Source of the DNA: Marinitoga piezophila KA3
GTDB taxonomy: Bacteria > Thermotogota > Thermotogae > Petrotogales > Petrotogaceae
Direction of reading: 5' to 3'
Length of the DNA stretch: 64,000 nt
Assembly: GCF_000255135.1 (NCBI RefSeq)
Contig: NC_016751.1
Coordinates: forward strand, 1,302,001-1,366,000
Numbering within the stretch: position 1 is the first letter of the stretch; each line of letters starts with the position of its first letter. This document shows positions 1-64,000 of the stretch, one piece after another. A model generated the notes under the pieces. The model saw only the letters and a list, made by a program, of their open reading frames with translations. It did no database searches and was not told the DNA's origin. Made by a program: the position numbers and the translations under genes.

Positions 1-768
1 ATTGCTTTAAATATTGGTTTGAAAAATGCAACTGGTGATTATATAATGATTGCCGGAGCACATACTACTTATTCTAAAAATTATATTTCAGCTTGTGTTA
101 GACGACTTGATGAAGATAAATGTGATGTTGCTGGAGGAAAGATGGTAACTATTCAGGGAAAAGATACACCTGTAGCGAAAGCTATTTCTATAGTTTTATC
201 TCATCCGTTTGGAATTGGAGGGGCAAAGTATAGATTGGAAAGCGATAAAGAAGAGTATGTTGATACTGTTGCATACGGTGTTTATAAGCGAGAAGTTTTT
301 GAAAAATTGGGAGGTTTTGTTGAAAAGCTCAGAAGAAATCAGGATATTGAGATGAATTTAAGAATTAAAAATGCAGGATTCAGGATAATGCTGGTTCCTG
401 AAGCAGAAGCTTATTATTATGCTAGAGATAATTTTAAGGATTTGTGGAAGAATAATTTTAATAATGGGTTATGGGTAATTTTAAGTACTCATTATGCAAG
501 AAAGGCTTTTTCTTTAAGACATCTTGTGCCTTTGTTTTTTGTGTTATTTTTGGTTTTAGGTGGTGTTTTTTCTATTTTTTATCCTATTGTGAGAATTCCT
601 TATTTTTCAATTTTAGGGCTTTATTTGATTTTGAGTTTGTATTTTTCTTTTGATATTTCGAGAAAAAATAAGGATTTTAAGTTGTTTTTCCCAACGTTAT
701 TTTCTTTCTGGACTTTACATGTTTCATATGGTTTAGGTTCATTATATGGATTATTTATTATATTATGA
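1..768 (+). CDS. Family 2 glycosyltransferase, C-terminal part (cut by window start)
   Basis: The frame is open from the first base, so the gene begins before the window; the TTG at 19 is internal, because the residues before it (IALNIG) continue the typical ALNxGLKNATGDYI stretch that precedes the donor-binding region. The visible 255 residues contain a Q-D-I-E-M-N-L-R-I-K-N-A-G-F segment, which matches the acceptor-site acidic motif of ExoA-like GT2 enzymes, followed by about three hydrophobic segments in the last 90 residues that would anchor the enzyme in the inner membrane. Such proteins transfer sugars onto lipid-linked exopolysaccharide intermediates; the actual donor and acceptor are unknown. 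It converges on galE with a shared terminator. Family is confident, substrate is not. Confidence 0.85.
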   Translation: MALNIGLKNATGDYIMIAGAHTTYSKNYISACVRRLDEDKCDVAGGKMVTIQGKDTPVAKAISIVLSHPFGIGGAKYRLESDKEEYVDTVAYGVYKREVFEKLGGFVEKLRRNQDIEMNLRIKNAGFRIMLVPEAEAYYYARDNFKDLWKNNFNNGLWVILSTHYARKAFSLRHLVPLFFVLFLVLGGVFSIFYPIVRIPYFSILGLYLILSLYFSFDISRKNKDFKLFFPTLFSFWTLHVSYGLGSLYGLFIIL

Positions 769-796
769 AAAAAGCTCCCTTTTTGGGAGCTTTTGT
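769..796. terminator. Bidirectional terminator between glycosyltransferase and galE
   Basis: A stem AAAAGCTCCC / GGGAGCTTTT with a short T loop follows both stop codons and gives a run of T in either direction, so it can serve both convergent genes. Confidence 0.85.
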
Positions 797-797
797 T

Positions 798-1811
798 TTA
801 ATCTTCATATCCATTTGGATTTTTCTTTTGCCAATTCCATGAGTCTTTACACATGTCGTATAAATCTTTTTCTGCTTTCCAGCCTAATTCTTTTAATGCC
901 TTTGTAGGGTCTGCATATATTTTATCTACATCTCCAGGTCTTCTATCAACTATCTCATATGGAATTTTAACCCCACTTGCTTTTTCAAATGCTTTTACTA
1001 CATCTAAAACGCTATATCCTGTTCCTGTTCCGAGGTTATATATTTTTACTCCTGTGGTTTCCATTATTTTTTCAAGTGCTTTTATATGTCCTTTTACTAA
1101 ATCTACAACATGGATATAATCTCTTACGCCTGTACCATCATGTGTATCGTAATCATTTCCAAATACATATAATTTTTCTCTTTTTCCAACGGCAACTTGA
1201 GTGATATATGGCATTAGATTATTTGGTATTCCGTTTGGATCTTCACCGATCATTCCGCTTTCATGTGCTCCTATTGGGTTGAAGTATCTTAATAATGATA
1301 TGCTCCAATTTTTGTCTGAGATATATAAATCTTTTAATATTTCTTCTATGAATAATTTTGTTCTTCCATATGGATTTGTTGCTCCAGTTGGAAAGTCTTC
1401 TGTTATTGGAACCTTATGTGGGTTTCCATATACTGTTGCTGATGAGCTGAATACTATTTTTTTTACATTTTTTTCTTTCATTACTTCTAAAAGATTAAGA
1501 GTGCCTGTGATGTTATTGTGATAATATAATAATGGTTTTTCCACTGATTCACCAACTGCTTTTAAACCTGCAAAATGTATAACCGCTTCTATTTCATTTT
1601 CGTCGAAAATTTCTTTTATTTTATTTTTGTCCAACAAATCTGCTTCATAGAATTTGAAATCTTTTCCTGTTATTTCTTTTATTCTTTTTAAAACTGCAGG
1701 TTTGCTATTTGAAAAATTATCCAGTACAATTATTTCATATCCGGCATTTAAGAATTCAATACATGCATGACTTCCTATATATCCAGTTCCGCCTGTTATG
1801 AGTATTGACAT
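798..1811 (-). CDS. galE: UDP-glucose 4-epimerase
   Basis: 337 residues, the usual GalE length. It interconverts UDP-glucose and UDP-galactose using tightly bound NAD in the cytoplasm. The N-terminus has the Rossmann motif GGTGYIGS (residues 7-14); the short-chain dehydrogenase catalytic set is visible as the SSS around 122-124 and Y148-x3-K152 in NPYGRTK. The [12 protein letters not shown] and [15 protein letters not shown] segments are typical of the UDP-sugar binding C-terminal part. It is divergent from the pilin-like gene and convergent with the glycosyltransferase, so it may supply UDP-galactose for polysaccharide made nearby (inference). Confidence 0.96.
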
Positions 1812-1880
1812 TTTTTCACTCTCCTTTTTAATTTTTCAATATATTATATCATAATTTTATTTTTCCCGGGTAAATTATGG

Positions 1881-1886
1881 TATAAT
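1881..1886 (+). promoter_or_regulatory. Probable -10 element of the pilin/TetR operon
   Basis: A perfect TATAAT lies 29 bases before the pilin-like ATG in the divergent galE-pilin gap. The -35 position about 17 bases upstream is only T-rich, so the promoter is weakly supported. Confidence 0.45.
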
Positions 1887-1914
1887 TATAATTGAATTTG
1901 TAACAAAGGGGGAG

Positions 1915-2355
1915 ATGGATTTGGCGTTTAAGAAGCATGATGGTTTTAGTCTTTATGAGGTTTTAATTGTACTTGCTGTTATTGCTATTATTGGCGCTTT
2001 TTCTGTTCCAATGGTTAATAATATTATTAACAAAGCAAAATTTACTAAAATTATTAATGATATGAAGGTGATTCAGAACTCAATTATTCAATATTATTAT
2101 GATAATGATTCTTTTCCTGATAATATAGATACGCTGGTTGATAATGACTATATTGAATCTTCGCCTGAAAATGTTTCTTTTAAAACTTTAAATAATGTTG
2201 TTTTTGTTTATTATACTGAACAAATTTCAAATCCAGATAATCTCGAAAAACTGGATACAACTTTAAATTGGAATTCGAATACAGAGGATTTTTCTTCTTT
2301 AAATGAAGAACCGGATAATAATTCCAGAATTCCTGTATTAAGAATGGCTTTTTAA
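1915..2355 (+). CDS. Type IV prepilin / pseudopilin-like protein
   Basis: 146 residues. The N-terminus has a class III leader with cleavage predicted between G10 and F11 (HDG|FSLYEVLIVLAVIAII), the conserved Glu at mature position 5 (E15), and one hydrophobic helix over residues 11-32. This is the N-methylation motif processed by a PilD-type peptidase. The rest is a short soluble domain rich in Asn and Asp, consistent with a minor pilin or type II secretion pseudopilin. A GGGGGAG ribosome site precedes the ATG. No assembly ATPase or peptidase lies nearby, so it depends on machinery elsewhere. It is followed by a TetR-type regulator after 23 bases, probably one transcript. Confidence 0.85.
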   Translation: MDLAFKKHDGFSLYEVLIVLAVIAIIGAFSVPMVNNIINKAKFTKIINDMKVIQNSIIQYYYDNDSFPDNIDTLVDNDYIESSPENVSFKTLNNVVFVYYTEQISNPDNLEKLDTTLNWNSNTEDFSSLNEEPDNNSRIPVLRMAF

Positions 2356-2378
2356 TAATGAAATGGAGTTGAATAATT

Positions 2379-3539
2379 TTGAGAAGACGACGAAAAACCA
2401 GTACAAAGGAAAAGATTATAAAATCTGCAAGGAAGCTTTTTTCTGAAAAATGGTATGATACTGTCTCTGTTGCTGAAATTTGTAGAAATGCCCGGGTTTC
2501 AAATGGGGTATATTATAATTATTTTAGAGATAAGAAAACACTTTTTGAGTTTTTTTTAAATGAGCTTATTGAAAAAATGGAGGTTGAACTTTCTCAGATT
2601 AGTGGTAATTCCAAAAAAGATAAGATTTCTTCTTTTATAGACATCGTTTTCAAACTTTCTGCAAAGGATACAGAATTGGTTACTATTTTCCGTGAGGGAC
2701 AGTATAAATTTCCTGAGTATGAAAAAAAATTAAAGAATATTTATATTAATACTCTTTCTAATATTTTGGAAAGGGATATTTCTGATGTTGAATATATTTT
2801 TATTGTTGGTGGATTAAGATTTTTAAGCGTTATGGCTGCTTATAACTGGTTTAATATTAATAAGGAATCATTTAAAGATATTGTTTTTAATGGGATTTTT
2901 GATGAACGAATTAATAGAAAGGAAAGAATTTTTAATGTTAAGTTTATAAATGAACGTTCGAAAAAACTGGACTCAAAGGAAAGAATTGTTGAAGCTGGAA
3001 TAGAATTATTTGGAACTTATGGTTTTCACAATGTAAATGTTTATGATATTACTAAACTCGCTGGTTTTGCAGTTGGTACTTTTTATATTTACTTTGATAG
3101 CAAGGAAACTTTTTTACGAGAGATTGTTAGAAACATCAGTCATGAGACAAGAAAGTTTATTAGTAGAAATCTTTCTGTTTCTTTGAATAGATTGGAACAG
3201 GAATTACAGGGAACTTATTTATTTTTGAAATTTTTTGAAAGAAATAAAAATTATTATGAAATTGTTAGAGAATCGGAATTTGTGGCAAAGGAAGAGGTTA
3301 TTAAATATTATGATGCTTTTAGAAAGGGTTATTTAAAAAATCTATCAAGTGTTAAACTTGAGGATAAGGAAACAATAGCTTTAACGCTTATGGGTATTTC
3401 TCATTTTATTGGTATTGAATATTTATTCCATCAATCTATTTTAGATATTAATAATTTTCTTATTAAATTGTCCCATTATCTTGAAAATGGATTGAAATTA
3501 GAAGGTGATTTAAATGTTCTGGTTCAGGAAAAGGAATAA
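2379..3539 (+). CDS. Tandem TetR regulator (two TetR units in one chain)
   Basis: 386 residues, about twice a TetR protein. Residues about 10-60 form one TetR-type DNA-binding domain (KIIKSARKLFSEKW...VSNGVYYNYFRDKKTLFEFF) and residues about 199-250 form a second (SKERIVEAGIELFGTYGF...GTFYIYFDSKETFLREI). Each is followed by a roughly 130-residue all-helical region like a TetR ligand/dimer domain. Single TetR proteins act as homodimers, so this chain could work as a covalent pseudo-dimer (inference). The start is TTG at 2379 with a GGAG upstream; the residues are basic (MRRRRK). The 3' end overlaps the next gene by 26 bases. Its target is unknown; the upstream pilin-like gene or itself are candidates. 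Confidence 0.88.
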   Translation: MRRRRKTSTKEKIIKSARKLFSEKWYDTVSVAEICRNARVSNGVYYNYFRDKKTLFEFFLNELIEKMEVELSQISGNSKKDKISSFIDIVFKLSAKDTELVTIFREGQYKFPEYEKKLKNIYINTLSNILERDISDVEYIFIVGGLRFLSVMAAYNWFNINKESFKDIVFNGIFDERINRKERIFNVKFINERSKKLDSKERIVEAGIELFGTYGFHNVNVYDITKLAGFAVGTFYIYFDSKETFLREIVRNISHETRKFISRNLSVSLNRLEQELQGTYLFLKFFERNKNYYEIVRESEFVAKEEVIKYYDAFRKGYLKNLSSVKLEDKETIALTLMGISHFIGIEYLFHQSILDINNFLIKLSHYLENGLKLEGDLNVLVQEKE

Positions 3540-3828
3540 AGAGAAGGATATTTCCAAAAATCCTTTTTATGATGAAGGAGAATCCCTTGTTATTTATTTT
3601 AAATGCAATAATTGTGGAGAGACCTTTAGAAGCTATTTGAGAAAAGGATATGATTTTTCAAATGCTTTTGAAGGTAGAGCAAGATATGAAATTAATAAGG
3701 AGTATATTGGCTCTAAATGCAGTGAAAGAATTTATTTGCATGCAGAATTTGATGGTGTATATCGCCTTATTAATTTTGAATTAGTTGGTGGAACGCCTAT
3801 TACCAGGGATGAGTTCGATAAAAATTAA
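3514..3828 (+). CDS. Small hypothetical protein with a CxxC pair
   Basis: 104 residues, no family recognised. It starts inside the tandem TetR gene (26-base overlap), with a GAAGGTGATTTAA ribosome site, so the two are probably translated together. A CNNCGET pair at about residues 31-34 and a single Cys at about 69 suggest a possible but incomplete zinc-ribbon knuckle. The rest is charged, with no signal peptide or membrane segment, so it should be cytoplasmic. The overlap makes a role linked to the regulator possible, but this is only context. Confidence 0.65.
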   Translation: MFWFRKRNKEKDISKNPFYDEGESLVIYFKCNNCGETFRSYLRKGYDFSNAFEGRARYEINKEYIGSKCSERIYLHAEFDGVYRLINFELVGGTPITRDEFDKN

Positions 3829-3851
3829 CATTTTATTCTCGAAATTTTTTC

Positions 3852-3880
3852 TTGCAAAGTAGCATATTTTGTGTTATAAT
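3852..3880 (+). promoter_or_regulatory. Promoter of tRNA-Asn
   Basis: TTGCAA (3852-3857) and a perfect TATAAT (3875-3880) are separated by 17 bases and end 16 bases before the tRNA. This is a good sigma-70-type promoter. Confidence 0.8.
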
Positions 3881-3896
3881 AATTCTCGGAAGTTGT

Positions 3897-3971
3897 TCCG
3901 GCGTAGCTCAACGGTAGAGCGGGTGGCTGTTAACCACTAGGCTGGGGGTTCGAATCCCTCCGCCGGAGCCA
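3897..3971 (+). tRNA. tRNA-Asn (anticodon GTT)
   Basis: A full cloverleaf can be drawn over 75 bases: acceptor stem TCCGGCG / CGCCGGA, D stem GCTC / GAGC, anticodon stem GGTGG / CCACT with loop CTGTTAA giving anticodon GTT, T stem GGGGG / CCCTC around TTCGAAT, discriminator G and an encoded CCA. It has its own promoter and terminator. Its closeness to gatAB is noteworthy, because the amidotransferase forms Asn-tRNA(Asn) in organisms lacking AsnRS, but the gat genes are on the other strand. Confidence 0.97.
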
Positions 3972-3976
3972 TAACC

Positions 3977-4005
3977 AAAAGTCCAGCGAAAGCTGGACTT
4001 TTTTG
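3977..4005 (+). terminator. Terminator of tRNA-Asn
   Basis: AAGTCCAGC / GCTGGACTT stem with a GAAA loop followed by T residues, directly after the tRNA. Confidence 0.88.
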
Positions 4006-4020
4006 TTATATAATATTTAA

Positions 4021-4054
4021 AATAAAATCACCACAGCATTTGCTGTGGTGATGA
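4021..4054 (-). terminator. Terminator of the gatA-gatB block
   Basis: A perfect 12-bp stem (ATCACCACAGCA and its complement) lies just after the gatB stop; on the minus strand it runs into TTTATT. Confidence 0.8.
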
Positions 4055-4061
4055 TTAAAAG

Positions 4062-5498
4062 TTATTCTTCCAACATTTCTTTTACAAGTTTATTTGCTTT
4101 TTGTGGGTTTGCTTTTCCTTTTGTTTCTTTCATTAATTGTCCAACGAAGAAACCTAATAATTTTGTTTTTCCATTTTTGTATTGTTGAACCTGTTTTGGG
4201 TTGTTTTCGATGATTTTTTTGATTATTTCTTTTAATGTTTCGTCATCATCTATTTGTTCAAGTCCCTTTTCTTTTACTATATCTGCTGGTGATTTTCCTG
4301 TTTCAAATACGTCTATGAATATTTCTTTTGCTATTTTGGTTGATATTTTTCCGCTATCTATTAATTCTTCTAATTCTTTGAAGTGTTCTGGCGATACTTT
4401 TATGTCTTTTAATTCTATGTTGTTTTTGTTCATTTCTCTTAGAAGGTCTGTGATTATGAAATTACTTACAAATTGTGGATTTTTAACGAGTTTAGCACAT
4501 TTTTCAAAGTAATCTGCAAGTTCTTTGTCTGATGCGAGAATTTCTGCATCGTATTCTTTTATTGTATATTCTTTTATAAATCTTTCTTTCTTTTCGTCTA
4601 TCATTTCTGGCATTGTTTTTTTAACTTCTTCGATATCTTTTTCTGTAACTATTACAGGTGGAATATCCGGTTCAGGAAAGTATCTGTAATCTGCTTCTTC
4701 TTCTTTTGATCTCATTGAGAATGTGGAACGTGTTGCAAAGTTCCAACCTCTGGTTTCCATTGGTACGTTTTTTCCTTCTTCTAAATGCTGAATTATTCTT
4801 TCTCTTTCATATTCAAGCGCTTTTTCAACAAATTTAAATGAGTTGATATTTTTTACTTCAACACGATTACTCTGGAATCCTGTTTCTGTATTTGTTATTG
4901 ATATGTTTGCGTCACATCTTAAAGCACCTTTTTCCATGTCTCCTGTTGAGATTTCTGCATATCTCAATATATTTCTGAGTTTTTCCATGAATAGTCTTGC
5001 TTCTTTTGGAGATTCTATATCTGGTTTTGTTACTATTTCTATAAGAGGAATTCCGCTTCTGTTGTAATCAACGAGACTGTATGATGCTGATTCAAGTTTT
5101 TCACCTTCATGGAACATTTTTCCTGAATCTTCTTCAAGATGCATTCTTTCTATTCTGATTTTTTTGCCTTCTATTTCTATGTATCCATCGTTTGCCAATG
5201 GATAGAAATATTGTGTAATCTGATAACCTTTAGGAAGGTCTGGATAGAAATAATTTTTTCTGTCAAATCTTGAGTATTCATTTATTTTTGCATTTAATGC
5301 TATTGCTGCTTTTATTCCTAATTTTAATGCTTCTTCGTTAAATACAGGAAGAGCACCTGGTTGTCCTGTACATACTGGACATATGTTTGTGTTTGGTTCG
5401 CTTTCAAATGCATTGGCGGAACATGAACAGAATGCTTTTGTTTTTGTTAGTAATTGTACGTGTATTTCAAGTCCTATTGTGGTTTTGTATTTGCTCAT
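4062..5498 (-). CDS. gatB: Asp-tRNA(Asn)/Glu-tRNA(Gln) amidotransferase subunit B
   Basis: 478 residues, normal GatB length. GatB binds the mischarged tRNA, phosphorylates the attached Asp or Glu and receives ammonia from GatA. The N-terminal cradle shows the family signature [18 protein letters not shown] and the Cys-rich [15 protein letters not shown] region of the metal site; [26 protein letters not shown] and [18 protein letters not shown] follow. The C-terminal 150 residues form the helical YqeY-like tRNA-binding tail. The ATG has GGAGGTG upstream and overlaps the gatA stop by 4 bases, so translation is coupled. No gatC lies in the window. Confidence 0.97.
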
Positions 5499-6841
5499 AA
5501 TTGCACCTCCGGTAATTCAAGCCTGCCGAATATTTTTTCAAATTTATTTGCTATTCTTAGCATTTTGGCATCTTCTAATGGTTTTGATATTAGATGTATT
5601 CCAAATGGTAAATTGTCTATTAATCCTGAAGGAATGCTAATTGCAGGTGCTCCTATCATGTTTGCTGATATTGTAAATAAATCCATTAAATAGTATTCAA
5701 GTGGGGATTTTAATTCTCCAATTTTTGGTGGTAGCATCGTTGTTGTTGGGGTTAATACTGCATCGTATTTTTCAAATACTTTTTCAAAGTCATCGTTTAA
5801 TAGTTTTCTTATTTTTGCTGCTTTTGAGAAGTATGCATCATAATATGCTGAGCTTAATGTAAATGCACCCATGAATATACGTCTTTTTACTTCTATTCCA
5901 AAACCTTTATCTCTTGTTTCCATGTATGTGTCTTTTAATGATTCTTTTTCTTCTCTTAATGCAAATCTCATTCCATCATATCTTGAAAGGTTTGAACTTG
6001 CTTCTGATGGTGCTATTATGTAATATATTGAAACGGTGTATTTTAAATGTGGAATTTCCACTTCTTCTATTTCGATACCATTTTCTTTTAATCTTTCTAT
6101 GTTTTCTTTGAATTTTTCAAGTACTTTTGGGTCTATTCCTTCAACTTCAAATACTTCTTTTGGTATTGCTATTTTTATTTTTTCAGGTTCTTTTTCTATT
6201 TCTGAGGTTAAATCCCAATTTATATCCAGTGTTGTTGAATCTTTTTCATCTTTTCCTGACATTACTTCTACTACTGTTGCTGCATCTTTTACGTTTGTTG
6301 CAAGTACTCCAATTTGATCAAGAGATGAAGCAAATGCTGAAAGGCCATATCTTGATATTGCACCATAGGTTGGTTTATATCCAACAATTCCACAGAATGA
6401 TGCTGGTTGTCTTACTGAACCTCCTGTGTCTGATCCTATTGCAAATGGTACTATTCCCGCAGCAACAACTGCTGCAGAACCTCCACTTGAACCTCCAGGA
6501 ATTCTTTCAAGATCCCATGGATTTTTTACAGGTCCAAACGCTGAATTTTCATTTGAACCCCCCATTGCAAATTCATCGAGATTTGTTTTTCCAACGATTT
6601 TGAAACCTTCATTTAAGAGTTTTTGTATTGCTGTTGCGGTATATGTTGAATTATAGTTTTCAAGTATTTTTGATGCTGAGGTCATTTTTGTTTCTAATAC
6701 TTGAATGTTGTCTTTTACCATAAACGGTGTGTTGTGATATTTTCCTTCTTTGTTGCCTTCTATTTCTGTAAACTCTAACACTGCATTTATTTTTTCATTT
6801 ATTTTTTTTGCTTTTTCTGCATCATATTTAAATTCTTTCAT
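5495..6841 (-). CDS. gatA: Asp-tRNA(Asn)/Glu-tRNA(Gln) amidotransferase subunit A
   Basis: 448 residues, amidase-signature family. GatA hydrolyses glutamine and channels ammonia to GatB. The Ser-cisSer-Lys triad is visible with family spacing: K43 in MVKDN, S118 in PGGSSGGS and S142 in [24 protein letters not shown] and [14 protein letters not shown] are further signatures. Length is slightly short, the N-terminal helical part being reduced. The ATG has AAAGGAGG upstream. It is the first of a tightly coupled gatA-gatB pair; GatC must be encoded elsewhere. Confidence 0.97.
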
Positions 6842-6865
6842 CGAAATCCTCCTTTTACATCTCTT

Positions 6866-7945
6866 TTAATTAAGCTTTTTCTGGATAATTTTTTCTATAT
6901 CCTTTAGATCAAGCTCGAATATATTTTCTATTATATTTTCTATTGTTTTAGAATCTGATTTTTCGATTTTTGGTAATATTGGTTCCGTTTTATTACCGAA
7001 TTTTTTCAATAATAATTTTTTAGCTATTTCTCTTCTTTCTTCTTCTTTTCCACGCTGCAATCCTTGTTGTAATCCTTGTTGTAATCCTTGCTGTAATCCC
7101 TCTTTTCTACCTTCTTCTAAACCTTCTCTTCTACCTTCTTCTAAACCTTCTATTTTAGCTTTTTCTTTACTTTCTTTTATTGCTTCCTCAACAGTTCTTA
7201 CAAAATTTTCAAACATATAATTCACCTCCTTAATTTCCTCAAATTCTATATCCGTGTCTATTATCTTTTCTCGTTTTACCAATACTTTTATTATTCCGTT
7301 TATGTATTCACCGAATTTCTCTTTTTCATTTTCTGGTAGTTTTTCAAGTACTTCTTTTATTTCTTTTAAGGATTTTGATATTTCCTCTTTATCCAATTTT
7401 TCTACAGCTAATAATAAGCTTAATGCATTTTTGGCTTTTAATAAGTCTTTTTCTTCTATTTGACTTAAATCTATTATTTCATATTTAAATTGTGGTACAT
7501 ATACGCTAAATTCTTCCCAGTTAATTATTTTTCTCATAAACCAATTTTCTGCTGTCCATCGCCTTTTTCCGTTATAGAATACTACTGGTATTATTGGCGG
7601 TAACTTGAAACTTTTCCTTTTAGATTGTTCTTTATTTTCGTTTATATATTTTTTCCATATTCTTACCATATATTCAAGTATTCTAAATTGCATTAAATAA
7701 TCTACACTTGATTGATGTTCTATTATTAAATATAGAAATAATTCATTTTCTTCATATTTTATTTTAAATAATAAATCGCTTTCTCTATCTCCATACTTTA
7801 AATCTGTGAATTTTGTTTTTTCTATTGTTATGTTTTCAGGTTGTATGTCGTAATTTTTTAGCTTTTTTACAAATAGGTTTATAAATTCAACTAACATCTC
7901 TTTATCGGAAAATATCTCCTTAAATAGTTGATCATAATATCCCAT
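6866..7945 (-). CDS. Rpn/PD-(D/E)XK family nuclease (transposase-like)
   Basis: About 359 residues, start chosen at the ATG giving MGYYDQLFKEIF because GGGGG lies 6 bases upstream; a longer reading frame begins at 7981. The N-terminal 120 residues fit the Rpn/PDDEXK transposase-like family: DQLFKEIFSDKEMLVEFINLF, ESDLLFKIKY, and FLYLIIEHQSSVDYLMQFRILEYMVRIW, where ESD and EHQ stand in the usual D...ExQ nuclease positions. The middle is charged and helical. Residues about 264-300 are a low-complexity EGLEEGR / LQQG repeat. Relatives (E. coli RpnA-E) cut DNA and promote RecA-independent recombination; many act in phage conflict. Cellular role here unknown. Confidence 0.85.
   Translation of the reverse strand: MGYYDQLFKEIFSDKEMLVEFINLFVKKLKNYDIQPENITIEKTKFTDLKYGDRESDLLFKIKYEENELFLYLIIEHQSSVDYLMQFRILEYMVRIWKKYINENKEQSKRKSFKLPPIIPVVFYNGKRRWTAENWFMRKIINWEEFSVYVPQFKYEIIDLSQIEEKDLLKAKNALSLLLAVEKLDKEEISKSLKEIKEVLEKLPENEKEKFGEYINGIIKVLVKREKIIDTDIEFEEIKEVNYMFENFVRTVEEAIKESKEKAKIEGLEEGRREGLEEGRKEGLQQGLQQGLQQGLQRGKEEERREIAKKLLLKKFGNKTEPILPKIEKSDSKTIENIIENIFELDLKDIEKIIQKKLN
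7054..7156 (-). repeat. 12-bp tandem repeats inside the Rpn nuclease gene
   Basis: About eight 12-base units encode four LQQG/LQRG tetrapeptides preceded by four degenerate EGR(K/R)/EGLE units. The four LQQG-type units (7054-7101) are nearly identical at DNA level, so slippage could change copy number in frame. Confidence 0.8.
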
Positions 7946-7974
7946 TTGCATCCCCCTTACTTTATAACTTAATC

Positions 7975-9492
7975 TCACCACCTTGTGGTTAGGTTTATAC
8001 CTCCAATTTTTGGTACTAAATCATATTTTCTTAATATTTCCCTTTTATCTTCTGTTAAATATATTCTCGATATCTGTATTAAATTGCTTTCCATAAACTT
8101 GTATGCAGGATATCTTTCGAATACTTCATCAAATCTAAGTATATCACCGTTATAATCAAGAATTGATACATCGCTTGAAAGGAATTCTTTTGGATGCATT
8201 AATGATAATTTATATGGCGTATCGATTATAAATAGATTTTCAAAGTTATCGAGTATATACGATAATTCCTGTTTGTCTTCTTTTGGAATATCTGTTTTTA
8301 TTGTTTTTTCTATATTGGTTTTTAATTGTTTTAGCACATTTTCTGCAACGCTTACGCTTATTACTGAAGGATCTAATCCTGTTGTTGAAAATGGAATTTC
8401 TATTAATAACTTCCATAAATCCCTTGATTTTAATCTTTTTACCAGTTCATATGCTTTGGCAACTTTATCTGATTTTTGCATTAATTCAGGGCTTATGCTG
8501 AACAATTCATTGTTTTTCTTTTCGTATAATTCTTCATATACCATTTCTATTTCATTTATTATCCTCTGGTCTGTGAGCGATACAAATTTATCAAGGTCTT
8601 CTACTCTTGATTTTATATCAAGTATATCATCAGCTAATCGTAATATTTCCTGTATCATTTGATCTGCTGCTCTTGAGGTTTTATGGAAATATACATTTTT
8701 GTACATCATAAACCTTGCAAAAAGAACTGTGTAGATGTTGTCTATTATTTTTATGTTATAACACAATTTTTCTTTTCCATTTGAAGTTTTTATTGATGCA
8801 TTTCTTATTATTCTGTCAAGGTCTCCAGTTCCAAAATCTCTTGTTCCTGCATAATATGAATCTCTTAAAACAAAATCCAGTCTATCTGCTCCTAAAGGTC
8901 CCTGAACAATGTTAAATTCTGGACTTCCACCTCTATTTTCTGCTTCAAATAATTCGTTTATCATATTCATTACTTCTTTTAATGCTTCTTTTATTTCTTT
9001 TTCATTATCTGAAATTTCTCTTTTTACAGTTAAAGATAAGTCTTTTAGAAAATCTTTTTTGGTTCTTGAATCGTTGAGCTTTTTATATACATTATATGCC
9101 TGCTCTATTAATTTTGTGTTTAATATCTTTTTTCTGTATTCATCATGACCATCATCTAATCCCATTCTTTTGTAAATTACGTCATCAAATTGATGACTGT
9201 ATGGTCCGTGACCAAGGTCATGTACAAGACCTGCAAGTCTTATTATTCTTATTTTCTGGTGATTATCTTCAAATAATTTATTTGCATATAATCCTGCTAT
9301 ATGCATTACTCCTAACGAGTGAGAAAATCTTGTATGTGTTGCGCTTGGATATACATATTCAGCTCCTGCTAATTGACTTAAATATCTTAATCTCTGTACT
9401 AAAGGTGTATCAGCTATTACAATTTCAAGTGGATATAAGAATATTTCTGAATATATTGGATCTCTTGAAACTTTAAAATATAATTTTTCCAT
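7975..9492 (-). CDS. HD-domain phosphohydrolase, dGTPase-like
   Basis: 505 residues. The N-terminal half has the full HD signature: RLRYLSQLAGAEYVYPSATHTRFSHSLGVMHIAG with H58, then RLAGLVHDLGHGPYSHQFD with H91-D92, and GPLGADRLDFVLRDSYYAG carrying the later metal-binding Asp. This resembles the SAMHD1/dNTPase-like branch rather than HD-GYP. The second half is helical and not recognised. Probable role is metal-dependent hydrolysis of a nucleotide phosphate in the cytoplasm; dNTPs are the likely substrate but unproven. It lies between the rhomboid and Rpn genes in the leftward block with small gaps, probably co-transcribed. Confidence 0.9.
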   Translation of the reverse strand: MEKLYFKVSRDPIYSEIFLYPLEIVIADTPLVQRLRYLSQLAGAEYVYPSATHTRFSHSLGVMHIAGLYANKLFEDNHQKIRIIRLAGLVHDLGHGPYSHQFDDVIYKRMGLDDGHDEYRKKILNTKLIEQAYNVYKKLNDSRTKKDFLKDLSLTVKREISDNEKEIKEALKEVMNMINELFEAENRGGSPEFNIVQGPLGADRLDFVLRDSYYAGTRDFGTGDLDRIIRNASIKTSNGKEKLCYNIKIIDNIYTVLFARFMMYKNVYFHKTSRAADQMIQEILRLADDILDIKSRVEDLDKFVSLTDQRIINEIEMVYEELYEKKNNELFSISPELMQKSDKVAKAYELVKRLKSRDLWKLLIEIPFSTTGLDPSVISVSVAENVLKQLKTNIEKTIKTDIPKEDKQELSYILDNFENLFIIDTPYKLSLMHPKEFLSSDVSILDYNGDILRFDEVFERYPAYKFMESNLIQISRIYLTEDKREILRKYDLVPKIGGINLTTRW

Positions 9493-9498
9493 TTTTTA

Positions 9499-10206
9499 TC
9501 ACCCCAATATTAATTGTATATCAAAGAATATAAGCCATGCAAATGATATTAATATTAATGCAAGACTTATATACCCTGCTATTTTCCATATTTTATATGA
9601 TGTATATGTATCTCTTACCGATGTTAACCAACCAAATGTAAATCCTACAAGCAATCCTCCAATATGCGCAAAATTGTTTATTCCAGATGATGTAAATCCA
9701 AGAAAAAGGTTTATTAAAATTACCGGTAATAATGCTGTTCCTGTCATTGGTTTAAGCATTGGTGGTGTATCATCTCTAAATCCTGCGCCAAATAATAACC
9801 CAATTAAACCAAAAATCGCTCCACTTGCACCTACAGAAAATGCATTTGGAATAAATATTTGTGTAAGTATTCCTCCACCTATTCCTGATGCAAGATATAT
9901 TGTTAGAAACTTATATGGACCATATACTCTTTCTACTATATTTCCAAGATAATATAATGCGTATAGGTTGAAGGATATATGTAATATTCCACCATGAACA
10001 AATAAAGCTGTTATAAATCTAAAGTATTGATGATATATGGTTATTAATTTTCCATATTGTGCTCCAGCAACTATTAAAGTGTATGAATTTGAAAACGCGC
10101 CAAATCCTCCTCCAAATACAAACATTAAGACAAATACTACAATATTGAACGTAAAAATCTTTTGTGTTACATCTTCAAATCTGAAAATCCTTTTTATATA
10201 ATCCAT
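9499..10206 (-). CDS. Rhomboid family intramembrane serine protease
   Basis: 235 residues with six hydrophobic segments. The catalytic dyad is visible: S128 in GASGAIFG and H181 in FAHIGGLLVG. The H71-G-G-I-L-H-I-S-F-N80 segment is the usual oxyanion-side motif. Rhomboids cut membrane-embedded helices in the inner membrane. There is no extra soluble domain beyond a short basic N-terminus (MDYIKRIFRFED). The ATG has an AAAGGAG site. It lies 13 bases downstream of glucokinase and 6 bases upstream of the HD hydrolase, so it is inside an operon; substrate unknown. Confidence 0.93.
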   Translation of the reverse strand: MDYIKRIFRFEDVTQKIFTFNIVVFVLMFVFGGGFGAFSNSYTLIVAGAQYGKLITIYHQYFRFITALFVHGGILHISFNLYALYYLGNIVERVYGPYKFLTIYLASGIGGGILTQIFIPNAFSVGASGAIFGLIGLLFGAGFRDDTPPMLKPMTGTALLPVILINLFLGFTSSGINNFAHIGGLLVGFTFGWLTSVRDTYTSYKIWKIAGYISLALILISFAWLIFFDIQLILG

Positions 10207-10219
10207 TTTTTACTCCTTT

Positions 10220-11164
10220 CTATCTTGTATGATACATTGCAGCTGCAGATGCACCAAGAATCCCCGCATCTTCAACTAATGCTGAAGGTAATATTTTAAA
10301 TGTTCCTCTAAATGATGGCATTATATATAGACTTATTTTTTCTTCTATTGGTTTTATTAATGCATTTCCTGCTTTGCTCATTCCACCACCTATTACTATT
10401 AATTCTGGATTGAATATGTGAACATAATTTGCAATTGCTCTTGCCAAAGCATCTGTTACTTTTTCAACTACCAATTTTGCTACGTAATCTCCACTTTTTA
10501 ATGCTTCAAAAACATGTTTTGATTCTATTTTATCTATTCCACCGGCAAGTTCAACTACTTTGTTTTCAGGTATTTTTACAGAGAATTCTTTTGCCCATCT
10601 TGCAGTATTTCTCGCTGAAGCTATTGCTTCTATACATCCTCTTGAACCACAACCACATAATGGTCCATCTGGATCAACTATTACATGTCCCAATTCTGCT
10701 CCTATACCATCTCTTCCTGTTATTAATATTCCATGAGAAACTACACCGCCACCAATACCTGTACCAAGAGTTAATGCTACAAAATGTTTCATCCCCTGAG
10801 CAGAACCAAAATACCATTCACCAAGAGTAAATGCATTTGCATCATTTTCCACGAATGTTGGAACTTTCACTTTCTCAGAAATATGATGTGCAAGTTCAAA
10901 ATTGTTGAACGGAAGATTTGGTGAATATCTAACTATTCCGTGATCCCTATCAATTGAACCTGGTGAACCAATTCCTATTGCCTCTATTTTATTTTCTACA
11001 CCTTCACTTACCATTTTTATTGTTTCAACTATATTTTCAACAACCTTTTCCTGTCCAAGATGTGCTTCTGTTGGTAATGCAACTTTTTTTATTATTCCTT
11101 TATCTTTTGAAACAAGTCCTGTTTTTATTTCTGTTCCCCCTAAATCCACTCCAACTATATACAT
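10220..11164 (-). CDS. glcK: ROK family glucokinase
   Basis: 314 residues. It phosphorylates glucose with ATP at the entry of glycolysis. Visible features: phosphate-1 motif GVDLGGTEIKTG, IGIGSPGSID, the catalytic Asp D108 in VENDANAF, the second ATP motif LTLGTGIGGG, and the ROK zinc site H160 ... C170-G-C172-G-S-R-G-C177-IEA. There is no N-terminal helix-turn-helix, so this is a kinase and not a ROK repressor. A related hexose or N-acetylhexosamine specificity cannot be excluded; nagA lies 13 kb away. First gene of the leftward block, divergent from ispD. Confidence 0.92.
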   Translation of the reverse strand: MYIVGVDLGGTEIKTGLVSKDKGIIKKVALPTEAHLGQEKVVENIVETIKMVSEGVENKIEAIGIGSPGSIDRDHGIVRYSPNLPFNNFELAHHISEKVKVPTFVENDANAFTLGEWYFGSAQGMKHFVALTLGTGIGGGVVSHGILITGRDGIGAELGHVIVDPDGPLCGCGSRGCIEAIASARNTARWAKEFSVKIPENKVVELAGGIDKIESKHVFEALKSGDYVAKLVVEKVTDALARAIANYVHIFNPELIVIGGGMSKAGNALIKPIEEKISLYIMPSFRGTFKILPSALVEDAGILGASAAAMYHTR

Positions 11165-11211
11165 ATTTTCTCTCCCCTTTCAAAATTTTTTGATTCAAAA
11201 TTCTACTGATA

Positions 11212-11239
11212 TTGTATATTAATAATATTATAGTATAAT
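11212..11239 (+). promoter_or_regulatory. Probable promoter of the ispD block
   Basis: TTGTAT (11212-11217) and a perfect TATAAT (11234-11239), 16 bases apart, lie 45 bases before the ispD ATG in the divergent glcK-ispD gap. Confidence 0.55.
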
Positions 11240-11283
11240 TATATAATAAAGTGGATAAAATTGATTCGATAAGAGGTGATTTT

Positions 11284-11979
11284 ATGAATATCGGCATTAT
11301 TGTCGCTGCAGGAAAAGGTTCTCGAACAAATTTAACCTTTCCTAAACAATTTTACCAGATTTTAGGTAAAAGTTTGTTAAGAATTGCATTAGAAAAATAT
11401 GAATATTCGGAATTAATAGACAAAATTATTGTTGTCGCAAATAAAGATTTTCTTGAAGAAACAAAAAAAGAATGTTATGAAATTAACAAAATTTATAGTA
11501 TAATTAATGGTGGCGAGTCAAGGCAGGAATCTGTTTTTAATGCTTTAAAGTTTATATACAATGAATTTGAATATGATGCTAAAATCGTCTCTATACATGA
11601 TGCAGCAAGACCATTTGTAAGTACAGAAAAAATAAATGAAAGTATTAGAATCGCTGAAAAATGTGGTTCTGCTGTTTTGGGATTACCTGAAAAAAACTCT
11701 GTTTCATATGTGTTAGACAATAATGTGGAAAAAATTCTCGATAGAAATGAAATATATATTCATCAAACACCTCAAACTTTTGATTTTAAGAAATTATATA
11801 AGGCATATACAAATTTTGAGAATGAATTAAAGGCTTTTACTGATGATGCAAGTATATTCCACAAAGCTGGAAATACTGTAAGAATAATTCCTGGTGAGGA
11901 ATATAACATAAAAATAACAACTGAATTTGATATTAAATTTGCAAAATGGTTATTGAAAGAAGGTATAATTAATGGTTAA
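11284..11979 (+). CDS. ispD: 2-C-methyl-D-erythritol 4-phosphate cytidylyltransferase
   Basis: 231 residues from the ATG with AGAGGTG upstream (an in-frame earlier start at 11251 has no ribosome site). IspD couples CTP to methylerythritol phosphate in the MEP isoprenoid pathway. The nucleotide loop IIVAAGKGSRTNLTFPKQF, the SRQESVFNAL segment, the metal-binding HDAARPFVS, and the C-terminal HQTPQTFDF and FTDDASIF motifs are all present, so it appears intact. It overlaps the nfo start by 8 bases and so is coupled with it. Confidence 0.95.
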   Translation: MNIGIIVAAGKGSRTNLTFPKQFYQILGKSLLRIALEKYEYSELIDKIIVVANKDFLEETKKECYEINKIYSIINGGESRQESVFNALKFIYNEFEYDAKIVSIHDAARPFVSTEKINESIRIAEKCGSAVLGLPEKNSVSYVLDNNVEKILDRNEIYIHQTPQTFDFKKLYKAYTNFENELKAFTDDASIFHKAGNTVRIIPGEEYNIKITTEFDIKFAKWLLKEGIING

Positions 11980-12826
11980 AATTGGAGCTCATATGAGTAC
12001 TTCAAAAGGGTTTAGAAAAGTACCAGAAGATACAATAAATATTGGCGGAAATACATTTCAAATTTTTTCACACAGTCCAAGAACATGGAAGGTTAAACAA
12101 CCTGATGAAAAAGATGTTGAAAAATTTAAATATGAAATGATTAAAAATAACATAGCATTTGAAGATGTTTTGGTTCATTCTGGATATTTAATCAATCTTG
12201 CTTCTCATAAGGATGAAAATTGGCAAAAATCTATTAATCTTATGATTGAAGAAATAAAGGTTACAGCAAAATTAGGAATTAAATATTTTAATGTTCATCC
12301 TGGTTCTCATCTTGGTAAAGGTGATGAATATGGTTATGATAGAATTGCAAAGGCTTTAGATATAATTTTCAATGAAGTAAAGGATCTTGATATTTATATA
12401 CTTTTAGAAAATGTTGCAAAAAAAGGCGGAAATATTGGTTGGAAGATAGAACAATTGGGAGAAATTATTAATAGAACATCTTTTAAAGACAGAATTGGTA
12501 TGACTTATGATACATGCCACGGTTTTGATTCTAATTATGATATTCGAAATAAAGACGGAGTAAGAGCTTTGTTAGATGAAATTGAAAAATATTTAGGTTT
12601 AGATAAACTAAAAATGATTCATTTAAATGATTCAAAATTTCCTTTAGGAGCTGGAAAGGATAGGCATGAATTTATTGGAAAAGGCGAAATTGGTATAGAA
12701 GGATTTAAAACGTTTTTCTCTTTTGAGGAAATTTTAAAAATTCCTATGCATTTAGAAACACCTGGCGATGATCAGGAACATGCTGAGGATATAATCACTG
12801 TTAGAAAAATTCTGGAAAACCTATAA
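11972..12826 (+). CDS. nfo: Endonuclease IV (AP endonuclease)
   Basis: 284 residues, typical Nfo length. It cuts DNA 5' of abasic sites in base excision repair using three metal ions. The TIM-barrel landmarks are clear: KIGAHMSTSKG at the start, VLVHSGYLINLAS, NVHPGSHLG, LLENVAKKGGNIG, MTYDTCHGFDSNYD, IHLNDSKFPLGAGKDRHEFIGKGEIG, and a final MHLETPGDDQEHAEDI. All His, Glu and Asp metal ligands expected from the family are visible. Coupled to ispD by overlap; 16 bases before hflK. Confidence 0.97.
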   Translation: MVKIGAHMSTSKGFRKVPEDTINIGGNTFQIFSHSPRTWKVKQPDEKDVEKFKYEMIKNNIAFEDVLVHSGYLINLASHKDENWQKSINLMIEEIKVTAKLGIKYFNVHPGSHLGKGDEYGYDRIAKALDIIFNEVKDLDIYILLENVAKKGGNIGWKIEQLGEIINRTSFKDRIGMTYDTCHGFDSNYDIRNKDGVRALLDEIEKYLGLDKLKMIHLNDSKFPLGAGKDRHEFIGKGEIGIEGFKTFFSFEEILKIPMHLETPGDDQEHAEDIITVRKILENL

Positions 12827-12842
12827 CGAGGGGAGTGGAAGG

Positions 12843-13826
12843 ATGTCAGAAAACTTTGAAATTTTTGATGTTGAAGAAGAAAAGCCCAGAAAAAATAAGC
12901 ATATTTTTAGAAAGATTATCTGGGCTGTTGTAATTTTATTGGTTTTAGCCTACGCAGGAACAAGCGTATATCAGGTTGGACCATCTGAAATGGGATTGGT
13001 ACTTACTTTTGGTAAGTATACTTCAAGTACAGGGCCAGGGATTCACTGGCATTTGCCATATCCATTTCAAACACATAGAATTGTGGATGTAAGAACTTTG
13101 AAAAAGATTGAAATTGGTTTTAGGACTGTAAATTATCGTGGAAAGATTGAGTATCAACCTGTAGATGAAGAATCATTAATGATTACAGGTGATGAAAATA
13201 TTGTAAATCTCGAAGCTGTTGTACAATACAGAATTGCTGATCCTGTAAAATTTGAATTCAGGATACTCAATGGATTTGAAATGGTAAAATTTGCTACAGA
13301 AAGTGTTTTAAGAGAAATGGTTGCTATTAATCCAATTGATAATGTTTTGACCACTGAAAGGGATAGAATTGCTATGGAAACTGCAGCAAAGGTACAGAAA
13401 ATTCTTGATAGCTATGGTGCAGGTATAAAAATTGAAAATGTTTATCTTCAGGAAGTCAGTCCACCAGCTGAAGTTGTAAAGGCTTTTGATGATGTTAATA
13501 GCGCCAAACAGGATAAGGAAAAATTCATAAATGAAGCAAATAGATATGCAAATGACGTTATTCCAAAAGCTCAGGGTGAAGCTCAAAAGATTATGAGAGA
13601 AGCTGAAGCTTATGCATATGAAAAGGTTGCGCTTGCTACAGGTGAAGCTAAAAGGTTTAAGGCTATGCTAAAAGAATATGAGATGACAAAGGATATTACA
13701 AAGAAACGTATTATTTTTGAAGCTATTGAAGGTTTGCTTAAAAATTCAAAGGAAAAGATTATTGTTGATAGTTCTGAAACTTTAAAATTGCTTAATTTGC
13801 CAGAAATAGGTGGTGGTACAAAATGA
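12843..13826 (+). CDS. hflK: HflK, membrane SPFH/band-7 protein
   Basis: 327 residues. An N-terminal cytoplasmic stretch of about 22 charged residues is followed by one membrane segment (residues about 23-42) and the SPFH domain (QVGPSEMGLVLTFGKYTSSTGPGIHWHLPYPFQ...). A long coiled-coil region with the EAQKIMREAEAYAYEKVALATGEAKRF motif follows. HflK pairs with HflC to form a cage around the FtsH protease and limit its access to membrane substrates. The ribosome site is GAGGGGAG. It overlaps hflC by 4 bases (ATGA), as expected for subunits made in equal amounts. Confidence 0.95.
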   Translation: MSENFEIFDVEEEKPRKNKHIFRKIIWAVVILLVLAYAGTSVYQVGPSEMGLVLTFGKYTSSTGPGIHWHLPYPFQTHRIVDVRTLKKIEIGFRTVNYRGKIEYQPVDEESLMITGDENIVNLEAVVQYRIADPVKFEFRILNGFEMVKFATESVLREMVAINPIDNVLTTERDRIAMETAAKVQKILDSYGAGIKIENVYLQEVSPPAEVVKAFDDVNSAKQDKEKFINEANRYANDVIPKAQGEAQKIMREAEAYAYEKVALATGEAKRFKAMLKEYEMTKDITKKRIIFEAIEGLLKNSKEKIIVDSSETLKLLNLPEIGGGTK

Positions 13827-14683
13827 AGCTCACCAAAAATAAAATAATTATAATTGTATTATTAATTTTAGTTGGCTGGTTGATTTTATCTTCTATGTTC
13901 ATTGTTAACCAGGAACAACAGGCAGTAGTTTTAAGATTTGGTCAAATACGAAAAGTTGTAACGAAACCGGGAATTAATTTTAAAACACCATTTGTTGATA
14001 ATGTGGTAAAATTTGAAAAAAGGTTAATGTTATATGATATTGAACCAGAAAGAATAATAACTGCAGATAAAAAGACTATAGTTGTTGATACATACGCAAT
14101 CTGGAGAATTAATGATCCAAAAACATTTATGGAAAGTATGCGTTCTGTACAGCTTGCTTTGACAAGAATTGATGATGTTGTATATTCAAATGTCAGGGAT
14201 TTAGTTGCCAAATATACTTTTGAAGAGGTTTTATCTAAAAAAAGAGAAGAAATGTTAAAAGAAATTACTGAAAGAAGCAGTCATAACCTTAAGGATTTTG
14301 GTATTGAAATTGTAGATGTTAGGGTTAAAAGAACTGATTTGCCACCAGATATTTCAAAAGCTGTATATAATAGAATGATGGCAGAAAGATATAGTATTGC
14401 TGCCCAAATAAGGGCTGAAGGTCAAAGAGAATCAGAAATTATAAAAGCTGAAGCTGATAAGAAAGTTAAGATTATTATTTCCGAAGCTAAGAAAAATGCC
14501 GAGGTTATAAAAGGTACTGCAGATGCAAGTGTAATTACAATATATGCTGATGCATATAATCAAAGTCCAGAATTCTTTGAATTAAGAAGATTAGCTGATA
14601 TATATAATTCTTCTATGGACAATAATATATTATTATTATCACCAGATTCACCTATTTTAAAGTTCTTATACGAGGAGAAGTAA
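13823..14683 (+). CDS. hflC: HflC, membrane SPFH/band-7 protein
   Basis: 286 residues. One N-terminal membrane segment (residues about 7-28), then the SPFH domain starting IVNQEQQAVVLRFGQIRKVVTKPGINFKTPFVDNV, and a coiled coil ending in the HflC-type SEAKKNAEVIKGTADASVITIYADAYNQSPEFFELRRLADIY segment. It forms a hetero-oligomeric cage with HflK and modulates FtsH. No ftsH gene lies in the window. Followed within 5 bases by a lipoprotein gene. Confidence 0.95.
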   Translation: MKLTKNKIIIIVLLILVGWLILSSMFIVNQEQQAVVLRFGQIRKVVTKPGINFKTPFVDNVVKFEKRLMLYDIEPERIITADKKTIVVDTYAIWRINDPKTFMESMRSVQLALTRIDDVVYSNVRDLVAKYTFEEVLSKKREEMLKEITERSSHNLKDFGIEIVDVRVKRTDLPPDISKAVYNRMMAERYSIAAQIRAEGQRESEIIKAEADKKVKIIISEAKKNAEVIKGTADASVITIYADAYNQSPEFFELRRLADIYNSSMDNNILLLSPDSPILKFLYEEK

Positions 14684-14688
14684 TATTG

Positions 14689-16458
14689 ATGAAAAAATTG
14701 TTAATACCTTTTTTGTTTTTAATATTGTTTATATTCATTTCATGTGATCAACAAAGCAAAATAAATATTACAATCGAAGGTGACATTGCGTCACCTTCTT
14801 TCCCTATTAAAATTCAAATTCCTCAAAGTTTAGATTATGAAGTAAAATTCTTCGAAGGAGAAAATGAAATTAAATATGAAAAAAATGGAAGCGAATATTA
14901 TTTTAAAGATTTAAAAGAAGGAAAACATACATTAAGAATGGAAATTTACAAAAATAAAAATAAGGTTTCAGAAAGAACTTTTACATTTTATTATGATACA
15001 ACAGCGCCAGAAATTGGATTTTTAAATGTTTATTTGAAATCTGGAGAATTAAATGTTACCGCTGCTTCTCCAGCTACTGATCTTTCAAGATTTATTTTAA
15101 AAGATGCAAGCAATACTTACAATTTTAATATAAATATAAAAATTCCTCTAAAAAAGGATATTGGAACTAAAAATTTTGAACTTTACGCAGTTGATAAATA
15201 TGGAAATATTTCTAAAGAAAAGATAATAACCATTAATACCGATGAAGATAAACCACCTAAAATTCTAAACGATACACTTAAAATTTCTGTATTTGGAGAT
15301 ACAAATATTAAACTTTTTGATGATTGGACAAAAGATGAGGATTTAAAGGTATTTTTAAAAACAAAAGATGGTATTTATTCAACATATACAATGAGCGAAA
15401 TACTGGATGATACTACCGACGATGGAACATTGCTTGTTATTGATAATGGAAATAATATCACCACAAAGAAAATAAAAATAGAAGTGGAATATTCTATTCC
15501 ATCTATGCCTTCAGGAAACCCAAAGTTAATTGATTATTCTGTTGATACATTTGGCTGGGATTATGAAACTGATATTGAATCATATATTGTGGAAACACCT
15601 TATGAATATGGTTGGAAAAAAGAAGTGGAAACAAAGGCGGCATATGCCAGACTTGAAAAAGCAAATGTTGCAATGATCAGGAAAAAAAGTAAATTTGGAA
15701 CTTTAAGTTTTCCTTCACAACCTACAATTCGTTTTTCTGGAACTTTTGTTCATCTGGTGAGAAATATTCTTGAATCTTCAAATGAAAACCTTTATTTGCC
15801 ACAGATTAATTCAGAATTTTTAATTGGTGGAGAAACTGTTTTAGGTAAAGATAGTGTTGTTATGGTTGAGTCTGGAAGTATTTTAAAATTTGTCTCTAAT
15901 TCTAAATTAGTTATAAAAGGTGTTTTCTTTATTATGCCGGGACCTGGAAAATCCTTAATAAACGGTAATGGAGAAATAATAGTTGATGGTGGAATTTTTA
16001 TTGCTTCTAAAACTATTTTTGATAAGGTTAAAATTATAGGTAAAAATGCAAAGCTCATATATCTTGAAGATTCTGAATTTCTGGAAAACTCAGATTTAAT
16101 ATCTTCAAATGATTTTAGAATTTGTTTATATAATACTATAGGATATAAAACCCAAATTAATTTATTCAATTCAGAGGAGATTTTTATAAAAGAAAGTACG
16201 TTTAAAAATATAGTTATGAATAATGTAAATATGCTCGAAAGTATTAAATCTGTTTTTGCTAATGTGGAAATAGAAAATCTTAGTAAAGCATATATTGATA
16301 ATTCGAGCATTAATACAATGATTCAAAAGAATTTTTCCTGGTCAAAAATTGTAAATTCAAATATTAATGATTTGAATGTTGAAAATTATTCAAGAAGTGT
16401 AATTGATAATTCAAAGATTTTAAATATTATAAATAAAGGTAGTACGGTGATAAAATGA
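14689..16458 (+). CDS. Predicted inner-membrane lipoprotein with beta-helix-like C-terminus
   Basis: 589 residues from the ATG at 14689; a TTG at 14686 is equally placed behind GAGGAG. The N-terminus is a lipoprotein signal peptide (MKKLLIPFLFLILFIFISC) with Cys at about 19. The following Asp would act as a Lol-avoidance signal in E. coli and keep it in the inner membrane. Residues about 30-190 look like two immunoglobulin-like beta domains (TFTFYYDTTAPEIGF, ELYAVDKYGNIS). Residues about 390-589 are short repetitive strands rich in Ile, Asn and Ser, with GNGEIIVDGGIF, suggesting a right-handed beta helix. No enzyme motif seen. It sits between hflC and a methyltransferase, overlapping the latter by 4 bases. 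Confidence 0.75.
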   Translation: MKKLLIPFLFLILFIFISCDQQSKINITIEGDIASPSFPIKIQIPQSLDYEVKFFEGENEIKYEKNGSEYYFKDLKEGKHTLRMEIYKNKNKVSERTFTFYYDTTAPEIGFLNVYLKSGELNVTAASPATDLSRFILKDASNTYNFNINIKIPLKKDIGTKNFELYAVDKYGNISKEKIITINTDEDKPPKILNDTLKISVFGDTNIKLFDDWTKDEDLKVFLKTKDGIYSTYTMSEILDDTTDDGTLLVIDNGNNITTKKIKIEVEYSIPSMPSGNPKLIDYSVDTFGWDYETDIESYIVETPYEYGWKKEVETKAAYARLEKANVAMIRKKSKFGTLSFPSQPTIRFSGTFVHLVRNILESSNENLYLPQINSEFLIGGETVLGKDSVVMVESGSILKFVSNSKLVIKGVFFIMPGPGKSLINGNGEIIVDGGIFIASKTIFDKVKIIGKNAKLIYLEDSEFLENSDLISSNDFRICLYNTIGYKTQINLFNSEEIFIKESTFKNIVMNNVNMLESIKSVFANVEIENLSKAYIDNSSINTMIQKNFSWSKIVNSNINDLNVENYSRSVIDNSKILNIINKGSTVIK

Positions 16459-17141
16459 TAAATTTTGATATAATAGAAGACATTTTTAGAAATTTGAAAT
16501 TATGCTCACCAGGAAAATATCATTTACCAACACATGGTTCCACTTTTCTTGCTCAAATTTCAGATTTGTTAAAAAATGAAAAAAATATAGTTGAGCTTGG
16601 TTCTGGAATTGGTAATGTTTCAATTGCTCTTGCAAAGATATATGAAGATATAAAAATTACCGGAATTGAAATTCAAAAAGAACCTTTTGAATGTTCATTA
16701 GAAAACATTAAATCAAATAATCTTTTAAATAGAGTTGATTTTATTAACGATGATATAAAAAATATAGAGAAATACTTTAAAAGGGAATCAATAGATTGCG
16801 TTATAACAAATCCACCACATTATTCTGATAAATCTTTGATAAGCCCATATGAGGATAGAAAAACTGCAAGAACATTTGATATAAACGACCTTGAAAAGTT
16901 TTTTTATGCAGCCAATTATTTATTAAAGAATAAGAAAAGAATGATTTTTGTTTATCATCCTGTTCATTTTGAAAGTTTTTTGAAACTTGCCTGGAAATAT
17001 AAATTTTCACTGCAGGAAATGTTTTTAGGATATGGGAAAAAGAACGGTGAATGTCAATTAATAGGTGGAATTTTACGAAAAAATGGTGGCGAAAATCTAA
17101 AGATTCATCCACCTGTATTTTTTAAGAATTCTGGATTATAA
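16455..17141 (+). CDS. TrmN6/HemK-like N-methyltransferase
   Basis: 228 residues. A class I SAM-binding fold is clear: VELGSGIGNVSIALA (residues about 46-60), an acidic end of strand 2 (GIEIQ), and the catalytic NPPHYS motif at 119-124. Asn-Pro-Pro-(Tyr/His) marks enzymes that methylate an amino group in plane, such as adenine N6 or glutamine N5. The N-terminal PGKYHLPTHGSTFLAQ segment resembles tRNA(Val) A37 methyltransferases (TrmN6). The +4 position is His rather than Tyr or Phe, a mild deviation. Substrate tRNA likely but not shown. Overlaps the lipoprotein by ATGA and precedes tmk. Confidence 0.8.
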   Translation: MINFDIIEDIFRNLKLCSPGKYHLPTHGSTFLAQISDLLKNEKNIVELGSGIGNVSIALAKIYEDIKITGIEIQKEPFECSLENIKSNNLLNRVDFINDDIKNIEKYFKRESIDCVITNPPHYSDKSLISPYEDRKTARTFDINDLEKFFYAANYLLKNKKRMIFVYHPVHFESFLKLAWKYKFSLQEMFLGYGKKNGECQLIGGILRKNGGENLKIHPPVFFKNSGL

Positions 17142-17166
17142 TGTGCTAAAGGAGGAAATATATTAT

Positions 17167-17769
17167 ATGCTTATAACTTTTGAAGGAATTGAAAGTTCTG
17201 GTAAATCTACTCTTTCAAAAAAATTAGTTGAATATTTTAAAATTAAGAATAAAGATGTTATCTGGAATAGAGAACCAGGTGGAACAGAGCTTGGTGAGAA
17301 GATAAGGGAATTATTGCTGGGTAATTATAAAATATGTCACGTAAGTGAAGCTTTATTATTTGCTGCCAGTCGTGCTCAATTGATAGAGGAAATTATAAAA
17401 CCTAATAAAGATAAGATTATTATTCTTGATAGATTTGTTGACTCTTCAATTGTTTATCAGGGATATGCAAGAGAGCTTGGTTGGAAAGAGGTTTTTGAGA
17501 TTAATAAACATGCGTTAGATGGAATAATGCCAGATTTGACGATTGTTGTTGATGTGAATGTTGAAACGTCTTTTGAAAGGATGAAGAATAAAAATAAGGA
17601 TAGAATTGAAAGTGAAGGAAGAGAATTTTTTGAAAAGGCAAGGGAAGGGTTTTTGAAGTTAAAAGAGTGGTTCCCTGAGAGGAATATTGAGTATATTAGC
17701 GGTGAAAATACGCTTGATGTTGAATATAATGAGCTTATTGCGATAATCAATAAATATGTAAATATCTAA
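17167..17769 (+). CDS. tmk: Thymidylate kinase
   Basis: 200 residues from the ATG preceded by AAAGGAGG; an earlier in-frame start lacks a site. It phosphorylates dTMP to dTDP. The P-loop FEGIESSGKSTLSKKL, the DR-type substrate motif ILDRFVDSSIVYQGYARELG, and NREPGGTELGEKIRELLL are all present. The lid region NKDRIESEGREFFEKAREGF is normal. Last gene of the rightward ispD block, followed by a strong terminator. Confidence 0.96.
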   Translation: MLITFEGIESSGKSTLSKKLVEYFKIKNKDVIWNREPGGTELGEKIRELLLGNYKICHVSEALLFAASRAQLIEEIIKPNKDKIIILDRFVDSSIVYQGYARELGWKEVFEINKHALDGIMPDLTIVVDVNVETSFERMKNKNKDRIESEGREFFEKAREGFLKLKEWFPERNIEYISGENTLDVEYNELIAIINKYVNI

Positions 17770-17811
17770 AAAAAAAGACTTTCAGGATTTTTCCTGAAAG
17801 TCTTTTTTTTA
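17770..17811. terminator. Terminator after tmk
   Basis: AGACTTTCAGGA / TCCTGAAAGTCT stem flanked by A and T runs on both sides. Confidence 0.88.
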
Positions 17812-17814
17812 GTG

Positions 17815-18155
17815 GAGATTCACGTTCATGTTAGTACTTTTGGTGTTGATTGAAAAAATAAAAACTCCTTTAGGCGAATTGAGTGCTAATCTTCGAAAAA
17901 TCTCTTTGAAAGTAGAAAAATAATATTCACTCAGACGGCAAGAATTTCTAATCCTCGCTCCATTTGAAAATTCGGGCGCGCTCAGACACTTCGTCCATGA
18001 AGTGCTTCGCTTTCCAAAACCTCCTGTTTTTCCAACCCGAATTTTCTGCATTCCGCTTCGGGAAATTCTTAGTCTTCGTTCATATTATTTTTCTACTTTT
18101 TTTTATATAATCAGGCACTCTGCAAGTCTTCATTCGTTTTTATTTTTCTAAATCA
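17815..18155. repeat. Nested palindromic repeat, copy 1
   Basis: No gene is credible here. The region folds on itself at several levels. Outer arms near 17848-17895 and 18109-18154 pair through GATTGAAAAAATAAAAAC and its near complement. Middle arms AGTAGAAAAATAATAT (17911-17926) and its perfect complement (18082-18097) pair next, followed by AAGAATTTC against GAAATTCTT. An 11-bp stem GAAAATTCGGG (17966-17976) / CCCGAATTTTC (18036-18046) closes a core holding two hairpins, CACTTC-gtccat-GAAGTG and AAAAC-ctcct-GTTTT. It belongs to the family also found at 24.6, 28.5 and 52.7 kb and lies between tmk and the Cdc6-like ATPase. Confidence 0.85.
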
Positions 18156-18166
18156 CTTAACAAGAA

Positions 18167-18216
18167 TTGTCACAATCGTCTACAAGGATTCTACAGTTGT
18201 CACACAGTCACAATTG
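18167..18216 (+). repeat. 50-bp direct repeat, upstream copy (iteron-like)
   Basis: This 50-base block matches 19420-19469 at 46 of 50 positions, the last 30 being identical. It contains TCACA, TCTACA, TCTACA, TCACA and TCACA units spaced 9, 11, 10 and 8 bases apart, i.e. on roughly one face of the helix, and ends in CAATTG. It overlaps the probable -35 region of the ATPase gene. Confidence 0.93.
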
Positions 18217-18227
18217 TATGTTATAAT
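18197..18227 (+). promoter_or_regulatory. Probable promoter of the Cdc6-like ATPase gene
   Basis: A perfect TATAAT (18222-18227) lies 21 bases before the ATG. A TTGTCA (18197-18202) 19 bases upstream could be the -35 and lies inside the 50-bp repeat, so a protein bound to the repeat would block or steer transcription (inference). Confidence 0.55.
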
Positions 18228-18248
18228 AATTAATAGGGGGTGATGATT

Positions 18249-19418
18249 ATGGATAATGATAAATTGAAATATATAATTTCTTCACTATTTGATGTCCCCA
18301 TTAGCAATAAAGATTTGCTTGTAGATAGGGAAAAAGAATTAAAACATTTAAATAATCTTGCATATTTTCAACCCATGGGAATTTTTGGAGTATGTGGTGA
18401 AACTGGTGTAGGAAAAACTACTGTTTTGAATTTTATAGAAACAGCAGATTCCACAAAATTCAATATATTAATTACTGAAAAAGATTCTAAAGAGGTTATT
18501 ATAGCTGATTTTCTTTATAAATTATCAAAATTATCATTATCTTTAAAAAATAAAAATATAGAAAAAATAGCCCTGGAAGCAAAAGATTTTATTTTAACAG
18601 AAAAAAGTTTTAACTCAAATTATAGCGGGGGAATAAATGCTTTTGCAAGTGCAATGTATGAAAAAGGATTGTCAAATAAAAAAAGATTTAATATATATAC
18701 TATTAAGGAGTATATTGAAAAATTGCTTGAATTATTGATAAGAGAATATGGAAAAATTTTAATTGTAATAGATGAATTAGATAAAGAAAAAAAAGATGAA
18801 GTTCTGAATATTCTTGATTCTTTGAAAAATATACTTTTAAAAGAAAATGTTATTACAATTGTTTCTTTACCTTTTTCAATTTATAGGGAATACTCTAATG
18901 ATAGAATGCGATGGAATGAGAGTGGAAATTTAGAAAATATTTTTAAAGATATGATTTTTCTGGATCCACTTACAAAAGAAGATATAAAAAAATTAATATT
19001 AAAACGTATTAAAGATTATCCTGATTATTTTCATATTAATGCTCTTGAAGAAATTGCTTCTTTTAGTGATGGGAATCCAAGAGATGCTTTATGGCTTGCT
19101 CAACAAATTGCTTTATATAATACAGATAAAAAGAAAATTGATGAAACAACTGCCAAAGAAACTATAAAAAGTATTTTTTTACGAACTTTTTCTAAAATAA
19201 AATCCTTTACCGAAATACAAAAAATTATCCTAAAGGAAATTATTAAAGAAAACATAGATAGAACATCATTAGTTAAAAAATTACAGAAAAAAAATATAAA
19301 ACGGCAAACAATATATACTTATATTACCCGCTGGAAAAATGAAGGATTAATTTTAGAAAATGATGATGGAATATTATCTTTACCAGCAAAAGTAAAATAT
19401 TATGTAGAAAATTTATAA
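18249..19418 (+). CDS. Orc1/Cdc6-like AAA+ ATPase with C-terminal winged helix
   Basis: 389 residues from the ATG 8 bases after GGGGG. Walker A is GETGVGKTT (50-58), Walker B LIVIDELDK (171-179), and the SFSDGNPRDALWLAQQ segment (271-286) matches the sensor-2 region of Cdc6-type AAA+ proteins. It begins, like them, with a VDREKELKHL entry segment (25-34). Residues about 320-389 form a winged helix (TSLVKKLQKKNIKRQTIYTYITRWKNEGLI). This plan fits proteins that load helicases or act as DNA-bound switches; ExeA/TniB-like ATPases are the alternative. The gene stands alone, with a matching 50-bp repeat on each side. Function is not established. Confidence 0.8.
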   Translation: MDNDKLKYIISSLFDVPISNKDLLVDREKELKHLNNLAYFQPMGIFGVCGETGVGKTTVLNFIETADSTKFNILITEKDSKEVIIADFLYKLSKLSLSLKNKNIEKIALEAKDFILTEKSFNSNYSGGINAFASAMYEKGLSNKKRFNIYTIKEYIEKLLELLIREYGKILIVIDELDKEKKDEVLNILDSLKNILLKENVITIVSLPFSIYREYSNDRMRWNESGNLENIFKDMIFLDPLTKEDIKKLILKRIKDYPDYFHINALEEIASFSDGNPRDALWLAQQIALYNTDKKKIDETTAKETIKSIFLRTFSKIKSFTEIQKIILKEIIKENIDRTSLVKKLQKKNIKRQTIYTYITRWKNEGLILENDDGILSLPAKVKYYVENL

Positions 19419-19419
19419 T

Positions 19420-19469
19420 TTGTCACAGTTGTCTACAGAGATTCTACAGTTGTCACACAGTCACAATTG
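19420..19469 (+). repeat. 50-bp direct repeat, downstream copy (iteron-like)
   Basis: Matches 18167-18216 with four substitutions, all near the left half and all transitions. It starts two bases after the ATPase stop codon and runs directly into the terminator, so it serves no downstream gene as promoter. The same five TCACA/TCTACA units are kept. Confidence 0.93.
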
Positions 19470-19501
19470 AAAGAGATGGAATTTTCCATCTCTTTTTTTA
19501 T
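19470..19501 (+). terminator. Terminator after the Cdc6-like ATPase unit
   Basis: AAAGAGATGGAA / TTCCATCTCTTT stem followed by a T run, abutting the downstream direct repeat. Confidence 0.85.
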
Positions 19502-19579
19502 TTCTAAGTTTTTTCTAAGGTTAATATGTTAATATATATTTGCAAAAAAATGAAAAAGATCATTGTGGGGGTGAGTGAT

Positions 19580-21163
19580 ATGAAGAAAAGTAGTTCTTTA
19601 CAAAAGTTTCGACTGGCGGTACAGATTGTTTTTGTTGCGTTTGTGTTGTATGTGAGTATTGGACATTATATTGTAGAAAATAATCCTGGTGTTGAGTTAT
19701 TTGGTGTTGCAAGTTTGCATACATTATGTCCATATGGTGGAGTTGTAAATCTTTATACATTTTTTACCACTGGAAATTATGTAAGTAAACTACATCAATC
19801 GGTGTTTATTATGCTATTTGCATTGTTTGCACTTTTGCTATTTACCGGTGCAAGTTTTTGTGGTTGGATATGTCCTTTAGGTTCTGTTCAGGAATGGGTT
19901 GGAAAACTTGGAAAAAAGATTTTTAAAGATAAATATAATAGAGTTCCTGTAAAGGTTGATAGAGTTCTAAGATATTTAAAGTATATTGTTCTTGCAATTA
20001 TTATTATTCAAACAGCACGAACAAGTAAGTTAGTTTTTGAACCATATGATCCGTATTATAATCTGTTTAATATATGGACAGATGAAATTGCAATTACTGG
20101 ATATATTTCTGTATTGCTCGTTTTAGGATTGTCGTTATTTGTAGAAAGACCATTTTGTAGATATGCATGTCCTTTAGGTGCTATAAATGGTTTGTTTAAT
20201 TCTTTTAGTTTTTTAACTATTAAAAGGAAAAAGGATACATGTATAAATTGTAAATTGTGTGATAGAGCATGTCCTGTAGGAATTGTTGTTTCAGAAAAGA
20301 ATGCTATAAACAGTCCTCAATGTATTAGATGTATGAAATGTGTTGAAGCATGTCCAGTAAATGATTCAAGTAAATTAACTCTTCAGGTTAGACCTATTTT
20401 AACTAAACCAGAAGAAAGCAAAAAAACTGTAAGTCTATGGAATTATGCATTTATAGCCCTTGCTTTATTTCTTGGTGTAATTTTAATAGCTAATGTTTCA
20501 GGTAATTTTAATACAGAAAAAATACGAACATACAATTCAATAAATGATATAAGAGGTTCTTCTACTTTACAGGAAATAATAGATAATTATCCTGTTTCAA
20601 AAGAAGAGTTGTATAGAGCATTTAATATTCCTCGAAATATTGTAACAACTGCTAAGTTAAAGGATTTATCTGAATTAATGGGATTTGATGAAGAACTTGA
20701 AATAGTTTCACCGGAAGGTATTAGAAGTTTTGTAGAGTATATTGATATGAATGTTTCTGATTTTCTTGCTGAATATGGAAAAACTATAAATGATTTTGAT
20801 GAATTAAAAAGTATTGAAGGTATTGAAAATATGAGTGTAAGGGATATTATAAAAAAGACTAAACCTGGATTTATTGCATATGTAATTAGTGGATATTTGC
20901 CTGGTGAAGTTTCAGAAAATCAAGAAGCAAATATTAGTAATTCTACTGTTGAAAAAGAAGAACATGATACTTCAGAATTTATTATAAGAGGAAAAACTAC
21001 TTTGAAGGAAATTAAAGAAAATATCGATGATTATAATGCATTTTTGAAAGAATTTGGAATTTCTGAAAAAGAAAGTTCTTTAATGGAATTAAAGGATATT
21101 GTTCAAAAATACAATTTATCAATGTCTGATATTAAGGATTATATTGAATTGCATACAAAATAA
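19580..21163 (+). CDS. NapH/FixG-type membrane 4Fe-4S protein with C-terminal repeats
   Basis: 527 residues; the ATG at 19580 follows GGGGGTG, while an earlier in-frame ATG at 19526 lacks a site. About five or six membrane segments lie in the first 320 residues. Two membrane-edge Cys motifs, CGWICPLG and CRYACPLG, match NapH/YccM proteins, and two ferredoxin clusters follow (CINCKLCDRACP and CIRCMKCVEACP). After a last membrane segment there is a roughly 200-residue tail, with two related helical units (RGSSTLQEIIDNY and RGKTTLKEIKENI starts). It probably passes electrons between the membrane and an unknown partner. No reductase gene is adjacent. Confidence 0.85.
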   Translation: MKKSSSLQKFRLAVQIVFVAFVLYVSIGHYIVENNPGVELFGVASLHTLCPYGGVVNLYTFFTTGNYVSKLHQSVFIMLFALFALLLFTGASFCGWICPLGSVQEWVGKLGKKIFKDKYNRVPVKVDRVLRYLKYIVLAIIIIQTARTSKLVFEPYDPYYNLFNIWTDEIAITGYISVLLVLGLSLFVERPFCRYACPLGAINGLFNSFSFLTIKRKKDTCINCKLCDRACPVGIVVSEKNAINSPQCIRCMKCVEACPVNDSSKLTLQVRPILTKPEESKKTVSLWNYAFIALALFLGVILIANVSGNFNTEKIRTYNSINDIRGSSTLQEIIDNYPVSKEELYRAFNIPRNIVTTAKLKDLSELMGFDEELEIVSPEGIRSFVEYIDMNVSDFLAEYGKTINDFDELKSIEGIENMSVRDIIKKTKPGFIAYVISGYLPGEVSENQEANISNSTVEKEEHDTSEFIIRGKTTLKEIKENIDDYNAFLKEFGISEKESSLMELKDIVQKYNLSMSDIKDYIELHTK

Positions 21164-21190
21164 TAAGAGGGCTTAAGCCCTCTTTATTAT
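21164..21190. terminator. Bidirectional terminator between the 4Fe-4S protein and ybjQ
   Basis: AAGAGGGC-TTAA-GCCCTCTT palindrome lies between two convergent genes. Confidence 0.8.
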
Positions 21191-21501
21191 TTTAATTTTA
21201 CTGCTGTTCCATAAGCTACCATTTCTGCTGCTCCAGCCATAACTGCAGAACTTGAAAACCTCAAACCAATTACTGCATCTGCTCCTAATTTTTCTGCCTC
21301 GTCTATCATACGATTATAGGCTATATTTCTTGCTTCTGTAAGCATTTCTGTATAACCTTTTATTTCTCCTCCTGCAAGTGTTTTAAATGCTGCTGCTATG
21401 TCCCTTCCTAAATGTTTTGAATGAACAACATTACCTATAACTATTCCTAAAACTTCTTCTATTTCTCTTCCAGGAACAAATTCAGATGTAGTTACTATCA
21501 T
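21187..21501 (-). CDS. YbjQ/UPF0145 family protein
   Basis: 104 residues, whole-length match to the YbjQ family: TTSEFVPGREIEEVLGIVIGNVV, the GGEIKGYTEMLTEARNIAYNRMIDEAEKLGADAVIGLRF core and MVAYGTAVKL end. These small proteins form a pentameric beta/alpha ring; they are called heavy-metal-binding by annotation but the function is not settled. The ATG has an AAGGAGGGG site. It lies 16 bases after the ABC permease, so it may be the last gene of that operon. Confidence 0.9.
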   Translation of the reverse strand: MIVTTSEFVPGREIEEVLGIVIGNVVHSKHLGRDIAAAFKTLAGGEIKGYTEMLTEARNIAYNRMIDEAEKLGADAVIGLRFSSSAVMAGAAEMVAYGTAVKLK

Positions 21502-21517
21502 GGAAATCCCCTCCTTA

Positions 21518-22279
21518 TTAAATTTCTTTTTTTCTAAATTGATAATAGGCTATACTAACTATCGTTTCTCCTATTAAGAATAATGAAAGCGTGTATAATA
21601 AATCTATTTTTCCTTCTGAAATAATTTTTGAGCCTAATATATATGGATATGTATTTAAGAAAGATAAAGGTTTAATGAATCCTGCAGCTGTGGTGATAAT
21701 CAATGTCCCAACTGAAACTAATATTGGTTTTACCTGATCATTGAATATTACAGAAAATAATACTGTTATTTCATACCAGAACAATCCACCAAAAAACATA
21801 TGAATAAAATATTTGAATAATAGACTATATGCCAAATCTTTCCCTGAAATTAATGAATATGCAGCTGGTAGAACTATTCCTATTGTTATCCATATAATAA
21901 ACATTGTCAAACCGATATATACTTTTGTGATAAATACATAATCTCTTGATTTTCTTACCAATAAATATTCCATTGTTCCATTTTCATATTCTCTGGAAAA
22001 TAACGGAAAGGCAAAAATAATTGCAAAAATTGGAATTAATTGACCAAAGTTTTTACCGAACCATTGCGTATACATATAATAATTCCAATCATTTAAGTTA
22101 TCCAATATATTTGAAAATCCAAATTTTTCTGCATATGGCTTTATTGCCGCCATATTTTCTTTTATCATATCAACATAAAATTTTTGAAAAGGGGCTATGC
22201 TGAAAAATAATAAAATTAATATTACTATTGAAATTATTGTTCGTGTTTTCATTTCATAAAGTTCTTTTTTCATTACCAT
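21518..22279 (-). CDS. ABC transporter permease (ABC-2 type)
   Basis: 253 residues with six hydrophobic segments. The SREYENGTMEYLLVRKSRDYVFITKVYIGL segment in the second quarter is the typical coupling region of ABC-2 permeases. Together with the ATPase encoded just upstream (overlap 7 bases) and the YtrA-type GntR regulator it forms the common GntR-ABC-permease cassette linked to cell envelope stress or antimicrobial export in Firmicutes. The substrate cannot be told from the sequence. Confidence 0.85.
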   Translation of the reverse strand: MVMKKELYEMKTRTIISIVILILLFFSIAPFQKFYVDMIKENMAAIKPYAEKFGFSNILDNLNDWNYYMYTQWFGKNFGQLIPIFAIIFAFPLFSREYENGTMEYLLVRKSRDYVFITKVYIGLTMFIIWITIGIVLPAAYSLISGKDLAYSLLFKYFIHMFFGGLFWYEITVLFSVIFNDQVKPILVSVGTLIITTAAGFIKPLSFLNTYPYILGSKIISEGKIDLLYTLSLFLIGETIVSIAYYQFRKKEI

Positions 22280-23043
22280 TCCCCCTTTACCACTGCTTCA
22301 AAGATTTCATCTATAGTAACAGGTTCTCCATCTTGATTTTTTACTATCCAGATATTTTCATTTTCCAATTTTTTCCATAAATACCCTTTTGTTTTTTCGT
22401 TTTTTGGTAATGATATTGCTGTATATTTTGTTTTTATGTTATCAAGATAATCTAATTCTAAAATCTTTCCTTTTGACATTATCGCAACTCTATCTGCAAT
22501 TTTTTCAACTTCAGAAAGTATGTGACTGGTATATAATATGCTTTTTTCCTGATATGAGCTTTCACGTATTATTTCAAGTACTGTGTTTCTCATTAATGGA
22601 TCCAATCCCCAGGTTGGTTCATCAAGAATATATAAATCAGCATCCTGTGAAAAGGTTAATATTACATACACCTGAGTAAGCATACCATGGGATAGATTTG
22701 AAATTTTTGTGTTTTTATTTATTTGAAATTTATCCAGCAATTCATATGCTTTTTCAATAGAAAAATTTTCTGTAAGCTCGTTGTTGATTTCTATCATTTT
22801 TTTAACTGTTAATGATTTGTAGAGATTCTTTTTTTCAGGTAAATATGCAACTTTTCCATTTAAATATATTTTTCCGCTATTTGGCCATCTTAAATCAAGA
22901 ATACATTTTATTATTGATGTTTTTCCTGCACCATTTGGTCCAATAAGTCCAAAGATTTCACCTTTTTCAATTTCAAATGAAACGTTATTGACTGCTGTAA
23001 GAGTTCCATATTTTTTTACAAGGTTATCAACTTTTAATATCAT
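22273..23043 (-). CDS. ABC transporter ATP-binding protein
   Basis: 256 residues from the ATG with TGGAGGTGA upstream; a longer in-frame start overlaps the regulator. Walker A GLIGPNGAGKTSIIK, Q-loop region replaced by VAYLPEKKNLY (Pro-Glu instead of Gln, common in this subfamily), signature NLSHGMLTQVYVILTFSQ, Walker B LYILDEPTWGLDP and the H-loop YTSHI are visible. The signature reads LSHGM rather than LSGGQ, a shift seen in YtrB-type ATPases. It drives the permease encoded next to it. Co-transcribed with the GntR regulator (20-base gap). Confidence 0.92.
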   Translation of the reverse strand: MILKVDNLVKKYGTLTAVNNVSFEIEKGEIFGLIGPNGAGKTSIIKCILDLRWPNSGKIYLNGKVAYLPEKKNLYKSLTVKKMIEINNELTENFSIEKAYELLDKFQINKNTKISNLSHGMLTQVYVILTFSQDADLYILDEPTWGLDPLMRNTVLEIIRESSYQEKSILYTSHILSEVEKIADRVAIMSKGKILELDYLDNIKTKYTAISLPKNEKTKGYLWKKLENENIWIVKNQDGEPVTIDEIFEAVVKGEW

Positions 23044-23063
23044 GGATTCACCTCCAGATTTTA

Positions 23064-23423
23064 TCAATCATCATATAACTTATTGATTATTGATATCAAT
23101 TTTTCTTTTTGAATTTTTGCGTTTTTACATTCTAAAACACTTTTTTGAAAATTTTCTAATTTTTTTTCTATAAACTGATTTTCATCAATTCCTAATACTA
23201 TATATCCTGAACCTCTTACTGATTTTATTACTCCTTCAAATTCGAGTTCTTTATATGCTCTTGATACAGTATTTAAATTTACACCTAGTTCTTTTGCAAG
23301 AACTCTTATTGAAGGAATAAATTCATCTTTTTTGAGTTCATTGGTAAGGATTTTTTCTTTTATCTTGTTTTTTATTTGTTCGTAAACAGGAGTGTGCGAA
23401 TGAAAGTCTATGGAAAACCACAT
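23064..23423 (-). CDS. GntR family regulator, YtrA type
   Basis: 119 residues. The N-terminal 70 residues form the GntR winged helix (PVYEQIKNKIKEKILTNELKKDEFIPSIRVLAKELGVNLNTVSRAYKELEFEGVIKSVRGSGYIVL). The remaining 45 residues are one helical pair, which is the short YtrA tail that mediates dimerisation and usually lacks a ligand pocket. Such proteins repress their own ABC operon. A dyad overlapping the promoter lies 16 bases upstream of the start, supporting autoregulation. Confidence 0.93.
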   Translation of the reverse strand: MWFSIDFHSHTPVYEQIKNKIKEKILTNELKKDEFIPSIRVLAKELGVNLNTVSRAYKELEFEGVIKSVRGSGYIVLGIDENQFIEKKLENFQKSVLECKNAKIQKEKLISIINKLYDD

Positions 23424-23438
23424 TTATATCACCTCTGT

Positions 23439-23457
23439 ACTATTATACTATGATAGT
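23439..23457 (-). promoter_or_regulatory. Operator dyad and -10 of the GntR-ABC operon
   Basis: ACTATTATACTATGATAGT is a 19-base dyad, complementary with itself at 16 of 19 positions. Read on the minus strand it contains TATAAT (complement of 23442-23447), so a bound repressor would cover the -10. The ribosome site and GntR start codon follow. Confidence 0.65.
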
Positions 23458-23504
23458 AGGTTAAAAATCAATGATGATTTGATGAAGTTTTGTTAATCGA
23501 GAAA

Positions 23505-23541
23505 AATAAAAAATTCGACAGGATTTCCTGTCGAATTTTTT
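23505..23541 (-). terminator. Terminator of nagA
   Basis: AAATTCGACAGGA / TCCTGTCGAATTT stem flanked by A and T runs, ending at the nagA stop codon. Confidence 0.88.
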
Positions 23542-24619
23542 AGGTGTATTCCCCTTCGAATATTGTTTTTTTAAGGTTTAAATTTTTATCTAATAATACA
23601 AGATTTGCAATATAGCCCTCTTTTATTCTTCCTAAGTTTTGAAGTTTCAGGTTTTGTGCTGCGTTGTATGAGGATACTTTCGCAAGTTCCGTTAATGTAC
23701 AATTGGTAAACTTTTTGAAGTTTTTAATTGCTTTGTCGAATACTAATGTACTCCCTGCTATTGTTCCGTCTTTTAATGTTGCTTTTCCATCTCTTACCGT
23801 AACTTCAAGACCACCAAGATCATATTTTCCATCATTTAATCCCGCAGCGCTCATTGAGTCTGTTATTAGTATAATATCATCGATATTTTTTATTTTATAT
23901 ATTAGTTTAACAAAATCCGGTGATGTGTGGATTCCATCAACTATCATTTCTATTTTAAAGTTTTCAAGCATTACTGCACCAACTCCACCTAATTCACGGT
24001 GATGCAGTCCTTTTATTGCATTTGGAAAGTGAGTTATTCTGTTTATTCCTTTTTCATATGCTTTTTTGAATTCCTGATAATCTGCTTCTGTATGGCCAAG
24101 GGATATTACTGTGTTATTTTTATGAATTATATTTATTACGTCATAAAATCCTTTTATTTCAGGTGCCATTGTTATTAATTTTATTTTTTCATTTAGTATT
24201 TCTTTTATTTCTTTTTCTTCTGGATTTCTAATGTATTCAGGATTTTGTGCTCCTTTTTTGTTTATGTTTATATATGGTCCTTCAAGGTGTATTCCTTTTA
24301 TTGATTTTTCTATTGGTGTGTTTTTAATAACGTTTTTTATTTGCTCTTTAGATGCTGAAACTGTTGTTGGAAAGAATGTGGTAACTCCGTGTTTGAAGTT
24401 CATTTCTGCCCATTGTTTGAAATCTTTTTCTGTTGCGGTCATTGTGTCTATTCCGCCATAACCGTGAGTATGCGTGTCTATAAATCCGGGCATTAATATG
24501 TAGTCGTAATATGAATCTTCTGTTTTTATTATTTTTTCTATTTTTCCATTGTTGATTATTATTTTTCCGGTGTATTCTCCATCAATAGGATCAACGATGA
24601 GTAATTTGGATATTTCCAT
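23540..24619 (-). CDS. nagA: N-acetylglucosamine-6-phosphate deacetylase
   Basis: 359 residues from the ATG with AAGGAGAG upstream; a longer in-frame start reads into the repeat and is rejected. NagA removes acetate from GlcNAc-6-P in amino sugar recycling. It shows MPGFIDTHTHGYGGIDTMTA (metal-binding HxH-type segment), GVTTFFPTT, IHLEGPYI with the metal Glu, SLGHTEADY, THFPNAIKGLHHRELG, DGIHTSPD and the catalytic Asp in LITDSMSAAG. It stands alone; no nagB or transporter is adjacent. Its promoter must lie inside the structured repeat directly upstream. Confidence 0.94.
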   Translation of the reverse strand: MEISKLLIVDPIDGEYTGKIIINNGKIEKIIKTEDSYYDYILMPGFIDTHTHGYGGIDTMTATEKDFKQWAEMNFKHGVTTFFPTTVSASKEQIKNVIKNTPIEKSIKGIHLEGPYININKKGAQNPEYIRNPEEKEIKEILNEKIKLITMAPEIKGFYDVINIIHKNNTVISLGHTEADYQEFKKAYEKGINRITHFPNAIKGLHHRELGGVGAVMLENFKIEMIVDGIHTSPDFVKLIYKIKNIDDIILITDSMSAAGLNDGKYDLGGLEVTVRDGKATLKDGTIAGSTLVFDKAIKNFKKFTNCTLTELAKVSSYNAAQNLKLQNLGRIKEGYIANLVLLDKNLNLKKTIFEGEYT

Positions 24620-24633
24620 CTTTGTCTCTCCTT

Positions 24634-24957
24634 TTCGAAAATAGAAATAATAATATTCATTCAAACAGCAAGAAATTCTAATCCTCGCTCCATTTGAATT
24701 TTTTTTATGTTGAAAAAAGTTCATTCATACGACTTGAGTGCTAATCTTCAAAAAATCTCTTTGAAAGTAGAAAAATAATATTCACTCAGACGGCAAGAAT
24801 TTCTGATCCTTGCTCCATTTGAAAATTCGGGCACGCTCAGACACTTCGTCCATGAAGTGCTTCGCTTTCCAAAACGTCCTGTTTTTCCAACCCGAATTTT
24901 CTGCATTCCGCTTCGGGAAATTCTTAGTCTTCGCTCATATTATTATTTCTATTTTAT
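24634..24957. repeat. Nested palindromic repeat, copy 2
   Basis: It fills the whole gap between nagA and the HD-GYP gene. The outer arms AAAATAGAAATAATAATAT (24638-24656) and their perfect 19-base complement (24937-24955) carry changes relative to copy 1 on both sides. Inside lie a second left arm resembling copy 1 (around 24767-24805) and a core almost identical to copy 1: GAAAATTCGGG / CCCGAATTTTC closing CACTTC-gtccat-GAAGTG and AAAAC-gtcct-GTTTT. The right arm overlaps the stop codon of the HD-GYP gene, and the left arm begins just before the nagA ribosome site. Confidence 0.85.
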
Positions 24958-26717
24958 TTTATATCATCTTCCTGTATATTTTTCATTAGTTCATATAATT
25001 TGGAGCTTTGTTTGTCTACTTCTTCCCATAATTTTCTCAGGTCTTCGGAATACTCTTTGAATATTTTCAATACTTCTGGATGGAAATGTGTTGGTTGTGT
25101 TCTATTGTCTCCCTCAAGAATTATTTTTAACGCCTTTTCGTGTGAAAATGCTGGTTTATATGGCCTTTCTGACCTTAATGCATCATATACATCTACAACA
25201 GAAACTATAGCAGCTTCAATTGGGATTTTATCCCCTTCTAATCCAAATGGATAACCGCTTCCGTCATATTTTTCATGATGATATAATGCAATGTTTTTAG
25301 CAAGTTTGAACATAGGTGCGTCACCTATTAATAATCCACCGTAAATTGTGTGTTTTTCCATTATTTTCCATTCTTCATTTGTTAATTTTCCTTTTTTCAT
25401 TAATATGTCTTTTGGAATCATTAATTTTCCAATATCGTGTAATGGCGCATAATACTTCATTTGATACACTGTATGATGATCTAAACCCATTTTTTCAGCT
25501 ATAAATGCCGAAAGCTCTCCAACTCTATTAACATGATTTCCGGTATTTTCATCATAACCTTCAGCGATTATTGAAAGTTGAGTACTAAAGTTTAAGTATG
25601 ATTCTTCTAATTCATTATTGACTTTTTCTATTTCTTTGTATGAATGTTCTAGTTCTTCGTTCATTGCGTTGATTTCTTCAAATGATGACATTATGTCTTC
25701 TGCCATTTTTTGATATTCATCCATTAATTCATTTATTTCTTTTATTTCACATTTTTCAAACATTCTATCAAATTCTAAGTATTTTGTTTCTCTGAATTTT
25801 TTCATATTATCTACCATTAACTCAAATGGTCTTGAAATTTGTTTTGAAACTTTTCTTGCTTTTATTGCAACTAAATACATTATTATAATTAAAGCTAATA
25901 TAAATATTGTTATGTTGTATATTAAAGCATTTCTGAGCATCCCAACATCTAATTTTAATACTATTCCAATTGGTTTGAATGTTGATTTTTCATCTTCATA
26001 GCTCCAGGTATAATAAAAAATCAGTTTGTTTCCTTTTTTTATTATTATTTCTTTTCCAGTGTCAAATGCTTTTTTCAGATATTCAACATCTTTGTCTGTT
26101 AAATCGTTTTCTTTGCTTGAAAGATTTTCAAAATTATGCGTGCATATATCAATTTCATCTATGAAATTGTATTTTTCCTCAAGAGCATGAAAATTATCTA
26201 ATGTATTTTTTATTTTATCTACGGAATATGATGCTCTTATTAGATAATATTCATTATCTATTTTTAAATAAATATCTTTTAATAGTTTTTCTGAGGTTAA
26301 TTCAAGTTCAAAATAGTATTTGTAATTTTCAAGTTTATCTAATTTTTCTTTGATTTTTGAATTTAATTTGTTGTAATCAATTTTCTCTATACTTGTATCA
26401 CTATTAAAAAACGCGTATTTTGATATGTTTTTTATTGTTTCTTCTTTGTTTTCAGAAGTTTTTAAGGCTTCTATAAATCTCTCCAACCCTTTATAATATC
26501 GAACATCAAAATCATATAATGCATTTGATAATGAGGTGAATGCCATATTAACAATTTGTACTGCATTTGCTTCAAATTCTTTTTCTACACGTCCAAGATT
26601 ATATAGGCTAATCATGCTGAATATCATTATTACTGAACCTATTCCAATTATTACTATAGTCATTATATTTTTGATTATAAGATGATAAAGCGTTATTTGC
26701 TTATCTCTTTTTCTCAA
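24954..26717 (-). CDS. Membrane HD-GYP domain protein
   Basis: 587 residues from a TTG start 6 bases after GAGGTGA; an ATG at 26747 is possible but worse placed. Two membrane segments (about residues 10-35 and 265-285) enclose a roughly 230-residue extracytoplasmic helical sensor region. A coiled coil follows, then an HD-GYP domain: GNHVNRVGELSAFIAEKMGL, APLHDIGKLMIPKDILMKKGKLTNEEWKIMEKHTIYGG, ALYHHEKYDGSGYPFGLEGDKIPIEAAIVSVVDVYDAL. The HD and the GSGYPFGL form of the GYP motif are intact, suggesting cyclic di-GMP hydrolysis. There is no GGDEF domain. The stop codon lies in repeat copy 2. Confidence 0.9.
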   Translation of the reverse strand: MRKRDKQITLYHLIIKNIMTIVIIGIGSVIMIFSMISLYNLGRVEKEFEANAVQIVNMAFTSLSNALYDFDVRYYKGLERFIEALKTSENKEETIKNISKYAFFNSDTSIEKIDYNKLNSKIKEKLDKLENYKYYFELELTSEKLLKDIYLKIDNEYYLIRASYSVDKIKNTLDNFHALEEKYNFIDEIDICTHNFENLSSKENDLTDKDVEYLKKAFDTGKEIIIKKGNKLIFYYTWSYEDEKSTFKPIGIVLKLDVGMLRNALIYNITIFILALIIIMYLVAIKARKVSKQISRPFELMVDNMKKFRETKYLEFDRMFEKCEIKEINELMDEYQKMAEDIMSSFEEINAMNEELEHSYKEIEKVNNELEESYLNFSTQLSIIAEGYDENTGNHVNRVGELSAFIAEKMGLDHHTVYQMKYYAPLHDIGKLMIPKDILMKKGKLTNEEWKIMEKHTIYGGLLIGDAPMFKLAKNIALYHHEKYDGSGYPFGLEGDKIPIEAAIVSVVDVYDALRSERPYKPAFSHEKALKIILEGDNRTQPTHFHPEVLKIFKEYSEDLRKLWEEVDKQSSKLYELMKNIQEDDIK

Positions 26718-26787
26718 TTTAATCACCTCACTTGATATGAAATGCATTTTTATTATATGTTTTCAAGCTTAAAAGTTTCTTAGAATT

Positions 26788-28020
26788 TTATTTTATAAAG
26801 TTAGATTTTCCGTTGATATCTGTATATATTATAAGTCCTTTTATTATTTCACCGTTTTTTTGGTATCCAGAGAATATCAGTCCATCATTATAATTATACA
26901 CCTTTGTTAGTCTTTCATCTAATAATGTTCCATAATAGTTTTCAAATAATACTATTCCAGTTTGTTTTTCTATAAAAAGTGAGTATCCGTCAAAATCATT
27001 ATTTTTTTCAAGTGCATATCCGGTAACTGCAATTTTATCCAGTGTTTGAGTTATGGATAATCCCCTGGATGATTTTTTCATTAAATAATCTGTTCTCCAT
27101 ATTTTTTGTAGATTGTTATCTGTCTTTATTATTAATGTTTTCCATGGGTAGTTTTCTAATGGAGAACTATATCCTGCAATATAAAAGTATTTATTGTCCT
27201 TTGTAAATGAATAAGCATAATCTTCCAAATTTTCAGAACCAAATTTTTTTATTGAGTAATCACTATAATTTAATTTGTTTAGTTTTATGATGAATATATC
27301 CCAATTGTTGTTTGCAGTTGAATTTGTATTTCCAAGAAGATATATATAATTTTTATCCGTTTCTATATCTTCTAGTATTTCATCATTATACCATGTAATG
27401 TTAAATTCATTTAGTAATTCTAGTGATGGGTTTATTTCATACATGAATCCTATTTTTTTATTGTTATCTATTTTATATCCTACAATATAAATACTGTCAA
27501 AGTTATCTATTTTTATTTTTTTTATTTTTCCAGAGAAATTGAGTGTTTTTGATCTTAATATGTTTCCATTGATATCTACTTCTAAAATATATGGTTTAAA
27601 GTTTTTGTATCCTGATAATATAAATATGCTATCTGCAAGTATAAATGAGTTTATTTCTGTGTATATACTTTCTGTAATTTCTATGTGTTTTTTTATATTT
27701 CCATATTTGTCTATTTTATATATATGTATTTTTTTCTTTATTTCTTTTGATTCTGCAGTTATATATACATATTCTTTATATTTGAAGATGTCTTTTATTA
27801 TTAAGTTGTTGTTGTTTTCCAGAAATTTATGCCATGTGTTTTGTTTTGTGTAGATTTGTGAGTAGTTTTTTGAATTCATAATATCTTTTATTATGGAACT
27901 TTCTTGAGTTTTTTTTGTTTTTACTTCAATGGTTGTTTTTGAAGAGTTTTTTATTATTGATATGTCTATTATTATTAATAAAACTAATAGTATTGGAATT
28001 AACAACATTATTTTTTTCAT
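26788..28020 (-). CDS. Membrane-anchored exported protein, propeller-like
   Basis: 410 residues, no family recognised. One N-terminal hydrophobic helix (MKKIMLLIPILLVLLIIIDISII) without a clear cleavage site would anchor it, the rest facing outward. The body repeats about every 45-50 residues a pattern of strands such as YVITAESKEIKKKIHIYKIDKYGNIKKHIEI, FILSGYKNFKPYILEVDINGNILRSKTL, YIVGYKIDNNKKIGFMYEINPSLELLNEF and YLLGNTNSTANNNWDIFIIKLNKL. This looks like a beta-propeller of six or seven blades with IxKxDxxGN turns. Expressed leftward, upstream of the HD-GYP gene with a 70-base gap; a functional link is only possible. Confidence 0.7.
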   Translation of the reverse strand: MKKIMLLIPILLVLLIIIDISIIKNSSKTTIEVKTKKTQESSIIKDIMNSKNYSQIYTKQNTWHKFLENNNNLIIKDIFKYKEYVYITAESKEIKKKIHIYKIDKYGNIKKHIEITESIYTEINSFILADSIFILSGYKNFKPYILEVDINGNILRSKTLNFSGKIKKIKIDNFDSIYIVGYKIDNNKKIGFMYEINPSLELLNEFNITWYNDEILEDIETDKNYIYLLGNTNSTANNNWDIFIIKLNKLNYSDYSIKKFGSENLEDYAYSFTKDNKYFYIAGYSSPLENYPWKTLIIKTDNNLQKIWRTDYLMKKSSRGLSITQTLDKIAVTGYALEKNNDFDGYSLFIEKQTGIVLFENYYGTLLDERLTKVYNYNDGLIFSGYQKNGEIIKGLIIYTDINGKSNFIK

Positions 28021-28480
28021 ATTTTTATCCCTCTCTTATATTATTTATATAGATGCTGGTGGTATAGTGATGTTTATTGTTGATATGTTATTGTAATTAT
28101 TATTATAAATGAATTTTATACTGTTCATAATTTTTTTGATTTTTGTTGATATGAAAAAATTTTTATGTTGATAAGTGTACATGCGAATATTTGTTCTATA
28201 AAAAATGTTGAATTTTATTAGATGGTTTATAATTTTTGAACTTTGAACGTTGATTGTTGATATTAATGTTGTTGAATTTTTTCTATGAACGAAGATTGGT
28301 TGAGAAGTTATGAACTAAATTTAGAGTTAACAACTTTTTATGTTGATAACTTTTATAATTTATATTTTAAGCGAGTTATATGTTTTGAACTTTGTTGGAA
28401 ATTATAAACGAAAATAGTTTTTAATGGAGATTTATGTTGGAAATTTAATTTAATTATATCATATCTGATGATTGTTGCAG
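28021..28480. other. AT-rich gene-free region
   Basis: About 460 bases, around 80 % A+T, with many scattered GTTGATAT and TTGTTGA words and no credible reading frame. One imperfect hairpin, GTTAACAAC (28326-28334) against GTTGATAAC (28342-28350), is the only clear structure. It must contain the promoter of the leftward exported-protein gene, but I cannot place it. Confidence 0.6.
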
Positions 28481-29085
28481 ATTTATGTTCATATTCGTCT
28501 TTTTGGTGTTGATTGGAAAAAATAAAAACTCCTTCAGGCAACTTGAGTGTTAATCTTCGAAAATTTTTTTTGAAAGTAGAAAAATAATATTCACTCAGAC
28601 GGCAAGAATTTCTAATCCTCGCTCCATTTGAAGTTTCTTTGTGTTGGAAAAAATAAAAGTTCATTCATACAACTTGAGTGCTGATCTTAGAAAGTTTTAT
28701 GGAAAATAGAAATAATAATAATCGCTCAAACAGGTAGAAAATTCTAATCCTCAAAAATTCTCGTTCCCGCCGGTCGTTGCAGACTCACATCCATGTTTGT
28801 CCTTTTGTGTTGTTGATTGAGAAAAATAAAAACTCCCTCAAACGACTTGGTTGCTGATCCTCGAAAATCACTCATTCTCGGCTGTCGCTTAGATTCTGCA
28901 TCCCTGCAGAAGCTGCGCTCAAAAAAACATCCTGTTTTTTTGACAGCCTCCATTCATGATTTTCTCGGGCAACCTGCGAGTTTTCGTTCGTTTTTATTTT
29001 TCTCAATCATATTTATTTCTTTTCGGGAAATTTCAAGCCTTCGCTCACATTATTCTAACTATTTTTTTATTTTGCAATTAGTGAT
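28480..29085. repeat. Nested palindromic repeat, copy 3 (largest, composite)
   Basis: About 600 bases with several left arms in alternation (around 28510, 28575, 28645, 28700 and 28815) but fewer right arms. The best pair is GATTGAGAAAAATAAAAAC (28815-28833) with its perfect 19-base complement (28990-29008). Inside, GAAAATCA (28863-28870) pairs with TGATTTTC (28957-28964), and GGCTGTC (28880-28886) with GACAGCC (28942-28948). The core again holds two hairpins with TCC loops: TTCTGCA-tccc-TGCAGAA and AAAAAAACA-tcc-TGTTTTTTT. Sequence differs from copies 1 and 2, the architecture is the same. Confidence 0.82.
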
Positions 29086-29235
29086 TTTTGTTTACATATG
29101 AATTAATAATCGGTATTTTTTGGTTTACGGTTGGAAGTATTTTCATTATTTTAATCCACATTTAATGTATCACATGTTATTTTAAATTTTTTATTATAAA
29201 CTTGAAGGCAAAGGTAAAAAAGGAGGTTGATTGGA

Positions 29236-30360
29236 TTGAAAGGATATTTAAAATATATTCTTGCATTACCATTTTTACAGGTTTTTGTTCAGGTTGGAAT
29301 TGCATCATCATTTCCACAATTAACAGAGATGTTTGGTTCTGCATGGTTGGCAAGTACTTTTATAGGTATTACACCACTTGTATCTATAGTTTTTGGTTCA
29401 TTTTGGGGTAAGATTTTAGAAAAACATGGTGAAAGTAAAACCTTTTTGTTTTCAATGGTAATTTGGAGTGTTTCATTATATTTATCAGGATTATCTCTTA
29501 GTTATCCAATTCTTGCAATCGTTTTCCGTGGTTTTCAGGGAATTGCTGATTCTGCGTTGTTTGCAAATGCATTAACAGTTATAACTAAAGGTGATTTTTC
29601 AAAGCAGGAGAAAGCAAAGTATTTTGGTATGGTAGAATTTTTGGCAAGTTTTGGTGCTGTTATGGGGCCATTGGTTATTGGTTCTGGATTTATTTATATC
29701 CCAAAACACACATTAACTGCTTTAGGTGTTTTATTGTTTATATTCACTTTGATTATTTATAAGCAATTACCTGTTATTGAGATACATTCAGAATATTCAA
29801 AGAAACAGGTTGCTAAGTTTTCACCAAGGATTTTCCTCGCAGCGTTTTTTGGAATTATTACTATAGCTATTGTTGTTGGATTCCAGGTAACTATGCCTTT
29901 ATTTGTTGAGGGCATTGTAGATAATCCATTATACGGTAAAATTTATACTTCTATATTTGCTTTGTTATTGATGCTTGGTAATTTGTTTAAACATAAGGTT
30001 CATGGTGTAAAGCTATGGATTCCCCTTGGAACTTTTGCAACATTGAGTATAGCAATGTTTGTAAATTCATTTTCACTTGTAGGATTTTTAATATTTGTTT
30101 TAGTTTCCGGTATATTCCTTGGATTATCAATTACAATGAGCAGCGAATATGCTTCAATTCTTTCTGTTGGATTCGAAGAAAAGGGTATGGCAGTTTTTTC
30201 CGCATTTAGATTAAGTGGAAACTTTTTTGGACCATATCTTTCTATTTTCTTTTCAATGGGTGGAATAAATATGTTTACTATGGTTCTTGCAGTTTTGGCA
30301 TTAGCTTCAAGTGTGTTTTTAATTAATTTTAAAAATTTTCAGGAAGTTGAAAATATATAA
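29236..30360 (+). CDS. Major facilitator superfamily transporter
   Basis: 374 residues from the TTG 9 bases after GGAGG (a TTG at 29227 is too close). About 11-12 hydrophobic segments fill the protein. The first half carries the MFS loop-2 region FWGKILEKHGESKTFLFSMVIW, and helix 4 has FRGFQGIADSALFANALTVI, resembling drug/H+ antiporters of the MDR type. The substrate is unknown. It stands alone with its own terminator. The upstream 130 bases after repeat copy 3 must hold the promoter. Confidence 0.85.
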   Translation: MKGYLKYILALPFLQVFVQVGIASSFPQLTEMFGSAWLASTFIGITPLVSIVFGSFWGKILEKHGESKTFLFSMVIWSVSLYLSGLSLSYPILAIVFRGFQGIADSALFANALTVITKGDFSKQEKAKYFGMVEFLASFGAVMGPLVIGSGFIYIPKHTLTALGVLLFIFTLIIYKQLPVIEIHSEYSKKQVAKFSPRIFLAAFFGIITIAIVVGFQVTMPLFVEGIVDNPLYGKIYTSIFALLLMLGNLFKHKVHGVKLWIPLGTFATLSIAMFVNSFSLVGFLIFVLVSGIFLGLSITMSSEYASILSVGFEEKGMAVFSAFRLSGNFFGPYLSIFFSMGGINMFTMVLAVLALASSVFLINFKNFQEVENI

Positions 30361-30373
30361 TATATAATTTCTC

Positions 30374-30409
30374 ATAAAAAAGGGCTGTTCATTTTCGCCC
30401 TTTTTTTTG
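30374..30409 (+). terminator. Terminator after the MFS transporter
   Basis: AAAAGGGC / GCCCTTTT stem with an 11-base loop and an eight-base T run. Confidence 0.8.
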
Positions 30410-30506
30410 TAATTATTTTTTAATATGTTTTTTATATGTAGTTTTAATATTAATCAATATTTCAAGATAATATTCTAAAATGGATTTATACGGGATGTGA
30501 TAATAT

Positions 30507-30535
30507 TTGACTTTTTTTAACAAAAGGAGTATCAT
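30507..30535 (+). promoter_or_regulatory. Promoter of the secreted phosphoesterase gene
   Basis: TTGACT (30507-30512) and TATCAT (30530-30535) with a 17-base spacer, about 70 bases before the start codon. Confidence 0.7.
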
Positions 30536-30541
30536 TAATAT

Positions 30542-30561
30542 TTGCGAGAAAACGTTTGCAA
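30542..30561 (+). promoter_or_regulatory. LacI-type operator candidate
   Basis: TTGCGAGAAAACGTTTGCAA is an imperfect palindrome centred on AACGTT, with TTGC/GCAA ends. It has the central CpG typical of LacI-family operators and lies just downstream of the -10, at the expected transcription start. Confidence 0.5.
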
Positions 30562-30583
30562 TATATTATCGCAATATATTATC
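30558..30583 (+). repeat. 13-bp perfect tandem repeat in the phosphoesterase leader
   Basis: GCAATATATTATC occurs twice without a gap (30558-30570 and 30571-30583), 24 bases before the start codon, and the first copy shares its GCAA with the operator-like palindrome. Confidence 0.85.
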
Positions 30584-30606
30584 TTTAAAAAAGGGGGAGT
30601 TAGAGT

Positions 30607-32769
30607 ATGTTTAAGAAATCACTGGTATTGTTATTGGCATTTTCATTGTTGATTTCTGTATTTGCATTTGCAAATGCAAAAGCATTTAAAGTAACTGACA
30701 AATCACAATTATTACCAGGTCCAGCAGCGGATGGTAAGGTTGGGGACTATATTTTAAAGAATGAAAAGGTTGCTTTCTTAATAGGTCAATTGGATAATTA
30801 TCATGGTTATATGAAGTCTGGTGGAAACATATTAGATGCTATTTATTGTGGCGGAGAAGATCAGTTTGATGAAATGCACACATATTTTGGTTGGCCAAAA
30901 CAGGCTATTTATGAAAATATATATATTGAAAAGAATGGATCTAATGGTGGAGCTGCAGTATTAAAATTAACAGGACATCATTCAGATATTCCAGGTATAG
31001 CAATTACAACAACTTATACATTATTCCCGGGAACAAATTATCTTATTATTAAAACTACTCTTGTAAATAATAGCGGAAAAGATATTGATAAGATGATTCT
31101 TGGTGATGCTACATTCTTTGGTTATGCAAGACCATTTACTTTTGGTTTAGGTTATAAGGTAAGCAGAATTGATACAGATTTTATCGGTGCTCAGGGTGAT
31201 AAAATTGCTTATGGTGTGACTACAACAGAAAGAGATGAAAATGGAAAATTAAGAGATATTCATATTTCTTATATCTTTGCTGATCCAGAAATTAAAACAG
31301 TTGCTATTAAAAATGGAGAAAAGGTTACATTCCAGAGAATATTTGTTGTAGGTAAGGATTTATCTTCAGTATTGGAGACATCTCTTGATATTAGAGGTAA
31401 AGGTTATACAATGGTGAGCGGTAAAGCAGAATTTGCAAATGGAAAACCAATAGCAAATTCAAAGGTAAATATTTTTGACGATAAAGGAATATTGTATATT
31501 GTAGCTTATACAGATGAAAACGGTAATTATAAATTCCCGGCAAATCCTGGAAAATATACAGCTAAAGTTGATGTTATGGGTGTAAACACAGTAAAGGCAC
31601 CAGAAATTGTTGTTAAAGGTGAAGAAGAAATAAAAGCCGATGTTGTTGTTGGTAAATACGCAGAAGAAAATAAGGTGTTATGGGGACCATATCTTTCAGA
31701 TTTAGGAAAGGATAGCGTATATATTAACTGGAAAACTTTAGTTCCAGCAAAAGGAAAGATATTAATTAATGGAAAGATTTTAGAAGATAATACAGTATCT
31801 AATTTACATCATTTCAAGATTACAGGATTAAAACCTGGTGAAGAATATACATATTCACTTGTTGTAGAAGATGGAGCAGCAAAAGGAGTTACGACAGATT
31901 CTTATACATTTAGAACAGTTGCTGATCATCCAGAAAAGTTCAAATTTGTTGTATATGCAGATACAAGAACATATAATAAGAGACATAGAATGGTTGCAGA
32001 TAAAATTGCTGAAGAAAATCCAGATTTTGTAATTCATGTTGGTGACCTTGTAATGGATGGAAGAATTATGAGTGATTGGGATGGATTTTTCTGGGCAATT
32101 AAGAATATGGCTGCAAAAGCTCCATTCTATCCAGTTCTTGGAAACCATGAATATAATTCAAAATATTATTTCAGTTCATTTGTAACCCCACAGGGTGGCG
32201 GAGATTATAATGAACAGTATTATTCGTTTGATTATGGAAATGCACATTTTGTTGTTCTTGATGCAGATATTCTTTTAATGCAGAAGGATAAAGAGGGAAT
32301 GGAAAGAGAAACACAATGGTTAATTAACGATCTTGAAAAACATAAAGATGCAAAATGGAAATTTGTATTCTTCCACGAACCATTCTGGACAAATTGTACA
32401 GAGTATGGTAAAGACCCTGTAAGTCCAACTATTGACTACTGGAAACCTGTATTTGAAAAATATGGTGTAGATATTGTATTCAACAGTCATTATCATATGT
32501 ATGAAAGATTTACAAATAATAAGATTGAATATATTGTAACTGGTGGAGGAGGAGCTCCATTATACAGTAAAGTAAGATCATACAATGAAAAGTATCCATT
32601 TACAACAAAGGATATAACAGGAATTCATCATTTTGTAGAAGTTATTGTTGATGGAAATCAGGTTAAGGTTCTTGTAAAAGGTGTTGCACAGCAAACAGAT
32701 AAGAAAAAAGAAGACGGTTTCTTCCCTGTTAATGTAATATTGGATCACTTTGTATTAAATAAATATTGA
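30607..32769 (+). CDS. Secreted purple-acid-phosphatase-like metallophosphoesterase
   Basis: 720 residues. Signal peptide at 1-24 (MFKKSLVLLLAFSLLISVFAFANA), no lipobox. Residues about 25-270 are an unrecognised beta-rich domain. About 272-345 is a carboxypeptidase-regulatory-like beta sandwich (GKPIANSKVNIFDDKG...DENGNYKFPANPGKYTAKV), and about 358-437 a fibronectin-III-like domain (GPYLSDLGKDSVYINWKT). The catalytic domain follows: VVYADTRTY (about 447), HVGDLVMDGR (478), GNHEYN (512), FFHEPFW (589) and NSHYHMYERF (625), giving the Asp, Asn and His metal ligands. Likely phosphate release from extracellular esters. The GGGGGAG site, good promoter and operator point to controlled, strong expression. 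Confidence 0.88.
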   Translation: MFKKSLVLLLAFSLLISVFAFANAKAFKVTDKSQLLPGPAADGKVGDYILKNEKVAFLIGQLDNYHGYMKSGGNILDAIYCGGEDQFDEMHTYFGWPKQAIYENIYIEKNGSNGGAAVLKLTGHHSDIPGIAITTTYTLFPGTNYLIIKTTLVNNSGKDIDKMILGDATFFGYARPFTFGLGYKVSRIDTDFIGAQGDKIAYGVTTTERDENGKLRDIHISYIFADPEIKTVAIKNGEKVTFQRIFVVGKDLSSVLETSLDIRGKGYTMVSGKAEFANGKPIANSKVNIFDDKGILYIVAYTDENGNYKFPANPGKYTAKVDVMGVNTVKAPEIVVKGEEEIKADVVVGKYAEENKVLWGPYLSDLGKDSVYINWKTLVPAKGKILINGKILEDNTVSNLHHFKITGLKPGEEYTYSLVVEDGAAKGVTTDSYTFRTVADHPEKFKFVVYADTRTYNKRHRMVADKIAEENPDFVIHVGDLVMDGRIMSDWDGFFWAIKNMAAKAPFYPVLGNHEYNSKYYFSSFVTPQGGGDYNEQYYSFDYGNAHFVVLDADILLMQKDKEGMERETQWLINDLEKHKDAKWKFVFFHEPFWTNCTEYGKDPVSPTIDYWKPVFEKYGVDIVFNSHYHMYERFTNNKIEYIVTGGGGAPLYSKVRSYNEKYPFTTKDITGIHHFVEVIVDGNQVKVLVKGVAQQTDKKKEDGFFPVNVILDHFVLNKY

Positions 32770-32777
32770 TTTTAGTA

Positions 32778-32808
32778 ATGCCTCCGGATTTATTCCGGAG
32801 GTTTTTTA
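32778..32808 (+). terminator. Terminator after the secreted phosphoesterase
   Basis: CCTCCGGA / TCCGGAGG stem followed by a T run. Confidence 0.88.
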
Positions 32809-32909
32809 TTATAAGAATAATTTAATATATTTTGAAGAATTTATATATGTTAAGTCAGTTATGGTATAATGTTTTATACGTTAAGGATTAATTATTGGGA
32901 GGAATTGAT

Positions 32910-33857
32910 ATGCATGATAAAATAGCAGTTTTAAAATATTTTTTAAAACCGCAGACTTTTGATGAGTATCCTGTAAATTGGAAGGATATTTTTGGAAATA
33001 GGAAGAAATTATATGTTGAAATAGGTTTTGGAAGTGGAGAGTATATGGCAGCACTTGCTAAAGAGAATCCAGATATTAATTTTGTTGGCTTTGAAACTTC
33101 TTTAACAGCTTTATATAAGGCTCAAATTAATTTTTATAAGAATAATATTAAGAATGCCAGGGTTATTCAAGGTGATGCAAGGTTGTTAATCAGAGAATTG
33201 TTTCCGTCTGGTTCTATTTCAAAGCTTATTGTGAATTTTCCATGTCCATGGCCAAAGAAAAGACATAAGGAAAGAAGAATTTTTATTGAATCATTTATTT
33301 TAACCCTTGCTGATGTATTAAGAAAAGGTGGAACTATTGAACTTGCTACAGATGTTGACTGGTATGCACAGGAGGTTTATGATAATTTTAGTAAATCAGA
33401 ATTTTTTGAGGCACAGGAAATAATAGAGAATTTTAATAGACCAATAAAAACGAAGTATGAGTTAAAATGGGATAAAGAAGGAAGAAATAAGTATTTATTT
33501 ATTGCTAAGAAAGTGAAAGATTATAAGGTTTTGAGAATTCTGGAAGGAGTGAGTGAAATGCCTCATAAGAATATAAATTCTATAGATATTGATAAATTAA
33601 AGGATTTAAAGGATAAAAAGTTTCAAGAAGGTAATAAAACGTTTGTTGTAAATAATGTTTATGAAGATATGATAAATGATAGATATTTGTTAAAGGTTGT
33701 TTCTTCAGATGATGATTTTATTCAACAGTATTATGTTGCTATTTATAAAAAGACCAATTCATGGCTTGTTAAACTGGATTCTGTAACTATCCCGTATAGA
33801 ACACCAGCTGTTAAGTTTTCTGTTTATAAAATTGCTGAGTTAATTGAGGAAATATAA
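32910..33857 (+). CDS. trmB: tRNA (guanine-N7)-methyltransferase with C-terminal extension
   Basis: 315 residues from the ATG after GGGAGGA. TrmB makes m7G46 in tRNA. Seen: SAM motif YVEIGFGSGEYMAALAKENP, the acidic NFVGFETS, GDARLLI, and the family hallmark NFPCPWPKKRHKERRIF, then GGTIELATDVDWYAQE and a TKYELKW segment. The usual enzyme is about 210-220 residues; here roughly 100 more follow, beginning near KDYKVLRILEGVSEMPHKN, forming a beta-rich domain of unknown role. A TATAAT at 32865-32870 may be its -10. Stands alone, convergent with a chemoreceptor. Confidence 0.92.
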   Translation: MHDKIAVLKYFLKPQTFDEYPVNWKDIFGNRKKLYVEIGFGSGEYMAALAKENPDINFVGFETSLTALYKAQINFYKNNIKNARVIQGDARLLIRELFPSGSISKLIVNFPCPWPKKRHKERRIFIESFILTLADVLRKGGTIELATDVDWYAQEVYDNFSKSEFFEAQEIIENFNRPIKTKYELKWDKEGRNKYLFIAKKVKDYKVLRILEGVSEMPHKNINSIDIDKLKDLKDKKFQEGNKTFVVNNVYEDMINDRYLLKVVSSDDDFIQQYYVAIYKKTNSWLVKLDSVTIPYRTPAVKFSVYKIAELIEEI

Positions 33858-33894
33858 AAATAACCCCAACCAAAAAGGGTTGGGGTTATTTTTT

Positions 33895-33896
<2 letters not shown>
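33856..33896. terminator. Bidirectional terminator between trmB and chemoreceptor 1
   Basis: ATAACCCCAACC / GGTTGGGGTTAT stem with A and T runs on either side. Confidence 0.88.
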
Positions 33897-36066
<2,170 letters not shown>

Positions 36067-38100
36067 TTAATTTTTTAATTTTCTTATAGCGGTATTTATA
36101 GATTCATTCATTTTTGATAATGTTATCCTGGCATCTTTTAATAATTTTTCGTTTTTATTCTGATTTTTATATTCGTATTTTTTAGCATAATTGTGTAGTT
36201 CGTTATGTAGGATTATAATTTCTTTCCATATATCGTTTATTTCATCAGGTATGTTATTTCCAATTACATTTATAAATAAACCAAATTCACATTTTTGAGA
36301 TTCATCTTCTACAATTAAATATGTATTGTTATTTATTGCATCTTCGAATTTTGATATCCACTCTTCGTGATTTTTTATTGCATTTTTCAGTTCTGCAATA
36401 ATATTTTCTTTTTTAAACATTTTAAAGGTGGAAAAGATTTCTACAGTTTTAGTTAGTTGTTTAATTTCATTTTCTATTATATCAAAGAGATATTTGTTTT
36501 TTGTATTCATGTATTTTTCTTCTTTAACTATATTTTCCATGTAATTTTTTAAGGTATTTATTAGTTCTGTAATTCTTTGAGATGAAGCTGATAATTCTTC
36601 AACAGCTGCACCCTGTTCCTGGACACTTGCTGCAAGATTATCAGCTGATATAGAAATTTTTTCTACAGAATCTATAAGCTCATATAATTGATCAGATGTT
36701 TTATCGTTTATTTTGGTTACGGATTTTATATCTTCTGACATGTTAATAACCATATCAGAGGTTTCTTTAACTCCAAGCATAACTTCACCAAGGTTTTCTC
36801 TTATACTTTCTGCAGCACTTCTGCTTTCTTCAGCAAGTTTTCTTATTTCTTCAGCTACTATTGAGAAACCTTTACCAGCTTCTCCAGCTCTTGCAGCTTC
36901 AATTGCAGCATTTAATGCAAGAAGGTTTGTCTGTTCTGAAATGCTTGTAATTGTTTCTACAACATCATTTATAATTTGTGCTTTATTTGAGACGTTTTTT
37001 ACTTTTTCTACTATTGGTATCATGTTATCAGAGATATTATTTATTGTTTTATTTACAATTCCAATACTTTTTCTCCCTGTACCTGCAACCTCACTAATTT
37101 CGTGAGCTATATTGCTGAGTTCAACAGATGTGTTTGCAAGTTTTTGGATATTATTTGAGATTTCTAAAGTGCTCATATTTTGTTCCTCTATATATGAAGT
37201 AATATTATCCATTAGTTCTTTTGTATTAAATAGCGATTTATCCATATCGTCAAAATTTACTTTAAATATTTTTAATTCATGGTTTATTATATTGAATTTA
37301 GAGATACTGTTTCTAAACCTGTTAAAGAATCTACATAATGAATTTCTAAATGTTTCTGTAAAATCATTAAAAAATCGCGATATTTCTCCAACTTCATCAT
37401 ATGTTTTTACTTCTAATTTTGTTACCAGATCACCACCACTTTTTGAGAGTTCTTTTAATTTATCTTTTACGAAATGTAGCGGTTTAATGCTTTTAACCAG
37501 ATAAAGTTGAATTATAACCATCATTGCAATTACCAGTATTGAAACAGCAGTTACAAGGTATTTTAGTTTTTTAATATTTTCTTCAAACTTTTTAGTTTTT
37601 TCCTCTGTTAAATTATCCATAATTTTATCAAGTATGTCAAAAGCTTTTAAAGCAGGTTCATCGTCTATTTTTATAATTGTATCAATTTCATTTATTGATT
37701 TTCCTCTGCTTTTGAGAGAATTAACAAGATTTATGTTTTCATAGTATTTTAGTAATGTGTTTTTTATCACATTTAAAGATTTTAATTCATCTGAAGATAT
37801 ATCAGGTAGTTTTTCATATTTTTCAATATTTTCCATAATTTCATTCTTCTTTTTTTCAAATAATGAAAGATATTTTTCTTCACCTCTTAAGATATAATTT
37901 TTAAATGAATGTATAGCTCCACCATATCCAAATTCCTCTTTTATATCAGAGACCAATTTTTGCCGTATGGTTACTGATTCAATATAATCATTCCATTTAC
38001 ATTGTAAAACGCATATTTCATAAAATACAAGTGCTCCAACAATGCCAACTATCACCCCACCAACAACCATTAATAATAACATTTTTGTTTTTATTTTCAC
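36067..38100 (-). CDS. Methyl-accepting chemotaxis protein with CZB domain (2)
   Basis: 677 residues, closely similar in length and order to the receptor at 33895-35925, so a tandem duplication. Membrane segments at about 7-28 and 182-206, periplasmic helical sensor, signalling hairpin [42 protein letters not shown]. The C-terminal CZB domain keeps its ligands: [23 protein letters not shown] and [13 protein letters not shown]. The methylation and tip regions are the most conserved, the sensor and CZB parts more diverged, suggesting different tuning. It has its own terminator, so the two are separate transcripts. Confidence 0.95.
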
Positions 38101-38202
38101 AAATTACCCCCCTTTTAAAGATTTATTTTAATCATTTGTAAAATCAAGAATTATTTATATAATATTTTCTTTTCATCTATTTTTTCATTTGGTTAATAAA
38201 AG

Positions 38203-38231
38203 TTGATAAAAAGTTCTTAATAAAGTATAAT
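38203..38231 (+). promoter_or_regulatory. Promoter of the family B polymerase gene
   Basis: TTGATA (38203-38208) and a perfect TATAAT (38226-38231) with a 17-base spacer, 44 bases before the polymerase ATG. Confidence 0.75.
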
Positions 38232-38248
38232 AAATATTATAGGAGTTG

Positions 38249-38278
38249 ATGAAAATAGTATTGGAGTTGATATTATGA
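38249..38278 (+). CDS. Possible 9-residue leader peptide upstream of the polymerase gene
   Basis: An AGGAG at 38241-38245 is followed by ATG and a short frame MKIVLELIL whose TGA overlaps the polymerase ATG (ATGA). The second GGAG inside it is the polymerase ribosome site. The 3-base gap to the first ATG is short. It may couple translation or be chance. Confidence 0.3.
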   Translation: MKIVLELIL

Positions 38279-40794
38279 ATGTTTCCGCTATATGGCAAAA
38301 TCCGAATAATAAACAATTTTACTATAAAGAAAGGCCATTTTCAAAATGGATTAAATTAAATAAATCGCTAACCTTTTTGTTTGAAAGACATTTGAAGAAA
38401 GAAATTGTGCAGTTGTTAAGGGAGAATAATTTTAAAAATTCAGATATAAAAAATGTTGAGGAAGATTGGAAGGATATTTTCAATAAACCTTTAGTAAAGG
38501 TAAATTTTGAGAATAATATTTCGTATTATAGATATAATAATTTTTTGAAAAAATTAAAAGAAAAAGGAATAGGTATATATGGAAGGGATATTATAAATAT
38601 TTTTCCTTATGATATTTCTGAAAGAATAGAGGATAAACGTATCTGGTTTCTGGATATAGAGGTTGAAGGCGATGAGGATATTGCTGAAGATTCAGTTCCA
38701 TCATCTATTTTAGCTAAAGGAATGATAATTTCTATTACATATTATGATTCATATGAAAAAGAATATTATTCCATTATTGTTAGTAGAGAAAAAGTTGATA
38801 CGTTTAATAAGAAAATAAGATTTGTTGATAGTGAAGAGGAGTTATTAAAAACGTTTAATAATCTTTTGAAGAGAAAGGTTCCTGATATTATTACAGGATG
38901 GTATTCAAATGGATATGATATTCCATATATTATAAATAGAGGAAAGAAATATCACATAATCATTTCAGCTATTGATGGATTAAAGCCGTATTCTTCATAT
39001 AAGAAACAACCTTCTGGATATAGGTTTAATAATTCTATTCCTGGTGTAAATTTGCTTGATTATATGGAGTTATACAAGAAGTATATTTTTGAGAAACCAC
39101 CATCATATAAGCTTGATGAGATTGCCAGAATTCATAATATTGAAGGAAAAAGTGAATACATGGGATTTTTGAATTATAAGAAAAATTTTGAAAAGTTTGT
39201 AGAATATATTTTTAGAGATGTTGAGATATTGGTTGAATTGGAAGATAAATTAAATCTTTTAAATTTGATTTGCGGGTTACAATCTGTAATTAGAATACCT
39301 ATAAATATGTTATTGGCACCTTCTATATCAATAGAACATTACTTACAACAATTTTTATTGCCAGAGAAAAAATCATTTAAGGAAAATTATAATATATATA
39401 GTTCAAAGAATGTTGATTTTGAAGGAGCTATTGTTTTACAGCCACCGGATAAAAAATATGAAAATGTAATTGTACTTGATTATGCATCTCTTTATCCAAA
39501 TGCAATTCAAACTTTTAATCTTTCTCCAGAAACTCTTAGATATGATTTTAACTATAACGGAAAACATGTTGATATTGGATTGATGATTCAGGATGAAGGA
39601 AAGGATTATATTCCGTTAAAATATACTCTTGAAATTGAAGGCGTATTGCCTTCTTTAATTAGGTATCTTTTAAAAGAACGTTTGAAATTTAAGCAATTAA
39701 AAAAATCTACTCCTCCAGATAATCCTGAATATATAAAATATGATATTAAACAGAGTAATTATAAGATTCTGCTAAATTCCATGTATGGTGTAATAGGTAC
39801 TGAAAGGTTTCCTTTGCATGATAAACGTGTGGCCGCTTCTATAACTGGTGGTGCTCGCGGTGCATTAAGATATATGAATAATAAACTCAATAATCATGAA
39901 TTTAAAGATGTTGATATAAATGGCAGGAAGATATCTTTTAGAACAGAGGTTATATATTCTGATACCGATAGTTCATTTAATGTGATACATTGTGAAGAAA
40001 AGTTGTCGAAGGAAGATGTTGTTCAAATTGGGAGATATATAGCAACATATATAAATGATAATATTGCTAAAGAGTTTGTTGTTAAATATTCCAATACTGA
40101 AGAGATAATAAATAGAAATTCTTTAAAGGTGGAAGTTGATAAGATATTTAAGGTTGTTAGATTTTTTGGAGTTAAGAAACGTTATTTTGGATATGATTTT
40201 GATAAAAATATTATTACACATGGAGTTGAAATTGTAAGGGTTGATACCCCAAGAAAAATAAAGGATATATTAAAGGATTTGTTTATTAAAGCTTTAGATG
40301 GTGTGTTGAAAAAAGAGGATTTAATTCGATATTATAATGTTATAAAACAAACACCTCTTGAAGAAATTGCCATTTCAAAGACTGTTACAAAGATAGATTT
40401 TGATAAGTATAAGACAATTCCAAATCATGTTCGTGCAATTCAATTAATGAGAGAGATATATAAGTTCAAATATACATTAAACGATAAGTTGTTATATTTT
40501 CACATAAAATATAATAATAGGAGAAATTATAGAATTGTTGAAAGGATTTTTAATAAGAAGTTTAAGGATGTTGCACTTGTTTCTGCGTGTATAGAAAGGG
40601 AACATTTGCCACAATTTGTTAAACTCGTAAAGGCAAATGAGCTTGAGATAGATTATTATACGCTTTTTGATAAGCAGGTTTTATCTACGTTGAAACAGTT
40701 TTCTGAATATCGTGAAATTATAAAAGAGGTAAAGAATGAAATTGAAAAAATGGAAGGGATTAATAATAAAAGCGAGCAATTAAAATTATTTTAA
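38275..40794 (+). CDS. Family B DNA polymerase
   Basis: 839 residues. Proofreading exonuclease motifs are intact: Exo I FLDIEVEG (D127, E129), Exo II GWYSNGYDIPYI (N212, D215) and Exo III YIFRDVEIL (Y311, D315). Polymerase motifs are A DYASLYPNAI (D402), B KQSNYKILLNSMYG (K492, N501, Y504) and C YSDTDSSF (D563, D565), so all catalytic Asp residues remain. Motif A has SLYPN instead of SLYPS and motif C YSDTDS instead of YGDTDS. Family B polymerases are absent from most bacteria; this one is closer in motif style to archaeal, viral or Pol II enzymes, but I cannot rank them. Role in repair or in element replication unknown. Confidence 0.92.
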   Translation: MNVSAIWQNPNNKQFYYKERPFSKWIKLNKSLTFLFERHLKKEIVQLLRENNFKNSDIKNVEEDWKDIFNKPLVKVNFENNISYYRYNNFLKKLKEKGIGIYGRDIINIFPYDISERIEDKRIWFLDIEVEGDEDIAEDSVPSSILAKGMIISITYYDSYEKEYYSIIVSREKVDTFNKKIRFVDSEEELLKTFNNLLKRKVPDIITGWYSNGYDIPYIINRGKKYHIIISAIDGLKPYSSYKKQPSGYRFNNSIPGVNLLDYMELYKKYIFEKPPSYKLDEIARIHNIEGKSEYMGFLNYKKNFEKFVEYIFRDVEILVELEDKLNLLNLICGLQSVIRIPINMLLAPSISIEHYLQQFLLPEKKSFKENYNIYSSKNVDFEGAIVLQPPDKKYENVIVLDYASLYPNAIQTFNLSPETLRYDFNYNGKHVDIGLMIQDEGKDYIPLKYTLEIEGVLPSLIRYLLKERLKFKQLKKSTPPDNPEYIKYDIKQSNYKILLNSMYGVIGTERFPLHDKRVAASITGGARGALRYMNNKLNNHEFKDVDINGRKISFRTEVIYSDTDSSFNVIHCEEKLSKEDVVQIGRYIATYINDNIAKEFVVKYSNTEEIINRNSLKVEVDKIFKVVRFFGVKKRYFGYDFDKNIITHGVEIVRVDTPRKIKDILKDLFIKALDGVLKKEDLIRYYNVIKQTPLEEIAISKTVTKIDFDKYKTIPNHVRAIQLMREIYKFKYTLNDKLLYFHIKYNNRRNYRIVERIFNKKFKDVALVSACIEREHLPQFVKLVKANELEIDYYTLFDKQVLSTLKQFSEYREIIKEVKNEIEKMEGINNKSEQLKLF

Positions 40795-40893
40795 AACACT
40801 TTTATAATTACTTTTATATAAAATCGACAAAATTTCTAAACATAAAAGTCTTAAAATATATTGTGATTTTATTTTCAAAATGGAGGGATTGTA

Positions 40894-41649
40894 ATGAAAA
40901 TTTTCTTGATTGGTGCCGGGAATTCGGCAAAGATTATTTTGGAAGAATTAAAAGAAGAATTGGATAAGGTTTATGTGTATGATGTTGATAAATCCCAAAT
41001 TGAAAAATTAAAGGAATTTTATAATATTTCTTATGCAGATATAAAGGATATTGCGAATTTAGATATAGATTATGTTATAGAAGTTGCATCAACAAAGGCT
41101 GTTGTGGAATATGGAAAGTTTGTTATTGAAAATAATAAGAATTTTATTATTTTAAGCACAGGTGCTTTTGCTGATAGAGATTTTTTAAATGATTTTCAGG
41201 AAGCGTTGAAAAAATCAAATAGTAGAGTTTACGTTGTTTCTGGAGCTATTGGGGGAATTGACCTTATTAATGCAATAAACGATAAGATAAAATCAATTAC
41301 ATTAACAACAAGAAAACCTCCAAAAAGCCTTGGACTTGAAATTGATGAGGAAAAGGTTATATTTGAAGGAAGTTCAACGGAAGCAATAAAGAGATTCCCT
41401 AAAAATGTAAATGTAGCTGTGACATTATCGCTTGCAGCAAGGGATTTTGATAAGGTAAAGGTTAGAATTATTGCTGATCCTAAAGTAGAAAGAAATATTC
41501 ATAATATAAAAATTAATTCAATAGCGGGAAATTACGAGTTTACATTTGAAAATTTCCCTTCTGAAAATCCTAAAACAAGTTATTTAGCACCGTTATCTGT
41601 AGCAGGATTATTAAAAAATATAAATTCAAAAATCAAAATAGGAGGATGA
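40894..41649 (+). CDS. nadX: L-aspartate dehydrogenase
   Basis: 251 residues. NAD-binding loop [50 protein letters not shown] and the catalytic-domain [10 protein letters not shown] segment fit the NadX family. The enzyme oxidises aspartate to iminoaspartate for NAD synthesis and replaces the flavoenzyme NadB in anaerobes and thermophiles. ATG after GGAGGG. First gene of the nadX-nadA-nadC operon, with the nadA start directly behind its stop. Confidence 0.93.
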
Positions 41650-41651
41650 AG

Positions 41652-42587
41652 ATGATAAATCAAACAGCTATTGAAAGAGATTTTATTGAAAAGATTATAG
41701 AATTAAAGAAAGAGAAAGGTTATACAATTCTTGCTCATAATTATCAAATTGGAGAATTACAGGATATAGCAGATATTACAGGTGATTCATTACAGCTTGC
41801 CAGATTGGCAACGGAAATTGAAAACGATAAGATACTCTTTCTTGGTGTAGATTTTATGGCAGAAACATTAAAGATTTTAAATCCTTCAAAGAAAATAATA
41901 GTACCAACAAAGGGTTCTACATGTCCAATGGCAAACTCATTAACTCCGGAAATAATAAAGGAATTTAAAGAAAAATATCCAGAAGCTCCTGTTGTATTGT
42001 ATGTGAACAGTACTGCAGCATGTAAGGTATATGCAGATTATACATGTACTTCAGCAAATGCTGTTGATGTAGTTAGCAAAATAGATTCAGATATAGTATT
42101 ATTTGGACCAGATAAGAATTTGGGATCATATGTTGCAGAAAAAACAGGTAAAAAGGTTATTCCAATTCCAGGAGATACCGGATACTGTTATGTTCACAAT
42201 AGATTTTCAGCAGAGGATGTTAAAAAAGTAAGAGAAGAACATCCAGATGCAAAGATTATAATACATCCAGAATCACCAAAGGAAGCAAGAGATTTATGTG
42301 ATTATATTGGAAGCACAGGACAGATGATGAAATTTCCTGAAACAGATGATGCTAAAGAATTTATCATTGGTACTGAAGTTGGAATGATTCATAAATTAGA
42401 AAATACATTTAAAGATAAAAAGTTTTATCCATTAAAAGAACTTGCTATATGTAATAATATGAAAAAGAATAATTTGAAGAATGTATATCTCTCTTTATTA
42501 AATGAAGAACACGAAATAGAACTTCCTGAAGAAATAATGGAAAAAGCAAAGATTCCTATTTTAAATATGTTTAAAATTATGGAGTGA
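41652..42587 (+). CDS. nadA: Quinolinate synthase A
   Basis: 311 residues; the ATG at 41652 is 6 bases after GGAGG, whereas the ATG at 41646 directly abuts it. NadA condenses iminoaspartate and dihydroxyacetone phosphate into quinolinate on a 4Fe-4S cluster. Segments [95 protein letters not shown] and ICNNMKKN carry the three cluster Cys and substrate residues. The enzyme is oxygen-sensitive, fitting an anaerobic organism. Confidence 0.96.
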
Positions 42588-42591
42588 TAAT

Positions 42592-43413
42592 ATGTTTAAA
42601 TATGAGATTGAGTTGTTAAAGGATTGGATTGAAAGGGATAATTCTTTTTTTGATATAGCTTCATATGAATTGAGAGATAAAGAAGCTTCAGGGATAATAA
42701 TTTTAAAAAATTCAGAAGTTGTGTTGTCTGGAATTGAGATTATAAAAAGATTATTTGAAGAATATAATATCGATTATGATTTTAAGTTTAATGACGGTGA
42801 AAAGGTTGATAAAGGAATTATTGGTGAAATTAAAGGAAATGCATATAATGTTCTTATTGTTGAAAGAACAATGTTGAATATTCTTTCTATGATGAGCGCA
42901 ATTGCAACTAAGACTCATAATCTTGTAAGTAAAATAGATGGTAAAACCAGATTAGCAGCAACGAGAAAGGTTTTTCCAGGTCTTGGAAATCTTGAAAAAT
43001 TAGCTGTATTACATGGTGGAGGCGATACACATCGCTGGAATCTTTCAGAAAGTATAATGCTTAAGGATAATCATATAAAGATGTATGGCGGTATAGAAAA
43101 TGCAATAAATACAGCCAGGAAATATAAATCATTTACAAAAAAATTGGAAATTGAAGTTGAAAATGAAAAAGATGCTATTATTGCTGCAAAAAATGGTGTT
43201 GATATTATTATGCTTGATAATTTTTCTGCTGAAAAAGCCAAAGAAACTGCAAGAAAATTAAAAGAAAATTATCCCCATATAATAATAGAAGTTTCCGGTG
43301 GAATAAGTGAAGATAATTATCTGGAATACGTTGATGATAATATAGATATAATATCAATGGGAAAATTGACCACAGAAATAAAATATATAGATTTTTCTCT
43401 TGAAATGAAATAA
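42592..43413 (+). CDS. nadC: Nicotinate-nucleotide pyrophosphorylase (quinolinate phosphoribosyltransferase)
   Basis: 273 residues. It converts quinolinate and PRPP to nicotinate mononucleotide. Seen are VERTMLNILSMMSAIATKTHNLV, KTRLAATRKVFPGLGNLEKLAVLHGGGDTHRWNLSESIMLKDNHIK (family signature with the substrate Arg and Lys residues), EIEVENEKDAIIAAKNGVDIIMLDNFSAE and EVSGGISEDN. Complete. Last gene of the operon; nadX-nadA-nadC gives a full route from aspartate to nicotinate mononucleotide. Confidence 0.96.
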   Translation: MFKYEIELLKDWIERDNSFFDIASYELRDKEASGIIILKNSEVVLSGIEIIKRLFEEYNIDYDFKFNDGEKVDKGIIGEIKGNAYNVLIVERTMLNILSMMSAIATKTHNLVSKIDGKTRLAATRKVFPGLGNLEKLAVLHGGGDTHRWNLSESIMLKDNHIKMYGGIENAINTARKYKSFTKKLEIEVENEKDAIIAAKNGVDIIMLDNFSAEKAKETARKLKENYPHIIIEVSGGISEDNYLEYVDDNIDIISMGKLTTEIKYIDFSLEMK

Positions 43414-43443
43414 AACGCCTGATTTTCAGGCGTTTTATTTTTT
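43411..43443 (+). terminator. Terminator of the nad operon
   Basis: AAAACGCCTGA / TCAGGCGTTTT stem followed by ATTTTTTT. Confidence 0.88.
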
Positions 43444-43503
43444 TATATATTGTAAAAGAAAAAAATTTTTAAATAGTTATTTACATGATTTATATTTTTA
43501 AAT

Positions 43504-43532
43504 TTGACTTTTTTTGTCTAATTTTGTATAAT
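43504..43532 (+). promoter_or_regulatory. Promoter of the suf operon
   Basis: TTGACT (43504-43509) and TATAAT (43527-43532) with a 17-base spacer, 40 bases before sufC. No IscR-like dyad recognised. Confidence 0.8.
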
Positions 43533-43572
43533 GATATTAGAAGAAAATATGACAAAAAAAGGAGGAATTAAA

Positions 43573-44343
43573 ATGTTATTATCTATTAAAAATTTAAAAG
43601 CTAAAGTCATTGAAGACGACAAAGAAATATTAAAAGGCGTGAATTTAACTATAAATCCTGGCGAAATACATGTATTAATGGGACCAAACGGTTCTGGTAA
43701 ATCAACACTTTCAAATGTTATTATGGGATCACCAAAGTTTGAAGTAACTGATGGTGAAGTTTTATTTGAAGGAAAGGATATTTTAAACCTCGATACAAAT
43801 GAAAGGGCTAAGTTAGGAATATTTCTGACTTTTCAACACCCTCAGGAAATTGAGGGGGTTAAAATGAGACAGTTTTTAATTAATGCATACAGACATATGC
43901 ATCCTGATGAAAAGGTTTCGCCTATTGAATTAAACAAGAGATTGAATAAGTTATGCGAAGAGATAAATCTTTCACCATCATTTTTAGAAAGATACGTTAA
44001 TTCTGGATTTTCCGGTGGAGAAAAGAAAAAGAGTGAAATTTTGCAATTGTTTTTCTTAAAGCCTAAGCTCGTAATTATTGACGAAATAGATTCCGGGTTA
44101 GATGTTGATGCTTTAAGAGATGTTGCTGAAGCTATTAATAAATTAAAGACTGAGGATATGAGTATTTTAATGATTACACATTATCAGAGAATTTTGAAAT
44201 ATTTGCATCCTGATTTTGTTCATGTATATGTTAATGGAAGAATTGTTCATACAGGCGATGCATCACTTGCTGAAGAAATTGAGGAAAAGGGTTATAGTAT
44301 CTTAAATGAGTTTGTTGATGCTGACACTGTAAAGGGGTGGTAA
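43573..44343 (+). CDS. sufC: Fe-S assembly ATPase SufC
   Basis: 256 residues from the ATG after AGGAGG; an earlier in-frame start at 43531 overlaps the -10 and is rejected. ABC-type ATPase of the SufBCD scaffold: Walker A MGPNGSGKSTLSNVIMG, Q-loop FLTFQHPQEIEGV, signature GFSGGEKKKSEILQ, Walker B LVIIDEIDSGLDVDALR, H-loop TH. It powers the shape change of SufB-SufD during cluster building. First of five genes, sufCBDSU. Confidence 0.97.
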   Translation: MLLSIKNLKAKVIEDDKEILKGVNLTINPGEIHVLMGPNGSGKSTLSNVIMGSPKFEVTDGEVLFEGKDILNLDTNERAKLGIFLTFQHPQEIEGVKMRQFLINAYRHMHPDEKVSPIELNKRLNKLCEEINLSPSFLERYVNSGFSGGEKKKSEILQLFFLKPKLVIIDEIDSGLDVDALRDVAEAINKLKTEDMSILMITHYQRILKYLHPDFVHVYVNGRIVHTGDASLAEEIEEKGYSILNEFVDADTVKGW

Positions 44344-44344
44344 T

Positions 44345-45760
44345 ATGAAGGATATTAATGATATAAACTATGATGAAATAATGGTTAATCAATCGATGTT
44401 CGATTTTAGAAATGAAGCTAAATACGCTTTTAAAACACCTCCTGGGTTAAATGAAAAGGTTATTAGAGAGATTTCAGAAGCAAAGAATGAACCTAAATGG
44501 ATGTTAGAACATAGATTGGAAGCTTTTAAGATTTTCGAATCTTACCATGAACCGAATTTTGGTGTAGATATTAAAAATCTTGATTTAAGTAAAATAGTTG
44601 CATATATGAAACCTGATGCCAAAAAGGCTGCAACATGGGAAGAGGTTCCTGAGGAAATTAAGGATACTTTTGAAAAATTAGGAATTCCTGAAGCAGAAAG
44701 AAAGGCTTTAGCTGGAGTTGGAGCACAATACGATTCGGAAGTTGTTTATCAGCATATTCAAAAGGAATTAGACGAACTTGGGGTTATCTTTCTTGATATG
44801 GAAACTGCTGTAAAGGAATATCCTGATTTAATAAAAGAATATTTTATGAAGCTTGTGCCTTCATATAATCATAGATATGCAGCTTTACATGGAGCATTAT
44901 GGAGCGGCGGCTCGTTTTTATATGTTCCAAAAGGTGTAAAGGTTCCTTTGCCATTACAGGCATATTTTAGAATGAATAATCCCGGAATGAGTCAGCTTGA
45001 ACATACTTTGATTATTGCAGATGAAGGCTCAGAAGTTGAATTTATTGAAGGTTGTTCTGCACCATTTTATAGTGTAACCAATTTACATGCTGGTATGGTT
45101 GAAATATACGTAAAAAAAGGCGCAAAGATGAAATATTCCACCATTCAAAATTGGAGTAAGAATACATATAATCTCAACACCAAGAGGGCTATTGTTGACG
45201 AAGATGGTTCTATGGAATGGGTTTCCGGTTCTCTTGGAAGTTTTAAAACTATGCTTTATCCTATGACTATCTTAAAAGGTAAAGGCGCAAAGAATAGCAG
45301 TATTACATTAACATATGCCGGACCAAATCAACATCTTGATACTGGTTCAAAGGTATTTCACCTTGCACCATATACAAGTTCTGTTGTTAATGCAAGAAGT
45401 ATTAGTATTGGTGGCGGTTGGGCATTTTATAGAGGCTGGGTGAAGATTGCCGAAAGTGCAAAAGGAGCTAAATCTTCTGTTGAATGTAATGCTTTAATGC
45501 TTGACAATAAATCAAAGAGTGATACTGTACCTTTAATTGAGGTGTTTACAGATGATGCTGATGTTGGACATGAAGCTAAAATTGGAAGAATCAGTGAAGA
45601 ACAGATATATTATTTAATGTCAAGAGGTCTTAGCGAAGCGGACGCAAAGAGCATGATTGTAAGAGGGTTTATTGAACCGTTAGTAAAGGAATTGCCACTT
45701 GAATACGCATTGGAATTAAATAAATTAATTAATCTTGAAGTTGAATCCTCTATAGGATAA
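44345..45760 (+). CDS. sufB: Fe-S scaffold protein SufB
   Basis: 471 residues. With SufC and SufD it forms the scaffold on which clusters are assembled. YVPKGVKVPLPLQAYFRMN, EGCSAPFYSVTNLHAG, NWSKNTYNLNTKRAIV and the C-terminal VECNALMLDNKSKSDTVPLIEVFTDDADVGHEAKIGRISEEQIYYLMSRGLSEADAKSMIVRGF are family-defining; the scaffold Cys (VECN) is present. One base after sufC, so co-translated. Confidence 0.97.
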   Translation: MKDINDINYDEIMVNQSMFDFRNEAKYAFKTPPGLNEKVIREISEAKNEPKWMLEHRLEAFKIFESYHEPNFGVDIKNLDLSKIVAYMKPDAKKAATWEEVPEEIKDTFEKLGIPEAERKALAGVGAQYDSEVVYQHIQKELDELGVIFLDMETAVKEYPDLIKEYFMKLVPSYNHRYAALHGALWSGGSFLYVPKGVKVPLPLQAYFRMNNPGMSQLEHTLIIADEGSEVEFIEGCSAPFYSVTNLHAGMVEIYVKKGAKMKYSTIQNWSKNTYNLNTKRAIVDEDGSMEWVSGSLGSFKTMLYPMTILKGKGAKNSSITLTYAGPNQHLDTGSKVFHLAPYTSSVVNARSISIGGGWAFYRGWVKIAESAKGAKSSVECNALMLDNKSKSDTVPLIEVFTDDADVGHEAKIGRISEEQIYYLMSRGLSEADAKSMIVRGFIEPLVKELPLEYALELNKLINLEVESSIG

Positions 45761-45784
45761 GCTTCAGTGGAGGTGAATTTTTAA

Positions 45785-47008
45785 ATGTACGAAAAAGCGC
45801 TTGTTTTAAATCATAATGATTTTTTGGCTACAGAATGGAAGGTTCCTGAGATAAAATCAGATAATGATTATGGTATAATTGAAATAGAAGAAGCTGAGAA
45901 ATTTTACACAAGTAATGAATTAAAAAGTTTTAGAAGAAAAAGATTTGAAGAATATAAAACTTTAGGATTTCCAAAGTGGAAAAGGAGTAAATTGGAAGGT
46001 TTTAATCCTTTGCCATATGTTGCAAAGTTTAATTCTTTAATGTCAGATAATCTTAAATCAATTAATGATATAGATAATAAAGGTATTGAAATCTTAAATA
46101 ATATGGATTTTGATGGTTCACACAGAAAATTTTTGTTAATGAGCGACGTGTTTTTTAACACAGGCTTCTATTTAAAAACTAACAAAAACCAGAATAATGA
46201 GGTTTATTGGATAAAAGAGGTTATTGATAAATCTCCATTATATGGTCTTGAAGTAATATATATTGATGAAAATAGTGAAGCTACTTTAATTAGATTTATA
46301 GAATCAAAGGGAAAGGGTACAAAGATTAAAACGTTAAGAGGAAAGCTGGAAGAAAATTCAAAATTAACTGTAATAAATATAAATCTTTTTGATAACGACA
46401 TTTCAACAGACAATATGTTTTTTGATGTAGGAAAAAATGCACAATTAACTGTTTATGATATTAACATTGGCGGAAAGGTTACTGCCCCACATATTGTAAC
46501 TCGGTTAGCAAATGAAAATGGAAAGGTTGATATTTATCCATATTATCTTACACAGGATAATGAAATAATAGATATGTTCTATCTTTTAAGATATTATGCA
46601 CCAGAAACCATTGGTCATATTGTAGGACGTGGCGTTTTGATGGATTCTTCAAGGGTTATATTTAGAGGGAATCTTGACATTAAAAAAGGTGCAAAGAATG
46701 CTGAAGCTGAAGAGCAGGATTTTAATCTTGTTTTATCTGAAAAGGCTAAAGTAATGGCTTTCCCTTCATTATATGTTGATGAAAACGAAGTTAATGCTGG
46801 ACATGCTGCAAGTGTAGGAACAATAGAAGAGGATAAGCTTTATTATATGATGACAAGAGGATATTCCAAAAATGCTGCTAAAAAGGAAATTGCTTTTGGG
46901 AATTTTGAACCGGCAATAGAGGTTATTGAAGAAATAAATTCTAAATATGCGGGGGCGTTAAGAGATGTTATCGAGAGAAGATTTGATAAGGAGTTTTCCA
47001 ATTCTTGA
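45785..47008 (+). CDS. sufD: Fe-S scaffold partner SufD
   Basis: 407 residues. It shares the C-terminal beta-helix fold with SufB (GVLMDSSRVIFRGNLDIKKGAKNAEAEEQDFNLVLSEKAKVMAFPSLYVDENEVNAGHAASVGTIEEDKLYYMMTRGYSKNAAKKEIAFGNFEP). The N-terminal helical part (NELKSFRRKRFEEYKTLGFPKWKRSKLEGFNPLPY) is typical. The GHAASVG His matches the one needed for iron. The ribosome site is GTGGAGGTG. Its end overlaps sufS by 44 bases. Confidence 0.94.
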   Translation: MYEKALVLNHNDFLATEWKVPEIKSDNDYGIIEIEEAEKFYTSNELKSFRRKRFEEYKTLGFPKWKRSKLEGFNPLPYVAKFNSLMSDNLKSINDIDNKGIEILNNMDFDGSHRKFLLMSDVFFNTGFYLKTNKNQNNEVYWIKEVIDKSPLYGLEVIYIDENSEATLIRFIESKGKGTKIKTLRGKLEENSKLTVININLFDNDISTDNMFFDVGKNAQLTVYDINIGGKVTAPHIVTRLANENGKVDIYPYYLTQDNEIIDMFYLLRYYAPETIGHIVGRGVLMDSSRVIFRGNLDIKKGAKNAEAEEQDFNLVLSEKAKVMAFPSLYVDENEVNAGHAASVGTIEEDKLYYMMTRGYSKNAAKKEIAFGNFEPAIEVIEEINSKYAGALRDVIERRFDKEFSNS

Positions 47009-48176
47009 GAGAGAGATTAATGGAAAAAAATTGGTATATTTTGATAATGGCGCAACAACTTTGACACCTGTTGAAGTTACTGATGCCATAAAGGGTTTTT
47101 ATGATTATCATAACGCAAATGTGCACCGTGGTGCGCATTTGCTTTCAAATGAAGCCACAGATATGTATGAAAGTTCAAGAAAAGCTGTAGCAAAGTTTAT
47201 TAATGCTAAAACAAGCGAAGTGATTTTTACACGGGGAACAACAGAGTCTATAAACCTTTTTGCATATTCCATAGGTAAAAGCGGTTGGTTAAAAGATAAA
47301 GAGGTGCTTATTACTACCATAGAACATCATTCTAATTTTGTTCCATGGCAACAGTTAGCATATACATTTGATTTTACTGTTCAATATTATAATCCAGAAA
47401 ATGGAATCTTTAACCTTGATGAATTTTTAAGAAATGTGAATGAAAACACAAAACTAATTTCAATAACGGGATTATCAAATGTCACAGGTCAGGTAATTCC
47501 TATTGAGGAAATTATAAAATTTGCTCATGAGAAAGAAATCTTAGTTCATGTTGACGGTGCTCAATTGGTTCCACATTTTGGAATTGATGTAAAGAAACTC
47601 GATGTTGATTTTCTTTCATTTTCAGGGCATAAGATACTTGGACCTATGGGAATTGGAATATTCTATGGCAAGAAAAAACTTTTAAAGAAATTGCCTCCTT
47701 TTCATTATGGCGGAGAAATGATTAATTGGGTTAGCATTGAAAATACAGATTTTGCTGAATTGCCAGAAAAGTTTCAGGCTGGCACACCAAATGTTGGTGG
47801 TGCTGTTGGATTAAAGGCTGCTATTGATTATATAAACAAAATTGGAATAGATAATATTATTGAACATGATAAAAGATTAACTGAGTATGCTAATAAACGA
47901 TTTAAAGAATTGGATTTTGTCACTGTTTATGGTCCAGAAGATAAAACATCAATTATTACATTTAACGTGGATAACATTCATCCACACGATGTTGCACAGA
48001 TTTTAAGCGATAAGTTTGGTATAGCTGTAAGAAGTGGTCATTTGTGTGCTCAGCCTTTATTAAAACAGCTTGGAACAAAATCTGTGTGTAGAGCCAGCTT
48101 TTATTTTTACAATACAGAAGAAGAGGTTGATAGGTTAATAGAAGGATTAAAATATATCAGGGAGTGGTTGAGATGA
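46965..48176 (+). CDS. sufS: Cysteine desulfurase SufS
   Basis: 403 residues, type II PLP enzyme that gives sulfur from cysteine to SufU. YFDNGATTLTP, TRGTTESINLFAY, EHHSNFVPWQQLA, ITGLSNVTGQVIP, HVDGAQLVPH, the PLP lysine in FSGHKILGPMGIGIFYGKKK, QAGTPNVGGAVGLKAAIDY and the catalytic Cys in RSGHLCAQPLLKQLG are all present. The start lies inside sufD (44-base overlap), and the 3' end overlaps sufU by ATGA, so the operon is tightly coupled. Confidence 0.97.
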   Translation: MLSREDLIRSFPILEREINGKKLVYFDNGATTLTPVEVTDAIKGFYDYHNANVHRGAHLLSNEATDMYESSRKAVAKFINAKTSEVIFTRGTTESINLFAYSIGKSGWLKDKEVLITTIEHHSNFVPWQQLAYTFDFTVQYYNPENGIFNLDEFLRNVNENTKLISITGLSNVTGQVIPIEEIIKFAHEKEILVHVDGAQLVPHFGIDVKKLDVDFLSFSGHKILGPMGIGIFYGKKKLLKKLPPFHYGGEMINWVSIENTDFAELPEKFQAGTPNVGGAVGLKAAIDYINKIGIDNIIEHDKRLTEYANKRFKELDFVTVYGPEDKTSIITFNVDNIHPHDVAQILSDKFGIAVRSGHLCAQPLLKQLGTKSVCRASFYFYNTEEEVDRLIEGLKYIREWLR

Positions 48177-48601
48177 GTTTAGAGGATTTATATTCTGATA
48201 TTATTCTTGATTATGCAAGAAATCCACAATTTCAGGGTGAAATTGATGACGCAACAATTTCTGAAGATGGAAAAAATTTATCCTGTGGTGATGAAATAAC
48301 GCTATTTTTAAAAGTAAAAAATGGCAAAATAGAAGAGGCAAGATTTAAGGGACATGGTTGCATTGTCAGTCAATCTTCAGCTGCTTTAATGTGTGAAGCA
48401 ATTACCGGAAAAAGCTTAGATGAAGCTGAAAAAATTCTTGAAGAGGTTAAAAAAATGGCACAGGGTGAGGATTTTGATGAAGAATTGGTTGGTAATCTTG
48501 TGGTTTATTCTGAGATATCAAAATTTCCGGTAAGGGTTAAGTGTTTTACTCTTGCCTGGCATACACTTGAAAATGCGCTGGAAGAAATAGAGGAAGGTTA
48601 A
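48173..48601 (+). CDS. sufU: SufU-type sulfur acceptor / scaffold
   Basis: 142 residues from the ATG overlapping the sufS stop (GGGAGTGG upstream). It has the IscU/SufU fold: LYSDIILDYARNPQFQGEID, LSCGDEITLFLKVKNGKIEEARFKGHGCIVSQSSAALMCEAITGKS and FPVRVKCFTLAWHTLENAL with the three Cys ligands and an Asp after the first (SCGDE). SufU proteins bind zinc and accept the persulfide from SufS. Last gene of the operon. Confidence 0.95.
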   Translation: MSLEDLYSDIILDYARNPQFQGEIDDATISEDGKNLSCGDEITLFLKVKNGKIEEARFKGHGCIVSQSSAALMCEAITGKSLDEAEKILEEVKKMAQGEDFDEELVGNLVVYSEISKFPVRVKCFTLAWHTLENALEEIEEG

Positions 48602-48624
48602 AATAACCTTCCTCCATTTTTTTC
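48590..48624 (+). terminator. Terminator of the suf operon
   Basis: AGGAAGGTTA / TAACCTTCCT stem that includes the sufU stop codon, followed by a seven-base T run. Confidence 0.82.
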
Positions 48625-48679
48625 TAAAAATGTTTATAAAAATAAAATGCTATGTTATAATTATCATGGAGGGAAAATA

Positions 48680-50059
48680 ATGGATATTATAAGAGAAAAT
48701 AAATATATGTGGAAAGTTGAAAAATTTAAAAATATGAAAGTTCCTGTTTATGTTTTAACCGATTCCCAAACTATTCGTAGCCAGGAATATCATGAAGCTA
48801 TTATGCAATTGGTTAATGTTGCTACATTACCAGGGATTGTGAAAGGTTCTTTTGGTATGCCAGATATACATTGGGGTTATGGTTTTCCAATAGGTGGTGT
48901 CGCAGCATTTGATGCTGATAGTGGTATTATTTCTCCTGGCGGAGTTGGATTTGATATTAATTGTGGTGTTAGAATAATGACTACCTCTCTCGAATTTTCA
49001 GAGATAAAAGATTATATAGATGAGATACTAACCAGAGTTTATAATGAAATTCCTGTTGGCGTCGGCTCCAGAACGAATTTTAAATTGTCTGTAAAGGAAA
49101 TGAAGAAAATCCTGAACAATGGTGTATATTGGGCAATAAATAATAATTACGGTTTGGCAGAAGATTTGTATAATATTGAAGATAGCGGTAAAATTAAGTA
49201 CGCAGATGCGGATTTTGTTAGTGATGAAGCGATAAAAAGAGGAGCAGATGAATTAGGGACTCTTGGATCTGGAAATCATTTTATTGAAATCCAGATTGTT
49301 GAAAAGGTTTTCGAGAAAGAAAATGCTGAAAGATACGGTCTTTTTGAAGGTCAAATTGTATATATGATTCATTCAGGTTCAAGAGGTCTTGGACATCAGG
49401 TTGCAACAGATTATATAAAAATTTTCAGAGATAATTTAAAAGATTGGAATAAAAAAATTCCAGATAAACAGTTAATAAATGCTCCTTTTAAAAGCAAATA
49501 TGGTCAGGAATATTTTTCTGCAATGAATGCTGCTGCCAATTTTGCTTTTGTTAATAGACAGATAATGGGACATAAAATAAGAAATATTTTTAAGGATTTA
49601 TTTGATGTTGAATCTAAATTGTTATATGATATTACGCATAATATAGCAAAATTGGAAAAGCATAATGTTGATGGTGAAGAGAAAGATTTAATTGTTCACA
49701 GAAAGGGTGCTACAAGAGCGTTTCCGGACCAAATAGTGTTGATTCCTGGAAGCATGGGAAGTTCTTCATATATTTTGCTGGGTACAGAGAAATCTATGAG
49801 TATTGCATTTGGCTCATCTGCTCATGGAGCAGGGAGAGTTTTAGGTAGAAGACAGGCTAAAAGAAGATTAAATTATAAAAATGTTTTAAATTCAATGAAA
49901 GAAAAAAAGATAAAGATAATTTCAAAATCAAAAAATACCATTGTTGAGGAAGCACCAGAAGTGTATAAAGATGTAGATTCTGTTGTTGATATTATAGAAA
50001 AAATTGGAATATCCAGAAAGATTGCAAAGTTAACCCCCGTTGGAGTTGTAAAGGGTTAA
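48680..50059 (+). CDS. rtcB: RNA-splicing ligase RtcB
   Basis: 459 residues from the ATG with GGAGGG upstream (an earlier in-frame start at 48647 has no site). RtcB joins 2',3'-cyclic phosphate or 3'-phosphate RNA ends to 5'-OH ends with GTP and Mn. Visible: MPDIHWGYGFPIGGVAAFD, GGVGFDINCGVR with the metal Cys, GSGNHFIEIQ, MIHSGSRGLGHQV, and the guanylated His in SAHGAGRVLGRRQAKRRL. No archease gene or RtcR-type regulator is next to it, so it is likely constitutive; a TATAAT lies at about 48654. Confidence 0.97.
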   Translation: MDIIRENKYMWKVEKFKNMKVPVYVLTDSQTIRSQEYHEAIMQLVNVATLPGIVKGSFGMPDIHWGYGFPIGGVAAFDADSGIISPGGVGFDINCGVRIMTTSLEFSEIKDYIDEILTRVYNEIPVGVGSRTNFKLSVKEMKKILNNGVYWAINNNYGLAEDLYNIEDSGKIKYADADFVSDEAIKRGADELGTLGSGNHFIEIQIVEKVFEKENAERYGLFEGQIVYMIHSGSRGLGHQVATDYIKIFRDNLKDWNKKIPDKQLINAPFKSKYGQEYFSAMNAAANFAFVNRQIMGHKIRNIFKDLFDVESKLLYDITHNIAKLEKHNVDGEEKDLIVHRKGATRAFPDQIVLIPGSMGSSSYILLGTEKSMSIAFGSSAHGAGRVLGRRQAKRRLNYKNVLNSMKEKKIKIISKSKNTIVEEAPEVYKDVDSVVDIIEKIGISRKIAKLTPVGVVKG

Positions 50060-50155
50060 TCAAATTTAAAAGGTATATTCAATTTAAATCTTTAAAACTG
50101 TAAACTTTTATTTCTATAATTTAAATAAAGAAATAAAAGAAACGGGGGTAATAAT

Positions 50156-51049
50156 ATGTATGCGAAGTTTGAGTGTATAGATTGTATAGTTTCTCAGATA
50201 AAAACAATTATAGGAAAGAACTTTGATTATCTCGATGAAAAGGAAAAATTTGATTTGATGAAGTCTGTTTCTACGGATCTTTTAAAATATTCAGAATATG
50301 GAAAAAGACCTATAGAATTGGCAAGGGTTATTTATGAGAAGCTTGGAGAAAAGTCTGAAACTAAGACACATGACTTTTATAGAGAAGAAAAACAGGCGTC
50401 AAATGCATTATTTTTAGAGGCTTATGATGAATTGTATAAGTTTTTAAAGGATTCTGATGAGCCGTTGAAAAATGCAGCAAAGTTATCTGTTCTTGGAAAT
50501 GTTATAGATTATGGAATAAAAAATTCCTTTGGAGAGTTAGAATGGGAACTTGAAAATAGTTTAAAACTAAAGAATTTTTCTCTGGATGATTTTGATTCTT
50601 TTTATGAAACGCTTCAGGAGGCAAAAATATTATTATATATTCATGATAATGCAGGAGAAATTGTTCTTGATAAGTTGTTTATAAAAATGATAAAGGAAGA
50701 ATTTCCTGAAGTACATATTATTTCTGCTGTAAGAAGTGCTCCTGTAATAAATGACGTTACTTTAGAAGATGCAAAGGAAGTTGGATTAGAAGAAGTGGCA
50801 TCAGAGGTAATTGAAAGTGGAAGCAAGATTCCAGGTACATTATTAAGCGATGTTAATCAGGAATTTTTAATTGCGTATAAACAGGCTGATATTATTATCT
50901 CAAAGGGTCAGGGGAATTTTGAAGGTCTTAATGGAGAATCTGAAAAGATATACTTTGCATTAATGGCAAAATGTCCTGTTGTTGCTCGAGAATTAAAGGT
51001 AGATGTTGGGGATATAATCTTTTCAAGAAAGAATCTTTTTGTAAAATAA
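50156..51049 (+). CDS. DUF89/ARMT1-like metal-dependent phosphatase
   Basis: 297 residues. Family marks are an N-terminal CIDCIVSQ Cys pair, IHDNAGEIVLDKLFI (DNAGE metal motif), VRSAPVINDVT and SKGQGNFEGLNGE. DUF89 proteins are damage-control phosphatases that dephosphorylate sugar phosphates or side-product metabolites; this Cys-containing single-domain branch is common in archaea and thermophilic bacteria. Substrate unknown. ATG after GGGGG. The 96-base upstream gap separates it from rtcB and the next gene follows after 30 bases. Confidence 0.85.
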   Translation: MYAKFECIDCIVSQIKTIIGKNFDYLDEKEKFDLMKSVSTDLLKYSEYGKRPIELARVIYEKLGEKSETKTHDFYREEKQASNALFLEAYDELYKFLKDSDEPLKNAAKLSVLGNVIDYGIKNSFGELEWELENSLKLKNFSLDDFDSFYETLQEAKILLYIHDNAGEIVLDKLFIKMIKEEFPEVHIISAVRSAPVINDVTLEDAKEVGLEEVASEVIESGSKIPGTLLSDVNQEFLIAYKQADIIISKGQGNFEGLNGESEKIYFALMAKCPVVARELKVDVGDIIFSRKNLFVK

Positions 51050-51081
51050 ATCCTAAAATCTTATATTAAGGGGGTATTATG

Positions 51082-52632
51082 ATGAAGAAGCTTTTAGTAT
51101 TGTTGGTTGCATTGTTGTCTATTGCTATCTTTGCAGCACCAACACATCTTGTTATTTTCCACATTAACGACACACATGGACATGTATGGCCATATGGTGA
51201 GTATCACAATCCTGACATTGGTGGTTTTGCAAGAATTGCAACATTGGTAAATCAGGAAAGAGCAGTTAATGATAATGTATTATTCTTACATGCTGGTGAC
51301 GTAAACACAGGTGTTCCAGAATCAGATCAATTAGATGCAATTCCGGACTTTGTTGCATTACATTATATGGGTGTAGATGCAATGGCTTTAGGTAATCACG
51401 AATTTGATAATCCTTTAAGCACAACATTTATGCAACAGAGATATGCTGGATTCCCATTCCTTTCAGCTAATTTTGTTACAAAAGACGGAAGACAGTTATT
51501 CAAACCATATATCATTAAAAATGTTGGTGGAGTTAAGGTTGCTATATTAGGTGTTACAACAGAACAGACACAGGTATTGGAACCACTTCACTTAAATGGC
51601 GGAAAATTCTTAAATGTAGAAGAAACAGTTAAGAAATACTTACCAGAATTAAAGAAAAAAGCTGATATTGTTGTTGTATTAGGACATCTTGGTTATGGTA
51701 AAGATGATCAACCACTTGGTGTAAAATACACAACATCAGATCAATTAGCAAAAGATGTTAAGGGTATTGATATAATTATTGACGGACATTCACACACATT
51801 AATGAATAAAGCAGCATATATCAACAAAACAATTGTTGTTCAGGCTGGTGAATGGGGTAAATATCTTGGAAGATTGGATTTATGGGTAGAAAATGGAAAA
51901 ATCGTTGATTACGAATGGGCAGCAATTCCTATTAACTTAAAGAAATATTTAGGAAAAGACGAAAATGGACATTCAAAATATGAATACGTAACAGAACCAA
52001 TTCCAGAAGATCCATTTATCAAAATGATTGCTGATTACTATTATTCATTAGGTGCAGAAGAATTAAATAAAGTTGTTGGAGAAACAAAGATATTATTAGA
52101 TGGTGAAAGGGCACATGTAAGAAGTGGAGATACAAATCTTGGCCACTTAATTACAGATGCATTAATCTGGAAAACAGGTGCAGATGTTGCATTGCAGAAT
52201 GGTGGAGGAATTAGAGCTTCAATTCAACCAGGACCAATTACATATAGAGATATTTTAACTGTATTACCATTTGGAAATACAACATATGTATTTGAAATGA
52301 CAGGTGCAGATTTAATGAAAGTATTAGAATACGCAGCAACAATACCAGCTGGTAAAGGTGCATGGTTGCACGTTGGTGGTATGACATACAAGATTAAGGA
52401 TAAGAAACCTGTTGATGTTATGGTAAATGGAAAACCAATAGACTTAAAAGCTACATATAAAGTAGCAGCTAATAACTACATTGCTGGTGGTGGAGACGGT
52501 TATAAGATGTTAAAAGGATTAAAAGGATTCGATACAGGATTTGTTCTTGCTGATGTTGTAAAAGAATACATTCAGCACTTAGGAACAATAGAAAATTATG
52601 ATAATGCACCAAGAGTAGTTGTTGAAAAATAA
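51082..52632 (+). CDS. Secreted 5'-nucleotidase / UshA-like metallophosphatase
   Basis: 516 residues (the ATG at 51079 is also possible; 51082 has better spacing to AAGGGGG). Signal peptide at 1-18 ending AIFA-APTHL. The N-terminal metallophosphatase domain shows [35 protein letters not shown] and DGHSHTLMN. The C-terminal 5'-nucleotidase domain shows [34 protein letters not shown] and [13 protein letters not shown], the substrate-binding part. It should release phosphate and nucleosides from nucleotides outside the inner membrane. Rich in A-ended codons like the phosphoesterase at 30607. Confidence 0.93.
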
Positions 52633-52644
52633 TAAGTTTTAATT

Positions 52645-52681
52645 GTATCCCTCTGGTATAAAACCAGAGGGGTTTTTTTTA
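52645..52681 (+). terminator. Terminator after the 5'-nucleotidase
   Basis: CCCTCTGG / CCAGAGGG stem with a 7-base loop and an eight-base T run. Confidence 0.88.
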
Positions 52682-52689
52682 GTAGTATA

Positions 52690-53117
52690 TACGGTCGTTG
52701 CAGACTCACGTCCGTGTTTGTCCTTTTGTGTTGTTGATTGAGAAAAATAAAAACTTCCTCAAACGACTTGGTTGCTAATCCTCGAAATTTATCTTTGAAA
52801 ATAGAAAAATAATATTCACTCAGACGGCAAGAATTTCTGATCCTTGCTCCATTTGAAAATTTTTTGTGTTGGAAAAAATAAAAGCTCTTTCAGGCAACTT
52901 GAGTGCTGATCTTCGAAAATTGTTCGTTCTCAGGGGTCGTTGCAGACTCACGTCCGTGTTCGTCTTCACTCAAAATCACATCCGTGTGATTTTGCCCCCT
53001 TCCACTCACAATTTTCTCAGGCACTCTGCGAGCCTTCACTCGCTTTTATTTTTTTCAACTATCCTGTCATCACCGCTTCGGGAAAATCTTAGTCTTCGCC
53101 CCTATTTTACTATTTAC
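52690..53117. repeat. Nested palindromic repeat, copy 4
   Basis: Left arms of both types occur (around 52735, 52797 and 52868). The best pair is GTTGGAAAAAATAAAAGC (52868-52885) with 53042-53059, complementary at 17 of 18 positions; both sides differ from copy 3 in matching ways. The core has AGGGG against CCCCT and a perfect hairpin AAAATCACA-tccg-TGTGATTTT (52972-52993), with a smaller CAC-gtcc-GTG nearby. A block GGTCGTTGCAGACTCACGTC appears twice (52693 and 52935). It ends 65 bases before the AAA/nuclease gene. I see no gene inside. Confidence 0.82.
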
Positions 53118-53181
53118 AAAATAAGGCGAAAGCATCATTTTGTTTTGATATGGTATAATTGAAGAGTAGGAGGTGGAAGTG

Positions 53182-54678
53182 ATGAGGATGTTTTGTACAT
53201 CAGGACCAGTTGATAAGAAAACATGTTATTATGTGGAAAGACCGGATATAACGGAAGAAGCGCTTAATCATATAGAAAGATGGGAATATTTTAATATAAT
53301 AGCTCCTGCACACTCTGGAAAAACAACTTTTTTAAGAATGTTAGAAGAAAAAATAAAAGACAAATATTTACCTATGTATGTATCATTTAAAGATTATAAA
53401 AATATAGAGAATTCCGAAGATTTTGTAAATAAATTTTTTGAAAGTATAGAAATAAACAATAAACTTAAACGATTAAGAGATATTGAAAATTATTTTTATG
53501 AACTTCACGAAGAACAGAAAAAAGATATAATATTAATGATAGATGATTATAATGAATTGGATAATAAAGAAGTATTAAATGATCTTTTGCATATAATAAG
53601 AGCAATGTTTCATAAAAAAGAATTATATGGATTAAGAAGTGTGATAATATCAGGAACAGAATACATACCAATATTTCCGGATGATCCAGCAAGTCCATAT
53701 AACATAGCATATGAAATGGAATTTCCATACTTTACAAAAGAACAGGTATATGACTTACTTTCACAACATGAAAAGGAAACAGGGCAAATATTTGAAGAAA
53801 AGGTAAAAGAATTAATATGGCATAACGCAGCAGGACAACCTGGATTAACCAATGGCCTTGCAAATGATTTGGTAGTAAAAAAGGCTTTCGGTGAAAAGAT
53901 TATAACAGTAAAACATTTTGAAAAAACACTTGAAGATTATATGAGAGTATATATAGATAAAAACATATCAAACATAATAAACAAAGCGAAAAAAGAAAAA
54001 GAGTTAATAATGAAAATACTATTTGAACCGGAAAAAATAGAATTTAACATATACGATGAAAACATACAGTATTTATATTTAAATGGAGTAATAGACAATT
54101 GTGATGGAAAATGTTGTGTAAAAGTACCATTATATTATAAAGCATTATATACAAGATTCAGACCAAAAGTAAATGGAGAAAAAAGTGAAATGAAAACATT
54201 AAATGAAAGTGTAAAAACATATTTGAGGAAAGATGGAAGTTTAGACTTAAATAAATTACTCGAAAGATATACAAGATACATAAAAAATAGAGGAGCGATA
54301 ATGTTCAAAGGAAGGAATTATTATGAAGGAGTATATCAATATAACTTAGACCAATTCTTAAGCTTATATGTAGAGGCAGCAGAAGGAAAGGTATATCCAG
54401 AAACACAAATAGGAGGAGGAAGAATTGATTTATTAATAAATTTAAATAACAAAGAATATCTAATAGAAATAAAATCAAATATAGATGAAGATCAATATGA
54501 AAAATCGAAAAAGCAATTAGTGGAATATTTAAAAAGAAGTGGCTTAAAAGAAGGCTGGCTTGTGATATATTCAGAAGCAATAGAGGATTTCAAACATGAA
54601 ATAGAAGAAATAGATGGAGTAAAAATCAATGTGTGGTTTATAAAAACGAACTTTGAAAGTCCGTCAAAAGTGAATTAA
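53182..54678 (+). CDS. AAA-like ATPase fused to a PD-(D/E)XK nuclease domain
   Basis: 498 residues from the ATG 9 bases after AGGAGG. It begins with the SGPVDKKTCYYVERPDITEEAL segment of the AAA_35-type ATPases, then a Walker A of APAHSGKTT (41-49, first Gly replaced by Ala) and Walker B IILMIDDYNE (116-125). The last 95 residues contain a PD-(D/E)XK core: GGGRIDLLI (D416) then EYLIEIKS (E429, K431), so the nuclease residues are intact. Such fusions are multi-copy in several thermophiles; function is unknown, defence or mobile-element roles being suggested only by analogy. It is much richer in A-ended codons than most neighbours and follows repeat copy 4. Confidence 0.82.
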   Translation: MRMFCTSGPVDKKTCYYVERPDITEEALNHIERWEYFNIIAPAHSGKTTFLRMLEEKIKDKYLPMYVSFKDYKNIENSEDFVNKFFESIEINNKLKRLRDIENYFYELHEEQKKDIILMIDDYNELDNKEVLNDLLHIIRAMFHKKELYGLRSVIISGTEYIPIFPDDPASPYNIAYEMEFPYFTKEQVYDLLSQHEKETGQIFEEKVKELIWHNAAGQPGLTNGLANDLVVKKAFGEKIITVKHFEKTLEDYMRVYIDKNISNIINKAKKEKELIMKILFEPEKIEFNIYDENIQYLYLNGVIDNCDGKCCVKVPLYYKALYTRFRPKVNGEKSEMKTLNESVKTYLRKDGSLDLNKLLERYTRYIKNRGAIMFKGRNYYEGVYQYNLDQFLSLYVEAAEGKVYPETQIGGGRIDLLINLNNKEYLIEIKSNIDEDQYEKSKKQLVEYLKRSGLKEGWLVIYSEAIEDFKHEIEEIDGVKINVWFIKTNFESPSKVN

Positions 54679-54776
54679 AACAGTAAAAAATTTTATCTGT
54701 TGTATATATCCAGATATTGTAATATATAAAGTAGTGGAATGTAATAATAAAAGTATATACTATAAGAGAAATCACA

Positions 54777-54799
54777 CGTAGTTACAAGGGTAACACGGA
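54777..54799 (+). ncRNA. 5' leader hairpin of cold-shock gene 1
   Basis: CGT-A-GTTAC-AAGG-GTAAC-ACG forms a hairpin with one bulged A, 18 bases before the start codon. The same structure precedes the second cold-shock gene. Confidence 0.6.
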
Positions 54800-54816
54800 G
54801 AAACATGGAGGAAAAC

Positions 54817-55014
54817 ATGAGAGGAAAAGTTAAATGGTTTGATGCAAAAAAAGGATTCGGATTTATTTCTGGAGAAGATGGAAATGACGTTTTCGTACAT
54901 TTCACAGCTATTACAATGGACGGATTCAAAACTTTAGAAGAAGAACAAGAAGTTGAATACGAAATTCAAGAAAACGCTAAAGGTTTACAGGCTGTAAACG
55001 TAAGAGCTATCTAA
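54817..55014 (+). CDS. Cold-shock domain protein (1)
   Basis: 65 residues. The ATG at 54817 gives [32 protein letters not shown] with the RNA-binding motifs KGFGFI and VFVHF; the ATG at 54805 is part of the ribosome site itself (ATGGAGG) and would add four residues that no member has. It binds single-stranded RNA or DNA as a chaperone. A conserved leader hairpin suggests post-transcriptional control. It is followed by a terminator and an 80 %-plus identical second copy. Confidence 0.94.
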
Positions 55015-55017
55015 CAA

Positions 55018-55048
55018 TCAATAGCCCCTTTTAAGGGGCTTTTTTATT
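55018..55048 (+). terminator. Terminator of cold-shock gene 1
   Basis: AGCCCC-ttttaa-GGGGCT with a T run; the same stem is repeated after the second gene. Confidence 0.85.
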
Positions 55049-55054
55049 TTTTAG

Positions 55055-55083
55055 TTGACTTTTAATAAAAAAAGGTATATAAT
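55055..55083 (+). promoter_or_regulatory. Promoter of cold-shock gene 2
   Basis: TTGACT (55055-55060) and TATAAT (55078-55083) with a 17-base spacer. The start of transcription should be near 55090, leaving a leader of about 65 bases. Confidence 0.8.
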
Positions 55084-55114
55084 TAGTGTGACCCTTAAGG
55101 GTTGAGAATCACAT

Positions 55115-55138
55115 CCGTAGTTGCAATGGGTAACACGG
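55115..55138 (+). ncRNA. 5' leader hairpin of cold-shock gene 2
   Basis: CCGT-A-GTTGC-AATGG-GTAAC-ACGG. Relative to gene 1 the A-U pair becomes G-U, so pairing is kept, and the stem gains one C-G pair. The leader of both genes shares GAGAAATCACA-like and GGTAACACGG blocks. Confidence 0.6.
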
Positions 55139-55157
55139 TAGGAACATGGAGGAAAGT

Positions 55158-55355
55158 ATGAAAGGTAAAGTTAAATGGTTTGACGCAAAAAAAGGTTATG
55201 GTTTCATTTCTGGTGAAGATGGAAAAGACGTATTTGTACACTTCACAGCTATCACAATGGATGGCTTCAAGACTTTAGAAGAAGGTCAAGAAGTAGAATA
55301 CGAAGTTCAAGAAAATGAAAAAGGCTTACAAGCTGTAAACGTAAGAGCTCTCTAA
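55158..55355 (+). CDS. Cold-shock domain protein (2)
   Basis: 65 residues, [65 protein letters not shown]. It differs from copy 1 at about eight positions, mostly conservative, with KGYGFI in place of KGFGFI. The in-frame ATG at 55146 lies in the ribosome site. It is separated from copy 1 by a terminator and its own promoter, so the two are independent units of one tandem duplication. Confidence 0.95.
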
Positions 55356-55360
55356 TAAAA

Positions 55361-55390
55361 CAATAGCCCCTTTTAAGGGGCTTTTTTATT
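55361..55390. terminator. Terminator of cold-shock gene 2, shared with the acetate transporter
   Basis: AGCCCC-ttttaa-GGGGCT followed by T; also A-rich on the other side, so it may end the convergent transporter gene. Confidence 0.82.
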
Positions 55391-55394
55391 TATG

Positions 55395-55967
55395 TTATAA
55401 AGGTAAAACTTTTTTGCCGTATACTTCATTTAATACTTCAGCCATTGCTGTATAAATTGCAGAAGCTCCACAGAATATACCTTCCCAACCAGCTAAATGT
55501 TTTATAGCTGTACTTCCCAGGAAATCTCCCATTGATAATAAGAAAAATAATATTGTTAATGTTCCAAAAACAACCTGAAGTGATTTGTTTCCTTTTAATG
55601 TTCCTACAAACATATATAATGTGAATATTCCCCACATTAATAAATAGAATGCTACTGCAGTTGCTGAAGCAGCTTCACCTAATCCCATTTTTGGCATTGT
55701 CCATATTGCCACAAGTGAAAGCCAGAAAAGACCGTAAGATGTGAATGCTGTAGCACCAAATGTATTGTTTTTCTTGAATTCAAATATACCAGCAATAACC
55801 TGTGCTAATCCACCGTAGAATATTCCCATAGCCATTATCATAACATTTAATTCAAATATACCAGCGTTGTGAAGATTTAATAATACAGTTGTCATACCAA
55901 AACCCATTAATCCGAGCGGTGCAGGATTTGCCAATTTTTCAGATACAGTTGTAACTTTATTTTCCAT
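55395..55967 (-). CDS. Acetate/succinate uptake transporter (SatP/GPR1 family)
   Basis: 190 residues with six membrane helices and no large loops. The family signature [25 protein letters not shown] sits at about residues 16-40. The middle [32 protein letters not shown]-type stretch (YGGLAQ here) is also characteristic. These hexameric channels move acetate or succinate across the inner membrane. Ribosome site GGAGGT. It is a single gene transcribed leftward, converging with the cold-shock genes. Confidence 0.92.
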
Positions 55968-56063
55968 TTTAATACCTCCTCTAATATTTTAAAATATCCC
56001 TGTTATTTTAAAGTATTTTCATTACTATAAAATTAACATTAACTTGCTTTTGGGTATAATAAA

Positions 56064-56098
56064 AAATAACCTTCTCATAAAGAGAAGGTTATTTTTGT
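56064..56098. terminator. Terminator of deoC
   Basis: AATAACCTTCTC / GAGAAGGTTATT stem flanked by A and T runs, 7 bases after the deoC stop. Confidence 0.85.
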
Positions 56099-56104
56099 TA
56101 ATTA

Positions 56105-56857
56105 TTAATATCCAGTACCTTCAGCTTTTTCGCCAGATACTATTTTTACTCCTGAACTTGCTCCAATTCTTTCTGCACCAGCTTTTATCATTTTTAATGC
56201 ATCTTCAAAGCTTCTTACTCCGCCAGATGCTTTTACTTTTAATGCATCACCAACTACAAATTTCATTAAAGCTACATCTTCTGCTGTTGCTCCACCTGTT
56301 CCAAAACCTGTAGATGTTTTTACAAAATGAGCTCCAGCTTCTTTGGAAATTACACATGCAGCAATTTTTTCTTCTGTTGTTAAGTAGCATGTTTCTATAA
56401 TAACTTTTACAGTTTTTCCCTGTGCAGCTTCAACAACAGCTTTTATTTCATTATATATGTAATCATATTCTCCGGCTTTAAGCATTCCAACATTTAATAC
56501 CATGTCGAATTCATCTGCACCATCATTTAATGCAATATCTGTTTCATATGCTTTTACATCAATTGGATTTGCACCTAAAGGGAATCCTATTACAGTTGCA
56601 ACTTTAACCTCAGAACCTTTTAGTTCTTCTTTTGCTAAAGGAACATATACAGGATTTACACAAACTGAGAAGAAATTATAATCTTTTGCTTCTTTACAAA
56701 TTCTTTTTATATCTTCTGGTGTAGTTGTTGCTTTTAGTATTGTATGGTCTATATATTTAGCAACATCCTCAGGAGTTAATGAGATATCGTTTTCAGGCAT
56801 TTTGAATTCTTTGTTATACCTTTCAATTTCTTTTTGTATGATATTTTTTAAGTCCAT
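56105..56857 (-). CDS. deoC: Deoxyribose-phosphate aldolase
   Basis: 250 residues. It splits deoxyribose 5-phosphate into glyceraldehyde 3-phosphate and acetaldehyde, linking nucleoside breakdown to glycolysis. Seen: [75 protein letters not shown], the Schiff-base Lys in [15 protein letters not shown], and [17 protein letters not shown]. About 30 extra N-terminal residues precede the core, as in other thermophile DeoC. Single gene between two terminators. Confidence 0.96.
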
Positions 56858-56883
56858 TTTTCCACCTCTTTCTGTATATTTTT

Positions 56884-56919
56884 AAAAACAAAAGTTGCGT
56901 TTAACGCAACTTTTGTTAT
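56884..56919. terminator. Terminator after the HDIG gene
   Basis: Near-perfect palindrome AACAAAAGTTGCG / CGCAACTTTTGTT reaching the stop codon of the HDIG gene. Confidence 0.8.
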
Positions 56920-57458
56920 AATTCAAGTTCTTCTGCTATTTCTTTCATAGATTCTATGGATATTTCAAAAAATCTGTTTAATTCTATACCTATTTCTTCG
57001 ATTTTTCTGATATTTTCTCTATTGGCACCAGCTGCAAATGATTTGTCTTTAAATTTTTTCTTTAAAGATTTTACTTTTAATCCTTCAATTTTTTTGTCAG
57101 GTCTTACTAAAACTGCAGCTGTTACCAGTCCAGAAATTGGATCTGCTGCATATAATGCAAAATCCATTTTTGAGTTTAATGGAGCATGATCATTGTGTGC
57201 GAGTATAGCGTTTTTTTCTTCTTCTGATAATTTGTCTCCCAGCATTTCAACTGTTTTTTTTGCATGTATTTCTGGATTATCTTTAGTGAATTCATAATCA
57301 AGATCATGTAATATACCAATTATTTCCCATCGATCTGGATCTTCCTCTAATTCTTTTGCGAGACCTTTCATTATTGCGCCAACTGCTAAACAGTGCTTTA
57401 TTAAATTATCGCTTTTTACCTGTTCTTTTAATAACTGTATGGCTTCATCTCTTGTCAT
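56916..57458 (-). CDS. HDIG-type hydrolase
   Basis: 180 residues. A small HD domain: NLIKHCLAVGAIMKGLAKEL (first His), WEIIGILHDLDYEFTKDNPEIHAKKT (HD pair), ILAHNDHAPLNSKMDFALYAADPISGLVTAAVLVRPDK. This is the common stand-alone HDIG family that hydrolyses phosphoesters with metals, substrate unknown. No signal or membrane segment. It starts right after the stop of the TPR-like gene with a GGGGG site, so the two are co-transcribed. Confidence 0.87.
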   Translation of the reverse strand: MTRDEAIQLLKEQVKSDNLIKHCLAVGAIMKGLAKELEEDPDRWEIIGILHDLDYEFTKDNPEIHAKKTVEMLGDKLSEEEKNAILAHNDHAPLNSKMDFALYAADPISGLVTAAVLVRPDKKIEGLKVKSLKKKFKDKSFAAGANRENIRKIEEIGIELNRFFEISIESMKEIAEELEL

Positions 57459-58673
57459 TTATTCTTCCCCCTCGTAATACATCTGACATGTTCTCCAGCC
57501 AAACAGCATTCTTATTGCTTCATAGAAAGGAATATCAATTGCAAAATCGTATCTTACTCCTTCTTTTGTTTCTAATCTTTGAAGTATATTTTTTATTTTT
57601 TGATAATATCCAGGTCCGTATAATTTTGCAACTTTTCCATTTTTTATAGGTTCTAATGTAAATGTTTTTAACCCTTTTACATGTGAGTCATTTGGGAAGA
57701 ATATTACTCTAACTTCTCCAAACATTTCAAATATTTTATCAAATGTTTTATTTGCCATTTCTTCATTGTTGTAATTGTAGAATCCGAGGAATGAAATTAT
57801 AGCCTGTTCTGGTAAATTTGTTTCTGTTTCAAACCTTCCAGAGGTTTCGTATTCAAATGCTTCTAATATTTTCCAGTATTTACAATAATCTGGAGGTACA
57901 TTTACAGCTTTTAATTTTGATCTTCTTAAAAGACAATTTGCGCATGGAATGTTGTTTTCAAAGTTTTTTCTCATATGATATAATTTGTCGCCTTCTTGAG
58001 AAAGATAGTAAAGATATCCCTGGTATATTGAGGCAACGTATTTTACTTTTCCCTGTAAGAATACTCTACTTAAATGCTCTTTGGCTTTTACATAATCTTT
58101 TTCATACATTGCTACAACGAAATATAATAAAGGATCATTTGAATTTCGTGCAGCTTCTTCAACAGCTTTATATGCTTTGTAATATTCTCCTTTATATACA
58201 GCGTTCATTGCCATTAAAAGGTTTGCGTGTTTGTTGTTTGGGAATCTTTTTAATGCATCTTCTGCAAATTCATATGCATCAGGTTCCCTGAGCAAAAATT
58301 TAGCCATTCCCAGATTGAAATAATCTTCCGGGAATGAAGGATTGTCTAAAAGTTCTTTTACTTCCTCGTATTCACCTTTGAGTATATGTGCAACTGCCTG
58401 TTGGTTGACATATGAACTTTTTGGTTTGTTTATTAATAGTTTTTCTATATGTTTTGCAAGTTCAAGGTTGTTATTTTTAAAGTCGTAGTAGTTTAAATCA
58501 ACAATTGTTTGAACATCGTCAATAGGTATAGAGATGTATTTTATCTCTATATTTGCTCTTTCAACAGTTTTTTTCTTTTTTTGTTCAATGTTTATTCCTT
58601 TTCTTTTTAAATCCTTTTCAAATTTTTTCTTTAATTGCATTAATGCTTTTAAGTTATCAGGCATATTATCCAT
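57459..58673 (-). CDS. TPR-like hypothetical protein
   Basis: 404 residues, not recognised as a named family. After a charged N-terminus rich in Lys, residues about 75-235 show a helical repeat pattern (ELAKHIEKLLINKPKSSYVNQQAVAHILKGEYEEVKELLDNPSFPEDYFNLGMAKFLLREPDAYEFAEDALKRFPNNKHANLLMAMNAVYKGEYYKAYKAVEEA) of TPR type. A CANCLLRRSKLKAVNVPPDYCKYW Cys group lies near 245-268. The C-terminal 120 residues are alpha/beta and unknown. No membrane segment. It overlaps radC by 8 bases, so it is in that operon. TPR proteins act as binding scaffolds; a partner is not evident. Confidence 0.7.
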   Translation of the reverse strand: MDNMPDNLKALMQLKKKFEKDLKRKGINIEQKKKKTVERANIEIKYISIPIDDVQTIVDLNYYDFKNNNLELAKHIEKLLINKPKSSYVNQQAVAHILKGEYEEVKELLDNPSFPEDYFNLGMAKFLLREPDAYEFAEDALKRFPNNKHANLLMAMNAVYKGEYYKAYKAVEEAARNSNDPLLYFVVAMYEKDYVKAKEHLSRVFLQGKVKYVASIYQGYLYYLSQEGDKLYHMRKNFENNIPCANCLLRRSKLKAVNVPPDYCKYWKILEAFEYETSGRFETETNLPEQAIISFLGFYNYNNEEMANKTFDKIFEMFGEVRVIFFPNDSHVKGLKTFTLEPIKNGKVAKLYGPGYYQKIKNILQRLETKEGVRYDFAIDIPFYEAIRMLFGWRTCQMYYEGEE

Positions 58674-59331
58674 TTCTTATCACCTTTCTTCCCAGTTTGA
58701 AGCTGTAGTATTCTGATTTTCCTATAATTATATGATCCGACAATTTTATTCCCAATAATTCACCGCTTTTTTCTATTTTTTCAGTAATATCATAATCCTG
58801 CATGCTTGGAGTGCTATCTCCTGAAGGATGATTATGAATTAATATAATTGAAATTGCATTATTTTTTATTGCGGTTTTAAATATATCCCTTGGATGTAAT
58901 ATTGAATGATTTGCTGTTCCTATACTTATTGTATCAATGGATATAGGATTTAGTTTGCTATTTAATGATATGCATAGTACATTTTCCCTGTCTTCAAATA
59001 TAAATCTATCATATATTAAGTCGTAGACTTTATCAGGAGAATCCAATTTTATATTTTCTTTTTTTAGGGCTTCTTTGTGAAATCTTATTCCAAGCTCAAA
59101 AACAGCTTTTAAGGTAATTGCAGTAACTTTTCCAATTCCTTTTATTTGACTCAATTGATTTACATTCATATAAAATAAATCTTTTAAAGAATATTTTTCT
59201 GTAATTTCTTTTGATAGTTGAAATACGTTTTTATCTTTTGTTCCCTTTCTTATTATTATAGCTAATAATTCGTCAATAGTCAAATTTTTTGGACCATATT
59301 TTAAGAGTTTTTCTCTTGGTAGTTCAGACAT
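58666..59331 (-). CDS. radC: RadC family JAB-domain protein
   Basis: 221 residues. N-terminal helix-hairpin-helix region (LLKYGPKNLTIDELLAIIIRKGTKDKNVF, QIKGIGKVTAITLKAVFELG) and C-terminal JAB/MPN domain with the zinc motif LIHNHPSGDSTPSMQD (H-x-H-x7-D). The name comes from DNA repair, but the actual role in bacteria is unproven; a metal-dependent protease or nuclease activity is possible. Ribosome site AGGAG. Overlaps maf by 8 bases and the TPR-like gene by 8. Confidence 0.93.
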   Translation of the reverse strand: MSELPREKLLKYGPKNLTIDELLAIIIRKGTKDKNVFQLSKEITEKYSLKDLFYMNVNQLSQIKGIGKVTAITLKAVFELGIRFHKEALKKENIKLDSPDKVYDLIYDRFIFEDRENVLCISLNSKLNPISIDTISIGTANHSILHPRDIFKTAIKNNAISIILIHNHPSGDSTPSMQDYDITEKIEKSGELLGIKLSDHIIIGKSEYYSFKLGRKVIRNG

Positions 59332-59887
59332 TTAGAACTCCTTTCTCATATAAGTACCAAAAAATTTTGTTTATTGGTAATCCCATAACGTTGTAATAGT
59401 CACCATTTATTTTTTCTATAAAAACACCAGCAAAATCCTGAATACCATAACTTCCTGCTTTGTCTAACGGGGAGTAGTTTTCAATATAATATTGTATAAT
59501 GCTATCATTTAAATGGTGAAAATATACTTCGGTTATATCATATATTGAGTATATAGAATTATTTTCTTTGAATGTAATACCTGTTATTACTTCATGTTTT
59601 TTTCCTGAAAGCATTCTTAGCATATTAAATGCATCTTTTTTATCTTTTGGTTTTCCCAGGATTTTGTTTTCAAATGCTACAATTGTGTCTGCAGTGATCA
59701 ATAATTCATTTTCATTTATTTCAATACTTTGTGCTTTTTGTTTGCTTAAATCTATTGCGTATTCTACAGGGGTGTTTTTTTGACTTATTTCTTTTATATT
59801 TGAAACTCTAATTTCAAATTCTATTCCAAGTTTTGAAAGCAGTTCCTTTCTTCTCGGAGAGGCAGAGCCTAATATTATTTTTTTCAC
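59324..59887 (-). CDS. maf: Maf family nucleoside triphosphate pyrophosphatase
   Basis: 187 residues. It hydrolyses non-canonical or excess nucleoside triphosphates (dTTP/UTP type) to monophosphates. Signature ILGSASPRRKELLSKLGIEF, ADTIVAFENKILGKPKDKKDAFNMLRMLSGKKHEVITG, and YSPLDKAGSYGIQDFAGVFIEKINGDYYNVMGLPI are present. Starts with ATGA overlap behind the Gx transporter gene and ends in radC, so the genes are coupled. The maf-radC pair is common in bacterial cell-shape clusters. Confidence 0.95.
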   Translation of the reverse strand: MKKIILGSASPRRKELLSKLGIEFEIRVSNIKEISQKNTPVEYAIDLSKQKAQSIEINENELLITADTIVAFENKILGKPKDKKDAFNMLRMLSGKKHEVITGITFKENNSIYSIYDITEVYFHHLNDSIIQYYIENYSPLDKAGSYGIQDFAGVFIEKINGDYYNVMGLPINKIFWYLYEKGVLNV

Positions 59888-60381
59888 GGTTTTACACTCC
59901 TAAGTGCAGATTTTACCACTATTGCATTTGCAATTGCTGAGAATGTTCCTATTAGTATCATTTGTGGTAAATACCAGTATATTCCTGCAGATTTTATTAT
60001 AAATAACCATCCAAATGTAACCTGAGTTATGTTATTGAATATTGCACCACTTTCACTTATTCCTATTATACCAAATTTTTTTGTTTTTAATGCTAAATAC
60101 ATTATTAATGTTGCAATAACACTTCCTGAAAATCCCATAAAGAATGTTGGAGATAGGAATTTTCCAGAAAGCAATGAGCCAAGTATGGATTTAAAAATGG
60201 CGATATACAAAGCATTTTTTAAGTTTTTATCTTCTACTATTGAATATAATACTGCAAAATTAGAAAAACCCCAGCGAGCGCCAGGAAGAGGAATAGGAAA
60301 AGGAACCAATGATTCAACATAATATACTGCGGATGCTAATGCAATTAGTATAGCCTGTTTGGGTATGTTGTTTTTCACCAT
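59884..60381 (-). CDS. Gx transporter family membrane protein (HepS/component I-like)
   Basis: 165 residues with about five hydrophobic segments. QAILIALASAVYYVESLVPFPIPLPGARWGFSNFAVLYSIVE and SLLSGKFLSPTFFMGFSGSVIATL match the Gx transporter family, annotated as heptaprenyl diphosphate synthase component I but shaped like an ECF S-component. Substrate unknown, perhaps an isoprenoid or a vitamin precursor. It typically lies next to NusG-II and ApbE genes, as here. Overlaps both neighbours by 4-7 bases. Confidence 0.85.
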   Translation of the reverse strand: MVKNNIPKQAILIALASAVYYVESLVPFPIPLPGARWGFSNFAVLYSIVEDKNLKNALYIAIFKSILGSLLSGKFLSPTFFMGFSGSVIATLIMYLALKTKKFGIIGISESGAIFNNITQVTFGWLFIIKSAGIYWYLPQMILIGTFSAIANAIVVKSALRSVKP

Positions 60382-60737
60382 GAAATTACGTCAACTCCTG
60401 TGTTTTTTTCTTTTCCAATTGGTTTTATCACGATTTTATTTGGAATGCATATTATTTCCTGTGAAGCGTTGTCAACCCACCCTGTATGTTCGCAAATTTT
60501 TAGGGCACAGGTTGAATCAATTGCTTTGATTTTTGAACCGTCAAAGATTACTTTCATTTTATAGACGCCTTTATCATCTTTAATTGTATATGTTCCCGGT
60601 CTGGTTATTTCCATTACTTCTTTGCCGGAAATATATACTTTGGCACCTTTTAATGTATTTTTTAATGTGTTTTGAAGAAATATTGTGATTATTGATATTA
60701 GTATTATAATTCCTACAAAGATTATATCTTTTTTCAT
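60375..60737 (-). CDS. NusG domain II-containing exported protein
   Basis: 120 residues. One N-terminal membrane segment (IIFVGIIILISIITIFLQN) then a single NusG-II-like beta domain: AKVYISGKEVMEITRPGTYTIKDDKGVYKMKVIFDGSKIKAIDSTCALKICEHTGWVDNASQEIICIPNKIVIKPIG. The three Cys (TCALKIC and IIC) are usual for the family. It faces outward. Function unknown; the family usually sits in ApbE/Rnf-related clusters. There is no full NusG. Confidence 0.87.
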   Translation of the reverse strand: MKKDIIFVGIIILISIITIFLQNTLKNTLKGAKVYISGKEVMEITRPGTYTIKDDKGVYKMKVIFDGSKIKAIDSTCALKICEHTGWVDNASQEIICIPNKIVIKPIGKEKNTGVDVISW

Positions 60738-60753
60738 TTTTTCACCATTTCAT

Positions 60754-61788
60754 TTACTTTTTTAAATAATAATCAAAACCTGTAGTTTTAATTATTTTGT
60801 TATCAGATGTAATTCCGTATATCTGTATATCATATTGCATCATTGAGTCTATATCGGGTAATTTATCTCCAAGGATAAATATTGCAGTTGACATTGCATC
60901 AGCTTTCATTGCACTGTCGGATATTATTGAAACGCTTTTATAGAAGTTTGCGGGATATCCAGTTTTTGGATCTATTAAATGATGATATCTTACACCATCT
61001 TTTTCAAAATATCGTTCGTAATTCCCTGAGGTTACTATTGCGCCTTCTTTTAAGTATATCTGCAATTTTATATCGTAAGGGTTTCCATCAGGGTCTCTTA
61101 TTCCAATTACCCATGGGAATCTGTTAAATTTTGGACCTATTATTCCAATGTCTCCACCGGCGTCTATAAAACCTGTTGCTTTTGGATCGAGACTTTTGAT
61201 TTTGTTTATTGCCATATCAACAGCATATCCTTTTGCTATTCCGCCAAGATCAATCATTGTTTCATCGTTTAATAATGAAATTTTATTTCCTTCTATTTTT
61301 ATAAATTTATAGCTGATACCTTTTAAAGCATTATTTATTTCATCTTTTGAAGGAACTCTTTTCGGACTGTTCATATCATCAAATCCCCATAATTTTACAA
61401 GAGCACCTATTGCTGGATCAAATGCCCCTCCTGTTAAATCAGCATAATTTATAGCAGCTTTCATTAAAAATAATGTTTCTTTATCTGCTATAATGCTTCT
61501 TTTTTCATTTAATTCCCAGATAACACTACCTTTTATATTTTTGCTGAATTTTCTTTCTATTCTTTTCATTTCATCAAATGCGATATCGGCTAATTTTTCG
61601 GAATTAATCTTATTTCCTGCAACCTTTACATTAACCCATGTTCCCAGGGCAAAATCCTTTTTGGAATAATATTGTGGTAAAGGTTTATGAAATATCAAAA
61701 ACAGTGTGAGGATAATTGCAATTCCTGCTATGACGGAATATAATATACCTTTGTTTTTTAAAAAATTATAGGGATTTTTTTTAAGCAA
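60754..61788 (-). CDS. apbE: FAD:protein FMN transferase
   Basis: 344 residues from a TTG 7 bases after AAGGAAGG (a GTG at 61797 abuts the site). One N-terminal membrane segment (ILYSVIAGIAIILTLFLIF) then the ApbE fold: FALGTWVNVKVAG, AGKID-like Mg site DLGGIAKGYAVDMAINKI, GFIDAGGDIGIIGPK, VTSGNYERYFEKDGVRYHHLIDPKTGYPA, SDSAMKADAMSTAIFILGD. It attaches FMN covalently to Thr of redox membrane proteins such as RnfG/NqrC; none is in the window. Starts within amrS (31-base overlap). Confidence 0.94.
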   Translation of the reverse strand: MLKKNPYNFLKNKGILYSVIAGIAIILTLFLIFHKPLPQYYSKKDFALGTWVNVKVAGNKINSEKLADIAFDEMKRIERKFSKNIKGSVIWELNEKRSIIADKETLFLMKAAINYADLTGGAFDPAIGALVKLWGFDDMNSPKRVPSKDEINNALKGISYKFIKIEGNKISLLNDETMIDLGGIAKGYAVDMAINKIKSLDPKATGFIDAGGDIGIIGPKFNRFPWVIGIRDPDGNPYDIKLQIYLKEGAIVTSGNYERYFEKDGVRYHHLIDPKTGYPANFYKSVSIISDSAMKADAMSTAIFILGDKLPDIDSMMQYDIQIYGITSDNKIIKTTGFDYYLKK

Positions 61789-62750
61789 TTTTTGCACCTT
61801 CCTTTTTCGTCAACATTTAGTATTTCGATATTATATCCTTCGCGTTTTATAAGCATGGTTTTACAATATGGACAGTATGTTGATTCGTATTGTTTATCCC
61901 GGACATTTCCAAGATATACAAAATTTAAATGTTTTCTGGCTATTTCATAGAATTTTTTAAGTGTTTCAATTGGTGTAGGTGGTTTGTTGTATTTATACAC
62001 AGGATAATATCTGCTGATATGTAAAGGTATATTTTTTGAAATGCTGGAAATCCATTTTACCAGTTCTGTGAATTCTCTTTCATCATCATTTCCTTCTGTG
62101 ACTATAAGTGTTGTTATTTCAACATCTGAGATAAAATTATATGCCAATTTTATTGTGTTCATTACAGGTTCTTTTTTTCCGCCTATTATTTTGGCATAGA
62201 ATTCATTATTGAATCCTTTTAAGTCTATATTCATTGCATCTATATAGGGTAATAATTCCATTAAAGGTTTTTCTGAGATATAACCGTTGGTTACCATTAC
62301 GGTTTTTATTCCGTGTTTTTTTACTAATTTCGCAGTATCGAGAACAAATTCATACCATATATTTGGTTCTGAATATGTAAATGCAAGCATTTTTGCATGG
62401 TTTTCCAGTAAAAGATTCAGAATGTCCTGTGGAGTTAATTTATAGATTTTCCATGGGGATTCCTGGGAGATTTCAAAGTTTTGACAGAATTTACATCTAA
62501 AATTACATCCCCATGTACCTATTGATATTATGTTTTCGCCTGGATGGAAATGAAAAAGGGGTTTTTTTTCTATAGGATCGTTTGCAATTGCTGTTATTTC
62601 ACCATAGTTTAATGTGTATAATTTTCCGTCAACATTCTTACGCACTCTACATATTCCTGTAGAGCTGTTTTTTATTATGCAATTGTGAGGACATAATGTA
62701 CATTGAACTTTATTATTTTCAAGTGTTTTATAATATAATGCTTCTTTCAT
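61758..62750 (-). CDS. amrS: AmmeMemoRadiSam system radical SAM enzyme
   Basis: 330 residues. CTLCPHNCIIKNSSTGICRVRKN at the N-terminus, the radical SAM cluster motif WGCNFRCKFCQNFEIS (CxxxCxxC), TYSEPNIWYEFVLDTA, TNGYISEKPL, MNIDLKGFNNEFY and the C-terminal CPYCKTMLIKREGYNIEILNVDEKGRCKNC. The C-terminal four-Cys group may bind zinc. This subgroup is defined by its link to AMMECR1 and Memo, a conserved but functionally unsolved trio, possibly an RNA or protein modification. AMMECR1 is directly upstream (1-base gap); Memo is missing here. Confidence 0.93.
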   Translation of the reverse strand: MKEALYYKTLENNKVQCTLCPHNCIIKNSSTGICRVRKNVDGKLYTLNYGEITAIANDPIEKKPLFHFHPGENIISIGTWGCNFRCKFCQNFEISQESPWKIYKLTPQDILNLLLENHAKMLAFTYSEPNIWYEFVLDTAKLVKKHGIKTVMVTNGYISEKPLMELLPYIDAMNIDLKGFNNEFYAKIIGGKKEPVMNTIKLAYNFISDVEITTLIVTEGNDDEREFTELVKWISSISKNIPLHISRYYPVYKYNKPPTPIETLKKFYEIARKHLNFVYLGNVRDKQYESTYCPYCKTMLIKREGYNIEILNVDEKGRCKNCLKKIPIIF

Positions 62751-62751
62751 T

Positions 62752-63270
62752 TTAGAAATATCTTTCCACTGTGAATCTATATATTTCGTATGGCTCTGAG
62801 AAGATACCAGCTTTTAATTTAGCAATTCTTAATTGTTCTTCAACAGTGTTTACGCCATCAAGTGCTGGTAGTAAAACTCCTTTTTTCCAGCCGCTAACAA
62901 CTATTACACCATATATTTCCGGGTCTAAATCTTCTTCTGATTCAACGTATTCAGGTTCGCTTAATACGTCAACACTTACCATTATGTCATCGAGTTCATC
63001 AGCTGTAACAGGATTAAACCTGTAATCTCTTGTAGCTGCAGCAATTGCATTTTCTCGTATTTCTATTGCAAGATTGTCATATACTGGTTCTATTGTTCCT
63101 ATACAACCCCTTAAATCTCCGTTTAATTTATGAAGAGTTACAAAACATGCAGCTCTTTTGTTTAATAGGTCATCTGGAAGGTTATCTCTTATTTCGATTT
63201 TTTTCCCATATTTAATGTAATTTTCAATAACTTCTATAGCCCATTTTACATAAGGATGTTTTCCTTCCAT
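62752..63270 (-). CDS. amrA: AMMECR1 domain protein (AmmeMemoRadiSam system protein A)
   Basis: 172 residues, single AMMECR1 domain: HPYVKWAIEVIENYIKYGKKIE, AACFVTLHKLNGDLRGCIGTIEP (the LRGCIG hallmark with its conserved Cys), AIEIRENAIAAATRDYRFNPVT, VSVDVLSEPEYV, GVIVVSGWKKGVLLPALDGVNTVEEQL. Function is unknown; in eukaryotes its relative is linked to AMME syndrome. The GGGGTG site precedes the ATG. It is separated by one base from amrS, so they are surely co-translated. Confidence 0.95.
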   Translation of the reverse strand: MEGKHPYVKWAIEVIENYIKYGKKIEIRDNLPDDLLNKRAACFVTLHKLNGDLRGCIGTIEPVYDNLAIEIRENAIAAATRDYRFNPVTADELDDIMVSVDVLSEPEYVESEEDLDPEIYGVIVVSGWKKGVLLPALDGVNTVEEQLRIAKLKAGIFSEPYEIYRFTVERYF

Positions 63271-63294
63271 GTTTTCACCCCATTTAGGTATTTA

Positions 63295-64000
63295 TTAAAT
63301 AAATACCTTTTTTAATTTGAAAACCCTTTCATTTCTATTTTGATTAATAAGGGTGTTTATAAATGAAGAGTTTCTTTCTGCTTTTGCTATGGCCAGTAGA
63401 TTATTTTTATTATCAATTAGCGAAACAAGGGTATCCTTTTTAAAATCTTCAAATTTTATAATATTATCTACAACAATTTGACGACCATGTTTTACGTTTT
63501 CAATACCCTCATTGTTTAGAATAACTTTTGGGAAATCTAAAACATCTAATAAAGGAATTAAATTTTCTGAAGATATTTTTTCCAATTCAACAGCTTTGTC
63601 TATTGAGAATTTGCCCACATTTAATCTTCTGAGCTCTGTGGTTACTGCTCCACATCCTATTTTATATCCTATATCCATTATTAATGAACGGATATATGTT
63701 CCTGATGAAACTTTGCAGGTAAATTCAAATTCTCCATGGTCTTTTATGGATATGTTCCAGATATCATAAATCTCCACCTCTTTGGGTGGCATTTTTATTA
63801 TTTTACCTTCTCTGGCTAATTCGTATAATTTTTTTCCTTTGTATTTTCGTGCAGAATACATTGGTGGAACCTGTTTGTATTTTCCAATAAATGATATTAT
63901 TGTATCCTCAAGTTTTTCTATTTCAGAATCTGTAAATTCATTTTTTTCTGTGATTTTACCGGTGATATCAAACGTATCTGTTATTATTCCTAATTTTGCT
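63295..64000 (-). CDS. truB: tRNA pseudouridine-55 synthase (cut by window end)
   Basis: About 235 residues visible; the gene begins beyond the window. The frame is open to 64000: before MYSARKYKG it reads LGIITDTFDITGKITEKNEFTDSEIEKLEDTIISF, the canonical TruB segment. The RNA-binding YSARKYKGKKLYELAREG and the SSGTYIRSLIMDIGYKIGCGAVTTELRRL motif follow, then a shortened PUA-like end. The catalytic Asp lies outside the window. It modifies U55 in the T loop of tRNAs. It is followed, in transcription order, by the AMMECR1 gene 25 bases later. Confidence 0.93.
   Translation of the reverse strand, partial: AKLGIITDTFDITGKITEKNEFTDSEIEKLEDTIISFIGKYKQVPPMYSARKYKGKKLYELAREGKIIKMPPKEVEIYDIWNISIKDHGEFEFTCKVSSGTYIRSLIMDIGYKIGCGAVTTELRRLNVGKFSIDKAVELEKISSENLIPLLDVLDFPKVILNNEGIENVKHGRQIVVDNIIKFEDFKKDTLVSLIDNKNNLLAIAKAERNSSFINTLINQNRNERVFKLKKVFI

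Follow-up and report, generated by a model that had tools for sequence, protein, structure and literature searches.

An Orc1/Cdc6-like ATPase gene and its flanking five-box arrays as a candidate recombinase-less exchangeable module in Thermotogota

Small modules that lack a recombinase of their own are known from Acinetobacter plasmids, where the pdif modules, delimited by short sites, are exchanged as whole units. Among initiator-related proteins, Orc/Cdc6-related ATPases were listed as virus-associated in an archaeal dark-matter survey (PMC4158269), which does not appear to describe a unit composed of such an ATPase and flanking arrays; no earlier description of the unit was found in the open-access literature. 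Here, we analyze a locus of Marinitoga piezophila KA3, whose genome consists of two contigs of 2,231,407 and 13,386 bp, within a stretch of 64,000 nucleotides (positions 1,302,001 to 1,366,000 of contig NC_016751.1) that is referred to as the window. The reading that we consider probable is that the locus encodes an autoregulating DNA-binding ATPase of the Orc1/Cdc6 fold, and that the arrays on its two sides are the ends of recombinase-less, exchangeable modules bounded by direct repeats.

The unit is delimited by two direct repeats at 18,167-18,216 and 19,420-19,469, which are identical at 46 of 50 positions, including all of the last 30 bases, and start 1253 bp apart. Position and identity agree with a preliminary description of the same DNA, which reported a 50-bp direct repeat bracketing one ATPase gene; its further statement that no other copy was noticed in the window is correct, as a 28-base core was found there only twice with up to three mismatches allowed (100 shuffled sequences gave none). 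Elsewhere in the genome, the prophage MPV1 contains a third copy (85% over 54 bp). The block, here called an array, consists of five GTCACA-like boxes at intervals of approximately one helical turn (in order, GTCACA, GTCTACA, TTCTACA, GTCACA, and GTCACA); their starts are spaced 8-11 bp, which places them on nearly the same helical face, a phasing conserved across the phylum. This five-box structure, along with the subfamily-specific array types, the ATPase-less cargo modules, and the phage copy described below, was absent from the preliminary description.

All components of the unit lie on the forward strand. The upstream array (18,167-18,216; 51 bits with array model R1) has boxes starting at 18,169, 18,178, 18,189, 18,199, and 18,207, the fourth of which coincides with the -35 hexamer GTCACA (18,199-18,204) of a putative promoter predicted by consensus match at 18,199-18,227, followed by a 17-nt spacer and an extended -10 element TATAAT (18,222-18,227). 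The ATPase gene, the sole ORF between the arrays, extends from an ATG at 18,249 to a TAA ending at 19,418 (389 aa; an alternative GTG start is possible at 18,240) and is followed, two bases past its stop codon, by the downstream array (19,420-19,469; 55.5 bits with R1), a direct copy of the upstream one, and immediately thereafter by a predicted intrinsic-terminator-like hairpin (19,469-19,496). Separately, a dispersed non-coding repeat has one copy at 17,813-18,112, immediately before the unit, and others at 24,730-24,968, 28,476-28,632, and 52,699-52,861 of the window; its copies share stretches of 157-239 bp with 85-95% identity, and similar sequence is present at other Marinitoga loci.

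The predicted protein contains a Walker A motif (GETGVGKTT), a Walker B motif (IDELD), a sensor-2-like GNPRDA segment, and a C-terminal helix-turn-helix, all of which had been proposed previously and are both present and conserved. It passes the Pfam model ATPase_2 (PF01637; 37.6 bits against a gathering cut-off of 33.2) as well as the cut-offs of KAP_NTPase and AAA_22, passes no NCBIfam family, and has weak, partial matches in PADLOC and PHROG. Against TIGR02928, the Orc1/Cdc6 family model, it scores 16.2 bits, far below the cut-off of 181.3, and the match of a paralogue (L002) is also weak (28.1 bits, 8.5e-7). AlphaFold yielded a good model (mean pLDDT 85, pTM 0.75), the top Foldseek match of which, in agreement with the initiator-type fold suggested earlier, is 2qby_A, the Cdc6/Orc1 protein of S. 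solfataricus bound to origin DNA (E 2.7e-11, TM-score 0.46-0.48), followed by ORC/Cdc6 chains, an archaeal Walker-type ATPase, and RuvB; the model thus has the AAA+ plus winged-helix architecture of Orc1/Cdc6 initiators. Because the fold is like that of Orc1/Cdc6 but the family model fails, the protein is designated here as Orc1/Cdc6-like and not as an Orc1/Cdc6 initiator. Sequence-specific DNA binding by this ATPase is strongly implied, the protein has no nuclease domain, and the minimal module encodes no recombinase.

Of 103 Thermotogota genomes from 38 genera, 36 genomes (16 genera) contain homologues of the ATPase, some of them fragments. Two peptide patterns, scanned against all of GTDB in a search that would miss distant relatives, matched Thermotogota only. 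As proposed previously for a protein conserved together with its own sites, nearly all orthologues retain the repeats: arrays stand on both sides in direct orientation in 34 of 36 distinct full-length members, with both near the gene in 32, whereas the second array is unrecognizable in two (L011 and L035). The downstream copy is partial in L045, and in G069 the second array lies ~6 kb onward, beyond glycosyltransferase and flippase genes. The starts of paired arrays around the ATPase are 1227-1316 bp apart, a near-constant unit size, and arrays are much more alike within a locus (mean identity 0.93) than between loci (0.60), a pattern observed in 30 of 30 loci. Two array types correspond to two forms of the putative recognition helix, which reads [KR]QTxYTY[IV] in the 13 GTCACA-type members and R[ST]T[AS]Y[SD] in the 23 GTCGA/GTCGG-type members; this co-change represents a single split of the tree and is therefore consistent with recognition of the boxes by the helix without proving it. 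The distribution of the unit is patchy and laterally transferred; in at least one case the transfer is clear from the tree, in which a GTCGA (Pseudothermotoga-type) copy of G063 nests in the G090-G094 clade with support of 100/100. Degraded forms also occur, such as a gene copy in G002 that is broken by stops and whose two arrays have drifted to 91%, and several genomes (e.g., G001, G006, G066, and G081) have arrays without any ATPase gene. In G059, the gene is split into two parts on opposite strands 54 kb apart (G059:C1:1788353 and G059:C1:1842797), the N-terminal part keeping the upstream array and the C-terminal part the downstream array, as after an inversion through the gene.

Sequence-only array models run over the Thermotogota genomes located 112 arrays in 46 genomes. 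Neighboring arrays (54 pairs within 35 kb) always share one orientation, with none inverted, although this 54/54 overstates the independent evidence because the ATPase-holding pairs share ancestry; 36 pairs enclose the ATPase or a remnant of it, and 18 enclose other genes. The modules between arrays measure 1-25 kb, have their own promoters, and carry glycan gene clusters and defence proteins, including AbiLi/PDC-M38, PDC-S39, HEC-01, HEC-02, and PARIS-like proteins. Occurrence of the repeat at many unrelated loci had been named in advance as an argument against an ATPase-and-repeat unit; arrays do occur elsewhere, but as edges of related modules, which leaves the unit standing.

Comparison of related genomes shows such modules to be present or absent as wholes. 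An array-ATPase-array unit in G003 occupies the site of a single array in G001, with flanks of 87-88% identity reaching the array on both sides and an adjoining PF09820 nuclease-ATPase gene mostly deleted in G003. Another Marinitoga locus has array-ATPase-array next to an MFS gene in G003 and G002, whereas G001 and G006, neither of which has the ATPase anywhere in its genome, have array-[MFS, radical SAM]-array there. Similarly, the outer flanks of G077 and G081 are 95% alike and the array-bounded modules differ, with the ATPase and other genes between the arrays of G077 and two defence-like modules plus a 3' remnant of the ATPase between those of G081. A remnant of the ATPase C-terminus precedes a solo array in G025, and five identical arrays are spread over two contigs in G027. 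For the window copy (tmk locus), no clean empty site was found, the flanks in six other Marinitoga genomes without the element being too variable. The best reading of these observations is that the arrays are the edges of exchangeable DNA blocks, that is, of recombinase-less modules bounded by direct repeats. The earlier suggestion that the repeats end a mobile unit holds insofar as the unit looks mobile, in the empty site of G001 and in the module swaps; movement itself we infer. Genes for PF09820-PDDEXK_9 and AAA_14-DUF4143 proteins repeatedly adjoin arrays (L148, 4999-6558; L157, 5205-6797; L149, 5908-8719; L072, 962-5959).

Arrays also occur in phages. MPV1, which is present in the source genome (identical over the 456 bp compared), carries one solo GTCACA array (55 bits), which has a putative antitoxin gene on one side and tRNA-Pro on the other and precedes the gene for the terminase small subunit. 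The non-coding block that holds the array is found at 89% in the phage fragment L167 as well. The block is kept there despite different neighboring genes, so the phage probably benefits from the solo array. In MCV1 and MCV2, the GTCACA array is absent and a partial GTCGA array is present. The array patterns found in IMG/VR comprise two Marinitoga phage arrays (L166 and L167), one partial GTCACA match (L168), and short partial GTCGA matches; no relative of the ATPase was found in IMG/VR, and the ATPase is encoded in no plasmid or phage record searched. The non-coding block before the terminase small subunit gene is conserved in Marinitoga phages (L085, 10045-10500; L167, 1340-1790; L177, 4960-5400; L178, 4670-5070) and comprises a terminator, GTCGA-type boxes, tRNA-Pro, GCCGG boxes, and, in MPV1 and L167 only, a GTCACA array. 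The GCCGG boxes were considered as a third array class and rejected, as elsewhere in the genus they fall in apparent coding sequence; GTGCCGGAAA tandem boxes resembling those of the phage block lie within the apparent coding sequence of another gene at G003:C1:2433991 and G004:C61:3322. A function tied to the host plasmid was likewise rejected, given that the array models found no array in the host's own 13.4-kb plasmid and that no plasmid-phage similarity appeared at the setting used.

In the explanation that we favor, the ATPase of the ~1.25-kb module most likely binds, via its winged helix, the five phased boxes flanking its own gene. Since box 4 is the -35 hexamer, protein bound to the upstream array would cover the -35 region and thereby repress the gene, and the previously suggested autoregulated switch stands in its geometry, with repression as what that geometry would imply. 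The two direct arrays would form the module edges, between which a block of DNA could enter, leave, or be exchanged for another, with one array left behind, and the same arrays would delimit ATPase-less modules with defence and surface-glycan genes. The minimal module encodes no recombinase, so exchange probably relies on host factors, for instance array-to-array recombination of the RecA type with a circle as intermediate, a route that fits both the leftover single array and the exclusively direct orientation. The ATPase-array complex would help this exchange and might also start replication of the circle; the ATPase may drive exchange, replicate the excised circle, or only guard its own site. 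DNA binding, repression, circles, and a role of ATP hydrolysis are thus elements that we infer.

Alternatively, the ATPase might be an autoregulated DNA-binding protein and nothing else, the paired arrays acting as operators through looping or titration, the other arrays being operators or relics, and the modules changing by ordinary homologous recombination. The overlap of box 4 with the promoter-like site, the capacity of 46-50 bp repeats to recombine unaided, and the persistence of ATPase-less arrays would all suit this account, but the downstream array, between stop codon and terminator, would be an oddly placed operator, and the alternation of single arrays with array-ATPase-array units, along with lateral spread, needs more than regulation; plain deletion between short repeats could explain the loss of modules, not their spread. 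Arrays as plain operators of the cargo were rejected, since cargo genes occur on both strands with respect to the arrays. We regard the purely regulatory account as unlikely. In a more ambitious proposal, which we judge improbable, the ATPase would be a genuine initiator acting at the array as its iteron origin, so that an excised 1.25-kb circle would replicate and re-enter at any array. The origin-bound Cdc6/Orc1 as best fold match, the near-constant unit size, and phased boxes (five, 8-11 bp apart, beside the gene, as in iteron replicons) adjoining an A+T-rich promoter region are in its favor, but the low TIGR02928 score, the lack of the protein in plasmid and phage records and in IMG/VR, and the array-free host plasmid argue against it. 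No clean GC-skew switch was found at the locus, where origin activity had been suggested earlier, and a chromosomal replication origin was rejected.

Two further alternatives give the ATPase other roles. A TnsC/TniB-like helper acting at element ends, with a transposase supplied in trans, would explain why an AAA+ protein is found with repeats at the edges of an element, and a very weak TnsC sequence match exists (E about 0.1), but the ends are direct and not inverted, a site without the ATPase retains a lone array, the first 50 fold matches do not include TnsC, and no transposase gene recurs in the ATPase neighborhoods. With sequence, fold, and neighborhood all failing to support it, a TnsC/TniB-type ATPase was rejected, and the grouping with transposition ATPases that the preliminary description had named as decisive against its reading did not appear; we consider a helper role very improbable. 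An insertion sequence or DNA transposon was also rejected, given the direct ends of every array pair and the ATPase as the only ORF between the arrays. An anti-phage sensor recognizing arrays in phage DNA such as that of MPV1, its own arrays merely setting its level, would agree with the defence genes in many modules and with the solo array retained in a conserved non-coding block by MPV1 and a second phage fragment. However, a phage would be expected to lose such a target site, not to conserve it, and no defence family matches the ATPase meaningfully; we consider this the least probable of the accounts. Exchangeable modules ended by the arrays of an autoregulating ATPase remain our preferred explanation.

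The findings point to a type of mobile genetic module that has not been described; it is placed outside known classes because the membership tests failed and a search of the open-access literature gave no precedent. More tentatively, and as something short of probable, the ATPase and the five-box array could constitute a new class, a 1.25-kb self-mobilizing (possibly self-replicating) recombinase-less module whose array would serve as a phylum-wide attachment site for exchanging defence and surface modules, perhaps also phages. If true, this would be a mobile system that encodes a single protein, an initiator-like ATPase, and is bounded by the sites of that ATPase, a route by which defence genes are shuffled in Thermotogota, and a tractable bacterial Orc/Cdc6 relative acting outside chromosome replication.

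Similarities to known systems are accompanied by clear distinctions. Like Orc1/Cdc6 initiators, with which archaea and animals begin DNA replication, the Marinitoga ATPase combines an AAA+ and winged-helix fold with repeated sites beside its gene (bound in their case), but it falls far below the family cut-off, its host bacteria use other initiators, and its arrays are direct, lie on both sides of the gene, and also surround unrelated genes. Archaeal-type ATPases of PF01637 (Pyrococcus 2qen and Sulfolobus 2fna) are close in fold, and their Pfam cut-off is passed, whereas the Marinitoga protein has neither a DUF234 nor a nuclease domain; to our knowledge, conserved flanking arrays have not been described for such proteins. 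Iteron plasmids share phased direct boxes beside the gene of a winged-helix protein and a promoter overlap suggesting autoregulation, but the Marinitoga unit is chromosomal, has arrays on both sides, and encodes an AAA+ protein, and no plasmid form was found. Integron cassettes likewise form serial modules in one orientation with related sites between them; unlike them, the modules described here apparently have no hairpin attC sites and have no integrase among the neighboring genes examined, measure 1-25 kb, and have their own promoters. The pdif modules likewise lack a recombinase, have short sites as their borders, and undergo exchange as blocks, whereas the sites in Thermotogota are 46-50 bp five-box arrays, exclusively direct and distinct from Xer sites, with a putative site-binding ATPase encoded in the smallest module.
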